Origin: Thiohalocapsa sp.
GTDB lineage: Bacteria > Pseudomonadota > Gammaproteobacteria > Chromatiales > Chromatiaceae
Direction of reading: 5' to 3'
Length of the DNA stretch: 64,000 nt
NCBI GenBank assembly: GCA_028277725.1
Contig: JANQFX010000034.1
Coordinates: 1 to 64,000 of the forward strand
The notes below the pieces were generated by a model, which searched no databases, had not been told where the DNA came from, and saw nothing but the letters and a program-made list of their open reading frames with translations. Numbering within the stretch: position 1 is the stretch's first letter; every line of letters starts with the position of its first letter. Both the position numbers and the translations under genes were made by a program. Below are positions 1 through 64,000 of the stretch, piece by piece.

Positions 1-181
1 CGAGCAGGCCCAGTACCTGAAGCCCGCGGCCGTCAGCCTGGTCTTCGGCGAGCTCTTCGCGACGCCGATCACGCTGATCCTGGTGCCGGTGCTGTTGACG
101 CTCGGGCGGGGCCGCTTGCAGAAGGACCGTACACAAGGCAGCGTGGCTCGGAACAGGCGCGCAATACTGAAGGAGGCATGA
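1..181 (+). CDS. RND-family efflux transporter permease, C-terminal fragment
   Basis: The reading frame starting at base 2 is open from the window edge to a TGA at 179-181 and encodes the last 59 residues of a larger protein. It contains a short hydrophilic stretch, then the hydrophobic segment SLVFGELFATPITLILVPVL and a basic tail. A segment with the pattern GxLFATxxTLxLVPxL is characteristic of the last membrane helix of AcrB/CusA-type resistance-nodulation-division pumps of the inner membrane. The substrate cannot be judged from this fragment. The gene enters from the left and its adaptor and outer-membrane partners would lie outside the window. Confidence 0.75.
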   Translation, partial: EQAQYLKPAAVSLVFGELFATPITLILVPVLLTLGRGRLQKDRTQGSVARNRRAILKEA

Positions 182-417
182 ATGGAACGGGGCACAGGCC
201 CATCTGGCCCTGTCGATCAACGAACGCAGTCGCGCGTATCAGCTGCGCACGTGCTTTGCCAGCGCCCTTGCGGTGCCCGGCGGCCCGCCCGATCCGCGTG
301 GGCGCCTGGGGCTGGTTCGTCCGACGCCGAGCGTGACACGGAGGGCGTGGGCCAGCGCGGATCGAGGTGATCTTCAGCAGCCCAACGCCGGGCTCGCTCG
401 CGAACCCGGCGCTTCGG

Positions 418-2361
418 TCAACGGACCGCCAGGGCGATACGACTGCTGTGGTCGGGCACGACCAGCGTCCGTTCGGTAACGGGTCCGAACAGATCTTGCG
501 GCTGCTGCACCGCGTGCTCGCCGAGCTGGATCGTAATCGTGCTGCCCGGCTCCACGTACCATATGTGGAAGGTGTCGAAACTCCCCGGTCGGCGAGGCTG
601 CGTACCGAGTACCTCCCCTGTCTCGGTATTCAGCACCCGCGCATAGGGTGCTTGGTTCGGATTGGGCACCATGATCCGAAAGTCCGTACTGCCTGCGCGC
701 GGGACGATATCGAGATCGAAGCCGAAGGCCATGCCGTGGACCGCATCCGGATCGAAGCTCGCGGCGCGCCCGCCGACGTTGGTCTGCACGGGCATTGCCT
801 TGGCGACCGTATAGGTATTGCCAGGGACGCTGGTCAGGCGGTAGCTATTGCCTTCGATCCTCCCGGCATCGCGCCCCTGGTCCATAAACGGATACAGCGT
901 GGGGATGTAGCGCTGCCCCAACCAATCCTCCAGGGTCTGTCCACCGTTCAGATCCGGACGATAGCCCTCGACCAGCGCCAACGCACGCGGCTCAAGCTCC
1001 GCGCGCGTCCGCAGGACGGTCCAGTCTTCGTCGGGCAGGTTCGGTCGTTGGAAGTATGTGGCCGACCTGCTCATGATCTGATCGTCGCCCTTGAGGTGCA
1101 CGTAGCTGATGACGGGATGTTGCGCGATCTTCAACCCCGCGGACCACATGGCCTCGACCACCGCATCGGCGATCTCGCGGGCCGACTCGAGCTGGTAGGC
1201 TGCATAGCCGCTCTCATCGAACGCACGCATGTACTCGAGAGACAACAGGGCTTGGGCCAGCACGGCGCGCCATTGGTCGCGATACTGGTCCACATATAAC
1301 CAGTAGTCCTCAAGGTCGCTGACCGTCTCGGTGTAGAGATGCGCCTCCATCAGCATGGCCAGTGTTCCGTGGCCGCCGACGACTGCCGTGCGAATGCCGC
1401 GCACCGCCTGGGTGACGTCTGTCACATACCGCTCGACCAGCGACTCGGTCGGCGGATTCTCTTCGGTCCAGAATCCGATCAGGTTGAACAGATCCTCGAT
1501 CTGCGGCAGCACCAGCAGCCGAAGCGTATTGTCGTTGCTGCGGAAGGTGTCCCACATCGCCTTTGCGGTGGCATCGTCGATCTGGTCGACGAGTCGGTCG
1601 AGCTGGAGTGCGATGTCGTCCATCTTGTCGTGGATCAGGACCATCGAGGCATCCAGGTCGCGCAGCGCGGATTGCATGTTCTGTAGCGTTGCCTCCTGAC
1701 CGTAGCCCAGCAGATCAAGGATCTTGCCCATGCCCTCCTCACCGACCTTTCCGATCGCACCGCTGAACAGGCCCTGACCGACGACTCGGGCAATCTGGGT
1801 CCAACCCATCGCCCTGTCTGTGGAATGGAGAGCGGAAGGCCAGGTCTCACGTGGGCCAAAGATGGTCTCGTAGTACTCCAGGCTGTCCTCGAGCCCTTCC
1901 GCGATTGCCAGGAGCTCTTCGTTGATCGCCTGATCACGCTCGAGCAGGTAGTGGCCGTCAGGGTCGATGATCGTGATCGCCTGCGGCTCAGACTCGTTGC
2001 AGCCGTCGGCGTTGCACAGGACCGTAGACAGCGAAAACTCGCCGCCGTCGCCGAACGACAGGGTCGTCCCGCCGCTGGCAGCGCCGACCGGGTCGATGCC
2101 CAGGACCCGCATTGGCACGCCGTCCACAAGGTACTGGACGCTATCGGCAGGGTCGCCGCCCATCTGATGCCAGCTCACCGGGACCTCGACATCATGGCCG
2201 GGCGCCGGGAGACGGAACTCCGTCTCGTTGATCTCGAGTCGTGGCTGGCCCGGTGCCGCGATCGCTCCGGAGGACGCCGCCAGCACGGCGGCAGCAAGGA
2301 CTGCCATACGGAATGCGGATCGCCGACTTGATCGGCTCCATCGGAGCGTATGTGTGGTCAT
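418..2361 (-). CDS. Large secreted protein of unknown function with helical core
   Basis: This 647-residue protein is not one I recognise. Residues 1-35 form a clear Sec signal peptide (basic start, hydrophobic core, AIA-A cleavage region), so it is exported. Residues 36-140 look like a beta-rich Ig-like segment with a cysteine pair (CNADGC). Residues about 150-330 are strongly helical with heptad-like spacing around MQSALRDLDASMVLIHDKMD, next to a glycine-rich stretch (GLFSGAIGKVGEEGMGKILD). The C-terminal third looks beta-rich. A long helical bundle with a glycine-rich hydrophobic hairpin is seen in alpha-helical pore-forming proteins, but this is only a resemblance. The start is preceded by GAGGAA at good spacing. 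The gene stands alone, with no operon partner. Confidence 0.7.
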   Translation of the reverse strand: MTTHTLRWSRSSRRSAFRMAVLAAAVLAASSGAIAAPGQPRLEINETEFRLPAPGHDVEVPVSWHQMGGDPADSVQYLVDGVPMRVLGIDPVGAASGGTTLSFGDGGEFSLSTVLCNADGCNESEPQAITIIDPDGHYLLERDQAINEELLAIAEGLEDSLEYYETIFGPRETWPSALHSTDRAMGWTQIARVVGQGLFSGAIGKVGEEGMGKILDLLGYGQEATLQNMQSALRDLDASMVLIHDKMDDIALQLDRLVDQIDDATAKAMWDTFRSNDNTLRLLVLPQIEDLFNLIGFWTEENPPTESLVERYVTDVTQAVRGIRTAVVGGHGTLAMLMEAHLYTETVSDLEDYWLYVDQYRDQWRAVLAQALLSLEYMRAFDESGYAAYQLESAREIADAVVEAMWSAGLKIAQHPVISYVHLKGDDQIMSRSATYFQRPNLPDEDWTVLRTRAELEPRALALVEGYRPDLNGGQTLEDWLGQRYIPTLYPFMDQGRDAGRIEGNSYRLTSVPGNTYTVAKAMPVQTNVGGRAASFDPDAVHGMAFGFDLDIVPRAGSTDFRIMVPNPNQAPYARVLNTETGEVLGTQPRRPGSFDTFHIWYVEPGSTITIQLGEHAVQQPQDLFGPVTERTLVVPDHSSRIALAVR

Positions 2362-2673
2362 CGTCGTTTCCTCTTCTGGGCCGGAAGGCCGTCGTCGGCA
2401 GACGAGGTCGCCGCTCTGGAGGGGACACGCGTGCCGGTGCCCGGCAATGAGTCGCGGGGCCGTGAATCGACCAACCTGGCGACTCTTCGTAGGGTCAAGT
2501 ATCGAATCCGACGGGTTACGGGAGTTGGGCCAGCAGGTTAAATCGCTGTCACCAAGACTTGGGCCACCAGAGGCTTGGGCCTCTGGGCATCGAGGAAGGC
2601 GCCGAGAGGCTCATCAAGGGTTGCGTACAGGACACTACGGGTGATGATGGAACGCGTGGGGCGGCGGTCATCA
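2362..2673. other. Intergenic region between secreted protein gene and XafT-like gene
   Basis: These 312 bases lie upstream of the secreted-protein gene and downstream of the XafT-like gene, both on the minus strand. They must hold the promoter of the secreted-protein gene. The only clear structure is the perfect inverted repeat at 2567-2586, listed separately. I see no convincing open reading frame. Confidence 0.5.
2567..2586. terminator. Perfect 8-bp hairpin downstream of the XafT-like gene
   Basis: The arms CCAGAGGC and GCCTCTGG are separated by a TTGG loop. The hairpin lies about 90 bases downstream of the XafT-like gene stop. There is no T-tract on either side, so it is a weak candidate for an intrinsic terminator. 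It could instead be a hairpin belonging to an integrated element. Confidence 0.35.
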
Positions 2674-2946
2674 TCACTTCATCGACAGCGCCTGCAGTTC
2701 GGCCTCGAGGGCCTCGATGCGCCGCCGCTGCTCGGTGACCTGCTGGCGGTAGAAAGCCAGGGCGAAGAAGTCCCCGGGGGTGATGCCGCCGCGGCGATAG
2801 CCCGGCGGGAACAACGACCCGCCGTGCATCTCCCAGCCGTCCCAGCCGGGCCAGGGAACGAAGCCGGCGAGGATCGCGAGCAGTCGCACGGCCGTGGGAC
2901 TGGGTTCGCCGGTCTGGAGCCAGCGACGATAGGTACGCGGCGACAC
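2674..2946 (-). CDS. VC1465/XafT-like (DUF3653) Xer recombination activator
   Basis: The 90-residue product from the GTG at 2946 has the second half of a helix-turn-helix (SPRTYRRWLQTGEPSPTAVR), a middle segment of W-x-G-W-x-x-x-G-G form ending in GITPGDFFALAFYRQQ, and a C-terminal coiled coil (residues about 65-88). This matches the VC1465/XafT family, small proteins of TLC-type satellite phage and related elements that stimulate XerCD recombination at dif. The frame stays open upstream to 3123 and encodes the first half of the HTH (LTPLEAASALCV), so the true protein is longer than 90 residues. No ATG, GTG or TTG occurs in that extension, so the start is non-canonical (CTG) or lost. The extension runs to within the dif-like site at 3107-3134. 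Family call moderately sure; functionality uncertain. Confidence 0.6.
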   Translation of the reverse strand: MSPRTYRRWLQTGEPSPTAVRLLAILAGFVPWPGWDGWEMHGGSLFPPGYRRGGITPGDFFALAFYRQQVTEQRRRIEALEAELQALSMK

Positions 2947-3106
2947 GCACAGGGCCGATGCCGCCTCCAGGGGGGTCAGCCTGGCGCGCTGTTGCAGGGG
3001 TCGGAGGGTGGACAGATTGGCCGCGAAGCCTTCGGCCAGGAGTTCGTCATCGAGGCCGCGGAACCAGCGTTGGCGCGGGATTGGGGAGTCCTGCCCCTGA
3101 TCCTTG

Positions 3107-3134
3107 ACTGCGCAGAATGTATATTATGTAAAGT
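3107..3134. other. dif: dif-like XerC/XerD recombination site
   Basis: Reading the plus strand, an 11-base left arm ACTGCGCAGAA (3107-3117) is followed by the six-base centre TGTATA (3118-3123) and an 11-base right arm TTATGTAAAGT (3124-3134). The E. coli dif arms are GGTGCGCATAA and TTATGTTAAAT around the same TGTATA centre. By eye the agreement is 23 of 28 positions, with an identical centre. dif is the chromosome-dimer resolution site and also the attachment site of elements that exploit Xer recombination. The XafT-like gene abuts it, which supports the assignment. I cannot tell whether this is the chromosomal dif itself or an att site of an integrated element. Confidence 0.75.
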
Positions 3135-3227
3135 CATAGATCTAGAAGGCTGTGCTGATCTTCGTCTAGCACGCGGTCACTACGCGAGCACGCCCGACAA
3201 GACCCTACTCCGACGGAGCGCTTCTGC

Positions 3228-4523
3228 CTACTCCATCATGTCGTTGATGACGTTCTTGAACCAGCTGTGGGCGTAGCTGACCTCGCGCTTGCGGATCTCG
3301 GGGCTGGCGTTGGCCGGCGAGACACCGCCGGAGCCCGGGATGGGTTCGATCATGTTGGTTGCTGCGTCCAGGCTGTAGACAGCGGCGACGGAGATGCCGA
3401 AGTCCTCGCCGACGACGCTGTAGCAGGTGTTGACGAAGGTCGGATCGTCCGGAGCCCTGTCGTGGAACCCGGCGACGATGGCCGCCACGGCGACCTTGGC
3501 CTGTGAGTTCGCGGCATAGGCGGACTTGGGCATCCGGGATGCACTGGACGCATCCCCGAGCACGTAGATGCCCTTGTGGCGGCTGGACTCGAAGGTGCGC
3601 TTGTCCACCGGACACCAATCGCCTTCCACCAAGTCGGCTGCGAAGGCGATGGCGCCGGCCTTCTGCGGTGGGATGATGTTGATGACGTCGGCCTGGAAGT
3701 CCTCCACGAGCCCGATCAGGGTGCGCGTGCTGGCGTCGAGTTCCTCCACCGCGCCGCCTTCTGCCGCGCTCACCCACTGGATCATGCTGTCGTCCGTGCC
3801 ATAGCCATAGAGCTTGGTCCAGCCTTCGGTGTAGAGGCCCTGTTTCGAGAAGGCGTCCTTGGCGTCCAGGATGCTCACCTTGGCCCGCGGCTTGTGGTGT
3901 TTGCAGTACATGGCGATCTGCGAGGCGCGCTCGTAGGGGCCCGGAGGACACTTGAACGGGTTTGGCGGGGCCACGATGATGACGTGGCCGCCCTCGGGCA
4001 TGGCCTCGATCTGATCCCGCAGGAGCTGGGTTTGGGGGCCGGCGTACCAGGCGTGGGGAATGCTCTCGTTGGCGATCTGCTCGCCATAGCCCGCGATGGC
4101 GTCCCATTTGAAGCCGACGCCCGGTGACACGATGCAGGCGTCGTAGCCGAAGCTGTTGCCCCCCGCCGTCTGGACGTTCTTCGCAACCGGGTCGACGCCG
4201 ACGACGGTATCTTGCACCACTTCGACGCCATACCGGCGCAGGCCGTCGTAGCTGAACACCAGTGTGTCCAGCGTGCGCTCACCGCTCAGTACCTCATTGC
4301 TCATGAAGCAGGAGGTGTAGGTCGGCTTTGACTCGATCAGGGTGACGGAGATGGCCGGGTCGAGCTTGCGCAGGTACTTGGCCGCGGTGCAACCGCCGAC
4401 GCCGCCGCCGATCACCACCACGCGGCGTGTCGCGCCCAACACCAAGGACGGGAAACCCAAGGTGCCCAGGGCCGTGACGCCGCCTGCGGCTTCAATGAAG
4501 GTTCTGCGCGTGAGGTCTGTCAT
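3228..4523 (-). CDS. fccB: Flavocytochrome c sulfide dehydrogenase, flavoprotein subunit FccB
   Basis: FccB oxidises sulfide in the periplasm and passes electrons through FAD to the cytochrome subunit FccA. The 431-residue precursor begins with a twin-arginine signal (LTRRTFIEAAGG) that probably ends near residue 30. An FAD-binding motif VVVIGGGVGG follows. Cys72 (in TSCFMSNEVL), Cys192 (in PFKCPPGP) and Cys367 (in NTCYS) become 42, 162 and 337 after signal removal. These correspond to the covalent FAD cysteine and the redox-active cysteine pair known in Allochromatium vinosum FccB. The C-terminal FCSD dimerisation domain is present. It is the last gene of a three-gene operon, 21 bases after fccA. 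All key residues are intact. Confidence 0.93.
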   Translation of the reverse strand: MTDLTRRTFIEAAGGVTALGTLGFPSLVLGATRRVVVIGGGVGGCTAAKYLRKLDPAISVTLIESKPTYTSCFMSNEVLSGERTLDTLVFSYDGLRRYGVEVVQDTVVGVDPVAKNVQTAGGNSFGYDACIVSPGVGFKWDAIAGYGEQIANESIPHAWYAGPQTQLLRDQIEAMPEGGHVIIVAPPNPFKCPPGPYERASQIAMYCKHHKPRAKVSILDAKDAFSKQGLYTEGWTKLYGYGTDDSMIQWVSAAEGGAVEELDASTRTLIGLVEDFQADVINIIPPQKAGAIAFAADLVEGDWCPVDKRTFESSRHKGIYVLGDASSASRMPKSAYAANSQAKVAVAAIVAGFHDRAPDDPTFVNTCYSVVGEDFGISVAAVYSLDAATNMIEPIPGSGGVSPANASPEIRKREVSYAHSWFKNVINDMME

Positions 4524-4544
4524 ACTGCTGTCTCCGCCGCCGCC

Positions 4545-5189
4545 CTACTGCTGGCTGCCGTAGTAGTTGATGAGCGCGGGGATGGCATCGTCGCCCGCTT
4601 CCTCGATGGCGGCGTCGACCTTGCGCTGCATCTTCCGCGGCCATTTCCGCTTGCCGTTGAGGAAGTCCTCCATCGTGAAGTGCAGGTAGGGCATCCATTG
4701 GCCTGCGAGCGTGCCGGCGTCGCCCGGCCGCCCGCCCTGCTCGTGGCACTTCTCGCAGTAATCGTCGTGCAACTCGGCGCCCCGCTCTGCCAGGACGGTG
4801 TCATAGGGCTGCGGGAACAGGCGCAAGCGTTGGCTTGCGAAAAACCAGGCCATCTCCTGGAACTGCTCGTCGGTGTAGGCCTTGGCGATGCGATTCATGA
4901 TGGTCGCGTTGCGCTTGTCCTCCCGGTAGGCCTTCATGGCATCGACGAAGACTTCCGGGTCCATACCGGCGATGGCTGGCATGGAGGGTCCGACGCTGGA
5001 GCCGTCCGTACCGTGGCAACCGGCGCAGGTGAAGGACATGGCCTGTCCCGACGGGCCCGCGCATACCCAAGCCGGGGCCAGCACCAGCATTGCGATGATG
5101 GCCAGCGACAGGATGTGCAGGCGCGCGCTCAGACCGATTGGAACGGCTGTCGCCGCGATGACGCTCTGGTTGTTCTTCATGTGCTTCAT
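4545..5189 (-). CDS. fccA: Diheme cytochrome c subunit of sulfide dehydrogenase, FccA
   Basis: This 214-residue protein has an N-terminal hydrophobic export signal (residues about 22-44) and two c-type heme sites, CAGCH at 55-59 and CEKCH at 145-149, each opening a cytochrome c553-like domain. It fits the diheme subunit that accepts electrons from FccB in the periplasm. It starts 4 bases after the stop of the nine-heme cytochrome b/c gene and ends 21 bases before fccB, so the three genes are almost certainly co-transcribed. The N-terminus carries a second Met at residue 4, so the exact start may differ slightly. The acidic tail (DAAIEEAGDDA) is typical of this family. Confidence 0.88.
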   Translation of the reverse strand: MKHMKNNQSVIAATAVPIGLSARLHILSLAIIAMLVLAPAWVCAGPSGQAMSFTCAGCHGTDGSSVGPSMPAIAGMDPEVFVDAMKAYREDKRNATIMNRIAKAYTDEQFQEMAWFFASQRLRLFPQPYDTVLAERGAELHDDYCEKCHEQGGRPGDAGTLAGQWMPYLHFTMEDFLNGKRKWPRKMQRKVDAAIEEAGDDAIPALINYYGSQQ

Positions 5190-5193
5190 CCGC

Positions 5194-7173
5194 CTAACGT
5201 GGCAGCGTGACCAGCCCGATCAGCACGAGCGTTAGCAGGGCCAGGCCGGCCATGATCAGCACGGTGGTGATGAACGAGGCCGCCAGTGACATCCGTCGTG
5301 ACGGGCGATGCACCAGGTGCTTGTCCAGTTCACCGGCCTCGACGAGGCGCTCGTACTCCAGCCGATGGTCGTGCTTGAACTCGTCGATGGGGATTACGCC
5401 GGTGAAGATGGCCGTGCTCATCGGGAAACGCTCGGGGCGGAAGTGCACGTTGAAAAAGTGCACCGAGTTCAGAAAGATCGCCGCCAATAGGGCTTCCTCG
5501 GCATGCACCAGGTTGGCGATGTTGAAGGTCCAGCCCGGCAGGATGAGGGAGGTCTTGTCGGGCATGAACAGGATGAGACCCGAGATGCCGATGACCGTGG
5601 CACCCCAGAACGGCGCCCAGTAGTCGAACTTCTGCCAGTAGGTCCAGTGGCTGAACTGCGGGCGCGGTCCGCGGCCCAGGAACCACTTGAACATGTCCCT
5701 CAGGTCGCAGAAGTCCTTCATGCTCGGGACCATCGATGTGCTGCCGAACCACTCGAACGTCTTGCGCTTGCGCCAGATGTTGCTCGTCGCGATGGCCAGG
5801 TGGGCGATGAAGATACTCAGCCAGATGACGGCCGCGGTGCGGTGGATGATGCCCTCCATGCGGATACCACCGAGGAACTCCACCACCGCCTTTGCCCAAG
5901 CGGTGTGCGAGAACAGCAGGGTCGTCCCGGTCAGGATCAGGACCATGGTGGCGATGGCGAAAAGGAAGTGGATCCAGCGCCAGACCACCGGGAAACGGCG
6001 GAAGTAGACGAGGTCCGGTTTGCTCAGATCCTCGACGAAGCCTTTGCCCTGGCTGCGGTCCATCAGCTCCCGGAACAGCCAGAGGAGCACGTGTACCCAG
6101 AAGAACGCCATGACGGCGAAGATCAGAATCTCCATGAAGACCCGGAAGCCCCAGAGCTCCGGATAATTCTCGCGATCGTGGGCATCGCCGTGCGGCCAGA
6201 AGGACAGGAAGTTCTCGTTGGCCTCCTCGTGGCAGTTGCGGCAGTTCTCCAGGCGATTGTCAGCGTGGATTTCGGACGTCGGATCATCCTCGCCTTTGAC
6301 GAGATGCCCGCCGTGACAGTCGTGGCACTTGGCCGCGTCGGTGTAACCGAGACGGTGGACCTGACCATGATAGGACTTGAAATAGGTCCGCTGCGCCGCC
6401 TCGTGGCAGTTGCCGCAATTCTGGGTGATCGCGAGCTTGGCCTTGTCCGTCTCAGCCGGCGCGATGTCGTGGGTGGTGTGACAGTCTGAGCAGACCGCCG
6501 CGTCGCTGTCACCGTCCTCGAGCACCAGCTTGCCGTGGGTCGAGGTACGGTACTCGTCCAGCTGCGCCTCGTGGCAATCGCCGCAGACCTCGGGATTGTT
6601 CAGACGAAACTCTGCACGCTGAATACTGCCGAGTTCGCCGACGTTGTGGCCCTGGTGGCAGTCGTAGCAGGTGGCGTTGGTATGGGACTGATCCAGCGCG
6701 TGGGGCTGGGCATGAATAGATTGCAGGTAACTGTCGATCTGCTCGTTGACCACCGCCAGCCGTTCATACTCCCCATCCGGATCATCCTTGTGTTCCGCCC
6801 AGGTCTCGCGGTGGCATTCGACGCAGCCGACGATCACCGCCGGCGCCTCGCGATGCGGAACGCGGTCGATGGTGACGTGGCAGCTGGTGCATTGGAGCGA
6901 CCCGTGCACGCTGCTCTCGATCTGCTCGCGATGCACGAAGATCTGTACCGGCGAGCCGTCGTCCCGCACGTCCGTCTTCTGTTGATCATCGCCGTGGCAG
7001 ATCAGGCAGCGCTCGTTCGGGATGATCCGCTTGCCGGTCTCCGGATCAAAGTGGTCAATCATCAGACCCTGGTCGGCATCCGTCGTCGTGGCGGCGGCAA
7101 CGGGAACGATGATCGACCCTAGGAGCGCCGCCAAGAGGCAGACGACTCCCGTGCTGGCGATGCGGCTCGGCAT
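5194..7173 (-). CDS. Nine-heme cytochrome c fused to a cytochrome b561-type membrane domain
   Basis: From the ATG at 7173, preceded by a strong GGAGGAG ribosome site, the product is 659 residues. A signal peptide is followed by a periplasmic domain of about 330 residues with nine CxxCH motifs (CLICH, CTSCH, CVECH, CYDCH, CGDCH, CSDCH, CGNCH, CHDCH, CRNCH). The C-terminal half has about six hydrophobic helices with conserved histidines, resembling the membrane-bound cytochrome b subunit of formate dehydrogenase or thiosulfate reductase. The likely role is electron exchange between the quinone pool and periplasmic redox partners. As first gene of the operon with fccA and fccB, it would link sulfide dehydrogenase to quinones. 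That coupling, and its direction, is inference. The upstream extension to 7263 lacks a signal and is not used. Confidence 0.82.
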   Translation of the reverse strand: MPSRIASTGVVCLLAALLGSIIVPVAAATTTDADQGLMIDHFDPETGKRIIPNERCLICHGDDQQKTDVRDDGSPVQIFVHREQIESSVHGSLQCTSCHVTIDRVPHREAPAVIVGCVECHRETWAEHKDDPDGEYERLAVVNEQIDSYLQSIHAQPHALDQSHTNATCYDCHQGHNVGELGSIQRAEFRLNNPEVCGDCHEAQLDEYRTSTHGKLVLEDGDSDAAVCSDCHTTHDIAPAETDKAKLAITQNCGNCHEAAQRTYFKSYHGQVHRLGYTDAAKCHDCHGGHLVKGEDDPTSEIHADNRLENCRNCHEEANENFLSFWPHGDAHDRENYPELWGFRVFMEILIFAVMAFFWVHVLLWLFRELMDRSQGKGFVEDLSKPDLVYFRRFPVVWRWIHFLFAIATMVLILTGTTLLFSHTAWAKAVVEFLGGIRMEGIIHRTAAVIWLSIFIAHLAIATSNIWRKRKTFEWFGSTSMVPSMKDFCDLRDMFKWFLGRGPRPQFSHWTYWQKFDYWAPFWGATVIGISGLILFMPDKTSLILPGWTFNIANLVHAEEALLAAIFLNSVHFFNVHFRPERFPMSTAIFTGVIPIDEFKHDHRLEYERLVEAGELDKHLVHRPSRRMSLAASFITTVLIMAGLALLTLVLIGLVTLPR

Positions 7174-7332
7174 CGTGGCTCCTCCGGTGTAGTCGTTCTT
7201 ACTTCGGCAAGCGGTCGGGTGGACTGGGGTTGCCGCGGTACTCGGCGCTGGACGGCCACACATCAGAGCGCGGCGAAGTCGACCATCAGCCGAATGTCAG
7301 TATTCTTGTCGCGGGCATTCTGCGTGTGGGCC

Positions 7333-7346
7333 TTGAAGAATATCAA
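7333..7346. promoter_or_regulatory. FNR/Anr-type binding site upstream of the nine-heme cytochrome operon
   Basis: The sequence TTGAAGAATATCAA matches the FNR/Anr/Dnr consensus TTGAT-N4-ATCAA at nine of ten defined positions. Its centre is about 166 bases upstream of the nine-heme cytochrome start at 7173, in the gap between that gene and prpF. This would fit redox control of the sulfide/multiheme operon. The distance requires a long untranslated leader. Chance occurrence is possible in a single site. Confidence 0.4.
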
Positions 7347-7461
7347 TCGTCCCTTCGGGCCGGGCGCTGAGTTTGCTGACGCAGATCAAGCCGGCCAAAG
7401 CCCGGGCCTAGCCTCGAGATCGAGATCGAGCTGCTGCGGTAGGATCAGGCAGTTTGCGCTG

Positions 7462-8640
7462 TCAGAGCGCGTTCGTGGGCACCCGCACCCAGCCTTCCAT
7501 CAGCACACGGGCGCTGCGGCTCATGACGACCTTGTCGATGCGCCACTGACCATCCTGTTCGGAAGCTGCGGCACCGACTTTGAGCGTGCCGGACGGATGA
7601 CCGAAGGTGACGCTGTCGCGGCGCCCGCCACCGGCGGCCAGGTTGACCAAGGTGCCCGGGATGGCCGCGGCGCTGGCGATGGCCACGGCGGCCGTTCCCA
7701 TCATGGCGTGGTGGAGCTTGCCCATGGACAGCGCGCGGACATTGAGGTCGATGTCGTCTGCGTTGACGATCTTGCCGCTGGAGGCGGTGAAGCCCTTGGG
7801 CTCCGCGCAGATGGCGACCTTCGGCGTATGTTGGCGGGCAGCGGCCTCCTCCACCTTGGCGATGAGACCCATGCGCAGGGCGGCATGGGCGCGGATGGTC
7901 TCAAAGCGCTCCAGGGCGGCTGGATCTTCGTTGATCGCGGGCTGCAGTTCGGTCCCGTCGTAGCCCAGGTCGGCGGCGCGCAGGAAGACCGTGGGGATGC
8001 CGGCGCTGATCATGCTCACCTGGAAACGCCCTACCCCCGGCACGTCCAATTCGTCAGTCACATTGCCGGTCGGAAACACCGGCTCGCCCTCGTCGATAGG
8101 GCTGACGAACTCGACCGGGATCTCCGCCGCAGGAAAGGCGACACCGTCCAACTCGAAGTCGCCGGTCTCCTGCACCTGGCCATCGCTGATCGGCACCCGG
8201 TTGACGATGGTCTTGCCGATGTTCTGCTGCCAGACGCGGACCTCGCAGACGCCGTTGTCCGGGATGCGCGCCGGATCCACCAGGCCGTTGGTCACCGCGA
8301 AGGCGCCCACCGCGGCGCTCAGGTTGCCGCAGTTGCCGGACCAGTCGACGAAGGGCGTGTCGATGGACACCTGGCCGAAGAGGTAGTCGACGTCGTGGTC
8401 CGGACGCTCGCTCTTCGACAGGATGACGGTCTTGGATGTGCTCGATGTGGCCCCGCCCATGCCGTCGGTGTGTTTGGCATAGGGGTCCGGACTGCCGATG
8501 ACCCGCAGCAGCAGTCGGTCGCGCGCCTCGCCGGGCACCTGCGCTGCCTCGGGCAGGTCCGTGAGCTTGAAGAAGACACCCTTGCTGGTGCCGCCGCGCA
8601 TGTAGGTGGCGGGGATTCGGAGTTGGGGCAAATGGGCCAC
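7462..8640 (-). CDS. prpF: 2-methylaconitate cis-trans isomerase PrpF
   Basis: PrpF converts the trans product made by AcnD to the cis-isomer in the 2-methylcitrate pathway of propionate degradation, in the cytoplasm. The 392-residue product has full family length and typical motifs: ATYMRGGTSKGVFF near the start, DGMGGATSSTSKT around residue 60, SGNCGNLSAAVGAFA near 100 and ASAAAIPGTL near the C-terminus. acnD lies on the same strand about 1.3 kb upstream, separated by a thioesterase gene, hicBA and a repeat cluster. prpB and prpC are not in the window. The downstream gap contains the FNR-like box for the next operon. Confidence 0.93.
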   Translation of the reverse strand: MAHLPQLRIPATYMRGGTSKGVFFKLTDLPEAAQVPGEARDRLLLRVIGSPDPYAKHTDGMGGATSSTSKTVILSKSERPDHDVDYLFGQVSIDTPFVDWSGNCGNLSAAVGAFAVTNGLVDPARIPDNGVCEVRVWQQNIGKTIVNRVPISDGQVQETGDFELDGVAFPAAEIPVEFVSPIDEGEPVFPTGNVTDELDVPGVGRFQVSMISAGIPTVFLRAADLGYDGTELQPAINEDPAALERFETIRAHAALRMGLIAKVEEAAARQHTPKVAICAEPKGFTASSGKIVNADDIDLNVRALSMGKLHHAMMGTAAVAIASAAAIPGTLVNLAAGGGRRDSVTFGHPSGTLKVGAAASEQDGQWRIDKVVMSRSARVLMEGWVRVPTNAL

Positions 8641-8715
8641 GGTATTTCTGTCCTGGATGACGCCGCCGACGAAGCCGAGTGGCGTTTGAATATGGAGAAA
8701 AGCGACTAGGGAGAC

Positions 8716-8859
8716 GCTGAAAAATGGGCTTCCTGCCCATTTTCAGCACGCAAAGCGAAAATGCGATTTCCGCTTTGCTTCATTTTCCGCGACGCACGTC
8801 GCCAAAAATTGCGGGGCATCCTGCCCCGCACGGGAAGCACTGATAAATCAGTGCTTCCC
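8716..8859. repeat. Cluster of four palindromes (MITE/REP-like), copy 1
   Basis: Four inverted repeats lie end to end. The first has arms 8716-8729 and 8735-8747 (one bulge). The second has arms CAAAGCG and CGCTTTG at 8750-8776. The third is TGCGGGGCA/TGCCCCGCA at 8810-8818 and 8822-8830. The fourth is a perfect 13-base pair of arms, 8832-8844 and 8847-8859, that reaches the hicA stop codon. A diverged relative lies at 52256-52410 with the shared core CATCCTGCCCCGCAC. The unit looks like a miniature mobile or REP-type repeat and may act as a terminator for hicBA. Confidence 0.65.
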
Positions 8860-9086
8860 TAGCGAGACCGCAAAAAGTCATCTGGCGAGATGTCGGCCTG
8901 CTTGAGGATGGCTCGCAACGTCCCTTCCGGCATCTCGCCGGGGTGGTTAGGGATCGTGGTGTAACTGTTCGTCGCCTGGTTGAACCAAATCTCGTGACTG
9001 CCGGCGGCCTGCCGATCGAAGACAAAGCCGAAGCGCTTCAACCGTCGAGCGATGTCTCGGTAGCGGAAGCCGGAGAGTCGCCCCAT
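8859..9086 (-). CDS. hicA: HicA-family toxin (mRNA interferase)
   Basis: HicA toxins cleave mRNA in the cytoplasm unless bound by HicB. The 75-residue product shows the family pattern: RYRDIARRLKRFGF at the start, AGSHEIWFN containing the catalytic histidine of the dsRBD-like fold, TIPNHPGEMPEGTLRAILKQADIS and a short tail. Length is typical. It is translationally coupled to hicB, with the hicB TGA overlapping the hicA ATG by one base. Its stop codon touches a strong palindrome. The order antitoxin-toxin on the minus strand is the less usual of the two hic arrangements. Confidence 0.88.
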   Translation of the reverse strand: MGRLSGFRYRDIARRLKRFGFVFDRQAAGSHEIWFNQATNSYTTIPNHPGEMPEGTLRAILKQADISPDDFLRSR

Positions 9087-9316
9087 CAGGAACCGACGAC
9101 CAGCGGCAGATCGAAAGACTCACCAAGCGGGCTGAGCCGGGATGCGCCGGAGCGCTCGCTTTGCGCGTCCAACAGCCGTCTCGCTACGTCCCGGGCGATC
9201 TCTAGGGTCTCGGTTACGGTCCGTCCCTGCGCCACCAAACCGGGGATGTCGTCGGACGTTGCGAGGTACACGCCTTCAGGCAGTTTCTCGATGTGCAAAT
9301 TGGCGATCTGTTCCAT
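9086..9316 (-). CDS. hicB: HicB-family antitoxin
   Basis: The 76-residue protein has the HicB N-terminal domain: YLATSDDIPGLVAQGRTVTETLEIARDVARRLLDA, a partly degraded RNase H-like fold that binds HicA. No C-terminal DNA-binding domain is visible after residue 60, so autoregulation may need another factor. It precedes hicA with a one-base overlap, and a GGAG ribosome site lies upstream. Together with hicA it forms a compact type II toxin-antitoxin unit flanked on both sides by palindromic repeats and placed inside the prp gene set. Confidence 0.85.
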   Translation of the reverse strand: MEQIANLHIEKLPEGVYLATSDDIPGLVAQGRTVTETLEIARDVARRLLDAQSERSGASRLSPLGESFDLPLVVGS

Positions 9317-9363
9317 CTAAGGGCTCCTCGAGTCTCGGGTTTGGGGGTGGAATAGCCGCAGTA

Positions 9364-9442
9364 GGTCGGGCTGAGCGCAGCGAAGCCCGACCGCCTCGCC
9401 ACTTACGCGCGAATCGGTGGGCACGCTAACGCTTTGCCCACC
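9364..9442. repeat. Two REP-like palindromes upstream of hicBA
   Basis: The first hairpin has arms GGTCGGGCT (9364-9372) and AGCCCGACC (9384-9392). The second has arms GGTGGGCA (9416-9423) and TGCCCACC (9435-9442). Both belong to a type of intergenic palindrome common in gammaproteobacteria. Related copies of the second type lie at 46026-46051 and 50053-50080. With the cluster at 8716-8859 they bracket the hicBA pair. Confidence 0.6.
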
Positions 9443-9501
9443 CTGCGCCACGAAGCATCGTCGATGTAGGTAGAATAAGCGTAGCGGCTCCACCACGGAC
9501 C

Positions 9502-9915
9502 TCATGGGTGCTGCCGCCCCAGCCTGGCATAGGTCCCCACGACATGCGCAACGGGCCGATCATCGCCCTCCGAGAACAGCGAGACCTCGCCGATGATCAG
9601 GGTCCGGCCGACCTTCAGCAGACGGCAGTCGCCGATGATGTCCGCCTCGCCCGAGGGCATGCGCAGGAAGTTGGTCGTCAAGTTCGTCGTGGCGACGTCC
9701 GTGGTCAGCCCGACGGCGCCGCAGATGGCCACATAGAGCCCGACATCGGCCACCCCCATGAGCACGGGCCCGGACACCGTGCCCCCGGGCCGCAGCTCAT
9801 CAAAGCCGATGGCGTGCCGCACCCGGGCGCCGCCGCCCCCGACGGACTCGACCATGACCTTGGTTTGCGGGAATTCCTGGGCCAGAAAGGCCGCGAGCTC
9901 CCGGGTCGTCGTCAT
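9502..9915 (-). CDS. PaaI-family hotdog thioesterase
   Basis: The 137-residue protein has a single hotdog-fold domain with the PaaI-like pattern: GFDELRPGGTVSGPVLMGVADVGLYVAI over the catalytic helix, TTNLTTNFLRMPSGEADIIGDCRLLKVGRTLIIGEVSLFS and AHVVGTYARL at the end. Members hydrolyse acyl-CoA thioesters in the cytoplasm. It sits 25 bases downstream of acnD on the same strand, so co-transcription is likely. A role in propionyl- or methylcitryl-CoA handling is conceivable but not shown. Confidence 0.85.
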   Translation of the reverse strand: MTTTRELAAFLAQEFPQTKVMVESVGGGGARVRHAIGFDELRPGGTVSGPVLMGVADVGLYVAICGAVGLTTDVATTNLTTNFLRMPSGEADIIGDCRLLKVGRTLIIGEVSLFSEGDDRPVAHVVGTYARLGRQHP

Positions 9916-9940
9916 CGGCGTCGATCCCTATCGCGACACA

Positions 9941-12559
9941 TCAGGCGACAGAGGCCAGGAAGTCCTGCGCGAAGCGCTGCAGCACCCCGCCGGCGGCGTA
10001 GACCTGCACCTCCTCGGCGGTGTCGAGCCGGCAGGTGACGGGAACCTCGACCTGCTCGCCGTCGGCCCTATGCATGACGACGGTCAGGTCGGCCCGCGGG
10101 GCCAGCTCGCCGACCACATCGAAGGTCTCGGTGCCGTCGATGCCGAAGGTCTTGCGGTTCTCGCCGTCCTTGAACTGCAGCGGCAGCACGCCCATGCCGA
10201 CCAGGTTGGTGCGATGGATACGCTCGAAGCCCTCGGCGACGATCGCCTGGACGCCGGCGAGACGCACCCCCTTGGCGGCCCAGTCCCTGGATGAGCCCTG
10301 GCCGTAGTCCAGGCCGGCGATGATGCACAGCGGCTGGCCGCGGTTCATATAGGTCTCGATGGCTTCCCACATGCGCATCTGCTCGCCCTCGGGCTCCACC
10401 CGGGCGAGTGAGCCCTGGACCACCTCACCGGCAGCGTCGCGGCACATCTCGTTGAGCAGCTTCGGATTGGCCAGCGTCGCACGCTGTGCCGTGAGGTGGT
10501 CGCCGCGATGCGTGGCGTAGGAGTTGAAGTCCTCCTCCGGCAGGCCCATGCGCGCCAGGTACTCGCCCGCCGCGCTGCTCGCCAAGATCGCGTTCGACGG
10601 CGACAGATGGTCGGTGGTGATGTTGTCACTGAGCACCGCCAGCGGCCGCATGCCTTGCAAGGTGGACTTGCCGGCCAGGGCACCCTCCCAGTACGGCGGG
10701 CGGCGAATGTAAGTACTCTTTTCGCGCCAATCGTACAGCGGGCTCTCGGCCTTCTGCCGCTCGCCGAGCTCGAACATGGGCGCATAGATCTGCTGGAACT
10801 GCTCGGGCTTGACGGATTCCGCGACGATGGCGTCGATCTCGTCATCGGACGGCCAGATATCCCTGAGCCCAATGGGCTTGCCGTCGGCATCGATGCCGAG
10901 CGCGTCCTGTTCGATGTCAAAGCGCATGGTGCCGGCGATGGCGTAGGCCACCACGAGCGGTGGCGAGGCCAGGAACGCCTGCTTGGCATAGGGGTGGATG
11001 CGGCCGTCGAAGTTGCGGTTGCCGGACAGGACCGCCGTCGCGTAGACGTCGCGGTCGATGATCTCCTGCTGGATGGCCGGGTCGAGGGCGCCGCTCATGC
11101 CGTTGCAGGTGGTGCAGGCGAAACCGACGATGCCGAAGCCGAGCCGCTCCAGTTCGGGCAGCAGCCCGGCCTTCTTCAGATACAGCTCGGCGACCTTGGA
11201 ACCCGGCGCGAAGGAGGTCTTGACCCAGGGCTTGCGGACCAGGCCCAGCTGGTTTGCGTTGCGCGCCAAGAGCCCGGCCGCGACCACGTTGCGCGGATTG
11301 GAGGTGTTGGTGCAGGAGGTGATGGCGGCGATGATGACGGCACCGTCGGGCAGCTTGCCCTCGCCCTCCTCGCGCGCCGCGGCGTCCAGGTTGCCGGCGA
11401 TGCCGCGCTCGGCAAGGGCCGAGGTCGGCAGACGCCGATGCGGGTTCGACGGACCGGCCATGGTGCGGCCGACGGTGGAGAGGTCGAACTCCAGCACGCG
11501 CTCGTACTCGACGCCCGCGAGATCGTCCGCCCAGAGCCCGACGGTCTTCGCATACTGCTCCACCAGCGCCACCTGCTCCGGCTCGCGGCCGGTGAGCTTC
11601 AGATACTCGATGGTCTGCTCGTCGATATAGAACAGGCCGGCGGAGGCGCCGTACTCGGGGGTCATGTTGGAGATGGTGGCACGATCTCCGATGGTGAGCC
11701 CGCGGGCACCGTCGCCGAAGAACTCGAGATAGGCGGAAACGACCTTGGCGTTGCGTAGGAACTCCGTCAGTGCCAGCACGATGTCGGTCGCTGTGATGCC
11801 CGGCTGCCGCCGGCCGGTCAGCCGCACCCCGACGATCTCGGGCAGCCGCATCATGGTCGGTCGACCGAGCATGACGGTCTCGGCCTCCAGGCCGCCGACG
11901 CCGATGGCCATGACGCCCAGGCAATCGACATGCGGGGTATGGGAGTCGGTGCCGACGCAGGTATCCGGGAAGGCGACCCGTCCGCCCTGCCCGTCCGGGC
12001 GCACCTGGATCACCGGCGACATCTTCTCCAGGTTGATCTGGTGCATGATGCCGTTGCCCGCCGGGATCACGTCCAGGTCATCGAAGGCCGTCTGACACCA
12101 GTCGATGAAGTCGAATCGGTCGGCGTTGCGCCGGTCCTCGATGGAGCGGTTCTTCTCGAACGCCTCCGGATCGAAGCCCGGCGCCTCGACCGCCAGGGAG
12201 TGGTCGACGATGAGCTGGGTCGGCACCACCGGGTTGACCTTGGCGGGGTCGCCGCCGCCCTGTGCGATGGCGTCGCGCAGGCCGGCCAGGTCAACCAGTG
12301 CGGTCTGGCCGAGGATGTCGTGACAGACCACGCGCGCCGGATACCAGGGGAAGTCCAGCTCGCGCTTGCCGTCGATGATCTGCCGGAGCGAGTCTGTCAG
12401 CGCGGCCGGATCGCAGCGACGCACCAGTTGCTCGGCGAGTATCCGCGAGCTGTAGGGAAGCCGGGCATAGGCCCCCGGCGCGGTGGACTCCACGGCCGCG
12501 CGCACGTCGAAGTAGTCCAGGTCGGTGTCCGGTAGGGCTTTGCGGTACTCGGTGTTCAT
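9941..12559 (-). CDS. acnD: Fe/S-dependent 2-methylisocitrate dehydratase AcnD
   Basis: AcnD dehydrates 2-methylcitrate in propionate catabolism and works together with PrpF. The 872-residue product begins MNTEYRKALPDTDLDYFDVRAAVE, the characteristic AcnD start. It carries the aconitase fold with [4Fe-4S] cysteines in SCTNTSNPRN and ACTTCNGMSG. The C-terminal swivelling domain shows GLDYGQGSSRDWAAKG. The start at 12559 has a purine-rich ribosome site (GAGAG), and a further upstream in-frame Met adds an unrelated extension. PrpF on the same strand supports AcnD over housekeeping aconitase AcnA. prpB and prpC are not nearby. Confidence 0.92.
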   Translation of the reverse strand: MNTEYRKALPDTDLDYFDVRAAVESTAPGAYARLPYSSRILAEQLVRRCDPAALTDSLRQIIDGKRELDFPWYPARVVCHDILGQTALVDLAGLRDAIAQGGGDPAKVNPVVPTQLIVDHSLAVEAPGFDPEAFEKNRSIEDRRNADRFDFIDWCQTAFDDLDVIPAGNGIMHQINLEKMSPVIQVRPDGQGGRVAFPDTCVGTDSHTPHVDCLGVMAIGVGGLEAETVMLGRPTMMRLPEIVGVRLTGRRQPGITATDIVLALTEFLRNAKVVSAYLEFFGDGARGLTIGDRATISNMTPEYGASAGLFYIDEQTIEYLKLTGREPEQVALVEQYAKTVGLWADDLAGVEYERVLEFDLSTVGRTMAGPSNPHRRLPTSALAERGIAGNLDAAAREEGEGKLPDGAVIIAAITSCTNTSNPRNVVAAGLLARNANQLGLVRKPWVKTSFAPGSKVAELYLKKAGLLPELERLGFGIVGFACTTCNGMSGALDPAIQQEIIDRDVYATAVLSGNRNFDGRIHPYAKQAFLASPPLVVAYAIAGTMRFDIEQDALGIDADGKPIGLRDIWPSDDEIDAIVAESVKPEQFQQIYAPMFELGERQKAESPLYDWREKSTYIRRPPYWEGALAGKSTLQGMRPLAVLSDNITTDHLSPSNAILASSAAGEYLARMGLPEEDFNSYATHRGDHLTAQRATLANPKLLNEMCRDAAGEVVQGSLARVEPEGEQMRMWEAIETYMNRGQPLCIIAGLDYGQGSSRDWAAKGVRLAGVQAIVAEGFERIHRTNLVGMGVLPLQFKDGENRKTFGIDGTETFDVVGELAPRADLTVVMHRADGEQVEVPVTCRLDTAEEVQVYAAGGVLQRFAQDFLASVA

Positions 12560-13115
12560 CTCTCTCGTGGCGGTGCAATCTGGCTTTGGTGCTGGATAAC
12601 GGATGGTACGAGCGCCGGACGCCCAGCGCACCCTAAAGTCGCAAGAAATCGGCCATTTCCCTTCAATTCAGAGCATTGAACCTGGTTGGAGCAGTTGGAC
12701 GGTCGTCAGGGTGCGTCCCGCGGGGCGCTGAGCAAGGCACAATGAGGTTGAAGCCCTAAGAGCGACCGATCCCGCAGGCGCAATGATCTGTGTTCGCGCG
12801 GCCGATCCCAGCCGAGTGCTTCGCACCCCATTCGCGCCCGTGCACTTGGCCGAACCCGTTTGCCTGAACCATCTCGTCCATGCACTTTGCCTCGATAACG
12901 TGATACAGCGCACGAAGCGCCCCGGGATATTCCGCTAGGCTCGGCCGCGCAGTAGTCCGTTGTTGTCCAAACCCGCGTCTGACCGTGAAGGCTCGCTTTC
13001 CGCAGAACTTCGACCGCACGAACAGCACCCGCAGAGGCGCCGCGCCCGACGGCTGCGCTCGCCTGCGACCTTGAGCCGACGCCGAACGATCCAATCACAA
13101 CAGGATTCCGAACCG
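12560..13115. other. Long intergenic region between acnD and the Tat-PLP enzyme
   Basis: This 556-base gap lies between divergent genes and must hold both promoters. A minus-strand frame at about 12756-13094 reads openly (with LYHVIEAKCMDEMVQANGFG in its middle) but has no ribosome site and no family I recognise. It may be a decayed gene or an interspersed repeat. No structured RNA or long palindrome is evident. Confidence 0.4.
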
Positions 13116-14693
13116 ATGCAAGACGACGTCAAGCGCCAGAACCAACCGCAGACCTCTTCGGACAACCTCGGCCTGGATCGCCGGCACTTCCTCACGGGCG
13201 TTGCCGCGGGCGGCGCCCTCGCCGGGGTGATCGGGCCGGGACAGGCGCTTGCCGGCCACGACGACAGAGACGATGACGATGGCGGCCGGCCGAAGATCGC
13301 GAAAAAGGTCCTGCCGCCGCCGACCATCAACGTCGACCCGTCCAGGGAACGTTATTGGAAGAAGGTCCGCAAGGCATTCCTGCTGGACCGCGACTACATC
13401 CACATGAACACCGGCACCACCGGCTCCCAGCCCGCGTTCTCGGTGAACAACCTGGCCGCCTACAACCGCTACAAGTGCGAGGACCCGAAGGACTGGGAGG
13501 CCAACCTCAACGCCGACTACCCGGATCTGGTGCCGCAAGGCCCGTCGCTGTTCGGCCCCTCCGCACTGGCCGCGCGTCAGCAGCAGGTGGCCGCCGCCTA
13601 CAACGCGGCGGAGACGAGCGAGATCGTACTCACCTACAACACCACGGACGGCTGCAACCTCATCTTCGCCGGCACGCCGTGGCAGCCGGGCGACCGCATC
13701 GTCACCACCAGCTTCGAGCACCCGGCGTTCACCGGCCCCATCGCCTGGGCCGAAGCGGCCCGCGGCGTCGAGGTGGTGAAGATCGACATGGGCCTGATCT
13801 CGCCCTTCACGTCCGACATCACGGTGCAGGACGTCTTGGACCTGTTCGAGCCGGCCCTGGCCGCGCCGCTTGCCCCCGGCGCCAAGCAGTACCTCGCCTT
13901 CTCGGAGATCTTCTACAAGAACGGGTTGCGGCTGCCGGTGGAGGCGCTGTGCGCCCTGGCCCGCTTCTACGGCGCCTACAGCATCGTCGACACGGCCCAC
14001 GGCTTCGGCATGCTGCCCATCGACTTCCAGGCCTACGGTGCGGACTTCGTCGCCGGAGCAGGACACAAGTGGCTCTGCGGCGGCCCGGGGACCGGCATCC
14101 TCTACATCCGCAACACGGGGGATAATCTGCCGCCGTTCGACCTCGGCAACTTCTTCCTCTACGCGATCCTGGGGCCGGACGCCATCGGCGCGCGCGCCTA
14201 CGATCCCAGCGTGTGGGTCCAGTTCCGCGGCGAGAACAACCGCCCGGCCCTATTCGCAATGACTGACTCGCTGTCGTTCTTCGAGGAGATCGGCATCGAC
14301 GCGGTGTATCGGCGCGGCGTCGAACTCGGCAACTATCTCAAGGCCAAGATCGATGCCCAGTGGCCGGGCTCCCTGTGGGTGGAGGCGCGGGAGCCCTACA
14401 GCCCCTTCGCCACGGCGCTCACCTCCTTCAACCCCTTTGTCGGCCGCGAAGACTCCGCCAGCTACGGCGCGGTGCGGCAAGCGATCAGCGACGTGGTCAA
14501 CGCGCTGGCGGCAGAAATGCCGAAGGTCTACATTCGCTTCGTCACCTGGCACTCCAGCATCGCGGCTGACAGCGACGACCGGGTTGGCTTCCGCGTCTCC
14601 ACGCACGGCGTCTACAACAACTACGACGAGGTCGACTACGTGTTCGGACGCCTCGTGGATCAGGTGCACCAGACCGGGCTACCGACGATTTGA
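13116..14693 (+). CDS. Tat-exported class V aminotransferase-fold PLP enzyme
   Basis: The 525-residue product begins with a twin-arginine signal (LDRRHFLTGVAAGGALAG), followed by an acidic linker (HDDRDDDDGG) and a full class V aminotransferase fold. Visible motifs are MNTGTTGSQP near the start of the fold, TYNTTDGCNL, TTSFEHPAFTGP, IVDTAHGFG (the PLP-interacting Asp) and GAGHKWLCGGPGTG with the PLP lysine. The closest functional class I can name is isopenicillin-N-epimerase-like or cysteine-desulfurase-like enzymes. A few periplasmic Tat-exported PLP enzymes are known, such as PvdN of Pseudomonas, but no pyoverdine genes are here. PLP loading must occur before export. The gene appears monocistronic. 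The ATG at 13116 was chosen because it directly precedes the signal. Confidence 0.83.
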   Translation: MQDDVKRQNQPQTSSDNLGLDRRHFLTGVAAGGALAGVIGPGQALAGHDDRDDDDGGRPKIAKKVLPPPTINVDPSRERYWKKVRKAFLLDRDYIHMNTGTTGSQPAFSVNNLAAYNRYKCEDPKDWEANLNADYPDLVPQGPSLFGPSALAARQQQVAAAYNAAETSEIVLTYNTTDGCNLIFAGTPWQPGDRIVTTSFEHPAFTGPIAWAEAARGVEVVKIDMGLISPFTSDITVQDVLDLFEPALAAPLAPGAKQYLAFSEIFYKNGLRLPVEALCALARFYGAYSIVDTAHGFGMLPIDFQAYGADFVAGAGHKWLCGGPGTGILYIRNTGDNLPPFDLGNFFLYAILGPDAIGARAYDPSVWVQFRGENNRPALFAMTDSLSFFEEIGIDAVYRRGVELGNYLKAKIDAQWPGSLWVEAREPYSPFATALTSFNPFVGREDSASYGAVRQAISDVVNALAAEMPKVYIRFVTWHSSIAADSDDRVGFRVSTHGVYNNYDEVDYVFGRLVDQVHQTGLPTI

Positions 14694-14835
14694 TCGGCCT
14701 GGTGCCGACCGGCTGCTGCTCCACCGCACAGGGGCGTGCAGCGGCGGTCGGCGCCTTTCGAGCTGGTCGACGCGCTGGGTGAGAGCGCGTCTGACCGGCC
14801 GGGTTCTGAGCAATCGATCTCCAGGCGACGACCGA

Positions 14836-15579
14836 TCAGCCGGTTCCACCTGTCCCGTGACGAACCATGGGCCCGCTTGCCCGTTGCAATAGGGACACCG
14901 CCTCGTCGACGGAGTCGGTCACCGTCATCTCGACCTCGCCGTGCGAGATCGTGCCGGCCTCGAACAGCCGTTCCAGTGCCACGTCCATCAGCGGCTGCCA
15001 GAAGTCGCGGCCGAGGGCGATGCACGGGAAGGCCTGGAGCTTGCCGGTCTGAATCAGGGTTAGGGTCTCGAACAGCTCGTCCATGGTGCCGAAACCACCG
15101 GGCAGGAACACGAAACCTGTGGAGTACTTCAGCAGCATGACCTTGCGGACAAAGAAGTAGTCGAAGGTCAGCGTGCGGTCCAGGTAGGGGTTCGGTGCCT
15201 GTTCGTGCGGCAGGTGGATGTTGCAGCCGACACTGTAGCCGCCGGCCTCCTGCGCGCCGCGGTTGGCCGCCTCCATGACGCCGGGGCCACCTCCGGTCAT
15301 GACCGTGAATCCGGCGCGGGCCAGCGCACCGCCGAGGTCGCGGGCGAGTCGATAGGTGGGGTGGGTCTCCGGGAAGCGGGCCGAGCCGAATACGGTCACC
15401 GTCGTGCCCAGCGCATAGAGCTGGCGATAGCCGTGCACGAACTCGTTGAAGACCGTGACCGCCCGATCGAAGTCCGCGAGCAGGTCGTCGGGCCCGCGCA
15501 GCAGTTCGCGCTCGCGGTTGCCGGGCGGCGACGCATCCGGCCATGGATCGAGGCCATGGGGCCTATCCGCCAAGGACAT
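14836..15579 (-). CDS. LOG-family (TIGR00730) nucleotide phosphoribohydrolase-like protein
   Basis: The 247-residue protein has the Rossmann-type LOG fold with GSARFPETHPTYRLARDLGGALA, TGGGPGVMEAANRGAQEAGG and FLPGGFGTMDELFETLTLIQTGK. The PGGxGTxxE motif is the family active site. LOG proteins release the base from nucleoside monophosphates (cytokinin activation in plants). Many bacterial members are mislabelled lysine decarboxylases. It is translationally coupled to the DinB-like gene upstream: the TGA of that gene overlaps this ATG by one base. An extended N-terminus in the same frame was rejected because it overlaps the DinB-like gene. Confidence 0.88.
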   Translation of the reverse strand: MSLADRPHGLDPWPDASPPGNRERELLRGPDDLLADFDRAVTVFNEFVHGYRQLYALGTTVTVFGSARFPETHPTYRLARDLGGALARAGFTVMTGGGPGVMEAANRGAQEAGGYSVGCNIHLPHEQAPNPYLDRTLTFDYFFVRKVMLLKYSTGFVFLPGGFGTMDELFETLTLIQTGKLQAFPCIALGRDFWQPLMDVALERLFEAGTISHGEVEMTVTDSVDEAVSLLQRASGPMVRHGTGGTG

Positions 15580-16163
15580 CAGAGCGCCCGCAGGATGCGC
15601 TGGATCTGGCGTCGGTGCACGCTGTTGTGCACCGCAGCCAAGGCGTGCCACTCGGAGGCCGAGAGCTTGCCGAACCAGGGGTGCGACAGGGCGATGCCGG
15701 CGCGGAGGTTGCCGAGCTTGTCCACCAGATCGGTGTAGCGTTCCACCACTCGACTCAGGTCCTCGAGCTGTTCCGGTCCCGCCTCCGGCACCGGCTTGAC
15801 CTCCTCGATGCGGACCTCGCCGGTCACTTCGCGGCCGGCGTAGAGCCTCGGCAGGGCCGCGGCGATGGCGGAGTTGACGATGACCAGGTGCTCCAGCGTC
15901 ATGTAGATCGACCAGTGCCGGCTGCTGTCCTCGATGCCGAAGAAGCGCGGCAGCAGCACGCGCCGACCGCCGAGTTCCGCATCGACCCCGCGGGCCAGCT
16001 CCATGGCCTGCTCCGCCTCCTCGCGGAACAGCTCTGTGATCCGATCCTTCGACAGGAAGCGTGCCGCGGCGCGCAGGCCGAGGCCGATGACCTGCCGCTC
16101 TAGCAAGGGAATGCCGGCCCCGGGTGGTGCCAGCTGCGGTGCCGGCTTGGGTGTGTCGCTCAT
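15579..16163 (-). CDS. DinB-like (DUF1569-type) protein
   Basis: The 194-residue protein shows a four-helix bundle pattern. RHWSIYMTLEHLVIVNSAIAAAL gives the first conserved His, and HPWFGKLSASEWHALAAVHNSVHRRQIQRIL gives the C-terminal HxxxHRRQ signature of DinB/YfiT-type metal-binding proteins. Some members are thiol-dependent transferases, but the function here is unknown. It lies 42 bases downstream of glnS and overlaps the LOG gene by one base, so the three may form one transcript. Confidence 0.7.
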   Translation of the reverse strand: MSDTPKPAPQLAPPGAGIPLLERQVIGLGLRAAARFLSKDRITELFREEAEQAMELARGVDAELGGRRVLLPRFFGIEDSSRHWSIYMTLEHLVIVNSAIAAALPRLYAGREVTGEVRIEEVKPVPEAGPEQLEDLSRVVERYTDLVDKLGNLRAGIALSHPWFGKLSASEWHALAAVHNSVHRRQIQRILRAL

Positions 16164-16205
16164 ACCCTCTCCGTCGCACGCGACACGCCGCCGTCCCGGG
16201 CGAGC

Positions 16206-17882
16206 TCAGCCGCGCTTGGTTTGCTGCTTGCCCCAGGTGTCCTTCAGCGTCACGGTGCGATTGAATACCGGTGCGTCCGGCGCCGAGTCGGGATCGACGA
16301 CGAAATACCCCTCCCGCTCGAACTGAAACCGCGCGCCCGGCTCCGCCGACCCCAAGGACGGCTCGACCACGCAGCCCGTGAGCGTGCGCAGCGACTCGGC
16401 ATTGAGGTCATCGCGGAAGTCGCCGCCGCCCGCGCCGGGCTGGGGCACGTCGAACAGCCTGTCGTAGAGGCGCACCTGCGCCGGCACGCCCTGTGCGGCC
16501 GAGACCCAGTGCACCACACCCTTTACCTTGCGGCCCTCTGGTTTCTTGCCAAGGGTGTCGGGGTCCACGGAACAGCGCAGTTCCACCGGCTCGCCGTCAC
16601 CGCCCTTGATGACCTCGTCGCAGCGGATGACATAGGCGTTACGCAGGCGAACCTCGCCGCCGGGGATGAGTCGCTTGAAGCCCTTGGGCGGTTCCTCGGC
16701 GAAGTCAGCGCGATCGATGAAGAGCTCCGCCCCGAAAGGCAGCTCGCGCGTACCCATGTCGTCCAGCTTCGGGTGGTTGCGCACCTCGATGCTCGCTGGG
16801 GCATCGTCGGGCATGTTCGTGATGACCACCTTGAGTGGGTGCAGCACCGCCATAGCACGCGGCGCCGCGGCATCGAGGTCCTCGCGGATGGTGCTCTCCA
16901 GCAGGCCCATCTCCACCAGATTGTCGGACTTCGTGACGCCGATACGCTCGCAGAAGGTGCGGATCGAGCCGGGGGTGAAGCCGCGCCGCCTCAGGCCCGC
17001 AAGGGTCGGCATGCGCGGGTCGTCCCAGCTGTTGACGATGCCCTCCTCCACCAGCTGGGTCAGCAGGCGCTTGCTCATGACCGTGTATTCGAGGTTCAGT
17101 CGGCTGAACTCGATCTGCCGGGGCTGACAGGGCACGGAAACGTTCTGCACGCACCAGTCGTAGAGCGGGCGATGGTCCTCGAACTCAAGGGTGCAAAGGG
17201 AATGCGTAATGCCCTCGAGGGCGTCGGAGATCGGGTGCGTGTAGTCATAGGTGGGATACAGGCACCATTCGCTGCCGGTCTGGTGATGGATCACGCCATG
17301 GCGGATGCGATACAGGACCGGGTCGCGCAGGTTGATGTTCGGCGAGGCCATATCGATCCTGGCGCGCAGCGTGCGGGCGCCGTCCGGGAACTCGCCGGCG
17401 CGCATGCGACGGAACAGGTCGAGATTCTCCTCGACACCCCGGGTGCGATACGGGCTGTCGCGGCCGGGCTCGGTCAGGGTGCCGCGGTAGGCGCGGGTCT
17501 CCTCGGCGTCTAGATCGCAAACATAGGCGAGGCCCTTCTCGATTAGCTCGACGCCGAAGCCATAGAGCCGTTCGAAGTAATCGGACGCGAAGTACTGGCA
17601 CTCGCCCCAGTCGTAGCCGAGCCAACGCACATCGGCTCGAATACTGTCGACGAACTCGACGTTCTCCTTGTGCGGGTTGGTGTCGTCGAAGCGCAGATTG
17701 CAGATGCCGCCGTAGTCCTGCGCGATGCCGAAGTTCAGCACGATGGATTTGGCGTGACCGATGTGCAGATAGCCGTTCGGCTCCGGCGGGAACCGGGTGC
17801 GAACCGCTCGATGGCGGCCCTGGGCCAGGTCATCGTCGATGATCTGGCGGATGAAGTTGGTTCGTGGGGTAGCGTCGCTCAT
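16206..17882 (-). CDS. glnS: Glutaminyl-tRNA synthetase
   Basis: This class I synthetase charges tRNA-Gln with glutamine in the cytoplasm. The 558-residue product has the HIGH signature in [21 protein letters not shown], and the second signature region SKR in [10 protein letters not shown]. It has normal E. coli-like length with the C-terminal anticodon-binding beta barrels. The ATG at 17882 ([10 protein letters not shown]) was chosen over an upstream Met because homologues start just before this point. Presence of GlnRS is typical of gammaproteobacteria, so the indirect transamidation route is not needed for Gln. Confidence 0.97.
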
Positions 17883-18192
17883 GTCGGTAGTGTTCAAGTT
17901 CCCTGACCGCCCGGGTCGGTCGCCGCAGGCTGTGGCCCAGGCCCGGTTCGTCGTCGCAAGCCTCGGCGCGGTCGTGACGAACAGGCGAGCATACTTGCTT
18001 GTGACCATGTCGAGAAGGGAAACCGCTGGCCCGCCGACCAGAGCCGAATTCTAGACCCGCGATCAGCCGGAGCATTTGCCAGCGCAGTTCGTGACAACTA
18101 ACCTGTGCCGTGGCCGATCCCGGGAATCGGCACTCGGGTGATCACGCAGAGACGCGCACTGGCCTTTTCCCACCCTTGAGGAGACACCTGTC

Positions 18193-18738
18193 ATGCAGAG
18201 ACTTACCCACATCGCCGTCGTCGCCCTTTGCGCCGGCCTCGGCGCACAGAGCGTATTCGGTCAGCCCGGAGAGGCCATGCCTGGTTTCGCGGCTGACGAG
18301 GCCACGGCCAAGTTCATGGAACAGCTCGACACGGACGGTAGCGGCGACGTGTCGCTCGATGAGGCGCTCGCCCCGCAAATGGAGCGCTTCGGCAAGACCG
18401 ACACCAACGGAGACAAGTTCATTACCTCTGACGAGGCAGGCGCCGCCTTCCGTTCACAAGTGCCGCCGGAGATGCTGGAGGCGATGGAAGAGCGCGGCAT
18501 GCCGGACCCGGGCGAACGCTTCGTTCAGGGACTCGATCAGAACCAGGATGGCAAGGTGGACGAAGACGAGTTCATGGCGCCGTCGAAGGCCTCCTTCGAG
18601 GCCATGGACAGCAACGGCGACGGCAAGGCCGACAAGGACGAAGCCACGGCCTACTTCGAGGAACTCGGCGCCAAGATGCAGAAGCAGATCGAGCAGATGC
18701 GGCAACAGATGCCCCAGCCGCCGGCCGCTGCGGAGTAA
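18193..18738 (+). CDS. Exported EF-hand calcium-binding protein
   Basis: The 181-residue protein has a signal peptide (residues 1-23) and four EF-hand loops: DTDGSGDVSLDE, DTNGDKFITSDE, DQNQDGKVDEDE and DSNGDGKADKDE. All four keep the acidic residues at loop positions 1, 3 and 12, so calcium binding is likely. The tail is a Met/Gln-rich helix ending in PQPPAAAE. It is probably periplasmic. The gene is monocistronic, convergent with the RibD-like gene, and a GC-rich inverted repeat (18760-18780) lies between them. The physiological role is unknown. Confidence 0.85.
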   Translation: MQRLTHIAVVALCAGLGAQSVFGQPGEAMPGFAADEATAKFMEQLDTDGSGDVSLDEALAPQMERFGKTDTNGDKFITSDEAGAAFRSQVPPEMLEAMEERGMPDPGERFVQGLDQNQDGKVDEDEFMAPSKASFEAMDSNGDGKADKDEATAYFEELGAKMQKQIEQMRQQMPQPPAAAE

Positions 18739-18759
18739 GCGACGCCTGAACGGCACTGT

Positions 18760-18780
18760 ACCGGGCCGCTCGGCCCCGGT
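18760..18780. terminator. GC-rich inverted repeat between convergent genes
   Basis: A compact GC-rich inverted repeat (GGGCCG facing CGGCCC at its core) lies in the 66-base gap between the EF-hand gene and the convergent RibD-like gene. It has no T-run. Its placement suggests a shared bidirectional terminator. Confidence 0.35.
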
Positions 18781-18804
18781 GCAGCGCCACAGCCAAGGCA
18801 AGAG

Positions 18805-19683
18805 TCAAGAGGCCGGTTGGCCTGTCGTTGCGTGGACACCCGCCAGATCCAGATCGAACAGGACATCTGCACCCATACGAAACTGCCGCGCGGGCGGACG
18901 CACGGCGGCCTCAAGCCGGTCCAGCCGCGGCAAGCGAAGCCCCGGCGTGCCCTCGCCGATGATCACCGGTGCAATGGTGACCTGGAGCCGTGTCAGCAGG
19001 CCCGCCGCCAGGAAGCGTGACACCGCAACACCGCCGCCTTCGATGAACAAGCGACGCAGGCCGCGCCGCCGCAGCAGCGCGAGCAGGCCGCCGAGGTCCA
19101 TCTGCGACAGGTTTGCCGTCTGTGGCGGCACCCCCATGACCTCGGCCTGTCCGTGCCTGTCGTACGGACCCTGGACCGTACACAACAGGGTCGGCGCTGC
19201 GCCGTCCCGGAAGACGCGATAGTCGGTCCCCAGTCGGCGCCTGGAGTCGAGCACCACGCGCAACGGATTGGGCCCGGGCACCAGCCGGGTGGTCAGGCGC
19301 GGATCATCCTTCTGGACGGTTCCGGCGCCGACCAACACGGCATCGCAGAGGGCACGCATCCGGTGCAGGTGCGCGATGTTCTCCGGACCGGTGACGAAGC
19401 AGGACTCGCCTGCATGGGTGGCGATGCAGCCGTTGAGGCTCTGTCCCAGGTGTCCGACAAGCCACTCTGCGCCCGAAGCGCCTCCTCGGCAGAGCGGCAG
19501 ATACAGCGACAGGAGCTCCCGACTCTCCGGCGGTGCGCCTGGCGCAATGCGCAAGGCGTCGGGATGCTTCGGGTCGATGTGGCGAAACGAGCCCCCCGGC
19601 AGCGGCATGCGGCCGATGGCGGCGAGCAACTCGGACCACGCGCGGTCGGCTTGGGCCGAACTTGGTGCCTCCATCGATTCCAT
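18805..19683 (-). CDS. RibD C-terminal (dihydrofolate-reductase-fold) family reductase
   Basis: The 292-residue protein contains a RibD_C domain from about residue 80: GHLGQSLNGCIATHAGES, HLHRMRALCDAVLVGAGTVQKDDPRLTTRLVPGPNPLRVVLDS and LFIEGGGVAVSRFLAAGLLTRLQVTIAPVIIGEG. These are the NADPH- and substrate-binding motifs of 5-amino-6-ribosylaminouracil reductases. The N-terminal deaminase domain of RibD is absent and replaced by about 75 unrelated residues. It is therefore a stand-alone pyrimidine-reductase-like enzyme, whose substrate I cannot define. It is convergent with the EF-hand gene. Confidence 0.8.
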   Translation of the reverse strand: MESMEAPSSAQADRAWSELLAAIGRMPLPGGSFRHIDPKHPDALRIAPGAPPESRELLSLYLPLCRGGASGAEWLVGHLGQSLNGCIATHAGESCFVTGPENIAHLHRMRALCDAVLVGAGTVQKDDPRLTTRLVPGPNPLRVVLDSRRRLGTDYRVFRDGAAPTLLCTVQGPYDRHGQAEVMGVPPQTANLSQMDLGGLLALLRRRGLRRLFIEGGGVAVSRFLAAGLLTRLQVTIAPVIIGEGTPGLRLPRLDRLEAAVRPPARQFRMGADVLFDLDLAGVHATTGQPAS

Positions 19684-19779
19684 CAGTGCTGCCGATGTTA
19701 CAAGCCCTGGCTAGAGCGTCACCTTAGACCAGCGACTCACCCCGGCGCAAACGGCACCGCCGCGGAACGCGCGCCCTGC

Positions 19780-20202
19780 TCACTCGAAGCCGACACCGGC
19801 GCCGTTGGTGTAGTCGAAGGTGATCTCGTCGCCGACAGCGATGGCCGTCAGCGCGTAGAGATCGAAGCCATCGAAGTCGGCGTTGGGAGTGGCGCTGTGG
19901 TTGAGCCAGCGCAACAGGTTGCGGCCGCTGCGACCATGCCAGGACTCGCCGTCCTCGCTGACCCAGAGCACATAGGTGCCGTCGCGGCTGGCCGGGGGGC
20001 CTTCATAGGTGCCGATGTAATCGCCCGGCGCTAGCTCGACGCAGGCGAAGCAACCTTGGCCGTGGATGGGCGACGCGGCGCGGCGCACCCGATCGCGCAG
20101 CCGACCGGCCGGAGGCGGCGCGGAGGCGACCGGTTCAGCCCCTTCGATCAACTCGCCCACGTCGTTCATCCGCACCGATCCAATCGAGAGGGCGCCCTGC
20201 AT
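19780..20202 (-). CDS. Small SET-domain protein
   Basis: The 140-residue protein is almost entirely a SET domain: SPIHGQGCFACVELAPGDYIGTYEG (first SET motif), then LLRWLNHSATPNADFDG (the NHS-x-x-PN S-adenosylmethionine motif) and AIAVGDEITFDYTNG (DEITFDY with the catalytic Tyr). SET proteins are lysine methyltransferases. Small bacterial ones occur in many gammaproteobacteria and may modify ribosomal or other proteins. The target here is unknown. It ends 24 bases before tex on the same strand and may be co-transcribed with it. Confidence 0.8.
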   Translation of the reverse strand: MQGALSIGSVRMNDVGELIEGAEPVASAPPPAGRLRDRVRRAASPIHGQGCFACVELAPGDYIGTYEGPPASRDGTYVLWVSEDGESWHGRSGRNLLRWLNHSATPNADFDGFDLYALTAIAVGDEITFDYTNGAGVGFE

Positions 20203-20226
20203 CGCTCAATCAGCACCTGGCCCGAC

Positions 20227-22602
<2,376 letters not shown>

Positions 22603-22651
22603 TCTAAGCGCAGCACAACCTGGACGTCATCCGGGGTCGAGGGGCGGAAGC

Positions 22652-22861
22652 TCAGTCCACGCGGCAGTGCCCGCCGTAGACGGCCATGACGGACTTGAGC
22701 TCGGCGAGGACCCAGGCGCGCTCCGATGCGGATAGGTCAGCGGTCTCGGATAGTTGCTCGCCGCGGTCGAGTCGCTCGATGGCGTCCCAGACGAGACGGC
22801 AGCCGCGCTCGCAAATGGTCTCGACCCGGACCTCGAGAACGGGGTTCTGCAACGCGGCCAA
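22652..22861 (-). CDS. Small hypothetical protein
   Basis: The 69-residue product (MAALQNPVLEVRVETICERGC...) is acidic, predicted helical, and has three cysteines, two in the CERGC region and one near the C-terminus (GGHCRVD). It lies 50 bases upstream of tex on the same strand, with a TTTACCTTGG leader just before the ATG. I think small proteins of this kind occur in related genera, but I cannot assign a family. It overlaps no other credible gene. Confidence 0.55.
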   Translation of the reverse strand: MAALQNPVLEVRVETICERGCRLVWDAIERLDRGEQLSETADLSASERAWVLAELKSVMAVYGGHCRVD

Positions 22862-23069
22862 GGTAAACCTCCGTTCCCGGCGAGCGGGGCGTCGATCGGT
22901 CTCAGGTATGCGCTGGATTATGCGCGCCTCGACCTCGGCTGTCAGCGATAACCGACACCGCTGCTCGTACTTCTACGGAGTCGGGGTCGGCACCGAATCC
23001 CGCCGCTCTCAAGCCGCCAGCCCTGTGCCGGTGCTTGTCAGCGAAGGCGCCGACGCCGACAATCGCGCC

Positions 23070-23804
23070 ATGATTCAAGACACACCACCAAGGCTGGAAT
23101 GGCGCCCGGCTGCGCACGTGCCCACCCTGGACGAGGACAGTCTGCACCTCTGGCGGCTGGACCTGGACGACGACGCCAGCTGGGACGACGTGGCGGCCCT
23201 GGAGGCCATGTCCGACGCCCAACGCCGACGCCACGCGCGCCTGCACCGGGCCCTGCATCGCCAGCGCTACCTGCGCGCACAGTTCGGCTGCCGGCTCGCG
23301 CTGGCCACCTATCTGGGGCTGTCGGCGGCCGAGGTTCGCTACCGATACGGTGCCGCCGGCAAGCCGGAGCTCACGCAGGACCTGCTGGGTACCGAGCTCG
23401 GGTTGCAGTTCAATCTCACCGCCACCGACGACCTGGCGATTGTCGCCGTCAGTCGGCACTGGCCGGTTGGCGTGGATGCCGAACGGCTACGCCCGCGAGC
23501 CGACATCCATGCCGTCGCCCGTCGCATGTTCACTCCGCAGACCGCGGCATCGCTCGTGACGCTGTCGGCACAGGACCAATTGCCGGCCTTCTATCGCCAT
23601 TGGACGGCACTGGAGTCGCGCGTGAAGGCCGACGGACGCGGCCTCGCGCGGCATCGGAAGCCCGATCTGCCGGGCCTGCGGGTGGCACATTTCGGTCTTC
23701 GTGTGCGCCCCGGCGAGGAATTCGTCTGTGCCGTCGCCCGTCAGCACATGCCCTCTCCCTCCCGTTGGCGAGCGTTCCAACCGGACCCTCGGGTCAGCCG
23801 CTAA
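23070..23804 (+). CDS. Sfp-type 4'-phosphopantetheinyl transferase
   Basis: The enzyme attaches the phosphopantetheine arm of CoA to carrier proteins. The 244-residue product shows the Sfp-type motifs: RYRYGAAGKPEL, the Mg-binding core PVGVDAERLRPRADI, and YRHWTALESRVKADGRGL, a variant of the usual W-x-x-KEA motif where Lys-Glu-Ala is replaced by Thr-Ala-Leu-Glu. The acidic residue is kept. No polyketide or peptide synthetase is in the window, so its carrier protein is elsewhere. The ATG at 23070 begins the conserved part; a longer upstream frame is non-homologous. Confidence 0.8.
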   Translation: MIQDTPPRLEWRPAAHVPTLDEDSLHLWRLDLDDDASWDDVAALEAMSDAQRRRHARLHRALHRQRYLRAQFGCRLALATYLGLSAAEVRYRYGAAGKPELTQDLLGTELGLQFNLTATDDLAIVAVSRHWPVGVDAERLRPRADIHAVARRMFTPQTAASLVTLSAQDQLPAFYRHWTALESRVKADGRGLARHRKPDLPGLRVAHFGLRVRPGEEFVCAVARQHMPSPSRWRAFQPDPRVSR

Positions 23805-23925
23805 GCCGTCAACGTGAGCCGCCACCGTACGCCGGGTCATGGGCGATTCGCGCTATCCTGTCCGGTGATGCCCACGGCCTATCGGGGCGTTATTCAGACC
23901 GACATCCAACCCGAGGGCGCGGCGC

Positions 23926-26250
<2,325 letters not shown>

Positions 26251-26363
26251 AACACCCGTCCCGAGCATCACGCAGACCACGCATCGGCGCACCCGCGGCC
26301 GACCGTCGCTGCCCACCATCCTCGTCCGACAGCGACTCGCAACCCAGAACCCATAGGAACCCA

Positions 26364-27188
26364 ATGGACAGTATCCAGATCGCCCTGCTCGCGTTTGTCC
26401 AGGGACTCACCGAGTTCCTGCCGATTTCCAGCTCCGGTCACCTGATCCTGACGCCGCTGCTGTTCGGCTATGAACTGCAGGACCTCTCCTTCGATGTCGC
26501 CGTCCACCTCGGTACCCTGCTGGCCGTGGTCTCCTACTTCCGCCGGGATATTGCGAGTATGGCCCTGTCCATGACCGGCGGCCTGGTCGGTCGAGAGTTG
26601 GCACCGGAGCGCACCAAGGATGCGCGCCTGGGATGGATGGTGGTCATCGCCACCCTGCCCGTCCTGGTGCTCGGGCTGCCGCTGAAGGGCGTGCTGGAGG
26701 TGCTGCGCACCGACGACACGCTGATTGCCCTGATCATTGCCAGCACCACCATCGGCTTCGGGCTGCTGCTCTGGTATGCCGACTGGCGCGGCAGCCGACG
26801 CCTGGACGAGTACGCCATCAACTGGGTCGCGGCGCTGATCATCGGCCTGTTCCAGGCCATCGCCATCATCCCCGGCACCTCGCGCTCGGGCATTACCATG
26901 ACCGCCGGGCTGTTCATCGGCCTGACGCGGCATGCCGCGTCGCGCTTCTCCTTCCTGCTCTCCATCCCGACCATTCTGCTCGCCGGCGCCGTCGCCACCA
27001 AGGACCTGCTGGATGCCTCCGGCCCGGTGGACTGGACCGCCCTTGGGCTCGGTGCGCTGCTGTCCTTCATCGTCGCCTACCTGACCATCCACTTCTTCCT
27101 GCGCTTCATCGAACGGGTCAGCATGCTGCCCTTCGTGCTCTACCGGCTGCTGCTCGGCGCGGTCATCCTTTGGTTGGTGTTGATGTAG
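26364..27188 (+). CDS. uppP: Undecaprenyl-diphosphatase UppP (BacA)
   Basis: UppP dephosphorylates undecaprenyl diphosphate at the membrane to recycle the carrier lipid for peptidoglycan synthesis. The 274-residue protein has about eight hydrophobic helices and both signature motifs: GLTEFLPISSSGHLIL near the start and IIPGTSRSGITMTAGL in the middle. Length is normal. The ATG at 26364 was chosen over an upstream Met because the family begins just here, and AGGAA lies upstream. It follows the histidine kinase on the same strand by 113 bases. Confidence 0.96.
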   Translation: MDSIQIALLAFVQGLTEFLPISSSGHLILTPLLFGYELQDLSFDVAVHLGTLLAVVSYFRRDIASMALSMTGGLVGRELAPERTKDARLGWMVVIATLPVLVLGLPLKGVLEVLRTDDTLIALIIASTTIGFGLLLWYADWRGSRRLDEYAINWVAALIIGLFQAIAIIPGTSRSGITMTAGLFIGLTRHAASRFSFLLSIPTILLAGAVATKDLLDASGPVDWTALGLGALLSFIVAYLTIHFFLRFIERVSMLPFVLYRLLLGAVILWLVLM

Positions 27189-27291
27189 TCCGGCCCTCGC
27201 GCAGCCAGACAGGTAGCAAGGCGAGCACGCGGCAGCTCGTCCCGGCGTTGCTCAGGAAGTTCGAAGCGGCCAGTCCGGTTGGCCGGGACTA

Positions 27292-27308
27292 GGCGGCCTG
27301 AGGCCGCC
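27292..27308. terminator. Hairpin between convergent uppP and NapC-like genes
   Basis: Perfect arms GGCGGCC and GGCCGCC flank a TGA loop in the 145-base gap between two convergent genes. A second imperfect hairpin (AGTCCGG near CCGGGACT) lies just before it. No T-run follows, but the placement fits a bidirectional terminator. Confidence 0.45.
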
Positions 27309-27333
27309 CGCCTCGCGATCCGGCGAGCGCGAC

Positions 27334-28017
27334 TCAATCCGCGGTGCTGATGGCCTCGCCCATCGGGGCCGCGCCTGCAGCCGGCGCCTCTCCCGCCAGC
27401 AGCTTCTTGGCGGTGCCCGGCGGCAGATCGAACTCCTCCTCCACCATCGCGTTCCAGGCCGCGCGCTTGAAGGTCTGCTCGCTCGGCACCTTGCGGTGTA
27501 CGAGATTCATGTGGCAGTCGATACAGCTCTTGCCATCGGTCTCCTCCTGATGGATGGCGGCGGTGTTGGCGCGGGTGCCCTGGATGGCGTCGAGCGCATG
27601 GCAGCGCTGGCAGGTGGCGGAGTCGCGCTTGCGGAACCAGTCCCGCGCCGCGAACGCTGCCTCGGGCAGGTGCAGCAGGTTGACCACCGGGTCGTCGTAG
27701 TCGGCCTTGCCAAAGAGCTGTTTGATCAGATCCTTGGTACCGACGGCGTGGTCGTAGGTGGCCATGATGACGCCCTCGGACACATGGCAGTCACCGCAGC
27801 TGGCGCGCACACCGGAGGCGGAGTTGTAATGCGTGGACTGCCGGTACACGTCCTCGGCGTAGGTCATGGAGTGGCAAGTGGTGCAGAACTCGTTGGAGCT
27901 GGTGTAGTGGTCGAACTCCAAGAGGAAGAACATGAAGGCAACGCCGGCAACGCCGCCCGCGACGAGCGCAAACAGCACATGGCGGGTAATGAAGGCCGGC
28001 AGGTCGAGCTGGATCAT
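27334..28017 (-). CDS. NapC/NirT-type tetraheme quinol dehydrogenase
   Basis: The 227-residue protein has one N-terminal membrane anchor (residues about 12-35) followed by a periplasmic domain with four CxxCH motifs: CTTCH, CGDCH, CQRCH and CIDCH. This is the NapC/NrfH/cytochrome cM552 design, which passes electrons between the quinone pool and periplasmic cytochromes. An Ala/Pro-rich tail (LLAGEAPAAGAAPMGEA) follows. Its ATG overlaps the stop of the HAO-type gene (ATGA), so the two are translated together and probably form one electron-transfer unit, similar to HaoC/CycB with HaoA. Confidence 0.88.
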   Translation of the reverse strand: MIQLDLPAFITRHVLFALVAGGVAGVAFMFFLLEFDHYTSSNEFCTTCHSMTYAEDVYRQSTHYNSASGVRASCGDCHVSEGVIMATYDHAVGTKDLIKQLFGKADYDDPVVNLLHLPEAAFAARDWFRKRDSATCQRCHALDAIQGTRANTAAIHQEETDGKSCIDCHMNLVHRKVPSEQTFKRAAWNAMVEEEFDLPPGTAKKLLAGEAPAAGAAPMGEAISTAD

Positions 28018-29591
28018 TGCTCGCCCTCCTCCGCCGCGGCGGCCATGGCCTCGTCACCGGTTGCTTCGGTCCTCGGTGCGCTGTCATCGGCCGCGGCTTC
28101 CTCGGCGACAGGCTCCGGGGCCGGCGGCGTCCAACCGAGAATCGGATTGCCCCGCCCCGCATCCGACAGCCAGGCATGTCCGCCTGCCTCCAGGTGCGCA
28201 TCCACCAACTCGGCGGCCTGATCCCCTGCAACGGACCGCGCCTGCGGCAAGAAGCGGCTGTAGAAGTTACGGCCCACCAAATACATGCCCTCCCACCAGG
28301 CGTGGTTGGGGCTCATCATGGAGGCGCCGTGGCGGGCGCGGGCACCCTCGTCGTGCCAGAGCTCCCAGTAGGTGAATTCCAGCGGCTCGTCGAAGGGTAG
28401 CGGCGTCAATAGACCCTGGTCGTAGAGGGCCGCCATGATGGCCGCAGCGGGCTCACCGAATTTCTGGTTGTAGAGTTGCACGACGTCATCGAACTGGCGC
28501 ATGAACCCCTCCGTCATGGTCTTGGAGTGGCACTCCAGACAGACCGTGGACATCACCAGCCGACGCCGTTTGGGCGTCGCCACCATCTTGACCTTGCCGG
28601 TGGTGCCGTCGGCCTTGGTCAGTGCGCTGCCGCGCTTCGGCGCCTTCGCGTCCGCTGGCAGCTCCAGCTTCGAGCCGTCCTCCAGCACCACGAGGTATTG
28701 CTGCTGCGACACCGGCGTGTTCAGGCTCCAAGCATTGCGCAGGCCGACGTCGTGCGTCGCCGGCACCTTGCCCGCGGCGCCCATGTGACAGGTCACGCAG
28801 GTCGGGGCGGCAGTGTAGTCCTTGCCGGCAATCCAGGTGTCCGAGTCCAGGTTCATCGCGTCGCGCTGGGCCGCGTAGATCATGCCGTGCTTGGATGCCT
28901 CGAAGACCTCCTTGGCGGGCGAGTCCGGCCCGGAGTGGCAGCGCACACAGGCCTCGGGCTCACGCGCCTGGGCCTTGGAGAAGGCATGCCGGCCGTGGCA
29001 GGAAGAGCAGCTGCCCTTGGAGCCGTCCGGGTTGATGCGGCCGATGCCGGAGTTGGGCCAGGTGGCCGGGTCCAGCGTGCCGTCGCCGCGCACCTTCACC
29101 TGCGAACCGTGGCACTGGTCGCAGCCGGCGGCCTGCATCTCGGGGCCGGTCACGTTGTGCGCGAGCGCCGGGACGCGGTCCTCGATGATGGCGTAGGCCT
29201 CAGCATGCACCGAGCCCGCCTGTTCTCGATACTCCTTCACGTGGCAGCGGCCGCAGTCCTTGGGCGAGACGATGGTGGCGATCACCTGCCCCTCGTGCTC
29301 GATGGCATCGAGGTCCGCGGTCTCGGCCTGGTGGCAGTCCATACAGTTGACGCCGGCGCTCTTGTGCGCGCTGTCGTGCCACTGCTGGGCGATTCCCGGG
29401 GAGGCCTTCTCGTGGCAGCTGACGCAGTTCTCGCCCTCTGGATGGCCCCAATGGTCCGGGTCGAGCTCGACCTTATCAGCCAAGGCCACATGTCCGAATC
29501 CGATGCCGGCGAGGAGCAGACAACGAAAGAGTGGACGACGCAGGGAGGCGCATCCACGGGCGTGCGGCCGGCGGGCGGCGGTTGCTTTCAT
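28014..29591 (-). CDS. HAO-type octaheme cytochrome c
   Basis: From the ATG at 29591 the product is 525 residues with a signal peptide ending near HVALA. Eight CxxCH motifs occur in order: CVSCH, CMDCH, CGRCH, CDQCH, CSSCH, CVRCH, CVTCH, CLECH. The heme number, their spacing and the C-terminal helical part (MSPNHAWWEGMYLVGRNFY) fit the hydroxylamine oxidoreductase family. Such proteins oxidise hydroxylamine in ammonia oxidisers; homologues without the Tyr cross-link to the catalytic heme act as nitrite or hydroxylamine reductases. I could not find an obvious cross-linking Tyr, so a reductive role is favoured, as inference. An acidic Ala-rich tail is unusual. It is coupled to the NapC-type gene. 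Confidence 0.8.
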   Translation of the reverse strand: MKATAARRPHARGCASLRRPLFRCLLLAGIGFGHVALADKVELDPDHWGHPEGENCVSCHEKASPGIAQQWHDSAHKSAGVNCMDCHQAETADLDAIEHEGQVIATIVSPKDCGRCHVKEYREQAGSVHAEAYAIIEDRVPALAHNVTGPEMQAAGCDQCHGSQVKVRGDGTLDPATWPNSGIGRINPDGSKGSCSSCHGRHAFSKAQAREPEACVRCHSGPDSPAKEVFEASKHGMIYAAQRDAMNLDSDTWIAGKDYTAAPTCVTCHMGAAGKVPATHDVGLRNAWSLNTPVSQQQYLVVLEDGSKLELPADAKAPKRGSALTKADGTTGKVKMVATPKRRRLVMSTVCLECHSKTMTEGFMRQFDDVVQLYNQKFGEPAAAIMAALYDQGLLTPLPFDEPLEFTYWELWHDEGARARHGASMMSPNHAWWEGMYLVGRNFYSRFLPQARSVAGDQAAELVDAHLEAGGHAWLSDAGRGNPILGWTPPAPEPVAEEAAADDSAPRTEATGDEAMAAAAEEGEQ

Positions 29592-29941
29592 TCTGGTGTT
29601 TGGCCTGGTACTGGGTTGCAGTTCGGCTGCCGGTGGTCGGCGCAGCCGTTCTCCGTTTGTCGTGCTCCGCGCCATGGAATCCCCGCAATGGAGGGACGCA
29701 CCCGCTACTCAGGCGAATGACGGACGCGAATGGTTATTATTGAGTCAATCAGAGGTTGCTTATTTAATTATTCACTGCGTTCGCCAATGCGCTCATGCCG
29801 CGAACGCTCACCAGCGGGAATTACAGCAGGAACCCCAACGACCGGCAATAAACAAGATTGATCCGGCTCATGTGAATAAGCGGCGCCACCCGCAACAATG
29901 CCGACGCCGCAATCAGCAGGTAATAACCATGGGAGGAGCTG
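29592..29941. promoter_or_regulatory. Divergent promoter region of the two multiheme cytochrome loci
   Basis: This 350-base gap separates the HAO-type gene (minus) from the five-heme cytochrome gene (plus). An AT-rich island at about 29725-29790 stands out from the GC-rich surroundings and probably holds promoter elements. The sequence TTGATCCGGCTCAT at 29858-29871 agrees with the FNR consensus at eight of ten defined positions, about 70 bases before the five-heme cytochrome start. This is weak support for redox control. Confidence 0.45.
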
Positions 29942-31249
29942 GTGAAATCACTGCATCGACTGGGTGGCCTTGCGCTGTCCGCCCTGGCGTCCGTCGGGGG
30001 CTTCTGGGTCGGCTCGGCGCAGGCCGAGGAGAACATCCATCACCTGTCCTCGGAGGTGTGCGCGAACTGCCACCAGGACATCTACAAACAGTGGCGGGGC
30101 TCCATGCACGCCAACAGCACGGCGCTCAAGGACCCGATCCACGGCACCTTCTATAAGATGGTCATCGGCGAGCCCACCGAAGAGGGCGTGACCATGAAGG
30201 GTACCGACAAGTACCCGATCTGCCTGCAATGCCACGCGCCCAACGCGGCCAAGGACGGCAAGACCAAGCTTGATGCCATGGCCGCCTACAGCGAGGGCGT
30301 CAACTGCGTCGCCTGCCATACACTGAAGCGCTTCAAGGGCGTGCGCGCCGACGACGGCAAGCTACGGCTCGGCCTCAAGGCCTACGAGATCAGCGACACC
30401 CTGCAGGCGCCCCAGGGCATCAACAACGGCTTGGCGCAGCTGGCCTCGGCGAGCGATGACCTGTTCGGCGGCCTCGGTGTCGGCGGCGGTGCCGACTCAC
30501 AGAAACCGAATCCGCACCTGGGCGAACCGGTGGAGTTCGAAGGAGAGGAGATCCCGGCCCTGCCGATGGAGGCCAACCCGCGCTTGCTCAAGACCTCCGA
30601 GTCCTGTTGGGGCTGCCACGACCAGCGCAACAACGCCCACGGGGTGCCTCTGTGCCAGACCGGCAACGAGTATATCGACAGCAAGACCAATGTGAACTGC
30701 CTATCTTGCCACATGCCCATCAGCAACGGCATTGCCGATCACAGCATGGGTGGCGGCCACGACCACGCCATGCTCAGGCGCTCCGTGGTGTTCGATGTCG
30801 ACAGCAAGCTCGACGGCGATGTCCTCAAGACCAGCGTGTACCTCAAGAACCAGCAGCCGCACGCCATGCCGACGGGCGCGCCCTTCCGCAACATCTATGT
30901 CAAGCTCACGGCCTACGACGACACAGGCGAGCCGATCTGGCAGAACGCCGAGGACCACCCCGCCAAGTCCGATCCCCAGGCCTACCTGTCCTATGCGCTT
31001 AAGGACGACGAGGGCATGCCCGCACCGCCGCCGAAGGCGACCCAGCCCGGCGACGACACCCGTCTGAAACCGCATGAGGAGCGCGTCCTGGAGTACGAGA
31101 TCCCAGCCGAGGGTGTCGCCCTGGTGCGCGGCGAGCTGTACTACAACCTGCTCTGGCCGAGCCTGGTGGAGAAGTTCAGCCACCTGCCGGAGGATCTTAC
31201 CGAGCCGGTACTGATCGCGGAGTCGGAGCAGTCCGTCGACACGCAGTAG
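29942..31249 (+). CDS. Five-heme cytochrome c (cytochrome c554-like)
   Basis: The 435-residue protein starts at a GTG just after a strong GGGAGGAG ribosome site. A signal peptide ends near AQA. Five CxxCH motifs follow: CANCH, CLQCH, CVACH, CWGCH and CLSCH. The N-terminal part (SEVCANCHQDIYKQWRGSMH) matches the cytochrome c554 family of multiheme electron carriers. The C-terminal 170 residues have no heme motif and look beta-rich. It is divergent from the HAO-type/NapC-type pair, so the locus contains the same three protein types (HAO, c554, cM552) that make up the hydroxylamine module in ammonia oxidisers. Confidence 0.82.
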   Translation: MKSLHRLGGLALSALASVGGFWVGSAQAEENIHHLSSEVCANCHQDIYKQWRGSMHANSTALKDPIHGTFYKMVIGEPTEEGVTMKGTDKYPICLQCHAPNAAKDGKTKLDAMAAYSEGVNCVACHTLKRFKGVRADDGKLRLGLKAYEISDTLQAPQGINNGLAQLASASDDLFGGLGVGGGADSQKPNPHLGEPVEFEGEEIPALPMEANPRLLKTSESCWGCHDQRNNAHGVPLCQTGNEYIDSKTNVNCLSCHMPISNGIADHSMGGGHDHAMLRRSVVFDVDSKLDGDVLKTSVYLKNQQPHAMPTGAPFRNIYVKLTAYDDTGEPIWQNAEDHPAKSDPQAYLSYALKDDEGMPAPPPKATQPGDDTRLKPHEERVLEYEIPAEGVALVRGELYYNLLWPSLVEKFSHLPEDLTEPVLIAESEQSVDTQ

Positions 31250-31553
31250 CCTAACGAGGCCAAGGAAGGCGATCTTACGGGGCGCGGGACGCGTCCCTGT
31301 CCACACCCCGCTGCAGAGTCCTGCAGGGCGCGCCGTTCGCATCCCCGCCCGGGGCGCAACGCCCCCAGCGAACGCTGACGGATCATGGTCCGACGAACGG
31401 TACCCGAGCCCGACGAGTGCATCGATTCCTGGCAACAGTGCGACCGGTCGCACAGCGATGGCTGTGCCGATCCACTAGGATTTGGGCTACCTCAGGCGTT
31501 CGTCGGATCGTGCGTCCCGACATCAGCCTCAGCAGATTCGGTGGCGGTCAACC
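31250..31553. other. Intergenic region before the pilus gene cluster
   Basis: This 304-base region separates the five-heme cytochrome gene from fimT and should hold the pilus cluster promoter. It contains a perfect hairpin with arms GCACAGC (31450-31456) and GCTGTGC (31461-31467) and a GATG loop. No riboswitch core that I know fits around it. No open reading frame is convincing. Confidence 0.4.
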
Positions 31554-32204
31554 ATGAACACCCATCCAACAGCAACAAGTTCCCCCTGCAGCTCGCGCCG
31601 CCCTTGTGCCATGCGACGCCAGGATGCGCCTCGCCCCGCAGCGCGAGCCCGCGCAGGCTTCACGCTCGTGGAACTGATGATCACCATCTCCATCAGCGTC
31701 ATCCTACTCACGGTGGGCATGCCCGGCTTCTCGGCGATGATCAAGAACCAAGTCCTGTCCGCCGAGGCGCGGACCTTCTCCATGACACTCGCGTTGGCGA
31801 GGTCGCAAGCACAATCGCGAAAGACACAGATGGTGCTCTGCAAGAGCCCCAACGGAACCAGTTGCAGCAGGCTCAGCACCGACTTCTGGGAGTCTGGCTG
31901 GATTCTGTTCGTCGACGCCGACGTCGACGGCACGCGGGACGTCGGCGACGACGCCGAGACCATCCTGCGTCACTTCGAGGGCCGGGGCAACGGATTCCGC
32001 CTCAGACCAACGGCCGCATACACGAACTACATCGCCTTCGGGCTAGACGGACGGGCCTTCGGTAGTGGCGATACGACCCCTCCGACGTCGGGCAGCTACC
32101 GTTTCTGCGACGCTAGGGGTGCCGACCATGCTCGTACCGTCACGATTTCCCCAATCGGCCGCAGCCGCGTGGCGCAAGGTCTTGGCGCTCCGTCATGTCC
32201 CTGA
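31554..32204 (+). CDS. fimT: FimT/GspH-family minor pseudopilin
   Basis: The 216-residue protein has a long basic leader and a type III prepilin signal: cleavage before Phe in AGFTLVELMITISISVILLTVGMPGF, with the conserved Glu at +5. The GspH/FimT domain follows, ending with SPIGRSRVAQG. FimT-type proteins are minor components of type IV pili and can bind DNA. The leader of about 35 residues is longer than usual, so the in-frame Met at MRRQDAP may be the true start. It begins the minor pilin cluster and precedes pilV by about 33 bases. Confidence 0.85.
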   Translation: MNTHPTATSSPCSSRRPCAMRRQDAPRPAARARAGFTLVELMITISISVILLTVGMPGFSAMIKNQVLSAEARTFSMTLALARSQAQSRKTQMVLCKSPNGTSCSRLSTDFWESGWILFVDADVDGTRDVGDDAETILRHFEGRGNGFRLRPTAAYTNYIAFGLDGRAFGSGDTTPPTSGSYRFCDARGADHARTVTISPIGRSRVAQGLGAPSCP

Positions 32205-32237
32205 TGCCCGGCGGTCTATCCATTTGGAGCATTGACC

Positions 32238-32855
32238 GTGGTGGACGCACCCAATCCACGCATCCGCACGCAGCACCGGCGGTTCCCGTCACAACAGGGG
32301 CTCTCGATGATCGAGGTCCTGGTGGCCGTCTTCATCTTCGCCTTCGGCGGCATGGCCGCGGCAACCATGCAAATCCTCGCGGCGCAGGCAAATCTGGAGG
32401 CGATGCAACGTACCCAAGCAGTCCATCTTGCAACCGACATACTCGAGCGCATGCGCAACAACGCACGGGCGCTCGCACAGTACGACAGTGCTGCCGACGC
32501 CGACTGGACCGTCCTCGGTAACGCGACTCGAGGCAGCGAACCGACACCCCATTGCGACACGGCCGCCTGTTCCTCGTCCGAAAGGGCTGCGCACGACCTC
32601 TGGGTCTGGGAACGCGCCCTCGACGGATACGACGTCGAGCGCGAAAACGGCTCGCCTGCCGGCGGCCTCATCCGGCCCACCGGCTGCATCCGCAACACCG
32701 GCAACGGACGCATCGAGCTCGCCGTAGCTTGGTACGGGCGCCGCGACAAGGTGAACTCCCATGTCGCCACCGAGTGCACCGCAGAGGGCCGCTATGGGGA
32801 TGCCGATCAGTTTCGGCGAGTCCTACGATTCCGCACTTACATCACGCCGCTATGA
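32238..32855 (+). CDS. pilV: Type IV pilus minor pilin PilV
   Basis: The 205-residue protein carries the prepilin signal QQGLSMIEVLVAVFIFAFGGMAAATMQ, with cleavage after Gly and Glu at +5. It has four cysteines in its C-terminal domain. Size, position between fimT and pilW, and the domain MQRTQAVHLATDILERMRNNARA fit PilV. A GGAG ribosome site eight bases before the GTG at 32238 supports that start over the TTG at 32232. Its stop overlaps the pilW start (ATGA). Confidence 0.87.
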   Translation: MVDAPNPRIRTQHRRFPSQQGLSMIEVLVAVFIFAFGGMAAATMQILAAQANLEAMQRTQAVHLATDILERMRNNARALAQYDSAADADWTVLGNATRGSEPTPHCDTAACSSSERAAHDLWVWERALDGYDVERENGSPAGGLIRPTGCIRNTGNGRIELAVAWYGRRDKVNSHVATECTAEGRYGDADQFRRVLRFRTYITPL

Positions 32856-33964
32856 CCATCAACCGCAAGAGCGCAAGAAACATGCGCCCGTCCCTCATCC
32901 AACAAGCTGGCCTGACCCTGGTCGAGCTGATGGTCGCGATGCTGCTCGGCTTGTTCATCGCCGGCGGATCCCTTGGTCTATTCGTCACAAACAAGGCCGT
33001 CTACACGGACACCGGGCGCAACACGGAGCTTCAGGACAATGCCAGATTTGCTCAACAGTACCTCACCGACGATATCCGTCATTCGTTCCTGTTTGGCGGC
33101 GCCACCAGGGATACCACGAGCATCCGCAACGCACTCGCGTCCGCCAATGCCTCCATCGCCGGCTACTGTACCGAAGACTCCGAAAACCCAAGACCAATGG
33201 CGGGGGCCTTTTCCCTGGGCTCAGCGGTCTACGGGACGAGCGCCGTCTCCGGCGAGGCCATCCGTTGTATTGCCGACGCCGCGCAAGTCAGTGGCCTACC
33301 GTCCGATGTATTGATCATAAAAATGGTCGATCGTGAGCCACTCGATACCAAAACCGCCCTCACTCCCGGTTCTGTCTATCTTACCGCAAACACGATCGCT
33401 GGGGACTTGCGCCTCTTCTCCGACTCCAGCACGGCCATGCCGGTCGTCTCCAAGAACTGTAAAGGACTAACGGACTGCTACCCCTACGGCCTCTACTGGA
33501 GATTCCTGTACCACGTCTACTACATCCGTGATGCCAATCCCCTGGACGACCAACCCCCGACGCTTTCCCGCAAAACTCTACAATGGACGAGCGAAACGGG
33601 CATGACACTAGAGGTGGAGGATCTCGTAGAGGGTGTCGAAGCCATGCGCGTGCAATTCGGCGTTCGCAAAGACGAAGAATCGGACACGGACACCATACTC
33701 CACTTCTATTCTGCGGCCAACGTTCCCGATATAGAATGGGAAAATCAGAGGTTCGAAGCAGTCCGAGTAGCCCTGTTATTGCGAAGTTTACATCCGGACC
33801 GATCATATAGCGACACGTCGACCTATGTCCTCGGAGACGTCGAGGCCGACTTCGCCACTGGCTCGTTCGCAACGAATCTCAGCCAAGGGGCTGAACTGCG
33901 CAATTTCCACCGTCGAGTCATCACGGATACGATTTGGTCTCGCAATCGTTCTATCATTGAATGA
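32852..33964 (+). CDS. pilW: Type IV pilus minor pilin PilW
   Basis: The 370-residue protein has a prepilin signal at residues about 18-45 (QQAGLTLVELMVAMLLGLFIAGG) and the PilW domain with DNARFAQQYLTDDIRHSFLFGG and ALLLRSLHPD. It overlaps pilV by four bases and precedes pilX. The codon use and G+C of this and the next two genes look somewhat lower than their neighbours, though I have not measured it. It should be processed by PilD and assembled at the pilus tip complex with PilX, PilV and PilY1. Confidence 0.88.
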   Translation: MTINRKSARNMRPSLIQQAGLTLVELMVAMLLGLFIAGGSLGLFVTNKAVYTDTGRNTELQDNARFAQQYLTDDIRHSFLFGGATRDTTSIRNALASANASIAGYCTEDSENPRPMAGAFSLGSAVYGTSAVSGEAIRCIADAAQVSGLPSDVLIIKMVDREPLDTKTALTPGSVYLTANTIAGDLRLFSDSSTAMPVVSKNCKGLTDCYPYGLYWRFLYHVYYIRDANPLDDQPPTLSRKTLQWTSETGMTLEVEDLVEGVEAMRVQFGVRKDEESDTDTILHFYSAANVPDIEWENQRFEAVRVALLLRSLHPDRSYSDTSTYVLGDVEADFATGSFATNLSQGAELRNFHRRVITDTIWSRNRSIIE

Positions 33965-34038
33965 TGCGCCCGGAACAGGCGCAAATTCAGGTCGGGTCAG
34001 CAAGACCCTAGCTCCGCCACGACAGATGTCACCGCCAC

Positions 34039-34593
34039 ATGAGAGATTGGACGAGATTTATGCCAATGACGAGCACCCCCGACTCTCGTGGCTTCGCGCT
34101 CGTTACCAGCCTGATCATCCTCGCCATGCTCGCCTTGCTCGGAGCTGCAGCGATGACGGCGACCAATACCGAGCTACGCGTCGCCGGCGACTCCGAAGAC
34201 AGGGCCCGTTCGTTCGAGGCGGCCGAAGCAGGACTCAATGCGGCTTTGACCATCGTCGCCACCGACCTGGCTCGACTGCCCCTTTCGGGTGGCAGCCTCG
34301 ACATAGATTTCACGTCCCTGGGCGATCAGAACCCATTACAGCACCTTCTCAGTGACGCCGCGGGAGCTGGCTCCAACAACAGCGATAACGATATGCCTGT
34401 TGTTACCGCCACCATCAGCGGAGATCCGAAGGGCAAGTGTGCGCGATCAGCGGATGCCTCCAGTGACGATCTCCTCGGTTGCAGCGCGTTCGCCTTGACG
34501 AGCACACACCACAAGGGGACCGAAGATGATCCCCGGGGGCATTTCTCGACAACGGTCCAGATGGGCGTAACGACCCAGCGAATCAAGGACTGA
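34039..34593 (+). CDS. pilX: Type IV pilus minor pilin PilX
   Basis: The 184-residue protein has the PilX N-terminal pattern SRGFALVTSLIILAMLALLGAAAMTATNTELRVAGDSEDRARSFEAAEAGLNAAL. The membrane helix is followed by the N-terminal PilX motif, with no Glu at +5, as is normal for PilX. Start could be here or at Met 34060. It lies between pilW (75 bases) and pilY1 (157 bases). It is expected to work with PilY1 at the pilus tip. Confidence 0.86.
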   Translation: MRDWTRFMPMTSTPDSRGFALVTSLIILAMLALLGAAAMTATNTELRVAGDSEDRARSFEAAEAGLNAALTIVATDLARLPLSGGSLDIDFTSLGDQNPLQHLLSDAAGAGSNNSDNDMPVVTATISGDPKGKCARSADASSDDLLGCSAFALTSTHHKGTEDDPRGHFSTTVQMGVTTQRIKD

Positions 34594-34750
34594 CGACCGT
34601 TCGAGATCCGAAACTCTGCATGATACTGCGACACTACATATCGACTGCAGGCGGATTTGCAGATCGCGGCCGCCAAAGATATCCGTGCGGTGCGTTGGTA
34701 TATTCGGGTGGACGAGCCGCCCAGAACGCACTCGAATGGGGAAACACCCA

Positions 34751-37700
34751 ATGACTCGCCGTTCCGCTCTCTGTCTCAGCTTCTTCTTGGGCTTCGCGCT
34801 AGGTTGTCCGACACTGGCTGACGACACGGAGATCTTTCTAACGCAGTTCAGTGGGACCGGCCAGAGTAGCGGTCGGCCAAAGGTGCTTATTCTCTTCGAC
34901 AACTCCGGAAGTATGCGCGACGGTGTTCCCAACGCCAAGCCCGACTTCGACCCGGCAATCGACTGGACCACCTACGACGGTGCCCCGGACAACTTCGTAC
35001 ACTCGAGGATCTACTGGTCCTTCGACGGCGACCCACCGATCGAGTCCACGGATCGCTATGTGCCCAGCACCTCGAATCAATGCGCGACCGCTGTGACACC
35101 CCTCACCGAAACCGGTCGTTACACAGACTACGTCCGCGTCTGGCGAGAGGGTCAGGGAATCATTGGCACGGAAACTTGGGACGAATGCGATTGCCAGTAT
35201 CGGTTCTCCGGTTCGTCGAGATGGTATCGCTCCCGTTATCAAATCGGCGAGGAGGACTGTCTATCCCGTAATCGACCCGGTTTGAGGTACCGCTGGCGGT
35301 GCGAAACGAGAGAACGCGACGTATTCGGAACACGCGATATGTGGCGGTCCGTTGAGGACAACAACGATACCAGGGCGACGATCCATCTGGAATGCGCTGC
35401 AGATATTGACGCCGACGACCCGAGCAACCCCAACGCCGACGATGGATGGGCGAGCGATACGGATGGGCCGTTCCGCGTGAGTGCCGTCGGTGCACCTTGG
35501 GCGAGTTGGGATCAGCGTCATGACGGAGACCTCGTTAGGACCTTGTTTACAGGCAACTATCTCGCCTGGTACTACAATGACGACTTGATCGAGAATCGGA
35601 CCAAAATGGAGATCGCACAGGATGTTGTCACTGAAATGATCGCGAACAATCCGCAGGTCGATTTTGGCGTTATGTTGTTCAATCATAACGATGGCAATGA
35701 CAGCAACGACGAGAACGGCGGACGCGTCGTCCGCCATGTGACGCGCATGGAGCAGTCCGACCGTGATGCGCTAGTGAGCCTTATCGAAGGGCTTTCGCCG
35801 GAGACCTGGACGCCGTTGTGCGAGACCTACTACGAGTCGTATCGCTATATCGCCCGTCCGGGCGGGCGCGATCAAACGGTTCTGTTTGGCGACGATGACA
35901 GCACCCGGCAGCCTTATCGTGACCCCTGTGCCGAGAATGAGGCGGGCAGCTGTTCTAATGACGGCAGCTACAATTCACCGATGGGAGATTGCGAGAACCT
36001 CTATGTCGTCGTGATGACCGATGGCAAACCGACCTATGACACGGCCGCTAATTCACGCATCAAGTCGCTGCTCGGTCTGTCGGAGTGCGCGACATTCCCC
36101 ACGGATCACAGGAACGACGACTTGCAAGAGAATTGCATGCCGGCGCTAGCTCGACACATGTTCGAAAGTGACCTCGACGACGACTGGAAGAACGGTGATC
36201 AACGCGTCATTACGTATACAATCGGATTTCTGATCGATCAGGACATTCTCAGCCAGACGGCGGAGTTCGGCGGTGGCACTTACTACACCGCCTACAATGC
36301 CCACGAACTCGCGGACGCGTTCCAGGCGACGCTGACTGAGATACTGTCCAGCAATACCTCTTTCGCTGCTCCCGCCGTCGCCGTGGACGCCTACAACCGG
36401 ACCAAGAGTCTAAACGCCGAGTACATCGCGATGTTCCGTCCAAAAGCGAGTCCACGCTGGCCGGGCAACCTGAAGAAGCTAGAGATGCAACGAATCGCGG
36501 GGACCATCTACGAGGAAGTTGTCGACAAGAATGGCGTTCGAGCCATCGACCCTGTCTCCGGACATATCAAGGACACGGCGACGACCTTCTGGACGACCGA
36601 GGGCGTCGATGGAATGGAGGTCGATCAGGGCGGCGCCGGCGAGCGTTTGATCCTGCGCAACCCCACGACACGCACAATCTTCACCAACACCGGCGAAGAC
36701 GGGACATTAGAGGACTTCGTAGTGGGCAACGACAACTTGACAGCCGCAATGGTTGGTGCAAGTGATGCTACGAAGAGGTCCAATTACATCAACTGGGCAC
36801 GCGGTATCGATGTGCTCGACGAGGATAGCGACGACGACACCACGGACGCACGCCCATGGATCCTTGGCGACGTGATGCATTCCACTCCAGAGGCGATCAA
36901 CTACGGCGGCTCCGGCGACGCCGACGTTCGTATCGTATTCGGCACGAATGCCGGCTTCCTGCATATGATCGACGCCGAGACCGGCGAGGAGTCCTGGGCC
37001 TTCTTCCCCAAGGAGCTGGGCTCTATCATTTCCACGCTGTACGACAACGCCCCGCACGAAGAGCATCCCTATGGTATCGATGGAAGCCCAGGGGTCTGGA
37101 TCAATGATGTCGATGGGGACGGCGATATCGTCGTGGCGGACGACGATCAGGTACTGTTGTTCTTCGGTTTGCGCCGTGGCACCGAGAGCACGGAGGCGAC
37201 CGGCGGCGGCTACTACGCCCTGGACATCTCGGACCCGGACAACCCAAGCTTCCTGTGGCAGGTGGATCAGAGCGACATACCGGAGCTCGGCCAGTCCTGG
37301 TCTCGTCCCGTACCAACCTTCGTGCCTGGCCACGATCACCCGGTCGTGGTGTTCGGCGGAGGGTACGACAGCAACAAGGACCTGCTGAGTGTCGGTACAG
37401 CAGACAGCGTTGGGCGGGGCATTTTTGTACTCAACGCCCTCACGGGGGAACTGGTATGGAGCGTTTCCCCCGATGCCGGCTCCGACACAAATCTGCAAGA
37501 GACACGCCTGCTCCATAGCGTGCCGGCACGGGTCACGGTTCTGGACAGCAACGGCGACCACGTGACGGACCGCATGTACTTTCCGGATACGGGAGGTAAC
37601 CTTTGGCGGGTGGACCTTGTCAACGGGAACAAGGCCAACTGGAGCATCTTCAAGCTCGCGTCCCTCGGCGGGAACACCCTGCAAACCGACCGCCGGTTCC

Positions 37701-38446
37701 TCCACGGCATCGATCTCTCGGTGACGAAAACGGGCGCACTCGACTATGAGGCGCTCGCCATCGGCAGCGGCAATCGCGCACATCCGCTGGACCGGGACGC
37801 GCAGAATCGCTTCTACCTGTTGCGTGATACAGGTACCCAAAGCGCAAAGCATATACCCAACGATGGCGATTCGAGTACCAATGCCTGTGAAAGCGCCAAC
37901 CTTGAACCGGCCGGCTTGCCGTGTCGTGAAGTTCCGGCCCTGATCACGGAAGCCGATCTCTATGATGCCACCGACAATTTGGTGCAGGACGGCACGGATG
38001 AGGGGCGCGGCGCGGCACGCTTGGCCTTGGCGTCGGCTGGTAGTGGCTGGTTTATCGATCTGGAGCGGACTGGTGAAAAGAGCCTGTCGCGTTCCATCAC
38101 GTTACAGGGTACCCTGTTCTTCACCACCTACGTGCCGCCCGACCCGCTGGACCCTGAGGCGGAACACGTATGTCGCCCGTCAGAGGGCACCGGCTTTCTG
38201 TACGCCGTGGGCCTGCACGATGCATCGGCGAAGTATGATTGGGCGCAGCCCCAAGACGGCGATCTCCGCAAGGCCGACCGAAGCAAGAAGATCAAAGACC
38301 ACATTCCCGACCACCCGGTCGCTTACTTCGGTAAGGTCGAAATCGGTCTCGTCGGTGTCGGTGCGGGTACCGATAGCACTGGAATCGAACGGACCAGCCT
38401 CGCGTTGACTGTGGGGCCCGCGTACTGGATGCAGCAGCGGGACTAA
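34751..38446 (+). CDS. pilY1: Type IV pilus tip adhesin/assembly protein PilY1
   Basis: The 1231-residue protein has a signal peptide, an N-terminal von Willebrand A domain with the MIDAS motif DNSGSM (Asp50 to Ser54), and a C-terminal PilY1 beta-propeller. A calcium-binding loop NDVDGDGDIVVADDD lies in the propeller, matching the loop known to control retraction in Pseudomonas PilY1. The vWA domain is expanded by Cys- and Arg-rich inserts (residues about 120-200). GGGGAA lies seven bases before the ATG at 34751. PilY1 acts at the cell surface at the pilus tip in adhesion, twitching and surface sensing. It sits in the usual order after pilX. Confidence 0.93.
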   Translation: MTRRSALCLSFFLGFALGCPTLADDTEIFLTQFSGTGQSSGRPKVLILFDNSGSMRDGVPNAKPDFDPAIDWTTYDGAPDNFVHSRIYWSFDGDPPIESTDRYVPSTSNQCATAVTPLTETGRYTDYVRVWREGQGIIGTETWDECDCQYRFSGSSRWYRSRYQIGEEDCLSRNRPGLRYRWRCETRERDVFGTRDMWRSVEDNNDTRATIHLECAADIDADDPSNPNADDGWASDTDGPFRVSAVGAPWASWDQRHDGDLVRTLFTGNYLAWYYNDDLIENRTKMEIAQDVVTEMIANNPQVDFGVMLFNHNDGNDSNDENGGRVVRHVTRMEQSDRDALVSLIEGLSPETWTPLCETYYESYRYIARPGGRDQTVLFGDDDSTRQPYRDPCAENEAGSCSNDGSYNSPMGDCENLYVVVMTDGKPTYDTAANSRIKSLLGLSECATFPTDHRNDDLQENCMPALARHMFESDLDDDWKNGDQRVITYTIGFLIDQDILSQTAEFGGGTYYTAYNAHELADAFQATLTEILSSNTSFAAPAVAVDAYNRTKSLNAEYIAMFRPKASPRWPGNLKKLEMQRIAGTIYEEVVDKNGVRAIDPVSGHIKDTATTFWTTEGVDGMEVDQGGAGERLILRNPTTRTIFTNTGEDGTLEDFVVGNDNLTAAMVGASDATKRSNYINWARGIDVLDEDSDDDTTDARPWILGDVMHSTPEAINYGGSGDADVRIVFGTNAGFLHMIDAETGEESWAFFPKELGSIISTLYDNAPHEEHPYGIDGSPGVWINDVDGDGDIVVADDDQVLLFFGLRRGTESTEATGGGYYALDISDPDNPSFLWQVDQSDIPELGQSWSRPVPTFVPGHDHPVVVFGGGYDSNKDLLSVGTADSVGRGIFVLNALTGELVWSVSPDAGSDTNLQETRLLHSVPARVTVLDSNGDHVTDRMYFPDTGGNLWRVDLVNGNKANWSIFKLASLGGNTLQTDRRFLHGIDLSVTKTGALDYEALAIGSGNRAHPLDRDAQNRFYLLRDTGTQSAKHIPNDGDSSTNACESANLEPAGLPCREVPALITEADLYDATDNLVQDGTDEGRGAARLALASAGSGWFIDLERTGEKSLSRSITLQGTLFFTTYVPPDPLDPEAEHVCRPSEGTGFLYAVGLHDASAKYDWAQPQDGDLRKADRSKKIKDHIPDHPVAYFGKVEIGLVGVGAGTDSTGIERTSLALTVGPAYWMQQRD

Positions 38447-38474
38447 TTCCCGCGCTGCATAGACAGAATCTGAA

Positions 38475-38807
38475 ATGACCAAGAGATCGCTTATCAGTGC
38501 CATGCTGGGCGCGGCCGTGATGTTCTCCGGCGCCAACTGCGCGCTCGGCCAATTCATGCCACCGCTGAGCGCGGACACTCCAGAGTACAAATGCCATGTG
38601 CTGTCGTCCGTGAACGGAGTGACAGTAATCCGTTTCTACGACCGTCGCGATCTGCCCGCCCGTTTCTCGGACGCGGAGACGGTCGGACGTGCAGCGATTC
38701 CGGACTCCTTGCGCAACACGCTGAGCGCAGTCTACGAATGCGTGTTAGCCTCCGAGACCTTTTCCAATCCCTTCGCCAATTCCCTGGAACAACAGGTACC
38801 GCAGTGA
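38475..38807 (+). CDS. Small secreted protein between pilY1 and pilE
   Basis: The 110-residue product has a signal peptide (residues 1-25, ending CALG-Q) and two cysteines (KCHV and YECV) that may form a disulfide in the periplasm. I do not recognise the family. The gene follows pilY1 by 28 bases, and its TGA overlaps the GTG start of pilE, so it is coupled to pilus genes. This argues for a role as a pilus assembly or accessory factor. Confidence 0.7.
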   Translation: MTKRSLISAMLGAAVMFSGANCALGQFMPPLSADTPEYKCHVLSSVNGVTVIRFYDRRDLPARFSDAETVGRAAIPDSLRNTLSAVYECVLASETFSNPFANSLEQQVPQ

Positions 38808-39346
38808 TACACCTCGAACGAGAACTGGTCGCTGTATTCAACGCGAAGAGATCAGTCTTCCGCGGCTATTCACTGATCGAGGTGCTGGTGGTCGTGGCGG
38901 TCGTCGGTGTCTTGGCGGCGATTGCCTATCCGAGCTATCACTCCCAGGTCATCAAGACCCGTAGAACGGAAGCGCAATCCCTACTGCTCGACATTGCCGC
39001 TCGACAGGAGGCTTTCTACACCGACAACAAGACCTTTACTGTCGATATGACAGATTTGGGTTTTGCCTGCGACCCCGTATTCAACGAACAGTGCGAGACC
39101 AATCCGTCCACCAATTGCGATCCCTGTGAGGCAGATCGCCCAAACGTCCACTACCGAGCCGATGCCGTCGCGGGCGACACGGGGGATATCCGTACCAGCT
39201 TCGTCGCTACGGCGGTGCGCGTCAATCAGCAAACAGCGGACACCACCTGCTACGATTTCACGGTCGATTCGAATGGCAATCGGGGTCTGACGAACTTCCC
39301 GGATTCCGATGACAGCTCGGCCGCTGCGCCGACGAATTGTTGGTGA
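38804..39346 (+). CDS. pilE: PilE-like type IV pilin
   Basis: The 180-residue protein has a prepilin leader and signal FRGYSLIEVLVVVAVVGVLAAIAYPSY, with cleavage after Gly, Glu at +5 and a PilE-type continuation SQVIKTRRTEAQSLLLDIAARQEAFY. Six cysteines in the C-terminal half (FACDP, EQC, TNCDPC, TTCYD, TNCW) suggest several disulfides. The GTG start at 38804 overlaps the preceding stop. It is the last gene of the cluster, the standard position for the PilE-type minor pilin. Confidence 0.88.
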   Translation: MIHLERELVAVFNAKRSVFRGYSLIEVLVVVAVVGVLAAIAYPSYHSQVIKTRRTEAQSLLLDIAARQEAFYTDNKTFTVDMTDLGFACDPVFNEQCETNPSTNCDPCEADRPNVHYRADAVAGDTGDIRTSFVATAVRVNQQTADTTCYDFTVDSNGNRGLTNFPDSDDSSAAAPTNCW

Positions 39347-39826
39347 CAGGAGGCCCGAGTCTAGCGATTGGTTTCGCGGTCGGACGTCGGCTTTGGTTAC
39401 GACAACTGTAGCGGAGCGCTTGCATGGCTAGGCACTATTGGCGCGACGAAACCAGGGCCGAGAGCCCTGTCTACGCATATTCCTAGACGGAGTAGTTGAC
39501 CGCGCCGACGTCTGTGCAAGGCACTGACTTGGTTCTGGTTGCGCGGCGTAGTTCAGATCAGCCATTGGGCGACGGGCGCTGCGGTCGCCCTGGCATGCAC
39601 CGCGGGGCATCCAGCTTCGTTGCAACTCCTTGGAACAGTGTGACGATTCCGCGTCGTTGTGCCTCCTGGGCCAATGTGGGATCAGGCCCGCGGGACACAC
39701 CCTGACGACCTTCCAACCGCCCCATCTGGGAGAATGCATGCTCTCAGGGTACGAAAGACGATCACTATTCTCGGTACCGAGTCGATCGGTTGTAACCCCG
39801 TCGATCAACACCTCTACCAAACACCT
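39347..39826. other. 480-base stretch without a clear gene
   Basis: This gap separates pilE from aguB. A CCAGGGCCGAGAGCCCTGT-like imperfect hairpin near 39448-39466 may terminate the pilus transcript. Minus-strand frames here are open for a while but have no ribosome site and no family I recognise. They may be remnants of an interspersed element. The aguB promoter must lie at the right end. Confidence 0.35.
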
Positions 39827-40723
39827 ATGGCGACAAGAAGAGGCATACGCGTACTTGTCCATCAAGGCAGGCTCGGCGATGCCGAGGGCCTGGAACACGC
39901 ATTCGTCACCGCCTGCGTCCACGCAGCTCGATCCAACTGCCGGCTGTTGGTCCTCCCCGAACTGCACCAGTCCGCCTACTTCTGCCAACGGGAGGACCCG
40001 GCGTGTTTCGACCTGGCGGAATCGATCCCTGGCCCAACCACGGAGCGCTTGGGTGCGCTTGCGGCCGAGTACCGGCTGGTCATCGTCGGTTCCCTGTTCG
40101 AACGACGGGCCGCGGGCCTCTACCACAACACCGCGGTGGTCCTGGACAGCGACGGCAGCCTGGCCGGGGTCTACCGCAAGATGCACATCCCGGACGACCC
40201 GGGCTACTACGAGAAGTTCTACTTCACGCCCGGCGATCTGGGTTTCGTGCCCGTCGACACCTCGGTCGGCCGACTCGGTGTGTTGGTCTGTTGGGATCAA
40301 TGGTATCCGGAGGCGGCTCGGCTCATGTCGATGGCGGGCGCGGAGCTGTTGCTCTATCCCACCGCCATCGGCTGGGACCCGGCGGACGATGCCGCCGAGC
40401 GCGCCCGACAACTCGATGCCTGGCGCACAGTACAGCGCGGCCACGCCGTCGCCAACGGCCTGCCCGTACTGGCTTGCAATCGGATCGGATTCGAGGCCGC
40501 GCCCGACGCCTCCAGTCCAAACGACGGCATCCAATTCTGGGGTAACTCCTTCGCCTGCGGGCCGCAGGGTGAGCTACTCGCCAGTGCCTCTGACACGGAG
40601 CCCCAGAACCTCGTCGTGGACATCGATCTCGCTCGCGGCGAGGCCGTGCGACGCATCTGGCCCTTCTTCCGCGACCGCCGCATCGACGCCTATGCGGACC
40701 TCCTTGAGCGCTGGCGCGACTGA
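39827..40723 (+). CDS. aguB: N-carbamoylputrescine amidase AguB
   Basis: AguB hydrolyses N-carbamoylputrescine to putrescine, CO2 and ammonia in the cytoplasm. The 298-residue nitrilase-fold protein has the catalytic triad Glu45 (LVLPELHQ), Lys118 (GVYRKMHI) and Cys155 (GVLVCWDQWYPEAARLM). The stretch CWDQWYPEAARLMSMAGAE followed by LLLYPTAIGW is typical of AguB rather than other nitrilases. The ATG at 39827 is the first Met before the conserved part. Agmatine deiminase (aguA), the usual partner, is not adjacent. Confidence 0.92.
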   Translation: MATRRGIRVLVHQGRLGDAEGLEHAFVTACVHAARSNCRLLVLPELHQSAYFCQREDPACFDLAESIPGPTTERLGALAAEYRLVIVGSLFERRAAGLYHNTAVVLDSDGSLAGVYRKMHIPDDPGYYEKFYFTPGDLGFVPVDTSVGRLGVLVCWDQWYPEAARLMSMAGAELLLYPTAIGWDPADDAAERARQLDAWRTVQRGHAVANGLPVLACNRIGFEAAPDASSPNDGIQFWGNSFACGPQGELLASASDTEPQNLVVDIDLARGEAVRRIWPFFRDRRIDAYADLLERWRD

Positions 40724-40819
40724 ACCGACGGGGCGCGGCTTGAACCCCACAGATATAACCCCGACGTGGCCATGGTCTGGCGGACTCCGCCCCACCCCAA
40801 CTGACCTGAGCATTCACGA

Positions 40820-41923
40820 GTGATGAACGACACCCAACGCACCATGCGCTCCATTATCCAGCGCATCGCGACCGGCCCAGAACTGTCCAAGGACATCTCG
40901 ATGGACGAGGCCCGAGTCGGTATGCAGGCCATCCTCGACAACGAGGTGGACCCGGTACAGGCAGGCATCTTCATGATCGCACTGCGCATGAAGCGGGAGA
41001 CGGACGACGAACAGCGCGGCGTGCTCGACGCCGTGCGCGCAGCGACGCAGCACATCGTCGCGGACGTCGACGAGGTGGTCGACATCGCCGATCCGTACGA
41101 CGGTTACAACCGCTGCCTGCCCGCCTCGCCTTTTCTGGCCCCGGTGCTCGCAGAGTGCGGCGTGGCGGCGGTGAGCCATGGACTCGATGCGGTCGGCCCG
41201 AAATTCGGCGTCACGCACCGGCACGTGCTCAGCGCCGCTGGGCTTCCGGTAGACCTGACGCCCGCCGAGGCCGCCGCGCGCGTCACGGACCCGGACTGCG
41301 GCTGGAGCTATGTCGACCAGCGTGCCTTCGTGCCCAAGCTGCATGGTCTGGTACCCCTGCGCGGCACCATCGTCAAGCGCCAGGTGCTGACCACCGTCGA
41401 GGTCATGGCGCGGCCCATCCACGGCCGCAAGAAGACCCACCTGGTCACCGGCTACGTGCACAAGCCCTACCCGCGCATCTACGCCCTGCTGGCGCGCCAC
41501 GCCGGCTACGACTCGGCGCTGCTTGTGCGAGGTGTCGAAGGTGGCGTCGTGCCCTCGCTGCGCCAGACCGGCGTCTGCTTCAACTACCAGCAGATGGGCG
41601 AGGAGCAGTCCTTCGATATCGATCCGGCCGCGCTCGGCATCGAGCAGAACCTGCGCTCCGTGCCCCTGCCGGAGGATCTGCCCACCAACAACCGCCCCGG
41701 CGACGACATCGCGGTCGCCGTAGACGTGCCGGCGACGGCTCGGGCCGCTGCCCAAGCCGGTCTCGCCGCGCTGGAGGGGCAGCGTGGACCCACCTACGAT
41801 AGCCTGGTCTTCGCGGGCGCCCTGATCCTCTGGCACCTGGGCCGGGAGCACACTCAACAGGCCGCTGCGGATCGCATCCGGGCGGCGTTGGACTCTGGCG
41901 CCGCGACGCGGCGCCTGCACTGA
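40820..41923 (+). CDS. Anthranilate phosphoribosyltransferase-like protein (TrpD2 type)
   Basis: The 367-residue protein has the glycosyltransferase family 3 fold: N-terminal helical domain with DISMDEARVGMQAILDNEVDPVQAGIFMIALRMK, then a PRPP-type domain. The PRPP-binding glycine motif of true TrpD (GTGGD) is replaced by ADPYDGYNR, so anthranilate synthesis is unlikely. This resembles TrpD2/YbiB-type proteins. It is followed 10 bases later by a Rieske gene on the same strand, which suggests a shared, undefined role. Confidence 0.78.
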   Translation: MMNDTQRTMRSIIQRIATGPELSKDISMDEARVGMQAILDNEVDPVQAGIFMIALRMKRETDDEQRGVLDAVRAATQHIVADVDEVVDIADPYDGYNRCLPASPFLAPVLAECGVAAVSHGLDAVGPKFGVTHRHVLSAAGLPVDLTPAEAAARVTDPDCGWSYVDQRAFVPKLHGLVPLRGTIVKRQVLTTVEVMARPIHGRKKTHLVTGYVHKPYPRIYALLARHAGYDSALLVRGVEGGVVPSLRQTGVCFNYQQMGEEQSFDIDPAALGIEQNLRSVPLPEDLPTNNRPGDDIAVAVDVPATARAAAQAGLAALEGQRGPTYDSLVFAGALILWHLGREHTQQAAADRIRAALDSGAATRRLH

Positions 41924-41933
41924 GGGCGTCCCG

Positions 41934-42299
41934 ATGGAGTCGATACTGATCGACGTCGGCGCAGCCTCAGATGTCACTCCGGGCAAGTTTGTTGCGGTGA
42001 AAGCGCAGGGCCGCGCGTACATCGTCGCCCGGGTCGAGGACCGATGGTACGCCGTCGAGGACAACTGTAGCCACGAGGACTACCCCCTCTCCTACGGCTG
42101 CCTGGACGGCGTCCGCATCAAGTGCTCGCTACACGGCAGCTGGTTCAGCCTGGAAACAGGTCAGCCGCAGGAGCCGCCGGCCGAGGATGTCATCGCGACC
42201 TTCCGTATCGAAGAGCGCGACGGGCGCCTGCTGCTGGACCCGACACCCATAGTGCCTAGCGCGGGTGGCGGCACGCAGACCGCTTCCGCGGGGTCCTGA
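41934..42299 (+). CDS. Rieske [2Fe-2S] ferredoxin
   Basis: The 121-residue protein is a stand-alone Rieske domain with cluster ligands in NCSHEDYPLSYG (Cys-x-His) and KCSLHGSWFSLETG (Cys-x-x-His). Small soluble Rieske ferredoxins serve non-heme iron oxygenases or other redox partners. No oxygenase is in the window. It is 10 bases downstream of the TrpD2-like gene. Its stop and the convergent ppc stop share the palindrome TGATCA with no base between the two genes. Confidence 0.9.
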   Translation: MESILIDVGAASDVTPGKFVAVKAQGRAYIVARVEDRWYAVEDNCSHEDYPLSYGCLDGVRIKCSLHGSWFSLETGQPQEPPAEDVIATFRIEERDGRLLLDPTPIVPSAGGGTQTASAGS

Positions 42300-45122
42300 T
42301 CAGCCTGTATTGCGCATGCCTGCGGCGATGGCGTTGATGGAGCGCAACAACGGGTCGAGCCACTGCTCCGGGTCGTCCCCATTGCCCGCGTTACGGGCGA
42401 TACCGCTGCGGTAGCGCTGCAGCAGCGCAATTTGGACGTGATTCAATGGGTCCAGGTAGGTGTTGCGCCGCGCCAGTGAGAGCTGCAGGTCCGGCGTTTC
42501 CTCCATCAGCCCGTGAAGGCCCGCGATGCCGAGGACTTGATTGAGGGTACGCTCGTATTCCTCGGCGATTCGGTCGTAGATGACCTCGGCCCGGCTGCTG
42601 TCCCCGGCGAGTTGGCTGTAGCTGGCGGCGATGTGCATCTCCGCCTTGAACAGCGACATCTGAGTGTTGCTGAGAATGGCACGGAAGAAGGGCCACTCCT
42701 CGTACATGCGCTGCAGTTTGGCGAGCCGCTCCAGATCGCTGCCGCGCCATCGCTCGATGGCGCTGCCGATGCCGTACCAGGCCGGGAGGGTATGCCGGGA
42801 CTGCGCCCAGCCGAAGACCCAGGGAATGGCGCGAATGGAGGCGAGTGAGCGATCGGCCCTCTTGCGGTGCGACGGCCGTGAGCCGATATTGAGCAGCGCG
42901 ATGGCGTCGACCGGCGTGACCTCGTAGAAGTAGTCCAGCAGGCCGTCCTGGTCGATGAGGCCGCGATAGGCCTCTTCGCCCAGCTGAGCCAGTTCCTCCA
43001 TGATGCCCAGGAAGTCCTTACGTGGCTTCGGCGGCGGCTCGATGACACAGCGGCTGGCCTTGATCAGGCCGCTGATACCCATGGTGAGTTCGTAGAGCGC
43101 CGTTTCCGGATTGGCATAACGGTAGGACAGCACCTCGCCCTGCTCGGTGAACTTGATGCGCCCATGCACGGTGTCGTCCGGCTGCGACAGGATGGCCTCG
43201 TGCGTCGGGCCGCCGCCGCGGCCGATGGTGCCGCCGCGGCCGTGGAACAGCCGGCACTGCACGCCACGGCCCTCCGCCAGCGCCACCATCTTCTCCTGCG
43301 CCTCATACAGGTTCCAGGCCGAGGACAGGATGCCGCCATCCTTGCAGGAATCCGAGTAGCCAAGCATGACCTCCTGCAGGTTGCCGGACGCCTTCAGCAG
43401 TGCGGCGTAGGTGTCGTTGTCGAACAACGCCGACATGACGTCGTCGATGTGCTCCAGGTCCTCGATGGTCTCGAACAAGGGCGCGACCCGCAGGTCGCAG
43501 AACCACCCCTGGGGCGTCTTGCCGGCGAGACCGGCGAGGCGCGCCAGCAGCATGACCTCCATGACATGGCTGGCGGTGTGTGTCATGGAGATGACGTAGG
43601 AACCGAACACGCGCTCGCTGATCTCGGCGCGCATGTGCCCCATGACCTCGAAGACCTCCAGGGTCTCACGCGTCTCGGGCGTCAGCGTGGCCTTGTCGAC
43701 GTGGAAGGGATGCGGATGGCCGATGGCACCGGCCAGCGCGACCAGCTTCTGCTCCTCGGTGTAGGACTGATAGAGCGGCGCCCCGGGCTGGCGGACGAAG
43801 AGCTCGGTGACGGCGGCGGTGTGCCGGGTGGACTCCTGGCGCACGTCGAGCTGCACGAGATGGAAGCCGAAGCTCTCCACCAGGCGAATCAGGTCCGCGA
43901 GCGGCCCATCCGCGGCGCTGGCGTCGCCGTGGCTGATGATGGAGTCGCGGATGAGATAGAGGTCCTCCAGCAACGGATATTCGTCGTCGTAGCCCTTGAC
44001 CTGGTCCGCCGGCGCCTCGGGCTCTTCGATGCGCGCCTGGACCCGCGCCAGATTGGCCTCCAGGCGATGGCGCACGATGGCGAGCTTGCGCCGATAGGGT
44101 TCGTGGAAATAGCGCCGCGGCGTCTGCCCCATGGCGCCGAGCCAGTAGTCCTCGTCGTCATCGAGGCTGTCGAGGAAGCCCGGCGACGGCTGGCAGAGGG
44201 TGCTGGAGTGGCTCAGGATGCGGGTCAGCTCCCTGACGCGCCGAATGTACTCCGTGAGCGCCTCCTCGCAATGCATGCGCACCGAGAGCGCTGTGGTCTC
44301 GGGCTTGACGAAGGGGTTGCCGTCCCGGTCGCCCCCGATCCAAGAGCCGAAGCCGATGAAGCTCGTCACCCGGATGCCCGAATCGGCGCCGTAGGCCCGG
44401 CGCACAGCGCGTTCCAGGTTGCGATAGACCACCGGGATGGTCTCGAACAGCGACGCGTGGAAGAAATACAGCCCCTGGCGCACCTCGTCGGTCACCTGGG
44501 GCTTGTGCACCCGCACCTCGTCGGTCTTCCAGAGGATCTGGATCTCACGCAGGATCTCGGCGATGCGGTCCTGCTGCTCCTCCTCGTTGAGGGCGGAGCG
44601 GCGCCAGTCGAGCATGAGCAGGAAGATGCGCCGCTGGGTCTCCAGTGTGGTGCGCCGCTTGGCCTCGGTGGGGTGCGCGGTGAACACGGGCAGGTAGTCC
44701 AGCCGGTCCAGCAGGGTCTGGAACTGGTCCGCACTGACACCCTCCTCCGCGAACTGCCGCAGCGTATGGTCGAAGGAGCCGCGCCACAGCCGCCCGCCGG
44801 CGCTGATGCGGGTGCGCCGCGCCAGATAGCCCTGGACCTCCTCGGCGATGTGGGCGAGCGAGAAATAGATCGTATAGGCGCGGATCACCTCGGACAGCGT
44901 CAGCGGATCGAGCTGGTCGATGCGCTTCATGAGCTTCGCGCGCAGTTCCGGGTCGTCGTGCTCGCGCAGGGTCAGGAAGCCGTCGCGGAGGCGCTCCACC
45001 ACGACCAACACTCGCTTGCGGCTGTGTTCACGCAACACCTCGCCGAGCAGGTTGGCGAACAGCGCGATGTCCTGCTCGGCGCTAGGGGCCGATAGGGTCA
45101 GAGTATCAGAGAGATCGGTCAT
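42300..45122 (-). CDS. ppc: Phosphoenolpyruvate carboxylase
   Basis: PEP carboxylase adds bicarbonate to phosphoenolpyruvate to make oxaloacetate and refills the TCA cycle. The 940-residue product has the expected motifs: VFTAHPTEAKRRT with the catalytic His near residue 150, GSWIGGDRDGNPFV, LGYSDSCKDGG, and FHGRGGTIGRGGGPTH with the catalytic Arg. The C-terminus ends MRNTG, as is common. The ATG at 45122 (MTDLSDTL) was chosen since the upstream extension is unlike the family. It is divergent from the YbeL-like gene and convergent with the Rieske gene. Confidence 0.97.
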   Translation of the reverse strand: MTDLSDTLTLSAPSAEQDIALFANLLGEVLREHSRKRVLVVVERLRDGFLTLREHDDPELRAKLMKRIDQLDPLTLSEVIRAYTIYFSLAHIAEEVQGYLARRTRISAGGRLWRGSFDHTLRQFAEEGVSADQFQTLLDRLDYLPVFTAHPTEAKRRTTLETQRRIFLLMLDWRRSALNEEEQQDRIAEILREIQILWKTDEVRVHKPQVTDEVRQGLYFFHASLFETIPVVYRNLERAVRRAYGADSGIRVTSFIGFGSWIGGDRDGNPFVKPETTALSVRMHCEEALTEYIRRVRELTRILSHSSTLCQPSPGFLDSLDDDEDYWLGAMGQTPRRYFHEPYRRKLAIVRHRLEANLARVQARIEEPEAPADQVKGYDDEYPLLEDLYLIRDSIISHGDASAADGPLADLIRLVESFGFHLVQLDVRQESTRHTAAVTELFVRQPGAPLYQSYTEEQKLVALAGAIGHPHPFHVDKATLTPETRETLEVFEVMGHMRAEISERVFGSYVISMTHTASHVMEVMLLARLAGLAGKTPQGWFCDLRVAPLFETIEDLEHIDDVMSALFDNDTYAALLKASGNLQEVMLGYSDSCKDGGILSSAWNLYEAQEKMVALAEGRGVQCRLFHGRGGTIGRGGGPTHEAILSQPDDTVHGRIKFTEQGEVLSYRYANPETALYELTMGISGLIKASRCVIEPPPKPRKDFLGIMEELAQLGEEAYRGLIDQDGLLDYFYEVTPVDAIALLNIGSRPSHRKRADRSLASIRAIPWVFGWAQSRHTLPAWYGIGSAIERWRGSDLERLAKLQRMYEEWPFFRAILSNTQMSLFKAEMHIAASYSQLAGDSSRAEVIYDRIAEEYERTLNQVLGIAGLHGLMEETPDLQLSLARRNTYLDPLNHVQIALLQRYRSGIARNAGNGDDPEQWLDPLLRSINAIAAGMRNTG

Positions 45123-45397
45123 GGTGAGGTACTGCGGAGAAGATCGCCGGCGGGGGACGTTCGAGCCGACCACATGGACAAGAAGTCTACCCCGTACCGT
45201 GCCGCTCACAAAGGCCGCGACGAGGCCGGCAGCGGCAGCCGCGCAGCTCAGGGGCCGAGTGGAAGGAGACACAGACGCCGGAACCGCCCGGAGAATCGCG
45301 ACGCCCAGGCTTGCCATTTTCGTCCCATGGCGCAGACTCTGGATAGCGACGCCGCGTCAGGCGCAAGCCCCTCCCGACCACCCGCAGGAGCGCTCGA

Positions 45398-45955
45398 ATG
45401 AACGATAGCGACAAACGCGACCAACAAGACCAGGCATCCGAGCGCCTGGTGCAGGCCTACGAGCAGATGCTGGAGCGCACCAAGGAGGCCGTCGACCAGG
45501 CCCAGGAGGCGACCCCGAAACTGCGGCAGATGCTGGAGCAGGTGCGCGACAACATGGTGGAACTCGGCGAGTTGAGCCGCGAGGAGGGCGCGAAGATCGC
45601 TGAGTATGTGGAACGCGATATTGCCGACGCTGCCCATTGGCTGGTGGACACCGGCGAGGAACTCAAGAACTGGTGGCGCTTCGACCTGGAACTCATCGAA
45701 CAGCGTTGGCTGGAGGCCTTTACCAGTGTTGCAGACCAGACCAGCCTGCAACTCAAGCAATGGGCGGAGCGCGCCCGCGACGCCACCCTGTACCAGGCGG
45801 GCCAGATCACGGGCCCCGGCACCTTGGTCTGCGATAAGTGCGGCGCCGAGACCCACTTCACCCGCAGCGGCCGTATCCCCTCCTGCGCCGAGTGCGGCAG
45901 CCTGACCTTCCGCCGCCCACAGCAGGGTTCTGCTGACGACGACGCCGCGGACTGA
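45398..45955 (+). CDS. YbeL-like zinc-ribbon protein (DUF1451)
   Basis: The 185-residue protein has a long helical/coiled N-terminal region (residues 10-140) and a C-terminal zinc ribbon with two Cys pairs, LVCDKCGAET and PSCAECGSLTF. This arrangement matches E. coli YbeL and the DUF1451 family, whose function is not known. An acidic tail (SADDDAAD) ends it. It is monocistronic and divergent from ppc. Confidence 0.85.
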   Translation: MNDSDKRDQQDQASERLVQAYEQMLERTKEAVDQAQEATPKLRQMLEQVRDNMVELGELSREEGAKIAEYVERDIADAAHWLVDTGEELKNWWRFDLELIEQRWLEAFTSVADQTSLQLKQWAERARDATLYQAGQITGPGTLVCDKCGAETHFTRSGRIPSCAECGSLTFRRPQQGSADDDAAD

Positions 45956-46025
45956 AGCCGAAACGCCCGGGCAACGCTGTCCGTCGGGATTCGTACCTCA
46001 GCCCGACCTGCCGCGGTCTTCGTAG

Positions 46026-46051
46026 GATGGCCAAAGCGCAGCGTGCCCATC
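46026..46051. repeat. REP-like palindrome
   Basis: The arms GATGGCCA (46027-46033 region) and TGCCCATC (46044-46051) form an imperfect hairpin around AAAGCGCAGCG. It is a relative of the element at 9416-9442 and of 50053-50080. It lies just downstream of the truncated autotransporter. Confidence 0.5.
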
Positions 46052-46136
46052 AGCTCGCCCAGCATCCCTCGCAACTCAGGCGCGCGGGGCGCCGCCGCCA
46101 GCCTGCGACACGGGCGGCGCCGAGCTATTCATCGAT

Positions 46137-49100
46137 TCATGTGCAGGTTTGTTCGGCAACTAGCACCCGGCGATATCGGCAGACGACCGAGCCAGATCCC
46201 GCTAACTCGGCGCTGTAGAACGGCAGCGAGAACCAGCGCCGGTAGTCGTAGTCGGTGTGGCCGACGTTAGCGGCGGCGGCCAGCAGCCAGGCGCCGATCT
46301 CGCGCTTCAGCGCGATGCCGAGGTCGTAGGAGCGACCCTCGCCCTTGGAGAAGCGCTGACGGACGTCCTGCTCGCCATACGTGGCCGAGCCGCCGAGGAA
46401 CCAGCCCTCGCCGATCTGTTTCTGGGCGCCGATCTGCAGCGCCCAGGTGTCACTGGTGGTGCGCGCGCCGCTGTCCGCACCGCTCTTGACCTCGTTGCCG
46501 CGGGTCATCCGCGCCCAGGCACACTCGGCCTGCCGCAGTTCGGTAGCCTCGCCGGTAAACACCGGGCAGCTCAGGCTGCGATTGAGATTGGCGCTGGCAC
46601 TGCCGAGCGCATTGTCCGCGCCAACCAGGCCCTTATCGGACGCGTACATATTCGCCAAGTCCTGGGCGATACTTGCCGCTTCGGCCTTGGTCTGATACTG
46701 GGCCAAGCCGGCGAAGAGCATGCCATAGCCCTCGGCACCGTCGGCGCTGAAGCCATCCGCGCCATGATCCCAGACCAGCTGGAGGTGTTCGGCGATGGCC
46801 AGGCCAGCATCACTTGCCAGCAGCAGGGGGACCGCGCTCGTGAATCTGGCGCGGTCCACGCGCAAGGCCAGCTCGCGGTTACCGCTCCGCCGATCCGCGG
46901 CATAGTCGAAGAAGACGGAGTCCCGTGCTCGTCCGCTCCAGTCCAGATCTTGGGTCGCAGTCAGCACCGTCGCCACCTTGCCAGGCAGCAGTGCGCTGAA
47001 ACGCGGCACGATCTCACCGCCTACCGTCGCCGGGCCGGTCACCTCGACGCGATCGCCGTAATCGTTCTGCATGTCCAGGTCGACCACCAGCGTGCCCGAC
47101 TGTGCATAGGGACCGATCACGCGGGTCGTCAGCGCGCGATTCGGGCCGCCCGGCTCCAGGGTGCCATCGACCTGCAGACCGACATCCCGAGACCTGATGT
47201 TACGAGTCGACAGCCGCACCAGCGCGCCGGCGTCGAACCGGCCTTGGGGGGTGACCAGCAGGTGATTGTCCGGTCCATCGCCCAGGTCGACACTCCCGAC
47301 CAGGGTGCCAATCACGTTCACCGTGGTCGCTGCCAGATCGCGCCCGACGATGGCGTTGCCATCGACGCCCTCGCCTGCCTCGAGGCGCCCTCTGCGATCG
47401 ATCTCCACAAGGTTGCCTTGCCCGCCCACCAGGAACACCCCCGCGGCATCGGGACCGGTGCCGCCACGGACGCTACCGTCGATTAAGACGCGGCTCGCGT
47501 TGCTCCCCCCGCCGTTACCGGTCGGCGTAGCCACCGACATGACGCCGATCCCCCCGGAGCCGCTCGCCTCGACCTCGCCCGTTTGCTTGACGCTGACGGT
47601 GACGTTGCCAAGACCCGGCCTGCCAGAATCGCGCATCTCGATCACGCCTTCACGCAGGCCCCCGCCCGATAGGTTCATGGCAAGGACTCCGACGCCATGC
47701 TCGCCACTGGCCAGAACGCTGCCGGCGACGTCGATATCTAGACGACCGGTGCCAATCCCACTGCTCGACGATGCATCGGTCTTCACGACCCGGTCCAGCA
47801 TCGTCAATGGCCGCCCCCAGCCGGCGCCGACCAAGCCGCCGTTGCCGCCCAGCACCTGTGCGACGACGCCCGCCGCATCAAGCCCCCTGGTCTCAACCCG
47901 GGCGTTCTCATGGACATCAACGTACAGGTTCCCCGCGCGGCTGCCGCTCGCCGCACCGGGGATGCTGACCGTATCCGCCGGCGGGCCGACAAGCCCGCCG
48001 CCCCCGCCGATGGTCTGGGCGACGATGCCGTGGGCGGCTGCACCCTCAGTAACAATCTCGCCATGGTGGCGCACCACCACCGCGCCGGAGCGCGCACCAT
48101 TGGTGGCATTCGCCGCGCCGAGTGCCACCGCATCGGCGCGTCCCTGCCCCGTTACGCCCAGCACCAGCCCGCCCCCGCGCCCGATGCTCTGGGCCACGAT
48201 GCCGAGACTGCCATCACCGCTCGTATTCAGCTCGCCGTTGGCGGTCACCCTAACATCCGACGCGGTGCCGATCGCCGACGCCGCCCCCAGGTCGACCCGC
48301 GTTGTCGTCCCGATCTGCTCCAGCGCCACCAGACCGCCGCCGCCAGCGATGGACTGCGCGACAAGGCCCGGCGCACCGGCGCCCGTCGTCTGGATATCGC
48401 CGCCGGAGACGCTGACCTGCCCGCCGTAGCCGCCGTTGCCCGCCCCGGCGATGCCCAGCCGCACGCCCATGTCGGTGATCCGCCCGCCGCCATCGCCGGC
48501 GCTGCCCGGGGACTTGCTGAGCTGAAAGCCGAGCCCGATGGGCTTGTCGAACGAGAAGCCGCCACCGAGCTCAAACCAGGCGTTGGCGTTGCGGCTTGCC
48601 GTGCCGGCGACACCGCCGCCGCCGATGCTCTGGGCAAAGATGCCGTAGGCGCGGTCGCCGAGGGTGTTGATCGCGCCGTCGTTCACAACGTCGACCCGAC
48701 CGCTGACGTTGCCGGAGCCGCCCTGGCCGCCGAAGTTGAAGTTGGCGCTGAAGGTCAGGAACTGCATCAAGACGTCCTTGCCCACGTTCTTGCCGAAGTC
48801 TTTCCACGGGCTATAGGTGTCGCGATAGGCTCGCAGGAAACGGCGGTGGCTCTTAGCGCTGATACCGTCGCCGCCGCTGCCGCCGAGCGCGACGCCAACC
48901 GACATCGCAAACGCCGGAAACTTCGGGAAGGCGATCGTCCACGCCTTCGCCGTTGACGACCCGGCCCGACCGCCGCCACCGCCGACACTCTGGGCGAAGA
49001 CCGCCTGCGCATCGTCCGCGCCGGTCGAGATGATGCCATCGTTGGTCACCGAGACCGGACCGCCGTGCCCGCCGCCCCCCCGCGACCGCCGAGGCCAACG

Positions 49101-49891
49101 CTACCGCCGACCACGGTGCTGGCGGCAAATGCTTGCGCATCTCCCGCTTCGCCACCACCGCCGCCGATGCTCTCGGCGAAGATGCCGGTGGCGTGGGTGC
49201 CTTCGGTGTTCAAACGGCCGGCATTGACGATGCTGATCGCCCCGCCGTTGCCACCGCCTCCACCGTTGCCCCCACGCTGACCGAGCCGAATAACCCCCAG
49301 GTCTTGGTGCTGGCCGCCTGTCCGCCGCCGCCGCCGATGCTGCGCGCGACCAGGGCGTGCGCCCCCGAGCCCCGGGTCCCGGCCGTCCCCGCCGATGGAG
49401 ACGAGCCAACCGCTGTCGAAGCTGCCGTTGCCGCCGGTGCCACCGGCGGCGCGCAGCGACATGGCGGCGACCTCGCCGCCGCTCTGGCCGGTCAGCGGGC
49501 CGTCGATGGCCCCGAAAATGCCGGCATTGATGCTGCCGCCGCTGCCCCCTGCCGCACCGGGCTTGCCGCTGCCGGCGATCTGCGGCTGACCGAGCATCGA
49601 GCCTCCGTTGCCGCCGTTGGAGATCAAGCTCAAGGGGCTTTGGGTCGATTCCTGCAATAGGTTGCCGACGGCGAGCGTGTAGTCGATGGCAGCGCCGCTC
49701 CCGCCGCTCACCGGCGCCCGCGAGCCAAACAGCTCATGCTCGCCATCCGCTCCATCGGCACCGGAATGGTCGACCGTCAGTGACCCCGGGTCCGCACCGG
49801 AGCTGCCAAAGGGAGCCAACCAAACCAGCAGCCCAACGAGAAACCAAGGGCTGACCGTCGGGAGAGGGAGGCTCGGAGATGGTCCGGACAT
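46137..49891 (-). pseudogene. Autotransporter, frameshifted and truncated in its beta-barrel
   Basis: The gene starts at 49891 with a signal peptide (LVGLLVWLAPFGSSGA) and encodes a long passenger with about a dozen SIGGGGG-type repeats, typical of type Va autotransporters. Three frame breaks split it: near 49360-49370, near 49290 and at 49074-49081, all in or next to G runs. The main downstream frame is 46137-49049 (970 residues). The C-terminal barrel begins at about CAWARMTRGNEV, but only some 95 residues remain before an unrelated tail (GSVVCRYRRVLVAEQTCT), where a full barrel needs about 250-300 and a terminal aromatic residue. It cannot insert as drawn, so it is called a pseudogene. Sequencing error could explain the frame breaks but not the missing barrel. 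Confidence 0.8.
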
Positions 49892-50220
49892 CGAGGCTTA
49901 CCGCATTTTTACTGTGGATTTGGTCGAAGCGGCAGTTTAGCTGACAAGCAGTGGTGCGACCGCGGCCTAGGTCTGCTTTCACGGCCTCGCGAAAGGCCAA
50001 GTCAATGCGTTACGGAGAAGACTCGGATTCTGTTGCGCTCCTTCCGGATCTAGGATGGGCAGAACAAAGCGTGCCTATCCGTTTTCCTACCCCCGAAGGC
50101 TTGCATAGACTCCCAGGGCAACATTCGGCGACACTACAAGCCTGGGCCTGGCTACATCGGGCCTCGCCGAGAGGTCAATACGCCCGACTTGCACCCGCCA
50201 GTCCGTGGAGAAGATCAACG
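49892..50220. other. Upstream region of the autotransporter and short gene
   Basis: These 329 bases separate two divergent genes. They contain the REP-like palindrome at 50053-50080 and an AT-richer part near 49895-49935 that may hold the autotransporter promoter. No ribosome-binding site supports extending the gene at 50221 leftwards, though its frame is open. Confidence 0.4.
50053..50080. repeat. REP-like palindrome
   Basis: The arms GGATGGGCA (50053-50061) and TGCCTATCC (50072-50080) form a hairpin with one mismatch. It belongs to the same family as 9416-9442 and 46026-46051. Confidence 0.5.
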
Positions 50221-50718
50221 ATGGCCATCGACATCGAAGCGCAGGTCGACAGGATCCTGGAGGATGCCCGCGAGGAGCTCCTGGCCGTGGTCCGAGCTGA
50301 GGCGCAGCGCGTTGCCGCGGCTGACGACGCCGCGGAGTCGGCGGAGAGCCCCGCCGCGGACACCCCTGCGGCAAGCGTCGAGCCCCAAACCGGCGCCGGA
50401 ACCAGCCCCAAGACCGGCGCAACCCTACCGGATCACCCGCCACGCGTCTCGGTCGAGCATGAGCGGCCCTTCATTTACGATTATCCGAGCAAGACCCCGG
50501 ACGGGCGCTTCGTGCCTGTGTCCTGGGTCGGACCCATTCCTGGTCAGTCGGCCATCACCGCGGACGACATCGCAGAGCTGGCGGACGTCTGGAACATCGA
50601 CCCCTGCCACCTGCGCGCCGGGCGCTGGGCGGCCTTCGCGAAGGATTACAACGGCCCCGGCTTCCGCAAGAACCGCTACGACGAGAAGCTCGCTGCTGCC
50701 GCGCGCCGCTGCCGCTGA
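50221..50718 (+). CDS. Small protein with a possible N-acetylmuramidase-like C-terminus
   Basis: The 165-residue product has an acidic, Ala-rich N-terminal half (helical, residues 1-65) and a C-terminal part. ADDIAELADVWNIDPCHLRA there resembles the start of phage N-acetylmuramidase domains, and GRWAAFAKDYNGPGFRKNRYDEKLAAAA resembles their end. The central catalytic part, about 100 residues, is missing, as if deleted. The gene may be a remnant, or a small protein that only keeps the fold edges. It lies upstream of the glycine riboswitch and is not obviously linked to it. Confidence 0.5.
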   Translation: MAIDIEAQVDRILEDAREELLAVVRAEAQRVAAADDAAESAESPAADTPAASVEPQTGAGTSPKTGATLPDHPPRVSVEHERPFIYDYPSKTPDGRFVPVSWVGPIPGQSAITADDIAELADVWNIDPCHLRAGRWAAFAKDYNGPGFRKNRYDEKLAAAARRCR

Positions 50719-50825
50719 CACCGGAGTCGGCTGAGTCGGTCCGACAGGCTCCAATCCAATATCGCGTGCCGAAACCCGCCGCTTGGCATCCCCCGCGGCG
50801 GGCTTTATAGTCTCGGTTCGGTTTC

Positions 50826-51079
50826 GGGGCCGCGGGAGAGACCGGCAGTAAGCCCACAGGGGCCTATTCGCCGGCGCCGAAGGCGCAACACCGCCCGGAA
50901 TCGCTCAGGCAAAAGGACCGCGGCATCCACGTACCGACTCTGGAGAGTGGCCGGCCCCATGGCGCTGGCCCACCGACGGGGCAGCGACGAGCGCCGGTGG
51001 TCACAGCGGGGACAGAGTTCCTCACAAGGTATCCACCGATCTCGCAGCAAACTCTCAGGTCCAGGACAGAGGGGCGGCC
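50826..51079 (+). promoter_or_regulatory. Tandem glycine riboswitch upstream of gcvT
   Basis: Two glycine aptamers lie in tandem in the 435-base leader of gcvT. Aptamer 1 (about 50826-50953) shows GCGGGAGAG, GCCGAAGGCGCAA, CGCTCAGGCAAAAGGACCGC and CTCTGGAGAG. Aptamer 2 (about 50954-51079) ends with AAACTCTCAGGTCCAGG and ACAGAGGGG. These are the conserved core sequences of the gcvT motif, in which two aptamers respond to glycine and turn on the glycine cleavage genes. The gcvT start is about 75 bases further on. The rest of the leader has no open reading frame. Confidence 0.93.
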
Positions 51080-51153
51080 CACGGACACCTCGTCCGTGCG
51101 TCGTCGTTCGTCCACCGCCCGGCCTCGCGGCCCGGCAGACCGGGAGGCCCCGC

Positions 51154-52251
51154 ATGGGTTCCAGAACTCCTCTGTACGACCAGCACGTCGCCCTCGGCGG
51201 CAAGATGGTCCCCTTCGGCGGTTGGGATATGCCGCTGCACTACGGCTCGCAGCTCGAGGAGCACCACGTCGTGCGCCGCGACGCCGGCATGTTCGACGTC
51301 TCGCACATGCAGCCGGTCGACGTCACCGGCCAGGCCGCCAAGCCCTTCCTGCAGTACTTGCTCGCCAATGACGTCAACAAGCTCGCCGAACCCGGCAAGG
51401 CCCTCTACAGCTGCATGCTCAACGAGCATGGCGGGGTCGTCGACGACCTGATCTGCTACTACCTTGCACCCGGACGCTACCGGCCGGTGGTCAACGCAGC
51501 CACCGCCGACAAGGACCTGGCCTGGATGCAGGATCGGGCCGCGGGCTTCGACGTGACCATCCGCCGCCGGGACGACCTGGCGATGATCGCCGTGCAAGGC
51601 CCCAACGCCCGCACGAAGGCCGAGCCCCTGTTGCCGGAGGCGGTGCGCAGACCGGCCATGTCGCTTCGGCCCTTCCACGCGGCGGAGGGCGACGACTGGC
51701 TGGTCGGGCGTACCGGTTACACCGGCGAGGACGGCTTCGAGATCATTCTGCCCGTCGCAGAGGCCGAGTCCCTCTGGCGCGGCCTGCTCGAGGCAGCTGT
51801 CGTTCCCTGCGGTCTCGGTGCGCGGGACACCCTTCGGCTGGAGGCCGGCATGAACCTCTATGGCCAGGACATGGACGACGCCACGGACCCGCTGTCTGCG
51901 GGCCTCGGCTGGACCATTGCCTGGCAGCCGCTGGAGCGCAATTTCATGGGGCGCCGGGCATTGCAGGCGAAACGCGAAGCGCCGGACCTGCCCAGATTCG
52001 TCGGCCTGCTGCTCACCGGCCGCGGCGTGTTGCGCCCGCACCAGCGAGTGCTGCTGGACGACGAACCGGTGGGCGAGACCACCTCCGGTGGCTTCTCCCC
52101 GACCCTGGAGCGCTCCATCGCGCTCGCACGCGTCTCCCCCGACGCCGCACGGGCAGATGAGCTCAGCGTCGATATCCGCGGCAAGGCCGTGCCGGCTCGC
52201 ATCGTCCGCCCACCCTTCGTGCGCAACGGCCAGGCCAAGATCGAGACCTAA
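51154..52251 (+). CDS. gcvT: Glycine cleavage T protein (aminomethyltransferase)
   Basis: GcvT takes the aminomethyl group from lipoyl-GcvH to tetrahydrofolate, releasing ammonia. The 365-residue protein begins SRTPLYDQHVALGGKMVPFGGWDMPLHY and shows RDAGMFDVSHM, GRTGYTGEDGFEI and GLGARDTLRLEAGMNLYGQDMD, all typical. GGGAGG lies just before the ATG at 51154. The upstream riboswitch controls it. It is followed by gcvH after 195 bases that hold a repeat. Confidence 0.97.
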   Translation: MGSRTPLYDQHVALGGKMVPFGGWDMPLHYGSQLEEHHVVRRDAGMFDVSHMQPVDVTGQAAKPFLQYLLANDVNKLAEPGKALYSCMLNEHGGVVDDLICYYLAPGRYRPVVNAATADKDLAWMQDRAAGFDVTIRRRDDLAMIAVQGPNARTKAEPLLPEAVRRPAMSLRPFHAAEGDDWLVGRTGYTGEDGFEIILPVAEAESLWRGLLEAAVVPCGLGARDTLRLEAGMNLYGQDMDDATDPLSAGLGWTIAWQPLERNFMGRRALQAKREAPDLPRFVGLLLTGRGVLRPHQRVLLDDEPVGETTSGGFSPTLERSIALARVSPDAARADELSVDIRGKAVPARIVRPPFVRNGQAKIET

Positions 52252-52255
52252 GTTG

Positions 52256-52410
52256 GAAGCCGATTATTGGCCATCCATGGCCAAAATCGGCGCGGGAAGC
52301 GAAAAGCTTAGGTTTGGCTTCCCTTCATTTTCAGTGCCTTGCGTCCCTAAGAATGGCGGGCATCCTGCCCCGCACGAAAACCGCTGATAACTCATTTCCA
52401 CTTCCCGAAC
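52256..52410. repeat. MITE/REP-like palindrome cluster, copy 2
   Basis: Between gcvT and gcvH lie TTGGCCAT/ATGGCCAA (52267-52274 and 52277-52284), a GGGAAGC/GCTTCCC pair, and the imperfect GCGGGCATCCTGCCCCGC. The order and the shared core CATCCTGCCCCGCAC show that it is a diverged copy of the cluster at 8716-8859. It may loosen coupling between gcvT and gcvH. Confidence 0.55.
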
Positions 52411-52446
52411 CAACGATCAACCCGCCGCATCATTTAGGAGTCAGCC

Positions 52447-52836
52447 ATGAGCAACATGCCTGCGGAACTCAAGTTCACCAAGAGCCACGAATGGGTCAAT
52501 GACAACGGCGACGGCACCTACACCGTCGGCATCACGGACCATGCCCAGGAGGCGCTCGGCGATCTGGTCTTCGTCGAACTGCCCGAGGTCGGCGCCAAGC
52601 TGGCGGCCGAGGACGGGTGCGCCGTGGTCGAATCGGTCAAGGCCGCGTCCGACATCTACGCACCGATCGCGGGCGAGGTGACCGCGGTCAACGATGCCCT
52701 GGACGGTGCGCCCGAGACCATCAACAGCGACCCCTACGGCGACGGCTGGATCTTCAAGCTGTCCGCCGGCAGCGGGGCCGCCGACGGCCTGCTCGACGCG
52801 GACGCCTACCAGGCGGTCGTCGACGACGAGGGCTGA
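52447..52836 (+). CDS. gcvH: Glycine cleavage H protein
   Basis: GcvH carries the lipoyl arm between the P, T and L proteins. The 129-residue product has the family pattern: [40 protein letters not shown] and the lipoylation site VESVKAASD, with Lys of ESVKA. The ATG at 52447 follows an AGGAG ribosome site. It is followed by gcvPA after 99 bases. Confidence 0.97.
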
Positions 52837-52935
52837 TCGGGCGCGATGGGCCACCGCACCCGGGGTGTGGTGGTCCGACAGAACCCGCTCCGGTGCCGCA
52901 GGCCGATACACCAAACAAGCAGAGCACAGCGACCC

Positions 52936-54303
52936 ATGCCGTTCATTCCCCATACCGACGCCGACGTCGCGGAGATGCTCGACGCCATCGGCGCCGGCAA
53001 CATCGACGAACTCTTCGACGAGATCCCGCCCGCGCTGCGCGCCGGGGGGCTCGACGGCATTCCGTCAGGCCTCACCGAGATGGAGGTCTCCCGGCTCATG
53101 CAGGGCCGCGCCCGCGCCGACGGCCAGCCGCTGTGCTTCATCGGTGCCGGGGCCTACGAGCACCACATCCCGGCGGCCGTCTGGCAGATCACGACCCGCG
53201 GCGAGTTCTACAGCGCCTACACGCCCTACCAGGCCGAAGCGAGCCAGGGCACGCTGCAGGTGGTGTACGAGTTCCAATCCATGATGACGGCACTGACCGG
53301 TCTGGATGTCTCCAACGCCTCGCTCTACGACGGCGCATCCGCCCTCGCCGAGGCCATCCTGATGGCCGTTCGCGCCAACCGGAAGAGCAACTCCAAGCGC
53401 GTGCTGTTGCCACGCAATCTGCACCCGGCCTATCGGCGCACGATACGCGGACTCGTGGGCAATCAGGGCATCGAGCTCGTGGAGGTGCCCTTCGATTCCA
53501 CCACCGGACAAACGCCCGTGGCCCGGTTCGACGCGGCCGCGGCCGGCGGGGACTTCGCCGCCGCCGTGATTGCTCAGCCCAACTTCTTCGGCGCACTCGA
53601 AGACGTCGACGCCATCACCGACTGGGCGCACGCACGGAACACGCTGGTCATCGGTGTGGTCAATCCGGTGGCCCTGGCGGTGTTGTCGCCCCCCGGAGAT
53701 TGGGGAGAAACGGGGGCGGACATCGCCTGTGGCGAGGGCCAGCCGCTGGGCATGCCGCTGGCCTCCGGTGGACCCTACCTCGGCTTCCTGACCTGCAAGC
53801 AGGGCTATGTGCGCCAGATTCCCGGGCGCATCGCCGGCAAGACCCTGGACGCCGAGGGCAAGGTCGGCTACACGCTGACGCTGCAGGCGCGCGAGCAGCA
53901 TATCCGCCGCTCCAAGGCGACGTCCAATATCTGCACCAACCAGGGCCTGCTGGTGACGGCGGCGACCATCCACATGGCCATCCTCGGCGCGGAAGGGCTG
54001 GAGCGGGTCGCCGCGAGCTGCCACGCCAACACCCGCCGCCTGGGCGAGCTGCTGTGCGAGATCCCGGGCGTGGAGCCGGTCTTCGACGGCCCCATCTTCC
54101 ACGAGCAGGCCCTGCGCCTGCCGAGCGCGAGCACAGAGGTGCTGGGCAAACTGGCGGAGCAGGACATCCTCGGCGGATTCGACCTCGGTGGGGACTATCC
54201 GGAGCTCGCCCCGGCCATCCTGATCTGCGCCACGGAGCTTCGAACCGAGGAGGAGATGCTCGCCTTCCGCGACCAACTCGCGGCGATCCTCTCCAACGCC
54301 TGA
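52936..54303 (+). CDS. gcvPA: Glycine decarboxylase subunit 1 (GcvPA)
   Basis: The 455-residue protein is the N-terminal half of glycine decarboxylase, with a PLP-transferase fold lacking the PLP lysine. Motifs are [15 protein letters not shown] at the start, [38 protein letters not shown] and [12 protein letters not shown]. In organisms with a split P protein it pairs with GcvPB, which binds PLP. The split form is found in many Chromatiales, Thermus and Gram-positives; E. coli has the fused form. It lies between gcvH and gcvPB. Confidence 0.96.
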
Positions 54304-54411
54304 GCGGCGGCCACACGCGGCGAACAGAACCCCCAGACTTCCGTCGGCGCGGGGCCACCGAGAGTCCCACGCCCGCACGACCCGACCCAGCACCCGATCC
54401 AGGACCCGAGC

Positions 54412-55881
54412 ATGCTGATCCAAGAGCAATCCCGCCCAGGCCGCGCGGCGACCGCACAGGCCCCGCAGCACATGGCCGACCTGTCTGACCTACCCTCGGG
54501 CCTGCGCCGCAGGAAGCGCGCCGCACTACCCGAGGTCTCGGAGCTGCAGGCGGTCCGCCACTACACGCGGCTATCGCAGAAGAATTTCTCTATCGACACG
54601 CAGTTCTACCCGCTCGGTTCCTGCACCATGAAGTACAACCCGCGGGCCTGTAACAGCCTCGCCTCCCTGCCCGGCTTCCTGGCCCGACATCCGGCCGCGC
54701 CGGCGTCTCACAGCCAGGGCATCATGGCCTGTCTGCACGAATTGCAGGACATCCTGAAGATCGTCACCGGCATGCATGCGGTGTCGCTGGCGCCCGCCGC
54801 CGGCGCCCAGGGCGAGCTGGCCGGCGTCATGATGATCCGTGCCTACCACGACGCCCGCGGCGACCACGAACGGCTTGAGATCCTGGTGCCGGACGCGGCC
54901 CACGGCACCAATCCCGCATCCGCGATCATGGCCGGTTTCGAGGTGCGCGAGATCCCCACCGGCAACAACGGCGACGTGGACATCGCCGCCCTGCGCGACG
55001 CGGTCGGCCCACGCACGGCGGGCATCATGCTCACCAACCCGAGCACCGTCGGCGTCTTCGACCGCAACATCCAGGCCATCGCCGAGACCGTGCACGAGGC
55101 CGGCGGCCTGCTCTACTACGACGGCGCCAATCTGAATGCCATCCTCGGCAAGGTCCGGCCCGGCGACATGGGCTTCGACGTTATCCACATGAATCTGCAC
55201 AAGACCTTCTCGACGCCCCACGGCGGCGGTGGTCCGGGTGCGGGGCCGGTGGGCGTCTCCAAGCGCCTGGAACCCTTCCTGCCGGTGCCGCTGGTCGTCA
55301 AGGACGGCCAGCAGTACCGCTGGCAGGTGGAGCCCGACCGTCCCGAGTCCATCGGCCGCATGACCGCCTTCGGCGGCAACATGGGCATCCTGCTGCGGGC
55401 CTACATCTATGCTCGCATGCTCGGCGCCGATGGCATGCGCCGTGTGTCCGAGTACGCCACACTCAACGCCAACTATCTGATGGCGCGCCTCCAGGAGGCG
55501 GGCTTCACGGCCGCCTATCCGGAACGCCGTGCCAGCCACGAGTTCATTATTACCCTGAAGCCGGAGGCCAAGGCCTTCGGCACCAACGCCATGGACTTCG
55601 CGAAGCGGCTGTTGGATTACGGCTTCCACGCACCGACCACTTACTTCCCGCTGTTGGTGCCCGAGTGCCTGCTCATCGAGCCCACCGAGTCCGAGGCGAA
55701 GGAGGACCTCGACGGCTTCGTCGAGGCCATGATCAAGACGCGTGCCGAGGCGGAGCAAGCGCCGGAGACCCTGAAGCAGGCCCCACATAGCCTCCCGGTG
55801 CGCCGACTCGACGACGTCCGCGCGGCGAGGCACCTGGATGTCGCCTGGAAGGCCGACGAGACGGGGGAGGACGCGGCCTGA
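54412..55881 (+). CDS. gcvPB: Glycine decarboxylase subunit 2 (GcvPB)
   Basis: The 489-residue protein carries the PLP site in [21 protein letters not shown], where the Lys forms the Schiff base. [19 protein letters not shown] and [11 protein letters not shown] are further family motifs. With GcvPA it forms the decarboxylase that feeds the aminomethyl group to GcvH. It is the last gene of the gcv set. gcvL (dihydrolipoyl dehydrogenase) is not in the window and must be supplied from elsewhere, as is usual. Confidence 0.96.
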
Positions 55882-56046
55882 GGGACTATGGGACAAGCCG
55901 GCCTCGTCCCTGCGCGCGAAGAGTGCCCTCGGGTACCCATGGATACACCCTGTGGGAGCGGCCGTCGGCGGCGATGCGCCGCGCACGGGCGATGGGATCG
56001 CGGCAGGAGTTCCGCTGCCACGTCATCGACCCCAGGTTGAGCGAGC

Positions 56047-56418
56047 ATGGCCAATCGTAACAACCACGGCTGGAGGCGCGTCGTCTATGCCTTCGGCTAC
56101 TCGATGCAGGGGCTCAAGGCCTGTTACCAGGGCGAGGAGGCGTTCCGCCAGGAAGTGCTGTTCCTGATTCCGCTCGTGCCCCTCGGAGTCTGGCTCGGCG
56201 ATTCGCCGGTGGAACGCGCCATGCTGGTGGGAAGCCTGCTCATGGTCCCCATCGTGGAACTGCTCAACTCCGCCATCGAGGCCAACGTGGACCGCATCGG
56301 CACCGAGATCCACGAACTGTCCGAGCGCGCCAAGGACATCGCCTCTGCCGCCGTGTTCGTGAGTATCGTCTTCGCGGTGGTGATATGGGCCCTCATCCTG
56401 GTGCCCAAATGGATCTAA
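56047..56418 (+). CDS. dgkA: Diacylglycerol kinase DgkA
   Basis: DgkA is an inner-membrane enzyme that phosphorylates diacylglycerol released during membrane-derived oligosaccharide and LPS synthesis. The 123-residue protein has three membrane helices and the catalytic motif MVPIVELLNSAIEANVDRI, with the Glu and Asn of the family active site. Length matches E. coli DgkA. It lies between gcvPB and moaB with short gaps on both sides. Confidence 0.95.
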   Translation: MANRNNHGWRRVVYAFGYSMQGLKACYQGEEAFRQEVLFLIPLVPLGVWLGDSPVERAMLVGSLLMVPIVELLNSAIEANVDRIGTEIHELSERAKDIASAAVFVSIVFAVVIWALILVPKWI

Positions 56419-56481
56419 CGGGTACACCTCCAGGACCCGATGCCCCAGTGTAGACCCCAATCCCAACCGCAAGTCCGACCC

Positions 56482-57018
56482 ATGAGCAGAACACCAGACG
56501 ACGCCCCCTTCCTGCCGCTGAACGTGGCCATCGCCACGGTCTCGGACAGCCGTAGCGAGGCCGACGATACCTCCGGCGACTATCTGTGCGAGCAGGTCGC
56601 CGCCGCCGGGCACCGCCTGGCCGACCGCCGTATCTGCCCCGACGACGTCTACGAGCTCCGGGCGCTGTTCTCGGCATGGATCGCGGAGCCGGGGGTGCGC
56701 GTCATCATCAGCACTGGAGGCACCGGCATCACCGGCCGCGACAGTACGCCGGAGGCCGTGGCGCCACTGTTCGATAAGGCCATCGACGGCTTCGGCGAGC
56801 TGTTCCGGCAGGTGTCGTTCCAGGACATCGGTGCATCCACGGTGCAGTCCCGCGCCGTGGCCGGCCTCGCCAACGGCACGCTGGTGTTCTGCCTGCCGGG
56901 CTCCACCGGTGCCTGCCGCACGGCCTGGACCAGCATCCTTGCGTCCCAGCTCGACAGTCGCACCCGGCCCTGCAACTTTGCGCAACTCATCGCGCGCTTC
57001 GACGAGCATCGCACATGA
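56482..57018 (+). CDS. moaB: Molybdenum cofactor protein MoaB
   Basis: MoaB-type proteins bind molybdopterin, and some adenylate it. The 178-residue product has the MoCF_biosynth domain with [11 protein letters not shown] near the start and [19 protein letters not shown] in the middle. The ATG at 56482 follows family alignment; an upstream Met adds an unrelated stretch. The moeA gene starts four bases before its stop (ATGA), so they are coupled. With moeA and moaD it forms a small molybdenum cofactor operon. Confidence 0.93.
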
Positions 57019-58268
57019 GCGTTGCCCACGGCTGCGGCGGCAACGACGCCGTCCTGTCGGTCGAGGCGGCGCTCGAGTTGCTGCTCGCCCATGCCCGACC
57101 CGTCCAAGGTACCGAGCGGCTCCCCCTGGGCGCCGTGCTCGGGCGCATGCTCGCCGAGCCCATTTCGGCCCCGGTCGATCTGCCCCCTTGGGACAACAGC
57201 GCAATGGACGGCTACGCCGTGCGCGGCGCCGACGTCGCCGACCACCCGGACCATAGCCTGGCCGTCTCCCAGCGCATCCCCGCGGGGAGTCGAGCGCAGC
57301 CGCTCGAACCCGGCACCGCCGCGCGCATCTTCACCGGCGCGCCTGTGCCGGCGGGCGCCGATACGGTCGTGGTCCAGGAGGCGTGTGAAGCACTGGACGA
57401 TGGCGCACGGGTGCGGCTGCCGGCAGACGTCACCAGCGGTCACAACATCCGCTACCAGGGCGAACAGGTGCGGGCCGGAGCCGAGGTGCTGCCGGCGGGC
57501 ACGCGCCTGGACCCGCAACACCTGGCCGTCGCGGCGTCCGTCGGCCGCGCCGATGCCCTGGTCCGACGGCGGCTGAAGGTCGCGATCTTCGCCAGCGGCG
57601 ATGAACTGGTGGAACCGGGCCATCCGCTGGGCGATGGTCAGATCTACAACTCCAACCGAACCCTGTTCCACGCCCTGCTCGGCACGCTCGGCTGTGAGGT
57701 ACTGGACCTCGGCATCGTCGCGGACACGCCGGAGGCGACTCGTGCAGCGCTGGCCAGGGGTGCGGAGCAGGCGGACCTGGTGCTCGCAAGCGGCGGCGTC
57801 TCCGTCGGTGAAGAGGACCATGTGCGCCCCGCGGTCGAGGCCCTCGGGCGGCTCGACCTGTGGCGGGTGGCCATGCGGCCCGGACGTCCGCTCGCCTTCG
57901 GGCAAGTCGCCGGGACGCCCTTCATCGGCAGCCCGGGCAACCCCGTGTCGCTGTTCGTGACCTTCTGCCTGTTCGCGCGGCCCTTCATCCAGCGCATGCA
58001 GGGCATGGAGCCGATCCGCCTGCCGCGCGGCATCCGAACCTTGGCCGGATTCGATTTGCCCAAGCCGGTCAAGCGTCGGGAGTACCGGCGATCCAGGCTG
58101 GTGACGGGTGCCGGCGATATCCCGACCGTGGAGGCTTACGCGAGCAATTCATCGGCCGACCTGACCTCCCTGACCTGGGCCGATGGACTGGCGATCGTAC
58201 CCGAGCATCGAACCTTCAACGCCGGTGAACCCCTGACCTTCCTGCCCTTCAGCGAGTTGCTGTCATGA
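57015..58268 (+). CDS. moeA: Molybdopterin molybdenumtransferase MoeA
   Basis: MoeA inserts molybdate into adenylated molybdopterin. The 417-residue protein has the MoeA N-terminal domain ([14 protein letters not shown]), the middle MoCF domain ([38 protein letters not shown]) and the C-terminal beta domain. Conserved [11 protein letters not shown] is present. It overlaps moaB by four bases and moaD by four bases. Confidence 0.96.
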
Positions 58269-58516
58269 TCCAGTTGCGCTACTTCGCCAGCCTGCGCGAG
58301 GCCGTCGGCATCGACAGCGAAACCCTGACGCCGGAACGGGCCGGCACGGTGGATCAGATTCGCACCCTACTCCAGGCCCGTGGCGGTGCCTGGGCGGAGG
58401 CCCTGGACCCGTCCAGGCGGGTGCTCGCGGCCGTGAATCAACAGATGGCGCGGATGGACACGCCCGTGGAGGATGGCGACGAGCTGGCCTTCTTTCCGCC
58501 AGTGACCGGCGGCTGA
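58265..58516 (+). CDS. moaD: Molybdopterin synthase sulfur carrier subunit MoaD
   Basis: The 83-residue ubiquitin-like protein ends in PPVTGG, with the C-terminal Gly-Gly that receives the thiocarboxylate sulfur for molybdopterin synthesis. The N-terminal [14 protein letters not shown] is typical. It is coupled to moeA by a four-base overlap. The partner moaE is not found downstream; the next gene is on the other strand. Confidence 0.93.
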   Translation: MIQLRYFASLREAVGIDSETLTPERAGTVDQIRTLLQARGGAWAEALDPSRRVLAAVNQQMARMDTPVEDGDELAFFPPVTGG

Positions 58517-58687
58517 GCGGCTCGGCGCAGACCGCCGCCGTCAACACCCGCCCCTCAACGCCCCCCATTCAAGGAACGAGTCAGAAACAGTCCCCCTTGT
58601 GCCGAGCGGTGGTGACTGCCGTATCAGCAAGCCGAACGGTGATCGTTGTCGCGCTGCCGAGTTGTTTCACCTGTTCTTGGCCCGTGA

Positions 58688-59539
58688 CTAACGCCCATCG
58701 ACGATCCGCCGCATCGCCTGCTGCACCCGGTTGCCGGGCACGGCGAAGCCGATGCCCACGTTGCCGCCCGCCGGCCCGATCAGTGCGGTGTTGATGCCGA
58801 CGATGCGCCCGGCCAGGTCGATCAGCGGACCGCCCGAGTTGCCGGGGTTGATCGAGGCGTCGGTCTGAATCAGCTCGCCCAGGCTGTCGTCGGCAATGCC
58901 CGTGCGCCCCACCGCGCTGACGATCCCAGAGGTCACGGTCTGCCCGAGGCCGAAGGGATTGCCGATGGCGAGCACGAAGTCGCCGACCTCGAGCGTGTTG
59001 GAGTTCGCGAAGTCGAGCCTCGGCACGTCCATGGGCTGGATACGCAGCACCGCGATGTCGGTGCCTCGGTCGCGCCCGATGAGCCGCGCCTTGAAGCTGC
59101 GCCGGTCCTTGAGGGTGACGGTGATGTCGTGGGCGTCCTCGATGACGTGGGCGTTGGTCAGCACCAGCCCGCGAGCGCCGTCGATGATGACGCCGGAACC
59201 GACGCTCTGGCGCCGGCGCAGCTCATCCGGCGACGGCGGCTCGATGTCGAGCTGCTCCAGGAAGCGCCGGAACGCGGGGTCGTTCAGGAACGGATGGTCG
59301 TCCGGGTCCACATCGGAGATGACTGCAACGTTGACCACGGCCGGCGTAATCCGCCGCAGCAGCGGCGCCAACGAGGGATACCCGGCGCCTGCCTTGACAT
59401 AGGGGAAGCGCCCCCCCGGCCCCGACGTCGGCGCGGGCAGATCCTGCGTGCGCGGCAGGGACACGCAGCCGGCGAGTAGCACACAGGCCACAAGTGGTGC
59501 GACCCAGCCAACGCGCGACGGCAGCAACCCGCCAGCCAT
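58688..59539 (-). CDS. DegP/DegS-type serine protease, lipoprotein without PDZ domain
   Basis: From the ATG at 59539 the 283-residue product has a lipoprotein signal (CVLLAGC, Cys25) followed by a trypsin-like domain with the catalytic triad His131 (TNAHVIED), Asp161 (RGTDIAVLRI) and Ser235 (NPGNSGGPL). The protein ends shortly after the protease domain, so the PDZ domains usual in DegP, DegQ and DegS are missing. A membrane-anchored protease without PDZ would need other means of regulation. It is 43 bases downstream of dacB on the same strand. Confidence 0.87.
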   Translation of the reverse strand: MAGGLLPSRVGWVAPLVACVLLAGCVSLPRTQDLPAPTSGPGGRFPYVKAGAGYPSLAPLLRRITPAVVNVAVISDVDPDDHPFLNDPAFRRFLEQLDIEPPSPDELRRRQSVGSGVIIDGARGLVLTNAHVIEDAHDITVTLKDRRSFKARLIGRDRGTDIAVLRIQPMDVPRLDFANSNTLEVGDFVLAIGNPFGLGQTVTSGIVSAVGRTGIADDSLGELIQTDASINPGNSGGPLIDLAGRIVGINTALIGPAGGNVGIGFAVPGNRVQQAMRRIVDGR

Positions 59540-59582
59540 GCCCGGGCGGCCGATCGGAGGTCCCACGGGCCTGGTCTGCGCC

Positions 59583-60806
59583 TCAGTAGCGCGCAAGGGT
59601 CGGCGCATTGGCCAATGCCGTCGCCACCTGGTTACGGAAGCCGTAGGACACGCCCTGGTTGATCAGCAGACTGAAGGGCGTCCACTGCCCGTCGCGCCGC
59701 ACCCAACCGGCGTAGCAGCTGACACCGCGCAGGGTCCCGGTCTTGGCGCGCACATTCGGGTTGCCATCCTGCTGGCTCACCAGATGCCGATAGGGCGCCA
59801 TGGCGTTGACCACATCGATGAGCTGCCGGCCGCTCAGCCGATTTCCGCGCGACAGGCCGGCGCCGTCCTCGATGCTGACGCTGTGCCAACCGAACTTGCG
59901 CCTCGCCCAGTCCTCCATGGTGCGCTGCGACTGCCCCATGCTGCTCTGTCCACCACGTTCGCCGAGGAGCAGGAACAGGTCATTGGCGACGAAGTTGGTG
60001 GAGTACTCCAGCATGTTCTCGACCACCACGGACAGCGGTCGGCTGTTGCGATGCGTCAGCAGGGTCTTGGCACCCGCAGGCACCCTGCCCACCCGGACGT
60101 CGCCGCCGACGCGGATGCCGGCCGCCTCGAGCTTGAGTTCGAGTAGCTCGCCGACGTGATTCAGCGCGTTGGTGCGGGTCTTGAGGTTGACCCGATGGGT
60201 GCCGGCGCCCATGCCTGCGGCCATGCGCCGCGCCGTCGGCGTGAGCTGGGTCTGGGATTCGGCGCTGCGGACCTGCCCGCCGGAGACGCGCACGTTGACC
60301 GTGTTGAAGTTCACGGCGAGCGCGGTCACCGGCGCGTCGTAGGGGTTGTGGCTGGACGAACGGCCCGGAATTCGGTCGCCGGCCGCAAACAGGCTGTCGT
60401 CCAGGCCGATGCCGGAGACGCTGCCGATGCCCGCGCGTCGCAGCGCGCGCGCGGCCTGGTCCAGCTCCTCCGATACCAGATAGGGGTCACCCTGGCCGAT
60501 GACCCAGAGCCGACCGTCGCGGCTCTGGGCAAACTCGGTGGTGAATCGGTGATCGAGCCCCCAGCGGTCGATGGCCGCCAGCGCCGTGACCAGCTTCATG
60601 GTCGAGGCGGGAACCATGCCGCGGTCGGGGTTCTGGGCGATGACCATGCGGCCGCCCTCCTCCACCACCAGGCTCGCGTTGCCCAGCGCCATAGCTTGGC
60701 TGATGGGGTCGGCAACGGCCACCGGCGCCGTCAGCCAGAGCATACCAGCGGAAACGACGGCGGCCAGATGGACGAATGGGCGCGCAAACGGGTGTGAAGC
60801 AGACAT
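59583..60806 (-). CDS. dacB: D-alanyl-D-alanine carboxypeptidase/endopeptidase DacB (PBP4)
   Basis: This periplasmic penicillin-binding protein trims or cleaves peptidoglycan cross-links. The 407-residue product from the ATG at 60806 has a signal peptide (ending AVA-D), the active-site motif SxxK at Ser68-Lys71 (PASTMKL), an SxN motif region (EYSTNF) and KTG (AKTGTLRG). Length and the inserted middle domain match PBP4. It lies 91 bases downstream of bioD on the same strand. Confidence 0.93.
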   Translation of the reverse strand: MSASHPFARPFVHLAAVVSAGMLWLTAPVAVADPISQAMALGNASLVVEEGGRMVIAQNPDRGMVPASTMKLVTALAAIDRWGLDHRFTTEFAQSRDGRLWVIGQGDPYLVSEELDQAARALRRAGIGSVSGIGLDDSLFAAGDRIPGRSSSHNPYDAPVTALAVNFNTVNVRVSGGQVRSAESQTQLTPTARRMAAGMGAGTHRVNLKTRTNALNHVGELLELKLEAAGIRVGGDVRVGRVPAGAKTLLTHRNSRPLSVVVENMLEYSTNFVANDLFLLLGERGGQSSMGQSQRTMEDWARRKFGWHSVSIEDGAGLSRGNRLSGRQLIDVVNAMAPYRHLVSQQDGNPNVRAKTGTLRGVSCYAGWVRRDGQWTPFSLLINQGVSYGFRNQVATALANAPTLARY

Positions 60807-60897
60807 GCTCGGGTCCTTCGCACTGAATGGAGAGTCGCGACCGCGAGAGCTTAGCACGCTAACTCAGGCGCTCAGGGAGCGACCAATAGAGCCCGCC

Positions 60898-62452
<1,555 letters not shown>

Positions 62453-62456
<4 letters not shown>

Positions 62457-63268
62457 GCGCCGATGCCCTGCAGGAACTCCGCGACTGCAGCGCTGGTCTC
62501 TGCGCCATGCGAGAGCCAAGGCGCGTGCGCGGCACCCGGCAACACGCGGGTCTCGGCCTCCGGCATCAGCAGGTCCAGCCGCTCCGCCGCGGCGGCCGGA
62601 ACCAGGGTGTCACGCTCGCCGAATAGCCAAAGCGTCGGAGCCTGAACATCCGGCAACGGGCCGCGGAGGTCCTCCTCGCGCAGCAGTTCCAGACCCTTGG
62701 CCAGGGCCGCGGGGTTCGGCACCGGGCGCGTTGCAATGGCCTCTCGCAAGCGGCGCAGCTGGCCCCGCAGGTCGTCGCTGCCGCGGAGCTGGAGGGTGAA
62801 AAACCGCTCCAGGGTGCCGGCGGGGTCCGCCAATAGCCCGTCGTGGAACTGCGCGAGCGTGCCCTCCGGCACCGCCACCTGCCAGTCCACGGCGCGCACG
62901 AAGCGCGGCGTCGACGCCAGCAGCACCAGCGCGGCGACGCGCTTGGGGGCAAGCCGCGCCGCCTGCAGGGCAACCAGCCCGCCGAGGGACCAGCCGACCC
63001 AGATTGCCGGTTCCTCCTCGTGCTCGGGCGTCTGCCGGGAGCTGTGCCCGGCGACCTGCTCCAGACAGGCATTGGCCCAATGATCCAGCGACCACTGATC
63101 GTCCGAGAAGGGCGCACCGCCGTGCCCGGGCAGGTCCACGGCAATGATCTCATGACCCGCCGTCATTGCCTCGGGCAGGCCGGACCAGACGCCGGCGTTC
63201 ATGCCCCAGCCGTGGACCAGGACCATTGGCGGGGCCATCGGTGGGACCGGGGGTTGATTTACGGTCAT
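62453..63268 (-). CDS. bioH: Pimeloyl-ACP methyl ester esterase BioH
   Basis: BioH removes the methyl group from pimeloyl-ACP methyl ester. The 271-residue alpha/beta hydrolase has VLVHGWGMNAGVW near the start, the nucleophile elbow WVGWSLGGLVAL with the catalytic Ser, an acidic residue in LWLFGERDTLVP, and GAAHAPWLSH with the catalytic His. The ATG at 63268 overlaps the bioF stop by four bases, and it is coupled to bioC. Confidence 0.94.
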
Positions 63269-64000
63269 GCGTTCTCCTTCGATCGCATCGAGGCGTGCTG
63301 CCGGCGCGGGAGCCGCGCGAGCAGCGAGAGCAGGTGGTCGATGTCGTCCCGCTGGTGCTCCGCCGAGAGGGTGATCCGCAGCCGCGCACTCCCCTTCGGC
63401 ACCGTCGGCGGCCGAATGGCCGTGACCAGCACGCCCTGGCTTTCCAGGAACTGGCTCCACTCCAGCGCCAGCAGCGAGTCACCGGCCAAGAGCGGCTGAA
63501 TCGGCGTATGGGACTCGATCAGCGGCAGGCCCAGTGCCGCGGCGCCGCGCCTGAAGCGACCAATGAGCGAGCGCAGGTGGTCCCGGCGCCAGGACTCGCG
63601 TATCGACAGCGCCAAGGCCGCGGAGGTGGCATGCGCCACCGCCGGCGGGAGTGCGGTGGTGTAGATATAGCTGCGCGCGCGCTGGATCAGGGTCTCGATC
63701 AGCGACGAGCTGCCGGCGACGAAGGCGCCGAAGGTCCCGAAGGCCTTGCCGAGGGTGCCAACCAGGATCGGCACCTCGCGGTCATCCAACCCCAACACAT
63801 CCAGGCTGCCACGCCCGCCGTTACCGATCACGCCCAGCCCATGGGCGTCGTCGGCCAGCAGCCAGGCGCCGGATTCCCGCGCGACCCGCGCCAGCTCGGG
63901 CAACGGCGCCAGATCGCCGTCCATGCTGAAAACGCCATCGGTAGCAATGAGCGTGGCCCCATTGGCGCCGAGCATGCGTTCGAGCGCGTCGACGTCGCAG
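63265..64000 (-). CDS. bioF: 8-amino-7-oxononanoate synthase BioF, partial
   Basis: The gene continues beyond the right edge. The visible 245 residues contain ATDGVFSMDGDLAPLPELA, the PLP-binding Asp and His in ADDAHGLGVIG, and the PLP lysine in VGTLGKAFGTFGAF. The C-terminal domain follows (SARLRITLSAEHQRDDIDHLLSLL). BioF condenses pimeloyl-ACP with alanine. It is the first visible gene of bioF-bioH-bioC-bioD; whether bioB precedes it lies outside the window. Confidence 0.95.
   Translation of the reverse strand, partial: CDVDALERMLGANGATLIATDGVFSMDGDLAPLPELARVARESGAWLLADDAHGLGVIGNGGRGSLDVLGLDDREVPILVGTLGKAFGTFGAFVAGSSSLIETLIQRARSYIYTTALPPAVAHATSAALALSIRESWRRDHLRSLIGRFRRGAAALGLPLIESHTPIQPLLAGDSLLALEWSQFLESQGVLVTAIRPPTVPKGSARLRITLSAEHQRDDIDHLLSLLARLPRRQHASMRSKENA

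Follow-up and report, generated by a model that had tools for sequence, protein, structure and literature searches.

A chromosomal dif site in Thiohalocapsa abutted by a start-less xafT-like frame, the probable scar of a TLC-phi-like satellite element proposed to silence its own activator by integrating

The window (64,000 nucleotides, i.e. the whole stretch of DNA analysed here) covers positions 1 to 64,000 of a 120.5-kb contig from Thiohalocapsa sp. (assembly of 4.35 Mb, 121 contigs, 83.7% complete). Near its left end lies a dif site, abutted on one side by a frame similar to xafT of TLC-phi (xafT-like genes are termed xaf in the following) and followed on the other side by a gene of the chromosomal flank (Table 1).

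Table 1. Coordinates of the features around dif in the window
Feature	Position	Strand	Remarks
647-aa ORF, ChitinaseA_N domain	418..2361	-	at the position of rep in relatives; no element gene detected
Start-less xafT-like (VC1465 family) frame, orphan	2674..3123	-	149 codons + stop; starts in the dif centre
First ATG/GTG/TTG of the xaf frame	2944..2946	-	GTG, 60th codon, within the helix-turn-helix
Chromosomal dif	3107..3134	+	XerC arm 3107-3117, centre TGTATA 3118-3123, XerD arm 3124-3134; assigned by site matching and KOPS polarity
TAA from the dif XerD arm	3124..3126	-	in-frame stop immediately ahead of xaf
Flavocytochrome c sulfide dehydrogenase flavoprotein	3228..4523	-	chromosomal flank, XerD side of dif

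The 28-bp site ACTGCGCAGAATGTATATTATGTAAAGT is a real chromosomal dif, one of the readings proposed in the first-pass annotation, which had noted its exact TGTATA centre. It is the only dif-like site of the window at up to 3 mismatches, it did not occur in any of 100 shuffled sequences, and the whole-assembly search suggested in that annotation returned a single match in the 121 contigs. The arms are named by analogy with E. coli dif, and 23 of the 28 positions (five differences) agree with the E. coli site; the same count had been made earlier by eye. The commonest form among the congeners, ATTGCGCATAATGTATATTATGTAAAGT, is present exactly in 4 of the 8 congeners that have a site near this form, and the window dif is identical to it in 26 of 28 positions, with both mismatches within the XerC arm. 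The KOPS motif GGGNAGGG occurs to the right of dif 17 times on the minus and twice on the plus strand, i.e. 17 of 19 copies point to dif (p 7e-4), this evidence for the terminus pertaining to the right replichore, with only 3.1 kb of sequence to the left of dif. The proposed location at the replication terminus is thus upheld by KOPS polarity, but not in full by base composition: the GC skew is negative in 17 of the 24 5-kb bins (120 kb), yet positive in the first two, and its cumulative maximum falls at 15-20 kb, only roughly near dif and not at it. A XerD-like protein is encoded as well (284.9 bits against the XerD model, under its cut-off of 329.6).

Several minor features of dif and its surroundings were observed in addition. 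At positions 32001-40000 the G+C content drops to ~0.58-0.60, against ~0.64-0.70 in the rest of the window, which possibly marks an island. An incomplete copy of dif (gcgcgcacaatgtata) sits directly against dif, just left of 3693, in locus L040 (G007:C491). A second dif-like site with the common centre TCTATT, possibly a VGJ-type att site, occurs in three Chromatiaceae (G019:C89:1734, G434:C30:39291, G467:C99:22634). Conserved synteny of the flanks was rejected, as the window's flanking genes are absent from beside dif in the other loci fetched at that stage, save for an aconitase in one locus, and a pdif-like cassette was considered as a reading of the window locus and dropped.

The frame adjoining dif on the minus strand had been annotated as DUF3653/VC1465-like. 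Its product matches NCBIfam NF040522 ("VC1465 family Xer recombination activation factor") with an E-value of 1.6e-8, although its score of 34.6 bits is half of the curated cut-off (70 bits); Pfam DUF3653 is not matched, only HTH models under their cut-offs, and a profile search of PDB sequences identified no convincing relative (best E 0.083). The combination named beforehand as fatal to the annotation, a better dif elsewhere and no HMM match for the neighbouring protein, did not occur. Judged by sequence similarity, the frame is a divergent homolog of XafT (VC1465 family), and its product is predicted to be an activator of XerD. None of its first 59 codons is ATG, GTG or TTG. In phase with the TAA of dif and with no start ahead of the domain, it has the form expected of a xaf gene that has been split.

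A profile built from three homologs was used to search 194 Chromatiaceae genomes and matched in 28 of them, including Thiohalocapsa marina DSM 19078 (G006), Allochromatium, Thiocystis and Thiorhodococcus; the family and order samples are the same 210 genomes and yield the same 24 matches at E 1e-15. dif was located by pattern in this genome sample and by a weight matrix in the fetched loci, 8 of 40 of which were left out of the dif and half-site analysis (L177, L179, L182, L184, L188, L190 and L194 because no full dif was recognised in them by the matrix scan; L192 as the second dif of G460). In 26 of the 28 genomes a xaf homolog is situated no more than 1.8 kb from dif, always next to the XerC arm and pointing away from the site, with G525 and G481 counted only via the matrix, since the pattern overlooked their variant-centre dif. 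The two exceptions, G436 and G550, are weak matches with xaf 122 and 69 kb off dif, respectively. In one genome, G406, an additional match, weak at 25 bits, lies across dif from the first; outside Chromatiaceae, xaf is found on the XerD side in G145 and G279, and in G369 (L181, G369:C49) divergent xaf-like genes flank dif (11207) on both sides. That the window frame could be an unrelated HTH gene placed beside dif by chance, as its score at half of the family cut-off might suggest, is scarcely credible: the family-wide linkage to dif, with side and direction shared by 26 of 28 homologs, already refutes it, and the element boundaries found at dif speak against it as well.

As to these boundaries, a second full dif near xaf was rejected as a candidate, there being at most one full site per locus; therefore, 36 loci were scanned for half-sites consisting of an intact XerC arm and centre, a search that gave 1 match in 508 kb of shuffled control. 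Half-sites are present in 17 of the 36 loci, 0.93-7.2 kb from dif and on the xaf side. Compared with the dif of their own genome they preserve 8-11 of 11 positions of the XerC arm and 5-6 of 6 of the centre, but merely 1-5 of 11 of the XerD arm. No half-site was found in the remaining 19 loci, several of which end close by; two more weak matches were noted in G443 and G516, while G406 and G369 have matches to the centre and XerD arm 10.9 kb away. The elements of the group most similar to the window protein (type A, nine elements, selected ORFs of which were scanned) share one gene order, i.e. half-site, repressor, rep, and then xaf beside dif: a Cro/C1-type repressor reading inward from the half-site was matched in 9/9 and a replication protein (Phage_CRI or REP_ORF2-G2P) in 8/9, all except G443. 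The outlier is G307, whose element is 7.2 kb long and encodes a DUF3653 protein as well as a member of the Zot family.

The comparison of related genomes recommended in the first-pass annotation revealed one empty site, seen from the left: 2,406 aligned bp left of the half-site of G554 correspond (92.6%) to the sequence of G509 up to the base before dif, but the right flanks of the two genomes do not align. We conclude that intact xaf copies belong to TLC-phi-like elements bounded by a half-site and a full dif, and that the full dif is their attR-type end. The interpretation given earlier for the window is supported in both its halves: the site is the chromosomal dif, and its neighbour is the remnant of an element that integrates at this site. 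Searches for a free circular form (window protein against phages and against plasmids, alignment A3 against IMG/VR, and another Chromatiaceae xaf against phages) found none, the plasmid search yielding one weak Vibrio match. Two loci with unusually arranged units deserve mention. L180 (G183:C22) contains a 930-bp unit, from half-site to dif (8719), in which a single 310-aa xaf-like ORF takes up nearly all of the length, and another xaf match lies past the half-site; the unit is possibly a very small IMEX. L178 (G159:C1:1474563, 1476145) contains two similar ~1.6-kb units in tandem at dif, each with a half-site and xaf.

In the group most like the window protein, the att site of the element splits xaf itself, a feature that is new here; the first-pass annotation had noticed neither the missing start codon nor the cause of its loss. 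Type A was defined, after the frames had been seen, as the 13 proteins of alignment A3 together with those of G008, G408, G430 and G477, and 15 of these 17 integrated copies (all but G430 and G408) have the TAA of the XerD arm at codon -1, just before the centre. Against this, the phase is not confined to type A, as 7 of 9 other dif-adjacent copies exhibit it too. At the far end of the elements, an ATG or GTG in the phase of xaf lies 9-15 nt from the centre in 9/9 type-A elements, compared with 0/18 off-phase frames having a start within 20 nt (Fisher 2e-7, for elements that are related by descent and were divided into types A and B after the frames had been seen). In G408 the phase is displaced by one base at either side of the site alike, which is what the two parts of a single gene would show. 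On the other hand, the four non-type-A elements with attL and a dif-adjacent xaf (G460, G360, G159, G183) have no in-phase ATG or GTG; with all 13 elements pooled, an in-phase start is found in 9/13 and an off-phase one in 2/26 (p 1.4e-4).

Tandem arrays allow the junction between two copies to be read directly. A natural tandem is present in Allochromatium palmeri DSM 15591, whereas one copy was found in A. humboldtianum DSM 21881. The inner copies of G493 (GTG-GQTAYTLCAI, frame-shifted later) and G523 (ATG-GQTAYTLSEI, open to the contig end) read through att, which encodes the YTL residues, from the start codon, and read-through at a tandem junction is also seen in G141, whose protein scores above the family cut-off, with the caveats that its site is unrecognised by the matrix and that an ATG lies ~20 codons further in. 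Two inner copies count against the split: the one of G408 is missing its N-terminal part, and the one of G159, which is outside type A, has no start ahead of the site. By eye, the word TGTCAA occurs shortly before the start codon in all nine type-A left ends and is a candidate operator or promoter element; as both are at the left end of the element, integration should remove the start codon and the promoter together. The integrated xaf would accordingly be silent, but not necessarily everywhere: among the 17 integrated type-A copies, G525, G536 and G545 have an ATG 8 codons in, seven have a GTG or TTG in frame ahead of the domain and seven have none. Alternative starts as a general rule were rejected, with no conserved start position being found.

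Published descriptions attribute to TLC-phi an attP with a dif-like XerC arm and centre and a degenerate XerD arm, its own replication module and dif as the target (PMC4246890, PMC5357621), and to its XafT the role of a XerD-activating factor (PMC9765430). TLC-phi of V. cholerae resembles the elements of the relatives in the type of half-site, in having its own replication gene, in the dif target and in the xaf homolog. The latter elements differ in their Chromatiaceae hosts and in the weak match of xaf to the VC1465 model, and the start codon across att may set type A apart from TLC-phi. IMEX with XafT-like proteins are reportedly widespread (Midonet et al. 2019). The closest precedent for a split gene is XacF1, in which attP lies inside ORF12, upstream of the xaf-like gene, and integration splits this ORF; deletion of the 5' part of ORF12 makes integration late and unstable (PMC4076744, PMC5666396). 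The DUF3653/VC1465-like gene that comes next scores above the Pfam cut-off in phiSHP2 (ORF112), but is weak, just below it, in XacF1 (ORF11). In XacF1/Cf1c and Stenotrophomonas phiSHP2 it is the upstream DUF3693 ORF that integration divides, close to the 3' end of this ORF, and the xaf-like ORF retains a start of its own, whereas in type A of Chromatiaceae the xaf-like gene itself loses its 5' end; furthermore, it is the XerD arm that is preserved in the half-site of SHP2 and SMA7, but the XerC arm in those of Chromatiaceae. SSV-type integrases of archaeal viruses carry attP inside the recombination gene, which is broken by integration, but there the recombinase itself is split, in contrast to a helper of the host recombinase in Chromatiaceae. 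The IMEX VGJ-phi and CTX-phi likewise employ host XerCD at dif, but XerC-first, and the centre of VGJ-phi differs near XerD (PMC4246890), whereas the centre here matches dif. Among the literature matches listed, which cover few subscription papers, none described the splitting of a Xer activator gene by the att site of its element, which is weak evidence that no such description exists.

Taking together the site, the homology, the half-site architecture, the phase, two tandem read-throughs and one empty site seen from the left, we propose the following mechanism. In the free circle, xaf would start in the left end of the element and read across attP, and the full-length Xaf would let XerCD recombine attP with dif without FtsK. 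The recombination would leave the XerC side with the gene, and the start codon and presumed promoter would be exchanged for the chromosomal XerD arm, bringing an in-frame stop before xaf. Integration would thus switch off the element's own activator and uncouple the rep gene behind xaf. Somewhat in favour rather than against, we regard the att site as a one-shot switch of a dif-integrating satellite family: xaf would be translated only across attP, and integration would behead it, part the xaf-rep operon from its promoter and give a stable lysogeny with host dif restored, so that only tandem arrays, which rebuild the gene at the inner junctions, could make the activator and move again. Elements that borrow XerCD have to prevent their activator from immediately excising them again. 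The division of xaf by the att site would, if true, provide a built-in off-switch that works with no additional regulator; it could account for start-less XafT-like frames in integrated copies and would predict that tandem arrays behave unlike single copies.

For the window, the chances are about three in four that the locus consists of a working dif and the 3' part of a xafT-like gene, the relic of a TLC-phi-like satellite element whose integration silenced the gene; the rest of this element, attL included, has probably been deleted. The available 3.1 kb do not contain the two att sites and the replication gene of a TLC-type IMEX, and no half-site was found in the 3,106 bp left of dif, the contig ending at position 1. 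This leaves room for the main rival explanation, an unlikely one in our opinion, that a complete live element extends beyond the left end of the contig, with attL, repressor and rep outside and the ORFs at 1-2361 as its cargo; known elements do reach 7.2 kb, and 4 of 9 Thiohalocapsa dif contigs break less than 0.7 kb from dif on the XerC side. However, rep directly follows xaf in the relatives, yet neither rep nor repressor was matched in the window (nor in G006, G008, G422, G430 and G477), the window's assembly contains no second half-site at up to 2 mismatches, and the xaf of T. marina (G006) is likewise devoid of partners, with no half-site within 53 kb.

The frame of the window is undisrupted, which counts against a long-dead gene, as such a gene need not stay intact, and the frame is intact in G000 and G006 though no other part of an element was found. 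One could suppose that it is a domesticated gene, i.e. a resident Xer activator at dif with a non-standard start. We consider this improbable, as the profile finds the gene in just 3 of 10 genomes of the genus, the gene is truncated in G008, no promoter-like match was found at 2300-3400 (a weak argument, with 0.2 expected by chance), and the orphans lose more conserved residues: the three orphan copies of alignment A3 have lost 11/125 otherwise invariant residues compared with 5/385 in ten others (p 2e-4), a difference that may be explained in part by greater sequence distance. The window copy is thus most likely a silent scar with a presumably dead xaf, an instance of what may persist at dif after such an element decays. 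Such scars recur, as indicated by short xaf remnants in two other genomes: G522 has kept 132 bp (88%) and G557 ~37 codons (by eye) of the 5' part of xaf against dif.

The four Thiohalocapsa contigs that end near dif (G002, G004, G005, G009) break 51-659 bp from it on the XerC side, a pattern that integrated copies present as repeats would produce. In G005 the remaining 60 bp resembles, by eye, the xaf 5' end of G008. In G009, another Thiohalocapsa, a perfect XerC arm and centre are found at 131438-131453 of a contig other than that of dif (L213, G009:C9), and this half-site carries the left end of an element with a truncated repressor start.
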